A stretch of DNA of 44,270 nucleotides, taken from contig JAOAJC010000005.1 of assembly GCA_026414385.1 (NCBI GenBank), forward strand, positions 1 through 44,270. Direction: 5' to 3'. The DNA comes from Candidatus Pacearchaeota archaeon (GTDB lineage: Archaea > Nanobdellota > Nanobdellia > Pacearchaeales > GW2011-AR1). Below are positions 1 to 44,270 of the stretch, one piece after another. The position numbers were made by a program, and so were the translations under genes. A model generated the notes under the pieces. That model was given only the letters and a program-made list of their open reading frames with translations. It had not been told where the DNA came from and made no database searches. How positions within the stretch are numbered: position 1 is the first letter of the stretch; each line of letters starts with the position of its first letter.

Positions 1-1
1 G

Positions 2-679
2 GTTAATGGATTAAAGATGGATGGGGTTTTGTTTAATTGTCCTGTAAAAGTTTTCTCGCAAAAAGGTTATCTAACAGAAGAATATGTTGATCAGCTACAT
101 GAAACTATTGGCGAGTATATCAAAGCAAGAATGTTTATCATCGCTCCAGCAAGCAGAGTTTATTTCTTGCAAGATTACATAGAACAGAACGGGATAAGAT
201 ATTATGTTTTGAGAATTCCTTATTCTGTAATTGAAGAATTACATAAAAGAGCGTTCACAAGACCATTACAGCCTACTTCTGCAAAAGATATTAATCAAAA
301 TATTGAACAAGTAGGATTTGATTTTATACATCCGCCGAATGTGAAAGCAGAATATTTCAGAAGAAAGCCGAAAGACAAACTGATTGAAGAAGAGCTTGTT
401 ATTGAAATAAAAGAGTTTGAAGCTGTTCAACGAGCAAAAGAGCCTGTTGAGTTCAAAGATCCAAAAGAAGCCTTGAGCATGGTTCTGATTGACAGAGACT
501 ATAATGGCAAATACTTTAATATGACTGACTACTTCTTTGCAGATGATATCAAAAAAGAAGGCTACAAAGTAAGAGTTTCTGCTGAAAAAGTTGGCGAAAA
601 GGTTTGCATTATTTATTTAGATATTTTCGGGAACGAAAGGATTGAGGTAAAAGGAATAAAGGAGTTTAAGAGAGGGTAA
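2..679 (+). CDS. Type III restriction-modification system methyltransferase (Mod), C-terminal part; truncated by window start
   Basis: Reading frame is open to the window edge upstream of ATG 17 (VNGLKMDGV...). Protein resembles Mod C-terminus and is followed 2 nt later by a Res-type helicase gene. Confidence 0.75.
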   Translation, partial: VNGLKMDGVLFNCPVKVFSQKGYLTEEYVDQLHETIGEYIKARMFIIAPASRVYFLQDYIEQNGIRYYVLRIPYSVIEELHKRAFTRPLQPTSAKDINQNIEQVGFDFIHPPNVKAEYFRRKPKDKLIEEELVIEIKEFEAVQRAKEPVEFKDPKEALSMVLIDRDYNGKYFNMTDYFFADDIKKEGYKVRVSAEKVGEKVCIIYLDIFGNERIEVKGIKEFKRG

Positions 680-681
680 AA

Positions 682-3201
682 ATGCTGCCCATTAAAGTCA
701 ACGAATTGGTTTTGCAGGTTACGAAGAATATAGATCCAGAAAAACTGGATCTAGATAAGTACGAAGATTTTCTCGAGGAGCTTTGCGGACATAGAGAATT
801 CCAGAAAGAGGCGATAAGAACTGCTGTCAGATTTCTCCTAAGTGGCGAGTATAAAAATACAGAAGATTTAGCAAAAGAAAATTTTGACACAAATCCTGCG
901 CTAAAGGAGTATTATAAAAGTTTTGAAAATTTTAAGAACAAACTAGAATTTCCAGATAAACTTGCTTGCACGATTGACCTGGCAACAGCAACAGGAAAAA
1001 GCTGGGTAATGTATGGAATTGCACAGATTCTTTTATGCGAGGGTGCAGTAGATCAAGTATTGATTTTATGCCCATCAAGAACTGTTAAAAGAGAGCTATT
1101 AAAAAAATTTGAAAAATTCGTTATTGACAAAAACTTAAGAGCAGCATTGCAGGATGAAGCGATTCCTATAAAAGCGAATCCAAGCATCACAGATGCTTCA
1201 CGAACAATAAAGAAATGGGATATTTGTATAGATAATGTTCACAAAACTTATGCTCATGTAACTTCTTCTATTTCAGACAGCTTAAAAGGAAAAGGAGAAA
1301 GAACGCTTGTTTTGAATGACGAATCTCATCATATTATGAACCCAGAGGTTGAATCGATAAAAACCGACGTACAAGCAATGAAAGAATGGAAGAAATTCTT
1401 GCTAGATAAAAATTACAACTTCAAATTTATCGTTGGATTTACAGGAACACCTTACATGAGAAACGAGTATGCAAGAGATGTTGTTTACAGATATAGTATT
1501 ATGCAAGCAATGGAAGGTGATATGGCAGGAAATTTCGTTATTAAGAAAGTAGAGTATCTAAAGGAATCCAATGCCAAAACTTGGCCTCAAAAACTAGAAG
1601 AAATTTATGCAAACCATCAAAGAAACAAGAAAACTTGGGATAAAGCAGATAAGCACATTACAATTTTTGTAACTCAAACTATCAATAAGGCTGAGAAATT
1701 AGCAAATGACATCAAGAATTTTCTTATTGATAAGGAAAAAATAACGCCGGATAAAGCAGAAAAGAAAGTTTTAGTCGTAACATCAAGCCCAAAACATGAA
1801 GCGAATAGAGAAATACTAAAAGAGGTTAATAACACAAAAAATCCTGTTGAATGGATTGTTTCTGTAAGTATGCTTACTGAAGGGTGGGATGTGGATAATG
1901 TTTTTCAAATTGTTCCGCATGAGGAAAGAGCTTTTAACTCAAAGTTGTTAATTGCACAAGTATTAGGTAGAGGATTAAGAGTTCCTAAGAATTACTCTTC
2001 TGAACAGCCCACAGTTATAGTTTATAACCATTACAAATGGGGAGAAGCAATAAGAGAACTAGTAGAAGAGGTAATGGATTATGAGAAACGAGTAAGAAGT
2101 TACATTGTCGATAAAGAAAAGGATTACAATTTTGAATTACACAATATGAAATATGAAAAGATAGAGGTTCAAAAGAAATTACATCTTCAAAAAGGCAAAT
2201 ACGAAATACCAAAAATTCCTGAGCTAAGCACACAGTCAGGAATAATAAAATTAAGAACAACTTATTTCCAAATAAAAGAACAAAAGGAGAAGGAAGTAGT
2301 TACGCAAATTCCTGTAAAGCTGTATAGTGTAGAAAGAACTGTTAATGATGTTGTTAACAAATTGGACGAATTCTACGAAGAGAGAGGAATGAAATGTCCA
2401 TATAAAATAGATAAGCAAAAGCTCAAAGTAGAAATAGAACATGCTTTGAAGAAAGCAGATCCTGAAAAGACTGGGATGCTCACTGAAGAAAACAAAAACA
2501 GAATCGAAAGAGCATTTGATGTTTTAAAGAGAGAAGCAACAGGAACAACAGTAATAAAAAGGGTTTCTCAGACGCCTTACATAATAAGAACAAAAGATAT
2601 TCCTGCAGCAAGTGCAAAAGTTTCAGAGTTTCTAAAGAACAAAGCAGTGGTCTACGAAGAATCTTCAATAAAACTGTCTAAAAAGGAAGATAGAGAACTT
2701 ATAGAAGAGGCGAGTAATGAAGCTCCTCGCAAGAATGTGATAATCATTGATAACAAATATTTGTTTAAATGTCCTTTGAATGTAGTAATTCTTTCTCATA
2801 ACAATGAAAGAGAATTCGCAAGATATTTAGCGATGCCGGAATATGCCCAGAAAATAGACGCGTGGATTAAGTCTGTTGACAGAGGGTTTTATGATGTTCC
2901 TTATACCTACCGCAAAGGAACACATCAGAAATGGGCAAAATTTAATCCAGACTTCTTTATCAAGATAGGAAAAGATATTTTAATTGCAGAGATAAAATCT
3001 GATGAAGATATTACTCAAGAAAACAAAGCCAAATTGAAATATGCTAAAATTCACTTTGAAGAATTAAACAAAAAACAGAAGAAATTCAAATATTATTTTA
3101 AGTTCCTTTCCCCACAAGATTTTCCACAGTTCTTTGAAGCTATAAAGGCTGGAAATTATGCAAAATACACCAGCAACCTTGAAGCTGAATTAAAAGTCTA
3201 A
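682..3201 (+). CDS. Type III restriction enzyme Res subunit (DEAD/DEAH-type helicase plus C-terminal nuclease)
   Basis: Walker A-like TATATGKSWVM, DESHH box, GFTGTPY, QVLGRGLRVP helicase motif, C-terminal NPDFFIK...LIAEIKSD PD-(D/E)xK-like motif. Confidence 0.88.
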   Translation: MLPIKVNELVLQVTKNIDPEKLDLDKYEDFLEELCGHREFQKEAIRTAVRFLLSGEYKNTEDLAKENFDTNPALKEYYKSFENFKNKLEFPDKLACTIDLATATGKSWVMYGIAQILLCEGAVDQVLILCPSRTVKRELLKKFEKFVIDKNLRAALQDEAIPIKANPSITDASRTIKKWDICIDNVHKTYAHVTSSISDSLKGKGERTLVLNDESHHIMNPEVESIKTDVQAMKEWKKFLLDKNYNFKFIVGFTGTPYMRNEYARDVVYRYSIMQAMEGDMAGNFVIKKVEYLKESNAKTWPQKLEEIYANHQRNKKTWDKADKHITIFVTQTINKAEKLANDIKNFLIDKEKITPDKAEKKVLVVTSSPKHEANREILKEVNNTKNPVEWIVSVSMLTEGWDVDNVFQIVPHEERAFNSKLLIAQVLGRGLRVPKNYSSEQPTVIVYNHYKWGEAIRELVEEVMDYEKRVRSYIVDKEKDYNFELHNMKYEKIEVQKKLHLQKGKYEIPKIPELSTQSGIIKLRTTYFQIKEQKEKEVVTQIPVKLYSVERTVNDVVNKLDEFYEERGMKCPYKIDKQKLKVEIEHALKKADPEKTGMLTEENKNRIERAFDVLKREATGTTVIKRVSQTPYIIRTKDIPAASAKVSEFLKNKAVVYEESSIKLSKKEDRELIEEASNEAPRKNVIIIDNKYLFKCPLNVVILSHNNEREFARYLAMPEYAQKIDAWIKSVDRGFYDVPYTYRKGTHQKWAKFNPDFFIKIGKDILIAEIKSDEDITQENKAKLKYAKIHFEELNKKQKKFKYYFKFLSPQDFPQFFEAIKAGNYAKYTSNLEAELKV

Positions 3202-3371
3202 CCCTACCACACAACTTAAGAAAATCGCCTTATCACCCGGCATTCGACTTAAGAATCATCACCCGTTATTGCGACAGAGAGAAAAAACGCAAGGTTTAAA
3301 AAGGAAGTTTTATGAAATGATTTATTAATATATACATAAAAATCGCTTTTGGAGAGGATTATTTTCCCAGA

Positions 3372-3578
3372 ATGCATATACTACAACCCAAACACACAAA
3401 ATTGAAGCCAAATGAGGCAGAAGAATTATTAAAAAAATATAATATTTCTGCTTCGCAATTGCCAAAAATAAGATTAACTGATCCTTGTGTGCCGGAAGGA
3501 TGTAAGGTTGGGGACATTTTAAAAATTGAGAGAAAAGAAGAAGGTAATGTTAATGTTTATTTCAGAGTTGTTGCATAA
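3372..3578 (+). CDS. rpoH: DNA-directed RNA polymerase subunit H (Rpo5)
   Basis: 68 aa, LPKIRLTDPC...GCKVGDILKIERK typical of archaeal RpoH; directly upstream of rpoB. Confidence 0.93.
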   Translation: MHILQPKHTKLKPNEAEELLKKYNISASQLPKIRLTDPCVPEGCKVGDILKIERKEEGNVNVYFRVVA

Positions 3579-3580
3579 AA

Positions 3581-6500
3581 ATGTCAAAATACAATAATAT
3601 ATTAATAAAAAACTATCTTGAACAGCACTCACTTGTAGAAAGCAACATTATTTCTTTTAATGATTTTATAAACAACAAAATGCAACAAATTATCAACGAG
3701 ATTAATGAGAATATTCAAAATGAAGAAGGGATTGAGATAAAACTCGGCAAAATTAGAGTGGATAAACCGCACATCATAGAAGCTGATGGGAGTGAGACAC
3801 AAATAACTCCGACGATAGCAAAATTAAGAAACATAACTTATTCTGCGCCTGTTTTCGTTGAATTAACAATAAAATTTGACAATCAAATAGATAGTACTGA
3901 AGTTGAGATAGGAAGAATTCCTATTATGGTAAGAAGTGCTGCTTGTAATACTTATGGAATGAGTAGAGAACAATTAAAAGAAATTTATATGGATGCGCTT
4001 GATCCTGGAGGATATTTTATAATCAATGGAAATGAGAGAGTAATGGTTATGAGCGAGGATCTTGCAGCAAATCAGCCATTTATAGAAGAAGGGAGACTGG
4101 GACTAACATTAAGAATATTTTCGCAAAGAGGTTCTTATAGAATTCCAACGACAATATCAGAAGCAAATGATGGAATTCTTGAAGTTAGTTTTAGTAGGTT
4201 AAAAAACATCCCTGCGATAGTGCTTTTAAAAGCGCTTGGAATGACAAAAGAAGCAGACATTACAAAAAACATAAATTACGAAAATGACTGTTTGATAGTT
4301 AATTTATATGAATATGCAAACTTGCAAGACGCTGAAGACGCAATAAATTATATTGGTGAAAAAGCTGGAATTCAGGGAACAAAAAAAGAGATAACAACGA
4401 GAGTTAAACAAAGAATTGATTCTTTTTTATTACCCCATATCGGAACTGATAAAGCGTCAAGGAGCGAAAAAGCATTTACGCTTTGCAGATTGCTAAATCT
4501 TTATCTTAAATCAAAAGACAATAAAAAAATAAGAACTGATAAAGATCATTACGCAAATAAAAGAGTTAAGCTTTCCGGAGATTTAATGAGCGATTTGTTT
4601 AGAGTTAATATTGGAATTTTTATAAGGGAGATACAATATTCTCTAAAAAAAATATCAAAAAGAAAAAAATTCTATTCATTGAAAACAATTGCTAAATCAA
4701 CTTTATTTACCCATAGAATAGAGAGTGCGATTGCAACAGGAAGTTGGATTGGTGAGAGAACCGGCGTTACTCAAAATATGGATAAAACAAATTATCTTGC
4801 AATGTTATCACAATTACAAAGAGTTTCTTCTATGTTGCCAGGCGAGCAAGAGAATTTCATGGCGAGAACGCTACATCCAACGCATTATGGAAGATTTTGC
4901 CCAACTGAAACTCCGGAAGGAACTGAAATCGGGTTGAGAAAAAACTTGTCAATGCTTGCAAAAATTTCGACAGCAATTACATTTGATGAAAATCAGATAA
5001 TTAAAAAATTTAATGAATTGGGGTTAAATAAAGAAAATGGAAAGGATGTATTCTTTAATGGTAGGTCAATAGGGTTTGTTTCAGATGTTAATGGTTTTGT
5101 TAAAAAAATTAGAGAGATGAGGAGAAATGGTGAGTTGCCAAAAGAATTAAGCGTTAGGTATGATTTGCTTTTAGACCAAGTTACAATATCAACTGAGGTG
5201 GGGAGAGTGTTAAGGCCGTTAATTATTGTTGAAAATGGGGTTAGTAAATTGAAAGACGAACATATTGTTTTGTTGGAAAGTGGAAAAATTAAATGGATAG
5301 ATTTGATAAATGAAGGAATTATTGAGTATATTGACGCTGCTGAAGAAGATAATGCAATGATTGCGTTAAATGCGGACGAGATAACTGAAAATCATACACA
5401 CCTTGAAATACACCCAATTGACTTGTTTGGGTTAATAACGAGTCTTGTTCCTTTTGCAAATCATGATCAGAGTTCAAGATTAAATAGGGGGAGTAAAACA
5501 TTAAAGCAAAGTCTTGGAATTTATGCAGCAAATTATTTAATGCGTCTTGATACTGACGTTTCTATATTGCATTATCCACAAAAACCAATAGTTAGAAGTT
5601 TTGTTTATGATACTTTAGAAATTTATCCAGCCGGACAAAATATTGTTGTTGCAATAATGCCTTTTGAAGGATATAATTTAGAGGATGCAGTTGTGTTGAA
5701 TAAAGCAAGTGTTGATAGAGGAATGGGAAGAAGCACATATTTTAGACCTTATAGTGCGATAGAATTGCAATATGCTGGAGGATTAAAAGATGAGATTATG
5801 ATTCCAGATAAAGATGTTGCTGGTTATAGGACAGAAGAATCTTATAAATATCTTGAAGATGATGGAATAGCTTATCCGGAAGCTGATATGAATGAGGGAG
5901 ATGTAATAATAGGTAAAGTTTCGCCTCCAAAATTTTTAAGTGAGGCAAGAGACATAAGCATACAAGCAAAAAAAGAGACAAGTTGCGCGATAAGGCAGGA
6001 GGAGAGAGGAACTGTTGATGCTGTCTTTATAACTGTTGATCAAGAAGGAAATAAAGTTGTGCAAGTCAGAACAAGGGATTCAAGATTGCCGGAACCAGGA
6101 GATAAATTTTCAACTCCGCATGGGCAGAAAGGAGTTGTTGGATTAATAGCGGATTCTGAGGATATTCCTTTTAGCGCATCCGGGATAAAACCTGATTTAA
6201 TTTTCAATCCGCATGGAATCCCGAGCAGAATGACTATTGGATATTTAATAGAGATAGTTGCTGGAAAAGTCGGGGCATTATCTGGAAAAATTATTGACGG
6301 AACTCCATTTAGCGGACAGAGCGTTGAAGAACTTGAACAACAATTAAAGGAAATGGGATTTAGGTATGATGGGAAAGAAACTATGTATAATGGCATTACA
6401 GGAAAGAAAATGGATGCTAAGATTTTTGTGGGTAATATTTATTATCTAAAATTAAAACACATGGTAAAGAACAAAATGCATGGAAGGGCCTCTGGAAAGG

Positions 6501-6832
6501 TTACTTTATTGACAAGACAACCAATTGAAGGCAGGGCAAGAGGCGGTGGATTAAGGATGGGGGAGATGGAACAACAAGCATTAGCAGGACATGGGGCAGC
6601 ACTATTATTAAAAGAGAGATATGATTCTGATAAAACAATCGTGCATATTTGTAAAGATTGCGGGCATATGACTTACGAAGATACAATAAGGAATAGAATT
6701 GTTTGTGAGGTATGCGGAAGTAATGAAGTAGAATCTGTTGAGATGTCATATGCATTTAAATTGCTTGTTGACGAGTTACTTGGGTTGGGAATTCATACGT
6801 CATTTGAACTAAAAAACAAATATGAACAATGA
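3581..6832 (+). CDS. rpoB: DNA-directed RNA polymerase subunit B (single, unsplit)
   Basis: 1083 aa; GRFCPTETPEGTEIGL, GDKFSTPHGQKGVVG, RGGGLRMGEMEQQALAGHGAA, C-terminal Zn site. Confidence 0.97.
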   Translation: MSKYNNILIKNYLEQHSLVESNIISFNDFINNKMQQIINEINENIQNEEGIEIKLGKIRVDKPHIIEADGSETQITPTIAKLRNITYSAPVFVELTIKFDNQIDSTEVEIGRIPIMVRSAACNTYGMSREQLKEIYMDALDPGGYFIINGNERVMVMSEDLAANQPFIEEGRLGLTLRIFSQRGSYRIPTTISEANDGILEVSFSRLKNIPAIVLLKALGMTKEADITKNINYENDCLIVNLYEYANLQDAEDAINYIGEKAGIQGTKKEITTRVKQRIDSFLLPHIGTDKASRSEKAFTLCRLLNLYLKSKDNKKIRTDKDHYANKRVKLSGDLMSDLFRVNIGIFIREIQYSLKKISKRKKFYSLKTIAKSTLFTHRIESAIATGSWIGERTGVTQNMDKTNYLAMLSQLQRVSSMLPGEQENFMARTLHPTHYGRFCPTETPEGTEIGLRKNLSMLAKISTAITFDENQIIKKFNELGLNKENGKDVFFNGRSIGFVSDVNGFVKKIREMRRNGELPKELSVRYDLLLDQVTISTEVGRVLRPLIIVENGVSKLKDEHIVLLESGKIKWIDLINEGIIEYIDAAEEDNAMIALNADEITENHTHLEIHPIDLFGLITSLVPFANHDQSSRLNRGSKTLKQSLGIYAANYLMRLDTDVSILHYPQKPIVRSFVYDTLEIYPAGQNIVVAIMPFEGYNLEDAVVLNKASVDRGMGRSTYFRPYSAIELQYAGGLKDEIMIPDKDVAGYRTEESYKYLEDDGIAYPEADMNEGDVIIGKVSPPKFLSEARDISIQAKKETSCAIRQEERGTVDAVFITVDQEGNKVVQVRTRDSRLPEPGDKFSTPHGQKGVVGLIADSEDIPFSASGIKPDLIFNPHGIPSRMTIGYLIEIVAGKVGALSGKIIDGTPFSGQSVEELEQQLKEMGFRYDGKETMYNGITGKKMDAKIFVGNIYYLKLKHMVKNKMHGRASGKVTLLTRQPIEGRARGGGLRMGEMEQQALAGHGAALLLKERYDSDKTIVHICKDCGHMTYEDTIRNRIVCEVCGSNEVESVEMSYAFKLLVDELLGLGIHTSFELKNKYEQ

Positions 6833-8979
6833 ATGAAAACATTTATTTTAGAAAACAAGTAAGAGCATTGAAGTTTAACTTAATTAGTCCTGAATTTATA
6901 AAAAAGATAGCGTGTGCAAAAATTGTTACGCCCGAACTTTATGACATAGATGGTTTCCCTGTTGATGGTGGATTAATGGATTTGAGATTAGGGGCTATTG
7001 ATCCTGGAGTAAGATGCAGGACATGTGGAAAGAGAGTAAAAGAGTGTCCGGGACATCCTGGGTGCATAGAATTAGCAAGGCCAGTATTGCATATTAAATA
7101 TATACCATTCATAGAATTGTGCTTGAGAAGTTTCTGTCCGAAATGTGGAAAGTTAACGTTGAGTGAAGAAAAACAAAAAGAGATGAGTATACCAATGAGA
7201 GCAAAAAAAGCGAGAGATGCAAGAAAATGTCCTCATTGTAATGAACCTATAGAAAGAATAAAGCTTGAAAAACCGAGCAATTTTATGATAGGAAAAAAGA
7301 GATTAACGCCGATAGAGATAAGAGAAAGACTTGTTTTAATAACTGATGAAGAATTGAAAAAAATAGGAATTAATCCAAAAACATGCAGACCTGAATGGGC
7401 TGTGTTGTCGTTATTGATTGTTCCGTCTGTAACTGTGAGGCCATCAATAACGCTTGAAACGGGAGAAAGGAGTGAGGACGATCTTACTCATAAATTGGGA
7501 GACATAATAAGGGCGAATCAGAGATTATGGGAAAACCTGAATGCCGGAGCTCCTGAAGTAATAATTGAAGATTTGTGGGATTTATTACAATATCATGTTA
7601 CGACTTTTTTTGACAATAATATTTCTAAAATACCTCCTGCGAGACACAGATCAGGGCAACCATTAAAAACAATAACAGAAAGAATCAAAGGAAAAGAGGG
7701 AAGAATAAGACACAACCTTGCTGGAAAGAGAGTTAATTATTCTGCAAGAACAGTCATATCACCAGACCCATTTATTAAAATAAATGAGGTTGGAATTCCA
7801 ATTGAGATTGCGAAAATTGTAACTGTGATAGAAAATGTAACTACATCAAATATTGAAGAAATGAAAAAATTAATTAAGCAAGGCAACAAATATCCGGGGG
7901 CAAATTATGTAATAAGAAGCGATGGAAAAAAGAAAAAGATAACAGAGGAATTAAGTGAGGAATTGTGTGCAGAGATACAACCAGGATATAAAATTGAAAG
8001 GCATTTAAGAGATGGAGATATTGTATTATTTAATAGGCACCCATCATTGCACAAACAAAGCTTAATGGCTCATTTTGTAAAAGTTTTACCAAACAGAACA
8101 TTTAGATTGCATCCAGCAATAGCAATGCCATATAACGCAGATTTTGACGGGGACGAGATGAATATCCATAGTCCACAAACAGAAGAGGCAAGAGCTGAAG
8201 CAAAAGTATTGTTAGACGTAAGCAAAAACATTATTTCTTCAAAAAACAACATGAATCTTGCTGGAACAATAACTGACGCGATAACTGGAATTTATCTTCT
8301 TGGAAAAGAAGTTGTTAAAAAAGAAGATGCAGATGAACTTCTTTTTTCAGCAGGAGTTAAACCAAAATTAAAAAAGAAAGAAATTGAAGGAAAAGAGGTT
8401 TTTGCACAAGTTTTGCCGGAGAATTTTGAAATAAAACTGGATGATGAATTAAATGGTAGCGAGACATTTGCGACAGAAGATGGGAAATTAACGAAATTAA
8501 TTGACAAAGAGTTTGGGAGAGGAACAACAATTGACGTTATAAACAAAGTATTTACGTTAGGAATGATATCTCTGTCAAGAAAAGGTTATACTTTAGGATT
8601 AAGAGATTTAGATGTAACTGACAAAATTAGAGAACTAACAAAAAAAGTAATTGAAGATGCTGAAAGAAAAACTGCAAGCATTATAAAGGAGTATGAGGAG
8701 AATAGGTTAGTCCCGATAACTGGTAAAACTCTTGAAGAGTCGAGAGAATTGAAGATATTACAAGTATTAAATGAAGTAAGAACAGAAATTGGAAAAATTT
8801 TGAAAGAATATTTCCCTCAGGAAGAAAATGTGAGTAAAATGATAAATGTGGCGCGGCCGGTAGTATGGTTAATATTACGCAGATTGCGTGTTCTGTTGGA
8901 CAACAATCTTTGTGGAATAAAAGAATTAATTTCGGATACACTGATAGAACGCTATCATTTTTTAAACGAAATGATTTGA
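6829..8979 (+). CDS. rpoA1: DNA-directed RNA polymerase subunit A, N-terminal part (A'); ORF leaves the conserved frame near 8845
   Basis: N-terminal Zn site, YNADFDGDEMN catalytic motif; last ~45 codons (VARPVVWLILRR...) are out of frame relative to conserved sequence carried by the overlapping ORF. Confidence 0.93.
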   Translation: MNENIYFRKQVRALKFNLISPEFIKKIACAKIVTPELYDIDGFPVDGGLMDLRLGAIDPGVRCRTCGKRVKECPGHPGCIELARPVLHIKYIPFIELCLRSFCPKCGKLTLSEEKQKEMSIPMRAKKARDARKCPHCNEPIERIKLEKPSNFMIGKKRLTPIEIRERLVLITDEELKKIGINPKTCRPEWAVLSLLIVPSVTVRPSITLETGERSEDDLTHKLGDIIRANQRLWENLNAGAPEVIIEDLWDLLQYHVTTFFDNNISKIPPARHRSGQPLKTITERIKGKEGRIRHNLAGKRVNYSARTVISPDPFIKINEVGIPIEIAKIVTVIENVTTSNIEEMKKLIKQGNKYPGANYVIRSDGKKKKITEELSEELCAEIQPGYKIERHLRDGDIVLFNRHPSLHKQSLMAHFVKVLPNRTFRLHPAIAMPYNADFDGDEMNIHSPQTEEARAEAKVLLDVSKNIISSKNNMNLAGTITDAITGIYLLGKEVVKKEDADELLFSAGVKPKLKKKEIEGKEVFAQVLPENFEIKLDDELNGSETFATEDGKLTKLIDKEFGRGTTIDVINKVFTLGMISLSRKGYTLGLRDLDVTDKIRELTKKVIEDAERKTASIIKEYEENRLVPITGKTLEESRELKILQVLNEVRTEIGKILKEYFPQEENVSKMINVARPVVWLILRRLRVLLDNNLCGIKELISDTLIERYHFLNEMI

Positions 8980-10271
8980 GCCCGGAAGCAAGAGGGTTTA
9001 TTAAATCTTCATTTATAAAAGGATTGAAACCAACGGAATTTTTCTTTGGGGCGATGACTGGAAGAGATAGCCTTATGGACACTGCATTAAGAACTCCAAA
9101 ATCAGGATATTTGTATAGGAGATTAGTTTCGGCTTTGCAAGATTTAAAGGTTGAATATGATGGAACAGTAAGAGATGCTTCTGAAAATATAATTCAATTT
9201 GTTTATGGAGATGATGGCAAAGATGTTGCAAAGTTGCATCTGAAAGATGATAAAATTTCTCCTGGCGAGGCAATTGGGGTTGTGACTGCACAATCGTTTG
9301 GTGAGGCATCAACACAGATGGTATTAAGAACATTCCATTTTGCAGGAGTAGCACAAATGCAGGTAACGTTAGGATTGCCAAGGTTAATTGAGATTCTTGA
9401 CGCAAGAAAGAAACCAACAACTCCTTCAATGGAAATTTATCTTGAAAAAGAGTATAATAATGAAAAAGATGCAAAAACAATAGCTGAGAAAATAAAAGAA
9501 GTAACTTTGAAAGAAATAGTTTCTGAAATAAAAATTGATTTTGCAAACAAAAAAATAGAGATGATTTTAGACAACAAAGCACTAAAAAGCGTGCATGTTG
9601 GTGTTGGAAAGATAATTGAGAGATTGAACGAGAGAGGATTTAGCGTAAAAGGAAATGAACAAAAAATAATAATTAATGCGGCAAATATGAATTTTAAGGA
9701 GATGTACAAACTTAAAGAAAAAATAAAAGAAAGCACAATTTCGGGTATAAAAGACATTTCACAAGTGATAGTAACAACAAAAGGAAAAGATTTTGTAATA
9801 TTGACTTCTGGCTCTAATTTAAAAGAGATAATGCAGATTAAGGGAGTTGATAAAGAGAGAACAACATCAAATGACATTCATGACGTAGAGCAAGTATTAG
9901 GAATTGAGGCAGCGAGGGCAACAATTATAAACGAGATTAAAAAAGTATTGCAGGGACAGGGTTTAGACATTAATGAGAGGCATCTTAAATTAGTTGCCGA
10001 TGCTATGACTTCTTCTGGAATAGTGAAGGGTGTAACAAGAATGGGGATAATATCAGACAAAGCAAGCATACTTGCTAGAGCGACATTTGAAACACCTGAT
10101 AAGCAATTTATAAGTGCTACTATGCAAGGTGCAACTGATGAATTAAAGTCCGTAATTGAAAATATTTTGCTTAATCAAGTAATACCTGTTGGAACTGGTT
10201 TGCCAGGATTATTGGTAAGAGTGCAGGGGCCATTAGTTATAAAAGAGGAAAAAACAAAGAAAAAAGCATAA
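8865..10271 (+). CDS. rpoA2: DNA-directed RNA polymerase subunit A, end of A' plus A'' in one ORF
   Basis: MVNITQIACSVGQQ...LVSALQDLKVEYDGTVRD (A' C-terminal sequence) continuing in frame into SPGEAIGVVTAQSFGEASTQMVLRTFHFAG (A''). Confidence 0.92.
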   Translation: MVNITQIACSVGQQSLWNKRINFGYTDRTLSFFKRNDLSPEARGFIKSSFIKGLKPTEFFFGAMTGRDSLMDTALRTPKSGYLYRRLVSALQDLKVEYDGTVRDASENIIQFVYGDDGKDVAKLHLKDDKISPGEAIGVVTAQSFGEASTQMVLRTFHFAGVAQMQVTLGLPRLIEILDARKKPTTPSMEIYLEKEYNNEKDAKTIAEKIKEVTLKEIVSEIKIDFANKKIEMILDNKALKSVHVGVGKIIERLNERGFSVKGNEQKIIINAANMNFKEMYKLKEKIKESTISGIKDISQVIVTTKGKDFVILTSGSNLKEIMQIKGVDKERTTSNDIHDVEQVLGIEAARATIINEIKKVLQGQGLDINERHLKLVADAMTSSGIVKGVTRMGIISDKASILARATFETPDKQFISATMQGATDELKSVIENILLNQVIPVGTGLPGLLVRVQGPLVIKEEKTKKKA

Positions 10272-10276
10272 GCAAA

Positions 10277-10693
10277 ATGACTACAATAAATATGCAAATA
10301 ATGAGATATATTAATATTTTAGATAGAGCTTCGCGCGTGAAAACTAAAAATTGTTTTATTTATAATAATATGGTTTTTTTTGCTGTTCCAAAATATACTA
10401 TTTCAAAAGCAATAGGCCCAAATGCAATAAATGCTAGGAAGATTGAAGAACAAATTGGAAAAAAAATAAGAATTATAGAAGAACCTGATGGAATAACCAG
10501 TATTGAAAGATTTATCACGGACATAGTTTCTCCTATAAAGTTTAAATTAATTGAAATAAAAGATAATACTGTTGTTTTAACTGCTGGAAGCACGACGAAC
10601 AAAGCTGCTTTAATAGGTAGAAATAAGAGAAGATTTGACGAGTTAAGAAAAATATTAATGGATAATTTTGGATTGGATTTAAAGATAATTTAA
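10277..10693 (+). CDS. nusA: NusA-like transcription termination factor
   Basis: 138 aa, KH-type GPNAINARKIEEQIGKKIRIIE; located after rpoA as in archaeal operons. Confidence 0.85.
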   Translation: MTTINMQIMRYINILDRASRVKTKNCFIYNNMVFFAVPKYTISKAIGPNAINARKIEEQIGKKIRIIEEPDGITSIERFITDIVSPIKFKLIEIKDNTVVLTAGSTTNKAALIGRNKRRFDELRKILMDNFGLDLKII

Positions 10694-10770
10694 GTTTTAT
10701 AAAAATTAATATATAATCTATTGTAGAGTTTGTTTTATATCAAAAGAGATTGACAGAAATAAAAGAAATC

Positions 10771-10780
10771 TTTATAAATA
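10771..10780 (+). promoter_or_regulatory. Candidate TATA box for the 10801/10851 transcript
   Basis: tttataaata about 25 nt upstream of ATG 10801. Confidence 0.45.
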
Positions 10781-10800
10781 ATGCCAAATTTGATTAGATA

Positions 10801-10845
10801 ATGCATAAAGATAAAAATGCTTTAAAAGAGGTGAAAGGAGGTTAA
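10801..10845 (+). CDS. Candidate 14-codon leader ORF (MHKDKNALKEVKGG)
   Basis: ATG about 25 nt after a TATA-like box; its Gly-Gly codons (GGA GGT) coincide with a Shine-Dalgarno for ATG 10851. Confidence 0.35.
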   Translation: MHKDKNALKEVKGG

Positions 10846-10850
10846 TCAAC

Positions 10851-11072
10851 ATGGACACAAAGAAAGTGATCACAACGCTCTTTGTTTTAGTGATTATATT
10901 CTCTTTGTTGAGTATCACACTAAATTTATTGTATGGTGGGAAGACAATAGAAGTAGTTTCAAAACCAAAGAGTGTTGATAAAGCACAAGTTGGACTATTT
11001 ATAGAGGGTAGAGAAACAGGGGTAGCTGTAACTGGAAACTCTATATCCAATGTTGGACTTTATGTTGAATAA
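10851..11072 (+). CDS. Small membrane-anchored/secreted hypothetical protein
   Basis: 73 aa with N-terminal TM segment; strong ggaggt SD 8 nt before ATG. Confidence 0.65.
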   Translation: MDTKKVITTLFVLVIIFSLLSITLNLLYGGKTIEVVSKPKSVDKAQVGLFIEGRETGVAVTGNSISNVGLYVE

Positions 11073-11079
11073 AAACAAA

Positions 11080-11697
11080 ATGGCAGAGGAAAACTCAGTC
11101 ATGGTTGTAGCGGTTCTTGCAGTGATTGCATCTTTAGCTGCGGCAGGAATATCCTATTATTCTGCTATAAGCGTTGTTCCGAAGATTGTTGGCTATCAAG
11201 TATATGGTTCGACAAACTTGACAGTAGAGTCTTTTGCGATGATAAATTTTACAGATAGCAGTGTAAATTGGGGTTCTGGGAAAGTGAATATCGGAAAGAC
11301 AAAAGCATATCTTGATACAAGATCTGGAACAGTTACTGATGGAAATTGGACAGCAGAAACTACTGGACTAATGTTAGAAAACCTCGGAAATGTAAATGTT
11401 ACATTAAACCTAAGTGCTGGAAAGACTGCAGCTCAATTTATAGGTGGGACAAACCCTGCTTATAAATGGTGGATAAGAGATAACGAAACCGGAAGTTGCA
11501 TAAACGTTACTGGACCAAGCAATGGTTTTGGTGGATGGGCGGATCCGTCAACAACGTCTATAACAATTTGCAATCCGCTAAGATTCTTGATTGCCTCTAA
11601 TGAGATAAGAATTGACTTTAATGTAACAGTGCCAGAGGATGCAACAAAAGGAGCGAGAAGCGATACCATCACTGCAATCGGAATTGCAACAACATAA
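11080..11697 (+). CDS. Putative secreted surface (pilin-like or surface-layer-associated) protein
   Basis: MAEENSVMVVAVLAVIASLAAAGISYYS N-terminal hydrophobic anchor, Thr/Asn-rich beta-type body. Start 11080 preferred over 11050, which overlaps the upstream gene. T-rich tract after stop. Confidence 0.65.
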   Translation: MAEENSVMVVAVLAVIASLAAAGISYYSAISVVPKIVGYQVYGSTNLTVESFAMINFTDSSVNWGSGKVNIGKTKAYLDTRSGTVTDGNWTAETTGLMLENLGNVNVTLNLSAGKTAAQFIGGTNPAYKWWIRDNETGSCINVTGPSNGFGGWADPSTTSITICNPLRFLIASNEIRIDFNVTVPEDATKGARSDTITAIGIATT

Positions 11698-11778
11698 AAT
11701 AAAATTAAATTTTTATTTTTTATTTTTTTTTAAAAAAAGCTTAAAAAAATTTATAAATAAAGAAATTATGAATTCTTA

Positions 11779-12903
11779 ATGAAAAAAGAGATTTATTTGG
11801 CGTTTATTGTTGGAGTAACATTTATTCTGTTTGTAAAAAATGTAAGTGCGTTAGGGATTATGCCTGCAATAAGAGAATTTAATTTTGAACCTGGAAAGAG
11901 GTATACAATAACTTATACAATAATAAATGAAGATTCTAAAAGAGAGATAAATTTATACGTTGGAGGGGATTTTGCAAAATATGCTTCATTAAGCAAAAAA
12001 AGTTTTATTGGTAGCGATAGTTTTAGTGTTACAATAAATTTACCAGACAAATGGGATAAACCTGGAAAGAACATATTGACAGTCGGAGCAAAGGAAACTC
12101 CGAAAGAAGATGAGATGATAAGTACGGTTATTGCAATTGAAGCTGTTGTTTATATTTATGTTCCTTATCCTGGAAAATATATTGATGCAATATTAAATAT
12201 CCCGAACTGCAATGTCGGAGATATTGTTCCTGTTGAGATAAGAATAATAAACCGCGGAACAGAAACAATTGTTCCGCAGATAAGATTAAATTTTTATGAT
12301 AAGGAAAAAAACCTTGTTTATCAAACGGAATTTGAACAGAAAACAATAGAGAGTGGTATTGAAAAAGTGTTTAATAAAGTGATTGATAGTTCTGAATTTA
12401 AACCTGGAGATTATTTAGTTGAGGCAGTTATAGATTATGCTAATGATAAAAAAATATTAAACAAAACATTTAGGGTTGGAAGCTTATCAATTAATGTAAA
12501 AAATTTCACAAAGAAAATTGAGAGTGGTGGATTAAAAAAATATTATATTGATATAGAAAGCTTATGGAATGATTATATAACAAAAATTTATGCTGACGTT
12601 AATGTGTCAAATAGCACATTTAGCACAACATTTAGAACTCCGCCGAATGATTTACCTGGTTGGGGAGAAAGAAGATTAGAAGGTTATTTGGACACAACCG
12701 GAATGATTGGCAAATACAATTCTGAGATAATTTTGTATTTTGAAGATAAGAATATGAGCATAAATGGAGAGTTAGAAGTTTATAAAGAAAAGAGATTTAA
12801 TAATACTTTATTAATAATAGTTGCAATTATTATTGGATTAGTAATTATTTCTGTTATTTATTATCTAATAATAAGATGGAAAATACAAAAAAAGAAAAAA
12901 TGA
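11779..12903 (+). CDS. Secreted membrane-anchored protein with Ig-like/NEW3-like extracellular repeats
   Basis: Signal peptide, beta-rich body, C-terminal TM (LLIIVAIIIGLVIISVIYYLII) and Lys-rich tail. Confidence 0.65.
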   Translation: MKKEIYLAFIVGVTFILFVKNVSALGIMPAIREFNFEPGKRYTITYTIINEDSKREINLYVGGDFAKYASLSKKSFIGSDSFSVTINLPDKWDKPGKNILTVGAKETPKEDEMISTVIAIEAVVYIYVPYPGKYIDAILNIPNCNVGDIVPVEIRIINRGTETIVPQIRLNFYDKEKNLVYQTEFEQKTIESGIEKVFNKVIDSSEFKPGDYLVEAVIDYANDKKILNKTFRVGSLSINVKNFTKKIESGGLKKYYIDIESLWNDYITKIYADVNVSNSTFSTTFRTPPNDLPGWGERRLEGYLDTTGMIGKYNSEIILYFEDKNMSINGELEVYKEKRFNNTLLIIVAIIIGLVIISVIYYLIIRWKIQKKKK

Positions 12904-13409
12904 ATAATCTATCAAAAATTAAAAATAAATCTATAAAAAATAAAATAATTATGGGATTATTTTTTATTAGTTTTGCATTATTAATTATATCCACAATGAT
13001 TAATATACACTTATTCCCATATAAAAAAAATATAAATGTTGGCGAAAAGTATGAATTATTGGAAAGCAAAGAACTTTATGCTAACGTGAATGTTAGCAAA
13101 GGAAATAGGGGCGGATTTGATTTGAACAAAAGCGCGCTAACATTTGGAAAGATAAGTTTGGGTGGAAGTGCAACGAGAAGCATTAATTTTGAAAATAATT
13201 ATAATTTTGCAGTTTATGTTAAGATATCTGCAAATGGAGATATAGCAAACTTGCTTTTTTTTAATGAGATTGAATTTGTTAAAGCAAAAGAGAATAAAAG
13301 AATCGGATTTAGTGTTATAACAAATAATGAGACAAAAGTCGGATTTTATGAAGGGAAAGTAAAAATAGATGTTTATCCTGCGTGGGTAGATATTGAAAAA
13401 TTAAAATAG
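12900..13409 (+). CDS. Membrane-anchored extracellular hypothetical protein
   Basis: ATGA overlap with upstream stop; single N-terminal TM followed by beta-rich domain. ORF track start is 12876. Confidence 0.6.
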   Translation: MNNLSKIKNKSIKNKIIMGLFFISFALLIISTMINIHLFPYKKNINVGEKYELLESKELYANVNVSKGNRGGFDLNKSALTFGKISLGGSATRSINFENNYNFAVYVKISANGDIANLLFFNEIEFVKAKENKRIGFSVITNNETKVGFYEGKVKIDVYPAWVDIEKLK

Positions 13410-13613
13410 TTTAATTATGCGTAAAGCTAATTTGGCTTAAATGTTCATGGAAATGTGTAGCTATTAAACAGAAATTAACATAAAAAATATTAAAATTATA
13501 GACAATAAGCGCTTTATAGTAAGTTGATTAAAATAAATTTATTATTAGTTTTTATATTTTTATTTATAATCGGATAGCAAATAATTTATAAAAAGGACAT
13601 TCTTTAAATTGTA

Positions 13614-14276
13614 ATGAAAAAGAGTGTTTTGTTTGCGATTATATTCGTAATGGGATTTGTGTTTTTTATGGCGTTATTTAGTAGTAATATAAAACAAGTT
13701 ATACCATTAACTGGAAAAACAACATCGACTGCTGTTGTAGGGTTTTTTGTTTCCGGAGAGATACAAGAAAGAAATGTTAGCAAGGGATGGAATTTTGTTT
13801 CTTTTTATGTTGAGGCAGGGAATTATAGTGTTGAAAATGTCTTAAACTCTATAGAAGGATATTATGATTACGTGTTAGAGTGGGATTCAAATAATCAAAA
13901 ATTTAAAACTTGGAGTAAATTTGGAACAAGAGAGTTTAATGAGTTAAATAAAAACAAGAGTTATTTTATTTTTTTAAATAGCGCGGGAAAGAAAATAATT
14001 TTAGATGGTGAAAAGTTTGGAAACCTTACATTGATATTACGAGATGGTTGGGAAGCTCCAGATTATATTTATGAGTACGAGTCTGAAAACATAACAGAAA
14101 ACACGTTTAAGAATGTAACTTTTGAATATATTCAAAAATGGAATGAGACAAAACAAGAGTTTATGGTATATAGTAAGCTAAGGAATGAGCAACCATTTAA
14201 CAAAATTTATCCTGGTGAAGGATATCTTATATTAACAAAGGGAGGCTATCTTGTATATGTCAGGACACAAGGATAA
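13614..14276 (+). CDS. Secreted protein with two GWN...W...Y-type repeats
   Basis: N-terminal signal/anchor; GWNFVSFYV...VLEWDSNNQKFKTWSKF and GWEAPDYIY...IQKWNETKQEFMVYSKL appear to be two copies of one domain. Confidence 0.65.
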   Translation: MKKSVLFAIIFVMGFVFFMALFSSNIKQVIPLTGKTTSTAVVGFFVSGEIQERNVSKGWNFVSFYVEAGNYSVENVLNSIEGYYDYVLEWDSNNQKFKTWSKFGTREFNELNKNKSYFIFLNSAGKKIILDGEKFGNLTLILRDGWEAPDYIYEYESENITENTFKNVTFEYIQKWNETKQEFMVYSKLRNEQPFNKIYPGEGYLILTKGGYLVYVRTQG

Positions 14277-14332
14277 ACAAAATAAAATGCCGAACCAATT
14301 AAGTTTAAATAGAAAATTAAATTAGAAAAAAG

Positions 14333-15943
14333 ATGAAAAGAGGATTGTTTGGCTTTATTTTGGCATTGATTCTTGCACTAACTATTAGTAAGGTAAGTGC
14401 GGTTTATATTGGATTGACTGATGGTTATGTATATAATAACCTTGGAAGTCCTGTTGGCGGGGCATTCGTTGAAGTTAGTGTTTCTGGTTGTTCTGGGGGA
14501 TATGCAAATGGATGTAAGAGCAATGCGACAACAGGATCAAATGGATATTACATAGCAAGCAATTTAAATTTGCCAAAAAATGGGGGAGTGAGCGTTATTG
14601 CAAGAAAAGATAGCGGGAGCGGAAGTGCAACAGGAAATGCAAACGAGTATCAAGTTGCGCGCGTAAATCTTACGATATGTTATCCACCGTCAGTGCCTCT
14701 CGTAAGTGATGTTCCGAACGGAGATAATAATACAATTATGTTTAGTTGGACTTCGGGAACAGACCCGTTAGGATTAACGAAGCATGATGATTTTATTTTA
14801 GATTCTGTTGTAACAAGCCCTGCAACACCGCCTTTAATGAGAAGTAATCTTTCTTTTACTTCTCATACATGGGGGGCAAGAACATGCAACCCTTATTGTT
14901 GTAGTAATTGGGCAACTGACTCATTTACATTAAATTGTCCGGCACCAACACAACCAACATTAACAGACGTGCCAAATTCTCATAATACAACAGTAACATT
15001 TGCGTGGGTTTCTGGAATTGATCCATACAATAGGCCGACATATGATGAGTTTGATTTAAATGGAAATATAACTAGCCCGGCTGTTTCCCCGATAACAAGA
15101 ATTAATTTGGGTTTTATATCATATATATGGAAAGTTAGAACTTGCAATAATTATTGTTGCAGTAATTGGGTAAGCGATAGCTTTACGCTGGGAAATGGTG
15201 CGCCAAGCAAACCGACAAACACTAATTTTAGTGTTAATAACATAACTGGAAAAACGAATTTAACATGGAATTCTGGAGTTGATCCTGATGGAGATGCAAC
15301 TTATGACGAGATTAGGTTGGAAAATGGAACAATAATAAGCCCTGCAACATCACCTTATGAAATAAATTCTAAGATATTAATTGAGTGGGAAGTTAGGACA
15401 TGCGATAGTTTTGGGGCGTGTAGTGATTGGGTTGAAGTAGATAGCGTAACATGCGCAGAAATTACAGGGGTTTGTGAAAGTTGCCCTGTTTGCGAGGTTT
15501 GCGAACCTTGTGAGGAAAAAGGTGGAAGTACTGGGGGTGGTAAAAAAACAACAACGAGCGAACAAAAAACAAGCATAGTTTGTAATGGGGTTGAGATAAA
15601 AAACGATTTATTATTAAAAGTGGAGATGAGATTGAATGGAAAAAACAACAAAATAAGTTTGTTTGGTTCTAAATGGGCTTGGGAAGATTTGCAATATTGT
15701 CCGTGGTGTTATGATGGGATAAAGAATTATGATGAAGAGGGAGTTGATTGTGGGGGGAGCTGTAGAGAGTGTAGTTTAATAGAACAACCATTTAAAAGAA
15801 AAGGAATTCCATTAGCAACAGTAATAGTGATAATAACATTAATTATTGTAATAGTATATATTAGTTATCAATTTAATTTATGGACAAAAACCAAAATATT
15901 AATAAAAAAAATTTTATTAAGAATTTTAAGCTCTCTTAATTAG
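14333..15943 (+). CDS. Large Cys-rich cell-surface protein: carboxypeptidase-regulatory-like domain, three FN3-like repeats, C-terminal TM
   Basis: Signal peptide; repeated VRTCNxYCCSNW; CESCPVCEVCEPC; CYDGIKNYDEEGVDCGGSCREC; C-terminal TM and basic tail. Confidence 0.7.
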   Translation: MKRGLFGFILALILALTISKVSAVYIGLTDGYVYNNLGSPVGGAFVEVSVSGCSGGYANGCKSNATTGSNGYYIASNLNLPKNGGVSVIARKDSGSGSATGNANEYQVARVNLTICYPPSVPLVSDVPNGDNNTIMFSWTSGTDPLGLTKHDDFILDSVVTSPATPPLMRSNLSFTSHTWGARTCNPYCCSNWATDSFTLNCPAPTQPTLTDVPNSHNTTVTFAWVSGIDPYNRPTYDEFDLNGNITSPAVSPITRINLGFISYIWKVRTCNNYCCSNWVSDSFTLGNGAPSKPTNTNFSVNNITGKTNLTWNSGVDPDGDATYDEIRLENGTIISPATSPYEINSKILIEWEVRTCDSFGACSDWVEVDSVTCAEITGVCESCPVCEVCEPCEEKGGSTGGGKKTTTSEQKTSIVCNGVEIKNDLLLKVEMRLNGKNNKISLFGSKWAWEDLQYCPWCYDGIKNYDEEGVDCGGSCRECSLIEQPFKRKGIPLATVIVIITLIIVIVYISYQFNLWTKTKILIKKILLRILSSLN

Positions 15944-16030
15944 ATAGATTTTTGGCATTTGCAAAAACGATAAAAAGCGCTTTGTAAAAGAGTATAAAGA
16001 TTTAAAAACCAAAAAAAATAAGCACTAAAT

Positions 16031-16453
16031 ATGGGATTAATGAATGCAAGAAAATTAATGAAAAGAAATAAAAAATTTAGATGGAGCCAGAAAACTTATA
16101 AAAAAAGAACATTGAATTTGAAAGTTAAGGCAGATCCGCTTGAAGGTGCTGCACAAGCAAGAGGAATTGTTGTTGGCAAATTCCAAAAAGAAGCAAGACA
16201 GCCAAATTCTGCTATGAGAAAGTGTTGTAAAGTGCAATTGATTAAAAACGGTATATCTGTTGGAGCATTTATTCCTGGAAATTTGGCGCAAAAATTCATT
16301 GATGAACATGATGAAGTAATAATTGAGAGAATAGGGGGAAGAATGGGGCGTTCTATTGGAGATATTCCTGGAATTAGTTTTAAGGTAATTAAGGTTAATG
16401 ATCAACCGCTTCATCTTTTGTGGAAAGGAAAGATAGAAAAAGGAAGGAGATAA
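16031..16453 (+). CDS. rpsL: 30S ribosomal protein S12 (uS12)
   Basis: [36 protein letters not shown]. Confidence 0.96.
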
Positions 16454-16455
16454 AA

Positions 16456-17079
16456 ATGGTAGAGAAAACAGAACAAAAAAACAAAATAAATTTTAAGTTA
16501 TTTGATTTGTATGACACATCAAACATAGAAATAAAAGATCCTGCACTAAAACCATACATTAATTTAAGTGCGAAGCTATTATTAAAATCGCATGGTAGAA
16601 ATCATGACAGGTTTGGTAGTTCAAAAACAAATGTTATTGAAAAATTAGCAAGACATTTAGATGTGCCTGGACATGTTGGGAAAAAACACAAGTTAATTAC
16701 ATCGTGGGGAAGCGGAAAATACAATAAGAATATGAAAATAGTTTTAGAAGCATTAAAATTAATTCAGGAAAAAACAAAGAAAAATCCTATTCAAGTATTA
16801 GTCAGTGCGATAGAAAATGGTTCTCCGAGAGACGAGGTTACTGTTATTGAACATGCAGGAGCAAGATATCCACAAGCCGTTGATACAAGTCCGTATAGAA
16901 GAGTTGCTCTTGCACTAAGATGGTTTGTGCAAGGAGCATATAACAAATCATTTGGAAAAGGTAAAAAAATAAGTCAAACATTAGCAAATGAGATAATAAT
17001 GGCAAGTGAAGGAAACATGGAAAGTTTTGCTGTTTCAAAGAAAACAGAATTAGAAAAACAAGCTGACGGAGCAAGGTAA
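16456..17079 (+). CDS. rpsG: 30S ribosomal protein S7 (uS7)
   Basis: NPIQVLVSAIENGSPRDEVT...QAVDTSPYRRVALALRWFVQGAY; start 16456 preferred over track start 16420, which overlaps rpsL. Confidence 0.95.
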   Translation: MVEKTEQKNKINFKLFDLYDTSNIEIKDPALKPYINLSAKLLLKSHGRNHDRFGSSKTNVIEKLARHLDVPGHVGKKHKLITSWGSGKYNKNMKIVLEALKLIQEKTKKNPIQVLVSAIENGSPRDEVTVIEHAGARYPQAVDTSPYRRVALALRWFVQGAYNKSFGKGKKISQTLANEIIMASEGNMESFAVSKKTELEKQADGAR

Positions 17080-17080
17080 T

Positions 17081-19273
17081 ATGGTAGAGAAAGAAACGAG
17101 TTTAGAAAAAATAAAAAGATTAATTGCGAATCAAAAAAACATTAGAAATGTAGCAACTTCTGCGCACATTCATCATGGTAAAACCGCATTTACGGACAAT
17201 CTTCTTGCTGCGGCAGGTTTAATGGCTGCAAAAATTGCCGGAAGTTTGGAAGAGGGAATGGCTACATGGCAACACGCTGACGAACAAGAAAGGTTAATGA
17301 CTGTTGATGCTGCTAATGTATCAATGGCCCACAATTATCAAGGAGAGGAATATTTAATTAACTTAATTGACACGCCAGGACACATTGATTTTTCTGGAAA
17401 CGTAACGAGAGCAATGAGAGCTATTGATGGAACATTTGTATTAGTTTGTGCTGTTGAGGGGTGCATGCCTCAAACAGAGACAGTATTAAAGCAAGCATTA
17501 AGAGAGAGGGTAAAACCAGTTTTATTTATTAACAAAGTTGATAGATTAATTAAAGAATTAAAATTAACGCCGGAAGGAATGCAGAAAAGATTCAAAGAAA
17601 TAATTGACGAGTTTAACAGTTTAATAATGAAAATTGCAGAGCCAGAATATAAAGAAAAATGGCAGGTTAATGTAAATGACGGGAGCGTTGCTTTTGGTAG
17701 CGCGAGAGAAAATTGGGCTTTATCTGTTCCTTTTATGAAAAAAAAGGGGGTGAGTTTTAAGGACATAATAAAACTTTATGAAGAGATGGATGAACAACAA
17801 AGAAAAAAATGGATATGGGAAAATGCGCCGTTATATGAGGTTGTGTTAGACATGGCTGTGAAACACCTTCCAAATCCTGTGGAGGCACAGAAATATAGAA
17901 TTCCAAGAATATGGAGAGGGGATTCTGAAAGCAAGTTTGGACAAGACTTAATTAGTTGTAATAAAAATGGAGAGGTTGCATTTGTAATAACAAGAATTGT
18001 TATTGATCCTCGTTCTGGAAAAGAGATTGCTGCTGGAAGATTATATTCTGGAACAATAGAAAATGGAATGGAAGTTTATGCAAACAACGCAGGAAAAAAA
18101 TTTAGGATACAACAAGTTTTAGTTTATAATGGAATAAAACCAGAACAAGTTGATAAAGTTTTAGCTGGAAACGTTCTTGCTATCTCTGGATTGAATGTTG
18201 AGGTTGGCGAAACAATAACAATAAGCCCGCAAACTCCATTTGAGGAAATAAAACATATTTTTCAACCAGTTATTACAAAATCAATTGAAGTTGTAAGGAG
18301 TGCGGATTTGCCAAAATTAATTGAAGTATTAAGAAAAGTTGCGAAAGAGGATCCAAGTATAAAAGTTGAGATTAACGAAGAAACGGGGGAGAATTTAATT
18401 TCTGGAATGGGAGAGTTACATTTGGAAATTATTGAGGGAAGAATAAAAACAGAAAAAGGATTAGACGTAAAAATGGGACATCCAATTGTCGTTTATAGAG
18501 AGAGTGTTACAAAGAGTTCCCCAGTAATTGAAATGAGAACGCCAAACGGACATAATATAGTTTATATGAGCATAGAACCATTAGAAGATGAGGTTTATAA
18601 TGCAATTGAGAGAGGAGAGATTCCTGAAGGGAAATTAAGAAAAAAAGCCGAGGAAGTTTGGAAAAAATTATCAGAATATGGAGTTTCAAATGATGAGGCA
18701 AGACAATATAAAGAAATTTATAAAGGAAATGTGTTTGAAGATAGAACAAGAGGAATTGTTTTGTTAGGGGAAGTTATTGAGTCTGTTTTGGATGGATGGC
18801 GCCTTGTTGTTGATGCTGGGCCTTTGGCAAGAGAACCATTAATGAAAACAAAAGTTATTTTACACGATATGAAAATTCATGTAGATAATGTTCATAGAGG
18901 ACCTGCGCAAATATATCCTGCTGTTAGAAACGCTATGTTTGAAGGAATGGCAAGAGCAGGAGCTTGTTTGTTGGAACCAATACAGAAACATATGTTGGAA
19001 GCGCCTGTTGAATTTATGGGAACATTAACGAACTTGGTTGGAAGCAAGAGGGGTGTTTTATTAGACGTAAAACAAGAGGGAGCTGATACAATAATTGAGG
19101 CAGAAATTCCTGTTGCTGAGATGATTGGGTGGAGCAATGATTTAAGAAGTGCGACAGAGGGGAGAGGAATTTCGAGTTTAATGGATCAGAGATTCCAAAA
19201 ATTGCCAAATGAATTGCAAATGGAAGTTATAAGAAAAATAAGACAGAGAAAAGGATTAACTGAAAACCAATAA
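17081..19273 (+). CDS. fusA: Translation elongation factor EF-2
   Basis: 730 aa GTPase; LIDTPGHIDFSGNVTRAMRAIDG, FINKVDR, diphthamide-region DNVHRGPAQIYPAVR. Confidence 0.96.
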   Translation: MVEKETSLEKIKRLIANQKNIRNVATSAHIHHGKTAFTDNLLAAAGLMAAKIAGSLEEGMATWQHADEQERLMTVDAANVSMAHNYQGEEYLINLIDTPGHIDFSGNVTRAMRAIDGTFVLVCAVEGCMPQTETVLKQALRERVKPVLFINKVDRLIKELKLTPEGMQKRFKEIIDEFNSLIMKIAEPEYKEKWQVNVNDGSVAFGSARENWALSVPFMKKKGVSFKDIIKLYEEMDEQQRKKWIWENAPLYEVVLDMAVKHLPNPVEAQKYRIPRIWRGDSESKFGQDLISCNKNGEVAFVITRIVIDPRSGKEIAAGRLYSGTIENGMEVYANNAGKKFRIQQVLVYNGIKPEQVDKVLAGNVLAISGLNVEVGETITISPQTPFEEIKHIFQPVITKSIEVVRSADLPKLIEVLRKVAKEDPSIKVEINEETGENLISGMGELHLEIIEGRIKTEKGLDVKMGHPIVVYRESVTKSSPVIEMRTPNGHNIVYMSIEPLEDEVYNAIERGEIPEGKLRKKAEEVWKKLSEYGVSNDEARQYKEIYKGNVFEDRTRGIVLLGEVIESVLDGWRLVVDAGPLAREPLMKTKVILHDMKIHVDNVHRGPAQIYPAVRNAMFEGMARAGACLLEPIQKHMLEAPVEFMGTLTNLVGSKRGVLLDVKQEGADTIIEAEIPVAEMIGWSNDLRSATEGRGISSLMDQRFQKLPNELQMEVIRKIRQRKGLTENQ

Positions 19274-19308
19274 TTTTTAACTAAATTTTAGTAAATTATT
19301 AAATAAAG

Positions 19309-19326
19309 TTATTTAATGTTAAATAA
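19309..19326. repeat. Palindrome TTATTTAA-TG-TTAAATAA, candidate operator
   Basis: Perfect 8-bp arms; imperfect second copy TTATTAA-TG-TTAAATAA at 19374-19390; both upstream of a small DNA-binding-like gene. Confidence 0.4.
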
Positions 19327-19423
19327 AAAAAGAGCTTAAAGAGAATTTATAACTTAATAGTTACAAGAAATATTTATTAATGTTAAATAACTCTAAATAA
19401 TAAAATCTATGTAAAAAGGAAGA

Positions 19424-19654
19424 ATGGCACTAAAAACATTTAACATTGATGAACAAATATACAAAGAATTTTCTGAATATTGCAAGAAAAACGGGATAAG
19501 TATGAGCAAACAAGTTGAGAATTTCTTTAAAGAAGAGTTGATGAAAATAAAATTAAGCATTAAAATGGATGCAAGAGATATTGATATGAAAGAAAAAAAA
19601 GAGAATTTACAAAAAATTTCTCAAGAGGAGCATCCATTAAGTAAATATTGTTAG
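19424..19654 (+). CDS. Small ribbon-helix-helix-like protein
   Basis: 76 aa, N-terminal KTFNIDEQIYKEFSEYCKKNGISMSKQVENFFKEEL matches RHH spacing. Confidence 0.55.
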   Translation: MALKTFNIDEQIYKEFSEYCKKNGISMSKQVENFFKEELMKIKLSIKMDARDIDMKEKKENLQKISQEEHPLSKYC

Positions 19655-19875
19655 ATTCAAAAATTTGATTGGTTTTCTTCCATATATAAAATTAGCGTTT
19701 AGATATTTAGTGACAACAGCACAACCAAATTAAAAAAGCAAGATTAATAGTTGAGAGGAAGGAAAATAAAATCTCTAGAACCACAATGACAATATTTAAA
19801 ATTAAGACAATCATTCCTTTTTCTTTATCTAAAATATTGATTGAAGTAGAAACGATTAAAAAAGAAATTCTCTAA

Positions 19876-20025
19876 TTATCTTTATAGAGAGTTATATTCT
19901 ATTTTCTTTTTTTCCAAGTTCTTCTTTACTTCTTCGTCCCCTATCAAGTACTCTCTTCAAGAATCTGATTCACTTCTACTAAACTTATCCTTAAAAAAAT
20001 ATCAACAGAATAATCCCCTCGATTA
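19876..20025 (-). pseudogene. Possible remnant of a small gene on the minus strand, frame-disrupted
   Basis: DNRGDYSVDIFLRISLVEVNQILEE in one frame, then EYLIGDEEVKKNLEKKKIEYNSL* in another, joined at a GAGAG repeat; no start codon found. Boundaries approximate. Confidence 0.25.
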
Positions 20026-20080
20026 TCAAAAATAGAAATCTTTAAATACTCATAAATTTACAAAAGTTAATCAAAAGAAA

Positions 20081-21361
20081 ATGGCAAAACAAAAACCAAT
20101 AATAAATATTGTGTTTGTAGGGCATGTTGACCATGGAAAATCAACAACAATAGGAAGATTAATGTTTGATTCTGGAAAAGTTCCACCGGAGGAACTTGAA
20201 AAATTAAAAGCAGAAGCACAAAGACATGGAAAAGCAGGTTTTGAGTTTGCATTTATTATGGACAAGTTTAAAGAAGAAAGAGAGAGGGGATTAACAATTG
20301 ATTTGTCTTATCAAAAATTAATAACTAATAAATACGAGGCAACTATTATTGACGCACCAGGACACAAAGACTTTGTAAAAAACATGATTACAGGAGCAAG
20401 CCAAGCAGATGCAGCATTTTTAACAGTTGCTGCAAAAGAAGGGGTTCAGCCACAAACAAAAGAACACATTTGGCTTTTAAGAACAATGGGTGTTGGACAG
20501 ATTGCAGTAAATATAAACAAAATGGATGCTGTTGGGTATAAAGAAGAAGCATATAAGAAAACAAAAGATGATGTTTCTGCATTGTTAAAACAAGCAGGAT
20601 ATAAACCAGATCAGATTAATTTCCTTGCAATTTCTGGACAGATGGGAGATAATGTTGTTAAAAAAAGTGCAAATATGCCATGGTATAAAGGGCCTACTGT
20701 TTTGGAACAAATTGATTTGTTCAAAGAACCAGAAAAACCAACTGATTTACCTTTAAGAATGCCAATACAAGATGTTTATGAAATTACTGGAATAGGAACT
20801 GTTCCTGTTGGAAAAATAGAAACAGGGATAATGAAAGTTGGGCAAAAAGTAATTGTCTTGCCTGGAAGAACTGGAAAAGGAGTTTCTGGAGAGGTAAAGA
20901 GCATTGAGATGCATCACGAACAATTGCCACAGGCAGAAGCAGGCGATAATGTTGGAGTAAACATAAAAGGAATAGGAAAGAAAGACATTGCAAGAGGAGA
21001 CGTTATTTGCGATGCAGCTAAACCTGCAACAATTGCAGAAGAATTTGTTGCTCAAATAGCAGTTATCTCTCATCCGACAGTGATTGCAAAGGGATATACT
21101 CCAGTGTTCCACGTTCATACAGGACAGACACCTTGTCAGTTTGTTGAGCTAATAGAAAAAACAGATCCTTCTGGACAGACAACAAAGAATCCAGATTTTC
21201 TTAAAAATGGAGATGTTGCCAAAGTTAGAATTAAACCAATAGGAAACATGGTTATTGAGACACAGGCAACAAATCCGCACATGGCAAGATTTGCGATAAG
21301 AGATGCTGGAGCAACTGTTGCTGCTGGCGTTTGCATAGAGATAAAGGCAAAGCAAATTTAA
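20081..21361 (+). CDS. tuf: Translation elongation factor EF-1 alpha
   Basis: [40 protein letters not shown]. Confidence 0.97.
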
Positions 21362-21414
21362 GAACATAAATAGATTATAATAATCCTTATATATTTTCAA
21401 AAATAGACTAAATT

Positions 21415-21993
21415 ATGGGAATGGCAATAACAAGAGATAATACTCCTTCTATAAAGAGGTTTGAAATAGAAGAGAAATTAAAAAATATGGGTGATTATGC
21501 AAAGATGGGTTATTTATCACAATGTTTAAAGAAAAATCTTGATTTTGATACGAGGAGATTTGTTTTGTTGAAATTGAGCGAGATATACGAAGCAAGAAAA
21601 ATGCACATGGAGGCCGGCAAGATGATGAGGGCTGCTGCAGAAATAACAACTACTTATGAAGGAAAAATGAATGATTTTATGAAATCGGCTGAGTTGTTTA
21701 TCAAAGCAGGAAATTTTGAGGAAAGTGACTCTTCATATAACAAAGCACTTGCATATGCGGCAGGAATGCAAAAAGATAGGTTAAAGAATAGAAGAAAAGA
21801 AGCATATAAACTTCAAGGTAAAGAATTTCTTCAAAAAGACAAAAGAAAGCACGCAATGGATGCTTATGAAAAATTATTAACAATGGAATTAACAGCTGAA
21901 GAAAAAAAAGAGGTGCAAGAAACGCTTTTAATGCTTTATGAAAAATTAGGAAAAATAAAAGAATTTTATGCATTAAAAGCTAGCATGAATTAA
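21415..21993 (+). CDS. TPR-like alpha-helical hypothetical protein
   Basis: Helical repeats (AKMGYLSQCLKK..., AELFIKAGNFEESDSSYNKALAYA, AMDAYEKLLTM). Confidence 0.6.
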   Translation: MGMAITRDNTPSIKRFEIEEKLKNMGDYAKMGYLSQCLKKNLDFDTRRFVLLKLSEIYEARKMHMEAGKMMRAAAEITTTYEGKMNDFMKSAELFIKAGNFEESDSSYNKALAYAAGMQKDRLKNRRKEAYKLQGKEFLQKDKRKHAMDAYEKLLTMELTAEEKKEVQETLLMLYEKLGKIKEFYALKASMN

Positions 21994-22055
21994 TTTTTGT
22001 TAGAAATTGTTTTTATTAATTAATAAAAACATGCATAAGATTATAAAAAAAGAAA

Positions 22056-22067
22056 GCCCTTGCGGGC
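22056..22067 (-). terminator. GC hairpin terminator candidate
   Basis: On minus strand GCCC-GCAA-GGGC followed by TTTCTTTTTTTAT. Confidence 0.5.
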
Positions 22068-22079
22068 GAAAATAGAAAT

Positions 22080-22178
22080 TTATTCTGTAGTTGATTCAAG
22101 TCCTTCGAAAAGTTCGTCCCCATCTATTTCTTCTATGTTCTCTTCAAAATTTTCAATTTTAACCTCTTTTTTTACCAT
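22080..22178 (-). CDS. Candidate 32-aa acidic small protein
   Basis: MVKKEVKIENFEENIEEIDGDELFEGLESTTE*, absent from ORF track because of length; followed by the hairpin/T-run at 22056-22067. Confidence 0.4.
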   Translation of the reverse strand: MVKKEVKIENFEENIEEIDGDELFEGLESTTE

Positions 22179-22449
22179 TGTAGTGGAAATGTACAGGATG
22201 CTTTTGAAGAAGATTTTTTATTTATAAATTTTTTTATATTAATTGTTACTATCGTAAAAAGAGAAAAATTTATATATTATCAAATAGAGATAAAATTGGA
22301 AGAAGTAGAAAATCATAAAGATTAACTACATTCATATTCACGCCCGTGTTGGGTATTGTTAAGATTAGGATTAATTACTTCTTCTAAAAACAGAAGCAAA
22401 AATATAAGAGAACGAAAAAGAATTGGCTAAAAAGCCGGAAGAATGGAAA

Positions 22450-23631
22450 ATGGCAAAAATAAGTCCAGTATCGATTAAATATATGATATACGCAAATTTC
22501 AAGGCAGAGGGCCCTTTAGAAAAGCCCGATGTAATTGGAGCTATTTTTGGGCAGACAGAGGGTTTGCTTGGAAGCGAGCTTGAGATGAGAGAGTTGCAAA
22601 AAGAAGGAAAAATAGGAAGAATAGAGGTTGAATTGGAAACAATTGATGGTAAAAGTATTGGAAAAATTAAAATCCCAAGCGCACTCGACAGAAATGAGAC
22701 AACATTAATTGCTGCTGCAATAGAGACAATTGACAGAATAGGCCCTACCGAGGCAAAAATAGAGATTGAAAAGATAGAAGATGTTAGGGGAACAAAGAGA
22801 GAATTTATTTTAAGCAGGGCCAAAAAGTTGCTTGAGGAATTAGAAAGCAAAGAAGAATTTGAGGAAATGGCTAAGTCGTTAAAAGAAGAGGCAAGAGCTT
22901 CAAAAATACAAGAATACGGGGAAGAAAAACTTCCTGCAGGAGAGATAAGCGGAAATGAGATAATCGTTGTAGAGGGAAGAGCAGACGTTGTTAATTTGCT
23001 TAAAAATAGAGTCAATAATGTAATTGGAATGAATGGGACTAAATTACCGAAGACAATAAAAGAATTGGGCAGAGAGAAAGTAATTACGCTTTTTATTGAT
23101 GGAGATAGGGGTGGAAAGTTAATTGCGAAAAATGTAATAGAAAATGCAAACATTGCTTTTGTGGCGATTGCGCCTGATGGGAAAGAAGTTGAAGAATTGA
23201 CTGGAAAAGAAATATTAATGGCTTTAAGAAAAAAAATGAGTGTTGAGGAATACATGAAAAAGGCTAAACAAAATGGCGACGAGGATAATCATATTGAAAA
23301 AAGTGAAAACCAAGAAGAAAACGAGGAAAAGCAAGAAGAAGCTCAATTTAAGGGAAACATAAAAGAAGCATTAAGAAAAGAATATGAAAAGATAAAAGGA
23401 ACTGGTTCGGCTTTGTTGTTAGATTCAAATTTAGGATTAATAAAAAAAACGAGTGCAAAAGAGGTTGCAAAAAATATAAGTTATTCAAAGAAAAAAATAT
23501 TTGCAGTAATTATTGATGGCACTGCTCTAAGCGGGATAATGAAGGCCTGTGACGAAAATGGGGTATCGTATCTTGCTGCAACAAACTTTGCGGACATTGA
23601 AGACGCAAAAGTTAATCTTGTAAGCTTGTAA
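22450..23631 (+). CDS. dnaG: Archaeal DnaG-like primase (Toprim)
   Basis: MAKISPVSIKYMIYANF...DVIGAIFGQTEGLLG, Toprim NEIIVVEGRADVVNLLK and FIDGDRGG. An upstream TTG start (22423) is also possible. Confidence 0.92.
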   Translation: MAKISPVSIKYMIYANFKAEGPLEKPDVIGAIFGQTEGLLGSELEMRELQKEGKIGRIEVELETIDGKSIGKIKIPSALDRNETTLIAAAIETIDRIGPTEAKIEIEKIEDVRGTKREFILSRAKKLLEELESKEEFEEMAKSLKEEARASKIQEYGEEKLPAGEISGNEIIVVEGRADVVNLLKNRVNNVIGMNGTKLPKTIKELGREKVITLFIDGDRGGKLIAKNVIENANIAFVAIAPDGKEVEELTGKEILMALRKKMSVEEYMKKAKQNGDEDNHIEKSENQEENEEKQEEAQFKGNIKEALRKEYEKIKGTGSALLLDSNLGLIKKTSAKEVAKNISYSKKKIFAVIIDGTALSGIMKACDENGVSYLAATNFADIEDAKVNLVSL

Positions 23632-23676
23632 TAATTAAGCTTAAATAACGTCGTTCCTTATTAAAAAAGATAAAAG

Positions 23677-24141
23677 ATGGTGTTAAAGATACATCCTGTT
23701 AGGAGAATTTTTTATATTTGCCTTATTTCAATATTTTTAATTATTTTGAGTGTTGCAATTTATACTAGTTTTATATACACTCCAAAATGTGAGATTATGG
23801 AATGCTTTAAGGAATATATGGAAAAATGTTCAAAAGCAACTTACATAAATGAAGAGCAAGAAGCATCTTGGAGATATGAGATTCTTGGGAGTGAAGGAAA
23901 AACGTGTAAAATAAGAGTAAAGATATTATTGGCAAAAGAAGGAGAGCTTGGGATAGATAAATTGGTTGGAAAAGAAATGATTTGCTATTATCCATTGGGG
24001 GTTTATACTTATCCTGAAAGAGATTTATCAAAATGTCATGGTTTATTAAAAGAGGAGATACAAGATATTATAATAAATAAACTTCATAAATATTTAATTG
24101 AAAATCTCGGTAAGGTGGCGGAAGGACTTAATAAGTTATAA
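23677..24141 (+). CDS. Single-TM hypothetical protein
   Basis: 154 aa with N-terminal TM and Cys-containing extracytoplasmic domain. Confidence 0.55.
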   Translation: MVLKIHPVRRIFYICLISIFLIILSVAIYTSFIYTPKCEIMECFKEYMEKCSKATYINEEQEASWRYEILGSEGKTCKIRVKILLAKEGELGIDKLVGKEMICYYPLGVYTYPERDLSKCHGLLKEEIQDIIINKLHKYLIENLGKVAEGLNKL

Positions 24142-24168
24142 TAAAAATTAAAAGAGTTAATTTAAGAG

Positions 24169-24942
24169 ATGATAAAAATAAGATTTGGACCTGCTGGACT
24201 GGGGCCTGTGAAAGAGGCTATTAAAAATTTAGAGAACTATCATAAATTGGGATTGAGAGCGTGCGAAATTGCATTTACCTATCAAGTTTATATAGGAGAA
24301 AAAGATGCTGAAATAATTGGGAAAAAAGCGAAAGAGCTTGATATTGAATTAAGCATACATGCTCCATATTATGTTAATTTGAATTCTATTGAAAAACAAA
24401 AAAGAGAGGCTACAAAAAATCGAATAATAGATTGTTGCAGAATAGGAAATGCATTGAAAGCAGGACTTGTTGTTTTTCATCCAGGATATTATGGAAAAAA
24501 AAGCAAGGAAGAGAGTTATGAGATAATAAAAAAAGGAATAATTGAGATAAAAGATGAGATTAGAAAAAACAAATGGGATATTAATATCGCACCAGAAACG
24601 ATGGGAAAAATAAATGTCTTTGGTTCAATTGACGAAATAAGTAGACTTGTAAAAGAAACTGATTGTTCGTTTTGCATTGATTTTGCACACGTACTTGCAA
24701 GAGAAAAAAAAGTAGATTTTGAAAAAATAAATAAATTATTTCCGCAGAAAAAATGGCATGTTCATTTTTCAGGCATAATTTATAATGAAAAAGGAGAGAG
24801 AAACCATCGCAAAACAAAAATTGAAGAATGGAAAGAACTGCTAAAAAACCTCCCGAAAGAAAAAGATATAACAATAATCAATGAATCCCCTAATATGGTT
24901 GAGGATTCTGTTGAGGGATTAAAGATTTATGAGAGGTTGTGA
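24169..24942 (+). CDS. nfo: Endonuclease IV-like AP endonuclease (xylose isomerase-like TIM barrel)
   Basis: IRFGPAGLG, LSIHAPYYVNL, VFHPGYY, IAPETMG, FCIDFAHVLA, WHVHFSG. Confidence 0.85.
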   Translation: MIKIRFGPAGLGPVKEAIKNLENYHKLGLRACEIAFTYQVYIGEKDAEIIGKKAKELDIELSIHAPYYVNLNSIEKQKREATKNRIIDCCRIGNALKAGLVVFHPGYYGKKSKEESYEIIKKGIIEIKDEIRKNKWDINIAPETMGKINVFGSIDEISRLVKETDCSFCIDFAHVLAREKKVDFEKINKLFPQKKWHVHFSGIIYNEKGERNHRKTKIEEWKELLKNLPKEKDITIINESPNMVEDSVEGLKIYERL

Positions 24943-25144
24943 GATTTCTCTTTTTTAATTCGCGTTTTCTGTATTTCTCGATTGCCATAAGCTTAGATTT
25001 AGCTTTTTCCGGATTAACCCTACATATATTAAGTATGCCAAGAATTCTTTGAAGAATGTCATCATAGCTGTCTTTTTTATGAAATCTTAAATTATCCAAT
25101 CTTGCTTTTGTTTGTTTATGGAGTTTTATTGTGGTTATATCCAT
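24890..25144 (-). CDS. Ribbon-helix-helix/antitoxin-like protein
   Basis: MDITTIKLHKQTKARLDNLRFHKKDSYDDILQRIL; convergent overlap with the nfo-like 3' end. Confidence 0.55.
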   Translation of the reverse strand: MDITTIKLHKQTKARLDNLRFHKKDSYDDILQRILGILNICRVNPEKAKSKLMAIEKYRKRELKKRNLTTSHKSLIPQQNPQPY

Positions 25145-25147
25145 AGG

Positions 25148-25166
25148 AGTATACTTAAGGTATACT
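25148..25166. repeat. Inverted repeat AGTATAC-TTAAG-GTATACT
   Basis: 7-bp arms, 5-nt spacer, directly upstream of the 24890-25144 start codon. Confidence 0.5.
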
Positions 25167-25174
25167 TATATAAA

Positions 25175-25228
25175 CTTTATGGTAACTACATATTAGATAC
25201 TATTTTATAGTTACTAAAAACCATAAAG
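25175..25228. repeat. Nested inverted repeat CTTTATGGT...ACCATAAAG with inner GTAACTA...TAGTTAC
   Basis: Arms at 25175-25183/25220-25228 and 25182-25188/25208-25214, between divergent genes. Confidence 0.5.
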
Positions 25229-25286
25229 CTTATAAATAGCAAAAAGAGAATAGTATTAACTAAATTTTTTAAAAAAACCAAAAAAC

Positions 25287-26501
25287 ATGGAAACAAAGAA
25301 ACTGTTGGTTTCTTTTGTTACAATACTGGCACTAGCAGTAATGTTGGTTCAAAGCGTAAGCGCTTTTAGCCACATTACGAGCGTTGAAGTCAATGGTGTG
25401 GAGGCACTTAGTGGTGCTGAAATAGCAGACTTTGCAGGACAGACATTGCCTGTGAGGATTGTTTTCCAAGCCTATGACGACGCAAGTGATGTCAGGATAA
25501 AAGCATGGATTTCTGGCGAGAAAGAATACGCTGTCTCAACAGACAGATTTGATGTCATTGCTGGCAGAACATACAGCAGACTCATCTCTGTAGAGCTTCC
25601 TAAGAAAATTGATCCGAGCGAGGATTTGAAGCTAATTGTTCTTGTTGAGAGCAAGAACAATGGCGTATCTGATGTAGCTGAAATAGAATTGACTGTGCAG
25701 AGAGAATCTTATGACATTGAGATTCTTGACGTCGCAATGTCTAATGAAGTTAAAGCTGGCAGCAATCTCGTAATTGATGTAGTTTTGAAAAACACTGGAA
25801 GAAAGATGGCTGAAGACAGCTTTGTCAAGGCAAGAATACCTGCATTGGGTATTGAGACAAAAGCTTATTTTGGCGATCTTTCGGCAGTAGATCAAGCAAA
25901 TCCTGACAAAGAAGACGCTGTCCAAAGAAGACTTTTCTTAAGTGTGCCTTCAAATGCGCCTGCTGGAATTTACGTAGTTGAGTTGGAAGCATACAACAGC
26001 GACTCATCTGCATTAGTTACAAAGAAAGTAGCTATAACTGGCGGGGCAGTTGAATCAAGCCAAGTTGTCAGTTCAACAAGTAGCAGAACATTTGCCGTCG
26101 GGGAAAGAGCAGGATATACATTGACATTGGTAAACACTGGAAATCAGATAAGGGTTTATGAGCTGGTTCCTGAGACACCAAGCGATTTGAAATTGAACCT
26201 TGCTGATTCAGTGGTTGCTGTACCTGCTGGTGAAAGCAAGACAGTTAGTTTTGAGGCAGTTGCTACAAAGCAAGGAAGATATGCTTTTGCAGTAAATGTC
26301 TACACTGACAATGAGCTTGTAAAGAGATACAACTTTGTTGCTATAGCAGAGGGAAGCGGAAGTGCTACCAAATACACAAACACAACTGTTTTGATAACAG
26401 TAGTGCTTGCAATAATTTTTGTAGTGCTTCTCGTCGTGTTGATAGTATTGTTAACAAGAAAACCTGAAAAGAGCGAAGAGTTCGGAGAGAGCTACTATTA
26501 A
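25287..26501 (+). CDS. Putative S-layer / surface protein with CARDB-like domains and C-terminal TM
   Basis: Signal peptide ending SVSA, beta-rich repeats (VLKNTGRKMAEDS, LTLVNTGNQIRVYEL), C-terminal TM; TATA-like cttataaatag about 50 nt upstream. Confidence 0.7.
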   Translation: METKKLLVSFVTILALAVMLVQSVSAFSHITSVEVNGVEALSGAEIADFAGQTLPVRIVFQAYDDASDVRIKAWISGEKEYAVSTDRFDVIAGRTYSRLISVELPKKIDPSEDLKLIVLVESKNNGVSDVAEIELTVQRESYDIEILDVAMSNEVKAGSNLVIDVVLKNTGRKMAEDSFVKARIPALGIETKAYFGDLSAVDQANPDKEDAVQRRLFLSVPSNAPAGIYVVELEAYNSDSSALVTKKVAITGGAVESSQVVSSTSSRTFAVGERAGYTLTLVNTGNQIRVYELVPETPSDLKLNLADSVVAVPAGESKTVSFEAVATKQGRYAFAVNVYTDNELVKRYNFVAIAEGSGSATKYTNTTVLITVVLAIIFVVLLVVLIVLLTRKPEKSEEFGESYY

Positions 26502-26560
26502 AAATAATTTTTTTTGTTTTATTTTTTTATAATTTTTCTCTCCGCTCTTTTTTTTAAAAA
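26483..26560 (+). terminator. T-rich/hairpin transcription terminator candidate
   Basis: CGGAGAGA...TCTCTCCG inverted repeat spanning the stop codon, with several T-runs. Confidence 0.4.
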
Positions 26561-26586
26561 GAGATTTTATTAGAAACAGTTAAATT

Positions 26587-26664
26587 ATGCACGCAATTAT
26601 TGATTTTTATGATTTTAAGGAGAGAGTGCAGAAAGAGAAAAACGAGAAAATGGAAGAGTTATGA
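26587..26664 (+). CDS. Candidate 25-aa microprotein
   Basis: MHAIIDFYDFKERVQKEKNEKMEEL*; TATA-like tttttaaaaag about 27 nt upstream; ATGA overlap with next ORF. Confidence 0.35.
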   Translation: MHAIIDFYDFKERVQKEKNEKMEEL

Positions 26665-26846
26665 GAGAACTTTTGAATATTGTTAGGAGATGCAAGTTAG
26701 ATAAATTTGAAATTGATATGAGTGATAGAACAATGCAATTTTCGGAAGAACAAGATTTTAGAAAGATTTATTCGTTATTTACTAAAAAAACAATCAAAAA
26801 AGTGAAAACGAGATTAATTATAAAAGTTGGAGAATTTTTAGTTTGA
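26661..26846 (+). CDS. Small hypothetical protein (61 aa)
   Basis: ATGA-coupled to 26587-26664; no recognised family. Confidence 0.4.
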   Translation: MRELLNIVRRCKLDKFEIDMSDRTMQFSEEQDFRKIYSLFTKKTIKKVKTRLIIKVGEFLV

Positions 26847-26913
26847 GTAAGAAAGACAAATAATTATTATATATCTTAGTTATTTTTAAATAAGCTCTTT
26901 TTCTTAAGAGAGT

Positions 26914-29900
26914 ATGACTTACATAAAAAAGATAGTGATGCAAGGATTCAAGAGTTTTGCAAGAAGAACAGAAATTCCATTTGATAAAGGGATTAATGTC
27001 ATTGTTGGTCCAAACGGGAGCGGTAAAAGCAACATTTCAGACGCGTTGTGTTTTGTGTTGGGAAGGTTATCTATAAAATCATTAAGAGCTGCAAAGGCAA
27101 AAAACTTAATATTTATGGGCTCAAAGTTCATAAAACCTGCTAAAGAGGCGTGCGTTGAGATAGTTTTTGACAATTCTGACAGAACATTTTCAATTGAGAG
27201 AGACGAGATATCTATTGAGAGAAAAGTAAGAAGAGACGGGCAAAGCATTTACAAAATTAATGGCGAGACAAAAACAAGAAATGAGATTATAGAATTATTG
27301 GCGCAAGCAGGAATAGATCCTTACGGGTTTAACATCATTTTACAGGGAGAGATCCAATCAATTGTTATGGCACATCCCGAAGAGAGAAGAAAAATTATTG
27401 AGGACGTTGCAGGGATATCAATATATGAGACAAGAAAAGAAAAATCGTTGAAGGAATTGGAAAAGACAGATGAAAAATTAAAAGAAATTAATGCGGTATT
27501 AAGAGAGAGAACCGCTTATTTAAGAAATCTTGAAAGAGAGAGAGCCCAAGCATTAAAATATAAGGAATTGGAGAGTTTATTGAAAAAAATAAAAGCGTCT
27601 ATAATAAAGAAGAAAATTGACGAAAAAGAGAGAGAATTAAATTCAATATTAAAATCAATAGAGGAAAAGACTCACGAAAAAGAAAAGATAAGAGAAAAAG
27701 CCGAAAAAATAAAAAAGGAAATAGAAGCATTGGGAGAGAAGATAAATCAAATTAATAGGCACATCCAAGAAACGAGCGGCATAGAACAAGAAACTTTGCA
27801 TAATCAAATAGGTAATTTAAAAGCCGAAATTGAGGGACATAAAGTTAGAAAAGAAAATTACGAAAACAGAAAAGAAGAGATTGAGAGAAGAATTGCGAAA
27901 ATAAACGAACAGATACCAGAAATAAAAAGAGAGATAGAGGAATTAAGAGAAAAGTCGCCGCAGGTTGCAAAAAAAGCAAATGAATTGAAAAAAAAGAAAG
28001 AAGAGCTTGCTTTAATAGAAGAAGAAAGGAAAAAAGTATTAACAATAAAAAGTGAATTAAATTCAATAAAAGAAAGAATAAATGACAAGGAAAAACAAGT
28101 TGCGAAAACAAGTGCTGAAAGTGATTTAATATTAAAACAAATTGAAGAGTTATCAAAAAACCTTAGTTATAAAAATGAGGAAGAATGCTTAAAGACAATA
28201 AATTCGTTAAAAAATTTATTAAAAGAAAAGAAAAAAGAATTAGAAACCATTGAAAACGAGAGTTTAAAAAACGAAAAGCAAATTTCTGTGTTGGAATTTG
28301 ACATAAACAGAATTGAAAAAATAAAGAATGATGTCAAAGAAATTGATGTTTGTCCTTTGTGTCAGAGCAAGATAACCGAGAATCATAGAGAACATGTTGT
28401 AAGCGAATCAAATAACAAAATAAAAATTTGTGAAGAAAGAATTTATGCATTGAAAGATGAGATTGGAAGGTTAAAAACAAGAAAAAATCAGCTTATAGAA
28501 GAAATAAAAAGCAATGAAGAAAAGACGTCAAATAGCGAGATTGAGTTAATAAAACAAAAAACAATAAGAGAAAAGAAAGAACATTTAAAAAGAATTGTTG
28601 ACGAAGAAAAAGCCTTGAAAGAAGAGATAATTTCGCTTTTATTAAAAAGAAAAGAGTTAGAAAATAAGACAATCGATTTAAGTGAGATTGAGGCAAGATA
28701 CCACGCTAAAATAATGGAGATAGAGGAGATTTCTTCAAGAACAGAAGAAGATATCGACAACACTTTATTGCATAAGGAAAGAGAAATAGAACAGATGCAG
28801 CACATCATAAAAATGAGCAACAAAGACATTGAAGAAATTGAAAATAATATAAATGAAATTTCAAAAAATCTTGATAGAAAAATTGCGTTATTGGAAGAGA
28901 AAGAAGAGCAGGAGAAAAAGCTTAATGAAAAATTCAAGAAGATGTTTGAGGAGATGGATATGATGCAAAAAGAATTGCAAGAACGAAGCGTAATATTTAG
29001 TGAGACGCAAAATAATATGAGGGCAATTGACGACCAAATTAATTTTTTGAGGATAGGAAAGGCAAAAATTGACGCTGAAAAAGAGGCGCTTGGAATGGAA
29101 ATGAGCGAGTTTGTTGGAGTTGAATTAATAAAAGCAACTATTGAGACATTGCAAGAAAGATTGGCAAAAACGCAACAGGCATTAAGCGAAATAGGGACAA
29201 TAAACATGAGAGCCTTGGAGATTTATGACGAAATGAAAAAAGAATACGATTCTATACAAGAAAAAGTAAACATATTGGAAAAAGAGAAAGCGGAGATAAT
29301 GCAGGTTATTGCAGAAATTGACAGAAAAAAGAAAATTACATTTATGCGCACATTTAAGTCAATAAATGAGCTATTTACAAGGAATTTTTCAAAATTATCA
29401 ACGAAAGGTGAGGCGTTTCTTGACATTGAAAATAAAGAAAACATATTTGATGGTGGAATAAACATACTCGTAAAAAAAGCAAAAGGTAAATATTTTGATG
29501 TAACTTCTCTTTCCGGAGGGGAGAAAGTTCTGGTTGCTTTATCGTTGCTTTTTGCAATACAAGAACATAAACCATATCATTTTTACATATTTGATGAGAT
29601 TGATGCTGCGTTGGACAAGAGAAATTCGGAAAGGTTGGCTGCGTTGTTAAACCAATACATGCAATCTGGACAATATGTTGTCGTAACGCACAATGACGCA
29701 ATAATCATGAATTCAAATTTACTTTATGGAGTTACTATGCATGATGATGTTTCAAAGATATTAAGCATAAAGTTAGAAGACAAAGAAGAGATTAAAAAAT
29801 ATAATGTGCAAAATGCTGTTCAAAAAGAAACGCGTGAGGACGAAAATGAAATCGGGTTTGACGATGAATGGAATTTAAATAATGTTGGGATTAATAATAA

Positions 29901-29982
29901 CATTAACGTGGCTGAAGCAGAGAAAATAACAAATAAAATTGCAAGCAGCGTTGAAAACACCAATCTTGAAAAACGCGGCTGA
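26914..29982 (+). CDS. smc: SMC-family ATPase with a central CxxC (zinc-hook-like) motif
   Basis: [42 protein letters not shown]; C-terminal [36 protein letters not shown]; central [19 protein letters not shown]. Confidence 0.93.
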   Translation: [1022 protein letters not shown]

Positions 29983-30005
29983 AATGAGAGAGTAAAAAAG
30001 AAAAA

Positions 30006-30689
30006 TTAGAAGTCAAGCAAACTTGATTGTTTTTTTTCTTGGAAAATTGATTTCCAAGTTTTCCATGTTTTTCTAAAAATGCCTGAATCTTTTAATTTTT
30101 CCCCGTTCTTTTTTAAGAATTCTTGAGTTATTGGATCTGATGGATAGCCGGAACCGATATCACCATATTTTTTGTATTGTTCTTTTAGTTTTGCAACTTC
30201 GTCCTCTCTCTCAACTTTTGCGATAATTGAGGCTGCTGATGTTGAAGGATACAAGAAATCAGCTTTATGTTCAACCGTGAATTCTAAATTTTCCGGGTGT
30301 TTAATAAAACCAATTAAAGTAGAACGCCAAGCTCTCGTATTTATAGACGGACAATCAACAAAGACATGGATTTTTGATTTATTATCATTTAAAGAATTGA
30401 TTATTTCTGCCATTTTTAACGCTTCTAAAGTATTTAGATTAATCCCGGTGTTGATAGACCTGTCAATTTCTTCAGGATAGATTTTAATTGTTTTAATATT
30501 TAGGGCATTCTCTTTTATTATTTTTGAGAGTGATATTCTTGCATTGTGGGAGAGAAGTTTGGAATCTTTTACGCCTTTTTCTTTTAAGAAAATTTCTTTT
30601 TCTTTTTCTAACAAAACTCCTGCTAAAACCATCGGGCCGATTAAAGGCCCTCTGCCTGCATCGTCAATGCCTAAAACCAACATAAACAA
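30006..30689 (-). CDS. rnhB: Ribonuclease HII
   Basis: LGIDDAGRGPLIGPMVLAGV, VFVDCPS, EHKADFLYPSTSAASIIAKVERE. Confidence 0.93.
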   Translation of the reverse strand: MFMLVLGIDDAGRGPLIGPMVLAGVLLEKEKEIFLKEKGVKDSKLLSHNARISLSKIIKENALNIKTIKIYPEEIDRSINTGINLNTLEALKMAEIINSLNDNKSKIHVFVDCPSINTRAWRSTLIGFIKHPENLEFTVEHKADFLYPSTSAASIIAKVEREDEVAKLKEQYKKYGDIGSGYPSDPITQEFLKKNGEKLKDSGIFRKTWKTWKSIFQEKKQSSLLDF

Positions 30690-30725
30690 AGAAATAATGA
30701 ATTGTATAAAAAGCTATTGTAAAAA

Positions 30726-30800
30726 TAGCAGCGGTTGGATTTGAACCAACGATCTCCGGGTTATGGGCCCGGTGAGGACTCCAAGCTCCTCTACGCTGCT
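30726..30800 (-). tRNA. Initiator tRNA-Met (CAT)
   Basis: AGCAGCG acceptor with A1:U72, CCGGG-CCCATAA-CCCGG anticodon arm (GGG/CCC pairs, C33), GTTGG-TTCAAAT-CCAAC T arm. Confidence 0.9.
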
Positions 30801-31071
30801 ATAGAAATAAAGATAAGACAGGGCTTTTAAAGATTTGCTAAAATCTCTATTAAAAATTTAAATGTTTTTAGATTATAATAGATTTCTAACGCGATTAAAC
30901 CGGGTGTTTAATGAACTGAGAGATAATAAGGCTTTTGTTAAGCAAAAATTAGGAATTTTCTTGTTGGAGATTTGAGGTTAATAGAACAAAAATTATCGTT
31001 TATATAAAAATTAATTTTAAATTCTTTCTTTAAATAGTTAAAATTAAAAAGAGTGGGTTTTTTAAGTTGTA

Positions 31072-31650
31072 ATGAAAAAAGAGAAGATAATTAACATACC
31101 AAACATTATAAGCATTTTAAGAATAATTCTAACTTTTGTTATTATTTATTTTATTTTAATGAACTTTAGCAGGATTTCCATAGCAATTATGTTTATTATT
31201 GCGATGATAACTGATGCTCTTGATGGGCAAATAGCAAGAAGGTTTAAGATGAAAAGCGAGATTGGAAGAAAATTAGATATGATTGCTGATAGGTTCTTGG
31301 TTATTGGAGTTATATTATTCATATTAATGGAACACAGCATAACCAAATCATTAACGAATTATGAATTTGTTCAGTTTTTATTAATAATGACAAGAGAAAT
31401 CGTTGCTTTTCCTTTTGCAATAATAGCGCTGGCTTCTGGAAATGCTTTTCCAAAAGTAAGAATAATCGGAAAGGCAACAACTGTTTTGCAAGGCATTTCT
31501 TTTCCAATGATTTTATTGAGTAGTGATTATGTTATATTTTCAAAAATTTCAATTTTTTTCTCTATTTTGACTGCAATAAGTGGATTGATTTCGGGATTTA
31601 AATATATAAAAGATGTTAGTGAAAAAAATGACGGGCGCGGGAGAAGGTAA
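31072..31650 (+). CDS. CDP-alcohol phosphatidyltransferase
   Basis: DALDGQIARRFKMKSEIGRKLDMIAD matches DxxDGxxARx8Gx3Dx3D; multiple TMs. Confidence 0.88.
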   Translation: MKKEKIINIPNIISILRIILTFVIIYFILMNFSRISIAIMFIIAMITDALDGQIARRFKMKSEIGRKLDMIADRFLVIGVILFILMEHSITKSLTNYEFVQFLLIMTREIVAFPFAIIALASGNAFPKVRIIGKATTVLQGISFPMILLSSDYVIFSKISIFFSILTAISGLISGFKYIKDVSEKNDGRGRR

Positions 31651-31858
31651 AAAATTTATTGGAAAAGCCGATGTGTATATCCATGAAAAAGGAAAGAGTA
31701 ACGCGCGCATTACGGATATTGACATTGAATTAGAGAAATTAAACGGGATTATTAAACCAGGAGAAGCAAGCTATGTGCAAGGAAAGGAGGGAGGGGTTTT
31801 TATTGGGTTAAAAAAAGAGATGATTAATAGGGCGGAGAAAGAGCTGAAAAAGAGTTAA
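31628..31858 (+). CDS. Small hypothetical protein
   Basis: MTGAGEGKKFIGKADVYIHEKGKSNARITDIDIELEKLNGII...; track start 31613. Confidence 0.5.
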   Translation: MTGAGEGKKFIGKADVYIHEKGKSNARITDIDIELEKLNGIIKPGEASYVQGKEGGVFIGLKKEMINRAEKELKKS

Positions 31859-31859
31859 A

Positions 31860-32648
31860 ATGATAAATTTCAAAAAACTAAAATTTTATACTTTTCTTTT
31901 ATTGGCTTTTTTATCCTTAATTGTTGTTGTTTATCCTTTTTTTAGAGGATATGATGTTATATATTACAAAAACTTACTTGAATATTTTAACATACCTGAA
32001 TTGATTTATTTAGGATGGATAGTATTAGCAACAGCAACAACAATGCCGATATCCGCACCAATGGTTGCTGGAATAATTTATTTTTCATTTGATAAAGCGC
32101 TCTTATTAACTTTTGTTGGAATAATAACTGGCGCTATTGGCGTTTTTTATATATCAAAATATTTAGGAAAAGATTTTGTGAAAGAGAATTATGGAATAAA
32201 AAGTAAAACAAAGATACATTTGTTTAATGAGTTAATGCATAAACATTCATTAGCTTATGTTGTCTTGATTACTTGTGTTTATGCTTTTCCTTCTAACCTT
32301 GCTTATATGATTGCAGGAGTAACTGAAACGAGTTTGTTAAAGTTAGTTATTATTGTATTAATTGGACATGTTGGGACTGCTTTTGCTGTTGGAGCGTTAG
32401 TTTTTGGTGGATTAAATTCAAACATAACTTACATTTTGATTGGAGTAGCTTATTTGGCTCTTATTAACATAATTCCAATTGGATTATATCACAAAGAAAT
32501 GAAAAAACTTGTTTTATTGATTTATAACAAAAAAGCTTATGAAAGGTTTGTTAAGATGGAAAAGTTGGAGAAAAAAATTGAGAAAGAGGTAGAAAAAACA
32601 GAAAAGAAAATTAAGAAAGAAATATTCGAGGATTTAATAAAAAAGTGA
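31860..32648 (+). CDS. DedA/VTT-domain-like membrane protein
   Basis: Multi-TM with FVGIITGAIGVFYISKYLGKDFV; polar charged C-terminal tail. Confidence 0.6.
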   Translation: MINFKKLKFYTFLLLAFLSLIVVVYPFFRGYDVIYYKNLLEYFNIPELIYLGWIVLATATTMPISAPMVAGIIYFSFDKALLLTFVGIITGAIGVFYISKYLGKDFVKENYGIKSKTKIHLFNELMHKHSLAYVVLITCVYAFPSNLAYMIAGVTETSLLKLVIIVLIGHVGTAFAVGALVFGGLNSNITYILIGVAYLALINIIPIGLYHKEMKKLVLLIYNKKAYERFVKMEKLEKKIEKEVEKTEKKIKKEIFEDLIKK

Positions 32649-32766
32649 ATTGGATTGGGTTTTTTGACAAAGACGAATTGAAACTGCTTTGGCTTTTTGC
32701 CTTGTGAAATCGTATTTATTTTGATATTTGAAAACGATTAACTGACAAAATATTAAACTAGAAAAA

Positions 32767-32851
32767 CGCCCGGACCAGGATTTGAACCTGGGAATCCATC
32801 GCTGGAAACAAGGTTAGCAACCTTGCGCCGTAACCACTGGGCCATCCGGGC
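32767..32851 (-). tRNA. tRNA-Ser (GCT)
   Basis: GCCCGGA/TCCGGGC acceptor, CAAGG-TTGCTAA-CCTTG anticodon arm, long variable arm, CCAGG-TTCAAAT-CCTGG T arm, G73. Confidence 0.9.
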
Positions 32852-32903
32852 TCAATTAAAATATGAGAGAATTGCTTAAAAGGTTTATTATTTTAATGAT
32901 ATT

Positions 32904-33188
32904 ATGGTTTTATTGAAGATTTTGAATAAATTAAGAAGAAAAATTATGCTTTTGATTAACAAAGATTATGTTATAAAAAAAATTGTAAAGAGAAGAGGAA
33001 AGTGCTTGAAATGTGGAAAATGCTGTATTGGGTGCGAGTATCTTAATAAAAAAACAAGATTATGCAAGGTTTATAAAAATCGTCCAAATTGGTGTCATAA
33101 AGATTTTCCAATTGATGAGTTTGATAAAGTTGTTTTTGGAGTTAGAAACAATTGTGGATATTGGTTTGATGAACAAAAACATTTATAA
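32904..33188 (+). CDS. YkgJ-like Cys-cluster (putative Fe-S/Zn) protein
   Basis: GKCLKCGKCCIGCEYLNKKTRLCKVYKNRPNWC. Confidence 0.65.
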   Translation: MVLLKILNKLRRKIMLLINKDYVIKKIVKRRGKCLKCGKCCIGCEYLNKKTRLCKVYKNRPNWCHKDFPIDEFDKVVFGVRNNCGYWFDEQKHL

Positions 33189-33210
33189 TCTTAACAATTT
33201 TAGATATAAC

Positions 33211-33612
33211 ATGAAAAAAAGAACATATATGCTGGCTTTGGCAAGCGTCTTTTTGGTTGTGTTTGCAATAGCAATTGTTGTAGCTGTTGCTGAGAAAGAT
33301 GGCGCAAACAAACCTGAAAGCAAAGACAACAAGGAAATTGTTACAGCAGAAAAGAACATGACTTTTGGGCAGTGCGTATCGAGTATCGTAAAGATAAGAA
33401 CTGCTTGTTATGAAAGTGTAAAAACAGCGCGCCAAATGTGTTTGGATAATGCTGCAAATACAACTACAAATAAAGACGCATCCGCACAATGTAACGCGGC
33501 CTATAAAAAGGACTTGAAAGAGTGCAAGAATAAGTTTAAGGCAGCAAAAGTAGAATGCATAAAAACAACAAAGCCTGGCTTTTTTGAAAAACTGCGATAT
33601 GCTTTTGCATAA
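33211..33612 (+). CDS. Small secreted Cys-containing hypothetical protein
   Basis: MKKRTYMLALASVFLVVFAIAIVVAVAE signal/anchor; the track N-terminal extension from 33013 overlaps the upstream gene out of frame. Confidence 0.6.
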   Translation: MKKRTYMLALASVFLVVFAIAIVVAVAEKDGANKPESKDNKEIVTAEKNMTFGQCVSSIVKIRTACYESVKTARQMCLDNAANTTTNKDASAQCNAAYKKDLKECKNKFKAAKVECIKTTKPGFFEKLRYAFA

Positions 33613-33706
33613 ATAAATATTTGTTTTTTCTTTTTTAGATTAGTTATTAGCGGCTAAGAAAAGTTTTTAATGAAATTAACCTTTATTTTTAAATGAAAGA
33701 GGGAAT

Positions 33707-35809
33707 ATGAGAGTGAATAATTTAATAAAAAAAGTAAGGAAAAGAACAGGGGAATTAGAGGATTTTGATTCTTTAAAAATAACCAACGCAATAAGAAAAG
33801 CGATGAGAGTAGTTGAGGAAGATAATGAAAACGAGGCAAAAAAAATAACTAATGAAATTGTTAGCGAATTAAACAAAAAAATTAATGAGTTTGTTCAGGG
33901 AATTCCAAACATTGAACAGATACAAGATGTTGTTGAAGAAGTTTTGTCAAGAAGCAAATTCAAAAGAACAGCAAAAGCATATATGTTATATAGAAGAGGA
34001 AGGGCGCATGCACGCGAGTTAAGAGCTTTTTTTGGAATAAAAGATGACTTAAAATTTGACGTTAATGCAATAAGAGTTTTGCAAGAGAGGTATTTGTTAA
34101 AAGATAACAAAGGAAGAATAATAGAAACTCCGACAGAGATGTTTAATAGAGTAGCAAAGACAATTGCTTCTGTTGAGAGAGAAAACAAAGAAAAATGGGA
34201 AAAAACATTTTTTGAAATGATGAAAAATCTGGAATTTTTACCAAATTCTCCAACTTTAATGAACGCTGGAACATCTTTGGGGCAGTTGAGCGCTTGTTTT
34301 GTGTTGCCCATTGAAGATTCTTTGTCAAGTATTTTTGAAACTCTAAAAGAGATGGCGATAATTCAACAAAGTGGCGGGGGAACTGGATTTTCATTTTCTC
34401 ATTTGAGGCCTAAAGGAGACATTGTAAGGAGCACGAAAGGAATTGCGTCTGGGCCTGTTTCGTTCATAGAAATTTATGATGCTGCAACAGAGGTAATAAA
34501 GCAAGGTGGAAAAAGAAGGGGGGCGAACATGGGAATTTTGCACATATCTCATCCAGATGTTGTTGATTTTATAACATCAAAACAAAAGGAAAAACACTTG
34601 TCTAATTTTAACATAAGTGTTAGTGTTGATGACAAATTTATGGAAGCAATAGAGAGAAATGAAGATTATGAATTAATTAACCCTCATAATGGGAGAGTTG
34701 TGAGAAAACTAAATGCAAAAAGACTTTTTGATTTGATATGCGAGAGTGCTTGGAAGACTGGAGATCCTGGCTTAGTGTTTATTGATGAGATAAATAGAAA
34801 AAATCAAATTCCAGGGGTTGGAAGAATTGAAGCGACTAATCCGTGTGGCGAGGTTCCACTATTAAATTATGAATCTTGTAATTTAGGGAGTATAAATTTA
34901 ATGAAAATGCTTAAAAAAGAAGGAGAAAACTATTTAATAGATTGGAAAAAATTTAAAGATACAATAGAACTTGCAGTAAGATTTTTAGATAATGTTATTG
35001 ATGCAAATAAATATCCGTTTAAAGAATTAGAAAAAATGGCATTAAATAATAGAAGAATTGGGCTTGGTGTTATGGGTTTTGCAGAAATGCTTATTCTTCT
35101 TGGGATAGAATATGATTCAGACGAGGCAATAAAAGTTGCAGAAAAATTAATGTTATTTATTAACAATGAGGCGCATAAAGCATCTATGGAATTGGGAAAA
35201 GAAAAAGGCAATTTTCCAAATTTCAAAAAATCAATTTGGGAAGGAAAAGTAAAAAATATGAGAAATTGCGCATGCACGACAATTGCGCCAACCGGAACTT
35301 TGTCAATAATTGCTGGATGTTCTTCTGGAATAGAACCTTTATTTGCGCTAGTTTTTATGAGAGAGGTTTTGGGCGGAAAACATCTTTTTGAGACAAATAA
35401 AATATTCCAAAACATTTTGATAAAAGAAGGATTGTATAGTAATAAATTAATGGAAAGAGTTGCAAGAGATGGAAATTTAAGCAAGATAAAATTACCTGAA
35501 AAAATAAAAAAATTGTTTAAAACCGCATTAGAAATAGATTATGAACAACACATAAAAATACAAGCTGCTTTTCAAAAACACACGGACAATGCTGTTAGCA
35601 AGACAATTAATCTAAAAAGCAACGCTTCTGTTGAGGATGTTAAAAATGCTTATATGATGGCTTACAAATTGAAATGTAAAGGCATAACTATATATAGATA
35701 TGGAAGTAAGACAGAACAGGTTTTATATCTCGGGCAGGGGAAAAAATATTCAAAAGCAAGCGGAGAATATAATAGTGGAAGTTGCATTGGGAAAGTTTGC
35801 ACATTATAA
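33707..35809 (+). CDS. nrdJ: Class II (adenosylcobalamin-dependent) ribonucleotide reductase
   Basis: ATP-cone N-terminus, QQSGGGTGFSFSHLRPKGD, NPCGEVPLLNYESCNLGSINL, TTIAPTGTLSIIAGCSSGIEP, C-terminal CIGKVCTL. Confidence 0.92.
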   Translation: MRVNNLIKKVRKRTGELEDFDSLKITNAIRKAMRVVEEDNENEAKKITNEIVSELNKKINEFVQGIPNIEQIQDVVEEVLSRSKFKRTAKAYMLYRRGRAHARELRAFFGIKDDLKFDVNAIRVLQERYLLKDNKGRIIETPTEMFNRVAKTIASVERENKEKWEKTFFEMMKNLEFLPNSPTLMNAGTSLGQLSACFVLPIEDSLSSIFETLKEMAIIQQSGGGTGFSFSHLRPKGDIVRSTKGIASGPVSFIEIYDAATEVIKQGGKRRGANMGILHISHPDVVDFITSKQKEKHLSNFNISVSVDDKFMEAIERNEDYELINPHNGRVVRKLNAKRLFDLICESAWKTGDPGLVFIDEINRKNQIPGVGRIEATNPCGEVPLLNYESCNLGSINLMKMLKKEGENYLIDWKKFKDTIELAVRFLDNVIDANKYPFKELEKMALNNRRIGLGVMGFAEMLILLGIEYDSDEAIKVAEKLMLFINNEAHKASMELGKEKGNFPNFKKSIWEGKVKNMRNCACTTIAPTGTLSIIAGCSSGIEPLFALVFMREVLGGKHLFETNKIFQNILIKEGLYSNKLMERVARDGNLSKIKLPEKIKKLFKTALEIDYEQHIKIQAAFQKHTDNAVSKTINLKSNASVEDVKNAYMMAYKLKCKGITIYRYGSKTEQVLYLGQGKKYSKASGEYNSGSCIGKVCTL

Positions 35810-36775
35810 TTGTTTAGATTTGCTTAATAAGACAACTCTTGAATCTTGTTTTTCGTTTATAATTTTATAAGAAGAGTTTTTTTCTATTTCTTTTGCAAAA
35901 GCGATAATTTCGTCATGAGAGGGCATTGAAGAATAAGGCATTTTTGTTCTTGCTCCTCCCACTGCCATATATGCCTTAACTTCTACAAATTTTGGATTTG
36001 ATTTTTCAATTATTTTTGCATATTGTTCTGGAAATAACATATTTGATGATTTACTTAAAGTTAATCTTATGACTGTATTACAAGAAAATTTTTTTAATAG
36101 TGATAAAGATGCGTTTAATTTTTTCCATCCATCCTTAATAATTGGACAACACTCTTTTTGAAAAATTTCCTTATTGGGGGCTGGAAGAGTTAAATAAAAA
36201 AAGGTTGGCTCGTGATTTATCAATTTTTTAATCATGTCTGGATGAGCTCCATTGGTAACGAGAAATACTTTTTTGTTTTTTGATTTTATTAAATCAATAA
36301 ACTCTGGAAGGCGTGGATAGATTGTTGGCTCACCGCTTAAAGAAATCGCAAAAAGATTTGGAGAATCTGCCTCAAAAAAGATTTCCTTTTTAACTTTTGG
36401 ATTTCCTTTGAAACCTGCGATAGCTTTTTTGAATGCATTAATTGATTCTTTATAAATAAACTCTGGAGAATCCCATTTGAAGTTTTTTGGTGGTAAGGTG
36501 AAATTGAGAGAACGCCAACAATGTAAACAATTAAAATCGCAGAAAAACGCTGCAGGCGACATTTGAACGCAGCGATGTGATTGAATGCCATAAAACTTTT
36601 GCTTGAAACAAAAGTTTTCTCCCCTTAGTGCTTTTTTTGTCCATTCACAAATTTTTATTGCGGAGTGCTTTCCTACAAAGCGATAGCCTTGCAAATACAT
36701 TCTTTTTGCTTTCCATTCTGGCAAAGCTACTTTTGACAAATCTATTTGACAGGAAAATTTTTTTGGAGGTTTCAT
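35804..36775 (-). CDS. taw1: tRNA 4-demethylwyosine synthase (radical SAM, TYW1/Taw1 family)
   Basis: CDFNCLHCWR radical-SAM cluster motif, SLSGEPTIYPRLPEFI, KAYMAVGGAR. Confidence 0.88.
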   Translation of the reverse strand: MKPPKKFSCQIDLSKVALPEWKAKRMYLQGYRFVGKHSAIKICEWTKKALRGENFCFKQKFYGIQSHRCVQMSPAAFFCDFNCLHCWRSLNFTLPPKNFKWDSPEFIYKESINAFKKAIAGFKGNPKVKKEIFFEADSPNLFAISLSGEPTIYPRLPEFIDLIKSKNKKVFLVTNGAHPDMIKKLINHEPTFFYLTLPAPNKEIFQKECCPIIKDGWKKLNASLSLLKKFSCNTVIRLTLSKSSNMLFPEQYAKIIEKSNPKFVEVKAYMAVGGARTKMPYSSMPSHDEIIAFAKEIEKNSSYKIINEKQDSRVVLLSKSKQL

Positions 36776-36894
36776 TTTGATAATTATGCAAAAAACAATA
36801 AGTTAAAAAGGTTTATGTAAGAAGTTCTTGACATTATAAAATAAATAGGGTTTAAGATAGATTAATTTATATATCCAATTTTATTAAGTGGGAT

Positions 36895-37269
36895 ATGAAA
36901 ATAAGAGATATAATGAAGAGACCTTATGTGATTGATAAAGATATTAGTTTAAAAGATGCTGCAAAGATAATGGAAAAAAAGAATATTGGTAGTTTAATTT
37001 TTGTAGCAAAAGAAAAGATAAAAGGAATAATAACTGAGAGAGACATATTAAAAAATTTTGGAAAAAAGACAAATGTTAGTTCTGTAATGACGAAATCTGT
37101 CGTTAGTATAGAGCCAGATGAGAGTATAGAAAATGCTGTTGAGATAATGAGGAGCAAGAAAATAAAAAGGTTGCCCGTTGTAAGTGAAGGAAGGCTTATA
37201 GGTATTGTGACATTAACAGACATTGCTGCACATTATGAAGCATTAGAAGGTAGTTTTTTCTTTGAATGA
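36895..37269 (+). CDS. CBS-domain-pair protein
   Basis: Two CBS repeats (IGSLIFVAKEKIKGIITERDIL; KRLPVVSEGRLIGIVTLTDI). Confidence 0.9.
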   Translation: MKIRDIMKRPYVIDKDISLKDAAKIMEKKNIGSLIFVAKEKIKGIITERDILKNFGKKTNVSSVMTKSVVSIEPDESIENAVEIMRSKKIKRLPVVSEGRLIGIVTLTDIAAHYEALEGSFFFE

Positions 37270-37448
37270 GACATTAAAAATTAGAGAAATTATTAGAATT
37301 TTAAACTTGATCTATGTCTATTTGTCTTAAATTTTTTATATGTTTCTTGAGCAAAATCATTAGGATTAATGTCTATTATACATAAATTAAAAAACATTTG
37401 AATAGGAAAATTAACAAAATATAAAAACTCGGGTTTATTTGGGGATAA

Positions 37449-37706
37449 ATGGTGTTGTTTGAGATTTTTGTTTTAATTTCTGCAATTCCTATTGGATATT
37501 TAATTGCTTATTTTGCGAATGACGAACTTGTGGCTGGAAGAAAATGGTTTAAGGTATTAATTGTGGTTGCATTATTAATGGGGATATGGACATATTATGC
37601 TGGACTAACTTTCATAACTTTGACTTGCATTTTTATTATCATTGTTACAATCGTGTCTTTAATAAAGAGCAAAGACAGAAAATGGACAAGAAAAAGGGTT
37701 AGATAA
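37449..37706 (+). CDS. Small multi-TM hypothetical protein
   Basis: 85 aa hydrophobic; TATA-like box about 25 nt upstream. Confidence 0.55.
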   Translation: MVLFEIFVLISAIPIGYLIAYFANDELVAGRKWFKVLIVVALLMGIWTYYAGLTFITLTCIFIIIVTIVSLIKSKDRKWTRKRVR

Positions 37707-37770
37707 CAATTAAAGAATACAAATAATTGTAGAATCTTAAAAATTTTAGAATATTTAGATTAAAAAAGAT

Positions 37771-37781
37771 AGGTTTAAAAA
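37771..37781 (+). promoter_or_regulatory. Candidate TATA box for the ileS leader transcript
   Basis: gtttaaaaata about 27 nt upstream of ATG 37803. Confidence 0.45.
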
Positions 37782-37802
37782 TAGAATTTTAATTATTAAA
37801 AT

Positions 37803-37865
37803 ATGGCTATGGATGTAATGAATTCCAATGAGAGAATTATTTCTATTATAGCCATTATTATCTAA
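37803..37865 (+). CDS. Candidate Ile-rich leader peptide (MAMDVMNSNERIISIIAIII)
   Basis: 20 codons, seven Ile codons among the last nine; overlaps hairpin arms; TATA-like box at leaderless distance. Confidence 0.4.
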   Translation: MAMDVMNSNERIISIIAIII

Positions 37866-37889
37866 AAAAGCAAGTCGTTTTGGCTTGCT
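37803..37889 (+). promoter_or_regulatory. Candidate attenuator-like region: two hairpins with an alternative pairing
   Basis: ATGGCTAT(37803-37810)/ATAGCCAT(37848-37855); AGCAAG(37869-37874)/CTTGCT(37884-37889); alternative AGCCA(37850-37854)/TGGCT(37881-37885). Confidence 0.35.
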
Positions 37890-37901
37890 GGAGAATTTTC
37901 T

Positions 37902-38219
37902 ATGACAACTAAGATACAAACAAATCTTGTTGGGGAGGAATTAGACAGAAGGAACTATCGCAAATTAACTGACGAAATGAAAAATGCGATAAGAGAAGAG
38001 ATAATTAGATTATTGAAGAATGGAACATATTGTGGAATACGATGGTTGGAAAAAGAGTGTAATAAGGGAGGTTATGAATATCAAAGGACGACATTAACTT
38101 ATCATATATCTGAATTTATTGAGCGGTGTGTTTTAGAAGGGAATAACAAAAAAGCAAAAGAGATTATAGAGTATTTTAGAGATTTTGGATATAGTGAATC
38201 ATGGTTAAGAAAACTATAA
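37902..38219 (+). CDS. Hypothetical protein, possibly co-transcribed with ileS
   Basis: 105 aa helical protein; ends 18 nt before the ileS start. Confidence 0.55.
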   Translation: MTTKIQTNLVGEELDRRNYRKLTDEMKNAIREEIIRLLKNGTYCGIRWLEKECNKGGYEYQRTTLTYHISEFIERCVLEGNNKKAKEIIEYFRDFGYSESWLRKL

Positions 38220-38237
38220 AAAGCAAAAAACCAAAAT

Positions 38238-41057
38238 TTGAATATGACAATTAACTTAGATAATTTAAAAAGCGAAGAAAAAGATGTATTAGATTTTTGG
38301 GAGAGCCATAAGATTTATGAAAAAAGTGTTAAAAAGAACGCAAAATCGGCTAAAAAATTTTATTTGATGGATGGGCCGCCATATGCTAATGGACAAATCC
38401 ATATGGGCACTGCATTAAACAAAATATTAAAAGACATTGCGATGAGAATGAAAAGATTGCAGGGTTACAATGTGTTTGATAGGCCAGGGTATGATACTCA
38501 TGGAGTTCCAATTGAATTTCAAATAGAGAAAGAGATTGGTTCAAAAAGCAAAAAGGACATTGAAAAATTTGGTGTGAAAAATTTTGTAGAGAAATGTAAA
38601 AAGTTTGCAACGCAATATATTGAAGTGATGAATAATGAATTTAAAAATTTGGGGGTTTGGATGGATTGGAATAATCCTTATATTACATTATCTGATGATT
38701 ACATTGAAGCAATATGGCACGCTTTCAAAGAGGCTGAAAAAAAAGGATTGCTTTATTTAGGAAAATACCCGGTTCATGTATGCACGAGATGCGAGACGGC
38801 TGTTGCTTATAATGAAGTAGAGTACGGAAAGCAAAAAGACATTTCGATATTTGTAAAATTCCCCTTGAAAAATAAGAAAAAAACATTTTTAATAATATGG
38901 ACAACAACACCTTGGACATTGCCTGGAAATACGGGAGTAATGGTTAATCCAAATATTGTTTATGAAGAAATTGAAATTTCTAATGGAGAGAGATGGATAA
39001 TCGCAAAAGAGCTTGTTCCAAAGTTAATGTCTTTGTTTGGAATTGGATATAATGAAAAAAAAGAGTATCAGGGAAAAGAAATGGAAGGTTGGGAATATGA
39101 AAATCCTCTTGCGAAAAATTTGAATGTAAAAGTAAAAAATGGTTATAAAGTCGTTTTATCGGCAAGATATGTAAACATAGAGGAAGGAACAGGGCTTGTT
39201 CATAGCGCTCCTGGACACGGAAAAGAAGACTATGAAGTTGGAAAAGAATATAATTTAGACATTTTATCGCCGGTTTCTATTGATGGATTATTGACAGAAG
39301 AGGCTGGAAAATATGCCGGAAAGAAAGCAAGAGAAGTTGACAAGGAAATTATAGAAGATCTTGAAAAAGATGGGTTTTTAGTTCATAAAATGGAATATGA
39401 ACATGATTATCCTTTATGTTGGAGAGACAAATCTCCTTTGTTAATGATTTCTCAACCACAATGGTTTTTGAAAATATCAGAAATTCAAAAGAAATTAATT
39501 GAAGAGAATGAAAAAACCGTGTGGGTTCCAGAGTGGATGAAGTCGCGAATGAGAGCGTGGCTTGAAGGGATTGGTGATTGGCCAATTTCAAGACAGAGAT
39601 ATTGGGGAACTCCTTTACCTATATGGTATGATGAAAAAACGGGTGAAAAAATTATTATTGGAAGTTTAAGCGAGTTAAAAAGATTAAGTAAAAGAAACAA
39701 AATAGGACTGCATAAACCAGAAATAGATGAGATAACAATAAAATCAAAAAAAACTGGAAAAACATTAAAGAGAGTGCCAGAAGTTCTGGATGTTTGGTTT
39801 GATTCTGGCGTTTCAAGTTGGGCTGCATTGGGTTTTCCAAAGGATAAGAAAAAGTTCAAAGAATTTTGGCCGGCTGATTTGAACATAGAAGGAAGGGATC
39901 AATTCAGAGGTTGGTGGAATTCGCAAATGATTCTTTCCGAGATTAGTTTTGGAGAAAAACCATTCAAAATAGTCGGAGTTCACGGATTTGTTTTAGGAAT
40001 GGGTAAGAAAAAAATGTCAAAATCGCTTGGAAATGTTGTTACCCCATCAGAAGTTATAGAAAAATACGGGAGAGATTTTTTAAGATATTATTTTGCAAAA
40101 GCGTGGAAAGGAGAGGATTTTTCGTATGATGAAGACGAGATGAAAGAGATTAGACAAGTTTTTAGCGTATTTTTGAACATCAATTCTTTCGTTAGTCAAT
40201 TAAATGGAAAAGAAAAACAAAAGATGGAGATTGAAGACAAATGGATTTTGTCAAAGTTTAATAGATTAATAAAAGAAATGAGAGAGAGTTACAATTCCTA
40301 CAGGTTTTATGAAGCAATAGCAAAATTTGAGAATTTTGTTGTTAATGATTTGTCAAGAACTTACATACAAATGATAAGAGAGAGAAGCGAAGAAGCATAT
40401 GATGTGCTTTTCCACATAAGAAATTCTTTAATAAAATTAATTTCTCCAGTGTGTCCGTTAATAACAGAGAGATTATGGCAAGAATTGAGAAAAAACAAAA
40501 CAGTTAAAGAAGATTCAGTTCATTTAACTGAATTTCCGAAAGTTGAGGAAAAGAAAATCAATAATGAATTAGAAAAGGAATTTAGCGTGGCATTAGAGAT
40601 TATTGAAAAAGGATTGGCGATTAGAGACAAAGAGAAAATTGGATTGAGATGGCCTCTTGCAAAAGCAGAAATATGTTCAAAAGAAAAAATTAGGGAGGAA
40701 ATTGAAGAAATTATAAAGAGACAATTGAACGTAAAAGAGATTAAATTTGAAATGGGAAAAGAAATTTCAGTAGCTTTTGATACAAAAATGACTTGGGAAT
40801 TGGAAGCCGAAGGATATTCAAGAGAATTTGCCAGAAAAGTTCAAGCAGAAAGAAAAAATGCCGGATTAAAAAAAGGAGAAATGATAAAATTATTTGTTTC
40901 TTGCGATGACGAATTGAAAGAAATGTTAGAAAAAAATCTTAAATTCTTGAAGGAAAGAACAAATTCTTCAGAAATTAATTTTATCGACGATAAAAAAGCA
41001 AAAAACAAAATAGATTTTTGCATTAAAAATAAAAAAATAACGATTTCTTTTTCGTAA
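38238..41057 (+). CDS. ileS: Isoleucyl-tRNA synthetase
   Basis: DGPPYANGQIHMGTALNKILKD, PGYDTHGVPIE, DVWFDSGVSSWAALG, GRDQFRGWWNSQ, KKMSKSLGNVV. Confidence 0.96.
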   Translation: MNMTINLDNLKSEEKDVLDFWESHKIYEKSVKKNAKSAKKFYLMDGPPYANGQIHMGTALNKILKDIAMRMKRLQGYNVFDRPGYDTHGVPIEFQIEKEIGSKSKKDIEKFGVKNFVEKCKKFATQYIEVMNNEFKNLGVWMDWNNPYITLSDDYIEAIWHAFKEAEKKGLLYLGKYPVHVCTRCETAVAYNEVEYGKQKDISIFVKFPLKNKKKTFLIIWTTTPWTLPGNTGVMVNPNIVYEEIEISNGERWIIAKELVPKLMSLFGIGYNEKKEYQGKEMEGWEYENPLAKNLNVKVKNGYKVVLSARYVNIEEGTGLVHSAPGHGKEDYEVGKEYNLDILSPVSIDGLLTEEAGKYAGKKAREVDKEIIEDLEKDGFLVHKMEYEHDYPLCWRDKSPLLMISQPQWFLKISEIQKKLIEENEKTVWVPEWMKSRMRAWLEGIGDWPISRQRYWGTPLPIWYDEKTGEKIIIGSLSELKRLSKRNKIGLHKPEIDEITIKSKKTGKTLKRVPEVLDVWFDSGVSSWAALGFPKDKKKFKEFWPADLNIEGRDQFRGWWNSQMILSEISFGEKPFKIVGVHGFVLGMGKKKMSKSLGNVVTPSEVIEKYGRDFLRYYFAKAWKGEDFSYDEDEMKEIRQVFSVFLNINSFVSQLNGKEKQKMEIEDKWILSKFNRLIKEMRESYNSYRFYEAIAKFENFVVNDLSRTYIQMIRERSEEAYDVLFHIRNSLIKLISPVCPLITERLWQELRKNKTVKEDSVHLTEFPKVEEKKINNELEKEFSVALEIIEKGLAIRDKEKIGLRWPLAKAEICSKEKIREEIEEIIKRQLNVKEIKFEMGKEISVAFDTKMTWELEAEGYSREFARKVQAERKNAGLKKGEMIKLFVSCDDELKEMLEKNLKFLKERTNSSEINFIDDKKAKNKIDFCIKNKKITISFS

Positions 41058-41139
41058 AATTTGTTTAATTTGAAATTAATAAGATTTAAATACTACAAGA
41101 GAGTTAAGAAATTAAGGGGTGTAAAGAAAATAAAATCAT

Positions 41140-41967
41140 ATGATAATAAAAGAAGAATTTTTGAGCAGGTTAAGAAAAATTTTTGATTTAAATCTTTATG
41201 AGGCAAAGGTTTGGACTGCTCTTTTATCAAGAGGGGTTTCAACAGCAGGAGAGTTAAGTAACATTTCTGATGTGCCAAGAAGCAGAACTTATGACATTTT
41301 AGAATCACTTGAGAAAAAAGGATTTATAATCATGAAAATTGGGAAGCCGATAAAGTTTGTTGCATTAAAACCGGAAGAGGTTGTTGAGAGAGTTAAGAAG
41401 AATTTGATAATAATTGCACAAGAAAAGAGCAAGAGATTGGAACAATTAAAAGATGATGAGGTTCTTGATGAGCTTACCTCTCTTTATAATAATGGTGTGA
41501 AGTTTGTGGAACCTTCTGATTTGTCTGGAAGCATAAGGGGGAGACAAAATATGTACAATCATTTAGATATGATGATAAGGAATGCTGAAAAAAGTGTAAC
41601 GATTATAACAACTGCTGATGGATTAAATAGAAAAATGGAAGCATTAATGCCAGCGTTTGAAAAAGCGAAAAAAAGAGGAGTTATGATTAGGATTGCTGCG
41701 CCAATTGTTCCCGAAAACATAAAAGTTGCCAAAGATTTATCAAGGGTTGCAGAAATAAGGGATACGTCAAACGCGAAATTGCACGGAAGATTTGCAATTA
41801 TTGATTCTGAAAATCTAATGTTTATGCTATTAAATGACAAAGAAGTTCATCCAAATTATGATGTTGCTGTATGGTTATCAACAAGTTATTTTGCAAAGGC
41901 AATGGAAAAAATGTTTGAAACAGCTTGGAATGAATTTACTCCATTAAATAAATTGAAAATTAAGTAA
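41140..41967 (+). CDS. TrmB-family transcriptional regulator
   Basis: N-terminal wHTH (LNLYEAKVWTALLSRGVSTAGELSNISDVPRSRTYDILESLEKKGFI); C-terminal phospholipase-D-like sensor (KLHGRFAIID). Confidence 0.88.
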   Translation: MIIKEEFLSRLRKIFDLNLYEAKVWTALLSRGVSTAGELSNISDVPRSRTYDILESLEKKGFIIMKIGKPIKFVALKPEEVVERVKKNLIIIAQEKSKRLEQLKDDEVLDELTSLYNNGVKFVEPSDLSGSIRGRQNMYNHLDMMIRNAEKSVTIITTADGLNRKMEALMPAFEKAKKRGVMIRIAAPIVPENIKVAKDLSRVAEIRDTSNAKLHGRFAIIDSENLMFMLLNDKEVHPNYDVAVWLSTSYFAKAMEKMFETAWNEFTPLNKLKIK

Positions 41968-42355
41968 ATTTCTTTTATTAAATAAGAATGGTTTTGTTAT
42001 ATATCAATAAAAATTAAAAACTATTTGCATTTATTAATTAAGTTAAAAAAGAAGTTAAATCTTTTCCTGAGAGATGGCAGATAGCATAAAAAGTGGGACA
42101 GGAGATGGCGAGTGGGAAAAATCTGCCGCCTTACAAAACAAGTGAATAAGAAAAGAGCCTGGAAGGTGTTGTAGAGATAGAAGATGGAATAATGGAAATG
42201 CAAACTTTTGTGGGAAGTGTGGAATATGGATAGGTGAAATGATAAGTTGGGAAAAATACAAGAATCAGGAAGCTATCTTGAAGAGATATTGAAAAAAGAA
42301 GCGAGTGAATATTAACTATCATAAAAATTAAAAGCCCAGGTAATAAGATATAATC

Positions 42356-43117
42356 ATGGTATTTATTGACGTGCATTGCCATTTAGATTTTTACAAGAGC
42401 GATAAAAGAATTTTTGAGAGAATTGAGAGGGCAAAAAAAGCAAATGTTGGGATTATCATAAACAACGGAGTTAATGGGAATGCCAATCAAAAAATACTTG
42501 AGATGGTTGAAAAATATCCAGAAATAAAAGCTGCCCTTGGATTTTATCCAGTTGATGCTCTAAAATTAACGGAAGACGAGCTTGATAGAGAATTAAGGTT
42601 GATAAGAGACAATTTACACAAAATCGTTGCTTTGGGGGAAGTTGGATTGGATTTAAAGGAGAATCCCAATTTAAAAACCCAAAAAAGAATTTTTCAGATA
42701 TTTATAGATATGGCAAAACAAAATGATAAGCCATTAATTGTGCATTCGAGAAGAGCGGAAGCAGAAACAATAAGGTTGTTGGAAGAAAATGATATGAAAA
42801 AAGTGATTATGCATTGTTTTTTTGGGAATATGAATCTTGTAAAAAGAATAATAGATAATGGTTGGTGTTTTAGCATTCCTACAATCATTAAATTTAGTGA
42901 ACATTTTCAAAATCTTGTTAAAATTGTTCCAATTTCCCAATTATTCTGTGAGACAGATTCACCTTATTTGCATCCCGACAAAAAGAGAGATAACGAGCCT
43001 GCTAATGTTGTTGAAGCATATAATATGATAGCAAAAATAAAAGGGATAAGCTTAGGAGAGTGCGAGAAGAAAATAGAAGAGAATTATAAGAGATTATTTG
43101 AAAGCAATAATCAGTAA
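42356..43117 (+). CDS. TatD-family metal-dependent hydrolase
   Basis: FIDVHCHLDF, ALGEVGLDL, PLIVHSRRAEAETI, MHCFFGN, CETDSPYL. Confidence 0.92.
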   Translation: MVFIDVHCHLDFYKSDKRIFERIERAKKANVGIIINNGVNGNANQKILEMVEKYPEIKAALGFYPVDALKLTEDELDRELRLIRDNLHKIVALGEVGLDLKENPNLKTQKRIFQIFIDMAKQNDKPLIVHSRRAEAETIRLLEENDMKKVIMHCFFGNMNLVKRIIDNGWCFSIPTIIKFSEHFQNLVKIVPISQLFCETDSPYLHPDKKRDNEPANVVEAYNMIAKIKGISLGECEKKIEENYKRLFESNNQ

Positions 43118-43144
43118 TTTTTAATAGTTAAAGCTTAAATAATT

Positions 43145-43489
43145 ATGAGATTTGTAAAATATATGAAAAAAAGAAGGTGGATTATAGCATTAATAGTTCT
43201 TGTTATGTTTATTACAATAATAGTAGGATATAGAGTTGGGGTTAAGAATGGGTTTGATGAAAAGATAGCAGATAATAAGACAACCAATGAAAAAAGCTAT
43301 TGTAAGATAGATAGTGATTGCGTGCCAGATTTGTGCTGTCATGCGAAGGGGTGTGTAAATAAGGAAAATGCTCCTAATTGTAGAGAAATTATGTGCACAA
43401 TGGAGTGCAGGGAGGGAACATTAGATTGTGGATATGGGAAATGCGAGTGCATAAATAATAAGTGTGTGGCTGTTTTTAAAAATGAATAA
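43145..43489 (+). CDS. Membrane-anchored cysteine-rich extracytoplasmic protein
   Basis: N-terminal TM; YCKIDSDCVPDLCCHAKGCVNKENAPNCREIMCTMECREGTLDCGYGKCECINNKC. Confidence 0.65.
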   Translation: MRFVKYMKKRRWIIALIVLVMFITIIVGYRVGVKNGFDEKIADNKTTNEKSYCKIDSDCVPDLCCHAKGCVNKENAPNCREIMCTMECREGTLDCGYGKCECINNKCVAVFKNE

Positions 43490-44245
43490 AAAATTTGTTT
43501 TTGTAGCGATATTGGTTTTTGTTTTAATTGGTTCTATTGGGATTATTATGGCAAGAGAAAATGAAAATATTAAAATGAAGGTTGAGAAAGCAGTTGTTGA
43601 TGAAATTAGCGAAAAAGGAAAGGCGAGAGTTATTGTCGTAATGAAAGATTATGTAAAGATAAATAAAAAAAATAAAGAGACAAGGGAGAGAGCGATTAAT
43701 GAAATAGGAAACGAGAAAATAAAGCATAAATTTGATAGCTTGAATGCGTTTTCTGCTTTTTTGAATGAGGAGGATATTGAGAAGTTTGCTAATAATGAAA
43801 ATGTGGAAAAGATTTATTTTGATAGGCCTGTTAAAGTGTTTTTGCAGGATTCTGTACCTTTGATTAATGCTTCTCTTGCGTGGAGATTGAGAGAAAAGGG
43901 ATTAAACCTAACTGGAAAAGAACAAACAGTATGCATTATCGATACTGGTGTTAATTATAGCCATATTAATCTTGGGAGGTGTTTTGGAAATACATGTAAA
44001 ATTATTAATGGTTATGACTTTGTGAATAATGACAACGATCCAAAAGATGATCATGGACATGGAACTCATGTAACGGGAATTGTTGCTGCCAATGGTTCTT
44101 TAAACGGGGTTGCGCCAGAAGCAAAAATTGTTGCGATAAAAGCGCTTGATTCTAGCGGAAACGGGTATATTTCAGATGTTATAAAAGGAATTGAGTGGTG
44201 CACTAATAATGCTTCTTTGTTTAACATTTCTGTAATAAGTATGAG
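43482..44245 (+). CDS. Subtilisin-like serine protease (S8), 3'-truncated by contig end/adapter
   Basis: Signal peptide, propeptide, CIIDTGVNYSHINL, DDHGHGTHVTGIVAANG, ending VISMS; not in ORF track because no stop remains. Confidence 0.85.
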
Positions 44246-44270
44246 CTGTCTCTTATACACATCTCCGAGC
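44246..44270. other. Illumina Nextera/Tn5 adapter sequence (artefact)
   Basis: CTGTCTCTTATACACATCT (Tn5 mosaic end) followed by CCGAGC, identical to the Nextera read-through adapter. Confidence 0.98.

Follow-up and report, generated by a model that had tools for sequence, protein, structure and literature searches.

A candidate leaderless leader-peptide attenuator sensing charged tRNA-Ile ahead of ileS in a Pacearchaeota-like DPANN archaeon, and matching leaders ahead of leuS and hisS in related genomes

The window, i.e. the whole 44,270-nt stretch of DNA analysed here, is one contig of a 565-kb archaeal genome bin with a G+C content of 32%. On its forward strand it carries a short Ile-rich ORF preceded by a promoter-like box, two RNA hairpins, a second ORF (ORF2) and ileS, the presumed target of control:

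37774-37779, + strand: TATA-like box TTTAAA, ending exactly 23 nt upstream of the leader ATG
37803-37865, + strand: leader ORF of 20 codons, MAMDVMNSNERIISIIAIII followed by a stop, its layout kept in 16 genera
37803-37855, + strand: hairpin 1, in which the leader 5' end (37803-37812) pairs with 37846-37855, with compensatory changes in relatives
37836-37862, + strand: Ile-rich leader tail, seven of nine codons Ile, the final Ile codon lying directly 5' of the stop
37869-37889, + strand: hairpin 2, beginning 3 nt past the leader stop and recurring in relatives with different complementary arms
37890-37893, + strand: GGAG, from the sequence the likely Shine-Dalgarno element of ORF2, touching hairpin 2
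37902-38219, + strand: ORF2, 105 aa, conserved in place and not in sequence
38244-41057, + strand: ileS, encoding an isoleucyl-tRNA synthetase with 55-68% identity to the IleRS of same-family genomes

A sequence-only reading of this DNA had proposed a 20-codon ORF with seven Ile among its last nine codons, behind a TATA-like box, and both elements are present as described, the box being separated from the ATG by a 23-nt spacer. Translation of the leader ORF probably proceeds from a leaderless mRNA. Among the 22 mini-ORFs with an Ile-rich tail in 85 ileS upstream regions, 23 nt is the commonest distance from box to ATG (13/22), and it is also the peak for all ATGs across these regions. The Ile codons of the leaders are ATT in 72% of cases versus approximately 50% in two genomes, and ATA is disfavoured. 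A scan of 560 kb of the source genome, covering both strands, under a strict rule (a TATA-like box, 21-25 nt, an ATG, 10-30 codons and at least four Ile within the last eight) returned the window mini-ORF as the sole match; since it is the only ORF of this layout on either strand, we do not regard it as a chance occurrence.

The 85 ileS upstream regions come from the same family as the window genome. Lack of conservation of the Ile run or of the stems in close relatives had been held to speak against an attenuator; the mini-ORF and both stems in fact recur in approximately 16 genera. Related genera share the order TTTAAA, 22-24 nt, ATG, 12-27 codons, Ile-rich tail, stop and hairpin, with leaders such as MSAKGISNCRIISIIAEIII, MAIKKIQTIIGISSIIAIIIIII, MAKDNSFYFRTSSILAIASIIIII, MTEKIKTCYYSSMNGNSVISIISIII and MANRIISKIGIII. 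The strict rule picks out 17 of the 85 upstream regions when the coding strand is read and none of the 85 when the opposite strand is; dinucleotide shuffles of the same regions gave a mean of 0.13 matches (maximum 1). With looser criteria a leader is recognised at 21 ileS loci in 16 genera, including G160 (locus L068). The majority of the ileS genes of the family have no leader, which suggests that it is often gained and lost. No leaders were detected at five loci of family f4, nor at further loci from the same order or from more distant archaea, a small sample in which some loci are incomplete.

The scan thresholds were set on ileS, so that leuS and hisS, with 30 loci each, served as fresh tests. 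Upstream of leuS lie Leu-rich leaders (MRLTQNLLVLVLVLVLALL, MKLTHYQFVLVLVLVVALL, MDISKQILFLNALLISVLLLLL and others), and upstream of hisS leaders ending in His (MTANYGSYPHH, MEIKLSNYRHH, MNTAKSRSCRHH, MTAKMLNCRHH and others). Under a uniform rule, Ile leaders precede 17/85 ileS genes versus 1/150 other upstream regions (Fisher P = 1.3e-7), Leu leaders 7/30 leuS genes versus 0/205 (P = 2.8e-7) and His leaders 6/30 hisS genes versus 0/205 (P = 2.7e-6); ahead of thrS, valS and pheS the rule found no cognate leaders. A run of cognate codons before the cognate target, the defining feature of ribosome-mediated attenuators, is therefore found for the Ile/ileS, Leu/leuS and His/hisS pairs, each with controls. 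A scan not directed at synthetases yielded 33 mini-ORFs in the 511-kb relative G002, among them its ileS, leuS and hisS leaders, and the same undirected scan of part of G160 recovered its leuS leader. In the source genome (G000) itself, leuS and valS have no leader and hisS has no cognate leader. At the leuS locus L230 the leader appears frameshifted, reading MRLTQSLLFY up to a stop and then tgttagtcgtggctctcttataa, which is like the tail of the intact leader at L208; this may reflect decay of the copy or an error in the sequence.

Both hairpins of the sequence-only reading are present and belong to the minimum-free-energy fold of the window leader (-25.4 kcal/mol, z = -2.5), an energy matched by 4 of 200 shuffles. 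The arms of hairpin 1 are ATGGCTAT (37803-37810) and ATAGCCAT (37848-37855), and those of hairpin 2 AGCAAG (37869-37874) and CTTGCT (37884-37889), with G-U pairs extending the latter to 9 bp. Hairpin 1 joins the leader 5' end, start codon included, to codons inside the cognate run. Covarying stems, earlier suggested as a check, are found ahead of ileS: both stems recur with sequences that differ yet remain complementary. Hairpin 1 varies on both arms among ileS genera (ATGACTGAG/CTCAGTCAT at L013, TCAGCTA/TAGCTGA at L068), and takes the forms ACTAACACA/TGTGTTAGT and TTGCTAAGAC/GTTTTAGCAA in leuS leaders; hairpin 2 begins 0-9 nt past the stop codon, with arms such as AGCAAG/CTTGCT, ACAAGC/GCTTGT, CTGCAG/CTGCAG, GCAAGTCT/AGACTTGC and AAGACT/AGTCTT. 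Compared with shuffles, and uncorrected for the kinship of the genomes, both stems are enriched in the ileS leaders (n = 21; Fisher P = 1.2e-6 for hairpin 1 and 4e-10 for hairpin 2) as well as in the leuS leaders (n = 9; P = 1.3e-6 and 5e-8, respectively). The hisS leaders pair differently, the leader 5' end binding a post-stop TAGCTGT element (P = 2.6e-8), and this type of pairing is absent from ileS and leuS leaders (Fisher P = 0.72 and 0.36). As for the alternative pairing of AGCCA with TGGCT that had been proposed between the two hairpins, it can form in the window (37850-37854 with 37881-37885) but does not generalise to relatives, and is thus the weakest element of that earlier proposal; the AGCCAT of leuS leaders is likewise able to pair in two ways.

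The final cognate codon lies directly 5' of the stop in 18 of 21 ileS leaders and 8 of 9 leuS leaders. When a ribosome was placed at this terminal codon in folding calculations, hairpin 2 retained on average 2.1 of 7.0 pairs in ileS leaders and 3.3 of 7.2 in leuS leaders; placing the ribosome on the run's first codon caused no such drop. This dependence of hairpin state on ribosome position is a property of the folding predictions. At the leuS loci L208 and L223 the hairpin sequesters the start site, the ORF2 start codon lying inside hairpin 2 (AGCCAT with ATGGCT), and with the ribosome placed at the stop this codon is predicted to become more accessible, its openness going from 0.03 to 0.56 and from 0.00 to 0.76, respectively. 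In the window GGAG does no more than touch the stem, and the predicted openness at the start of ORF2 falls from 0.92 to 0.45 with the ribosome at the leader stop.

Taken with the matching Leu and His leaders, the Ile-rich ORF suggests that archaea, as bacteria do, can sense amino-acid shortage through ribosome stalling on a leader peptide, and we consider it likely, judging from sequence, that the window locus is a leaderless ribosome-mediated attenuator of Pacearchaeota-like DPANN archaea that responds to charged tRNA-Ile. The transcript would begin at the leader ATG and be translated into a short peptide which, by the observed layout, ends in the Ile run. When Ile-tRNA is plentiful, the ribosome would finish and depart, and hairpin 2 would form beside or over the ORF2 start; when charged Ile-tRNA is scarce, it would wait on the terminal Ile codons and, by covering its 5' arm, keep hairpin 2 open, allowing more expression of ORF2 and, through coupling, of ileS. 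Hairpin 1 would hide the leader start codon whenever no ribosome is bound, and may thereby let only the first ribosome decide. Related genomes would apply this design, with the amino acid changed to match, to leuS and, by another RNA pairing, to hisS. Several observations run counter to the attenuator: most ileS genes of the family have no leader, the source genome has no leader at leuS and no cognate one at hisS, the ORF2 start of the window is not predicted to open with a ribosome at the leader stop, and long Ile runs allow early stalling, with hairpin 2 then still formed in the folding calculations.

That stalling raises ileS expression, and whether it does so at the level of translation or of transcription, we infer from sequence. 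Given the gain in openness at leuS with the ribosome at the stop, we favour a translational mode in which starvation opens hairpin 2 and switches on ORF2 and the synthetase. Since the window shows no such predicted gain, a transcriptional variant of the cognate leader also has to be weighed: an absent or early-stalled ribosome would let hairpin 2 form and thereby alter termination at U-rich stretches, for example via the archaeal FttA/aCPSF1 pathway, rather than ORF2 translation. Consistent with this variant, hairpin 2 is predicted to form in the free and early-stall states and to open only with the ribosome at the end, and many copies have U-rich hairpin 2 loops. Against it, the window has no U run after hairpin 2, and the pairing of the hairpin with the ORF2 start codon in two leuS copies points to translation; we hold the transcriptional variant to be a minority possibility. 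The intrinsic terminator of bacterial transcription attenuators, a G+C-rich hairpin with a direct U run, was not found ahead of ileS: in the window hairpin 2 is followed by GGAGAATTTTCT.

Explanations that dispense with attenuation fare considerably worse. The mini-ORFs might specify small hydrophobic peptides that act independently (as a membrane peptide or toxin) and neighbour synthetase genes by coincidence, and Ile- and Leu-rich peptides could indeed enter membranes; however, the enriched residue tracks the downstream synthetase, the His-ending hisS peptides are not hydrophobic and the start codon is held in a conserved stem, which makes this reading very unlikely. It is highly improbable that the region is a structured, T-box-like RNA that binds tRNA directly and contains a reading frame only incidentally: although the targets are aminoacyl-tRNA synthetases, as with T-boxes, nearly every ileS and leuS leader has its cognate codons in frame and running up to the stop, and an Rfam scan of 37600-38300 returned only sub-threshold noise, with no family match and no match to a T-box covariance model. 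The possibility raised by the sequence-only reading that the Ile codons are a chance product of A+T-rich DNA is negligible, for even though Ile is the most frequent residue of the source proteome (10.3%), it is refuted by the strand (0/85), shuffle (0.13), whole-genome (a single place in 560 kb) and cognate-gene controls, the last giving a cognate diagonal.

In bacteria, attenuation through leader peptides rich in particular amino acids is textbook knowledge, with the leaders of the ilv, leu and his operons and E. coli pheST with its leader pheM as examples. The archaeal leaders resemble these ribosome-mediated attenuators in having a short cognate-rich upstream ORF, RNA hairpins and a target tied to the same amino acid, which, as in pheST, is a synthetase gene; they differ in the archaeal host and promoter, the apparently leaderless mRNA, the missing terminator U run and the interposed ORF2. 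In translational attenuators of the ermC type, which sense a drug, ribosome stalling prevents a hairpin at the start site from closing. The model favoured for the leuS copies works alike, except that one charged tRNA is proposed to be sensed instead of a drug. A 2010 survey described amino-acid leader peptides as known only from Proteobacteria and Actinobacteria, to which it added the hisS-type leaders found in bacilli (PMC2965389); the latter similarly have a short ORF containing His codons ahead of hisS-type genes (hisS paralogues), but they are bacterial, use a Rho-independent terminator and share neither layout nor sequence with the archaeal leaders. In Corynebacterium glutamicum, which belongs to a lineage rich in leaderless mRNAs, amino-acid-dependent leader peptides are described for trpE, leuA, ilvB and aroF (PMC3890552), i.e. 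for bacterial biosynthesis operons, whereas the archaeal leaders precede synthetase genes. Short ORFs ahead of archaeal genes are themselves on record, with 16 uORFs of 15-31 aa in Haloferax volcanii (PMC4983044) and 10% of unannotated sORFs located in 5' UTRs in Methanosarcina mazei (PMC11456600); the passages retrieved from these two reports describe no amino-acid sensing, cognate runs or attenuation. Our search, confined to the open-access literature, returned no archaeal amino-acid-sensing leader peptide.

Leaders of a further kind may exist. Upstream of deoxyhypusine synthase genes in five genera (G002 C1 near 203351 on the minus strand, G160 C2 near 91247 on the plus strand, L372, L374 and L384) lies a leaderless mini-ORF that ends in AIPI followed by C, F, PR or the stop (MDYCLSCLAIPIF, MKNSKIILAIPIPR, MSKLIKLQESIAIPIC, MNILAILECLAIPIC, MEIELILECAAIPI); it is possible that these are arrest peptides sensing hypusinated aIF5A. 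Our broader proposal, towards which the evidence leans, is that each such target in DPANN archaea has its own leaderless leader-peptide sensor, for charged tRNA-Ile, -Leu or -His and possibly for hypusinated aIF5A, and that these sensors act via an interposed coupling cistron. If true, archaea with small DPANN genomes sense charged tRNA through the position of the ribosome on leaderless mRNA at three synthetase genes, and a group that has hardly been cultivated gains a regulatory system predictable from sequence. The leaders would also bring two questions within reach of experiment: the tightness of transcription-translation coupling in archaea, and the control of archaeal synthetase genes in the absence of T-boxes.

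The cistron interposed in the window fits such a coupling role. The order of a 105-aa gene followed by ileS, as read earlier, holds; the distance of 18 nt given for it corresponds to a TTG at 38238, and the likely ileS start is the ATG at 38244, 24 nt on. ORF2 of the window has no convincing homologue in 55 genomes, and the ORF2s of relatives occupy the same place but align poorly with one another (best pair E = 1e-4); we therefore rejected ORF2 as a conserved regulatory protein. Conservation of place and not of sequence fits a role in cis as a coupling cistron. At five ileS loci (L020, L024, L089, L095 and L110) ORF2 is just 24-29 aa long, meets or overlaps the ileS start and shares the motif LNVxLxARIKNGGKF or ELxFVVRFxxxxGEI; these ORF2s are a second conserved short peptide. 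An 85-aa membrane-like ORF lies at 37449-37706 of the window, and in relatives without the leader (L060, L061, L064, L065, L067 and L074) an ORF resembling it adjoins ileS upstream, so that gain or loss of the leader together with ORF2, as one module, seems to have taken place at this point. The last nucleotides of the contig (44246-44270) are the Illumina Nextera adapter CTGTCTCTTATACACATCT, and the terminal ORF reading ...CLLYTSPS is an adapter artefact. After ileS, at 41140-41967, the window encodes a TrmB-family regulator, and G002 has a similar protein after its ileS.
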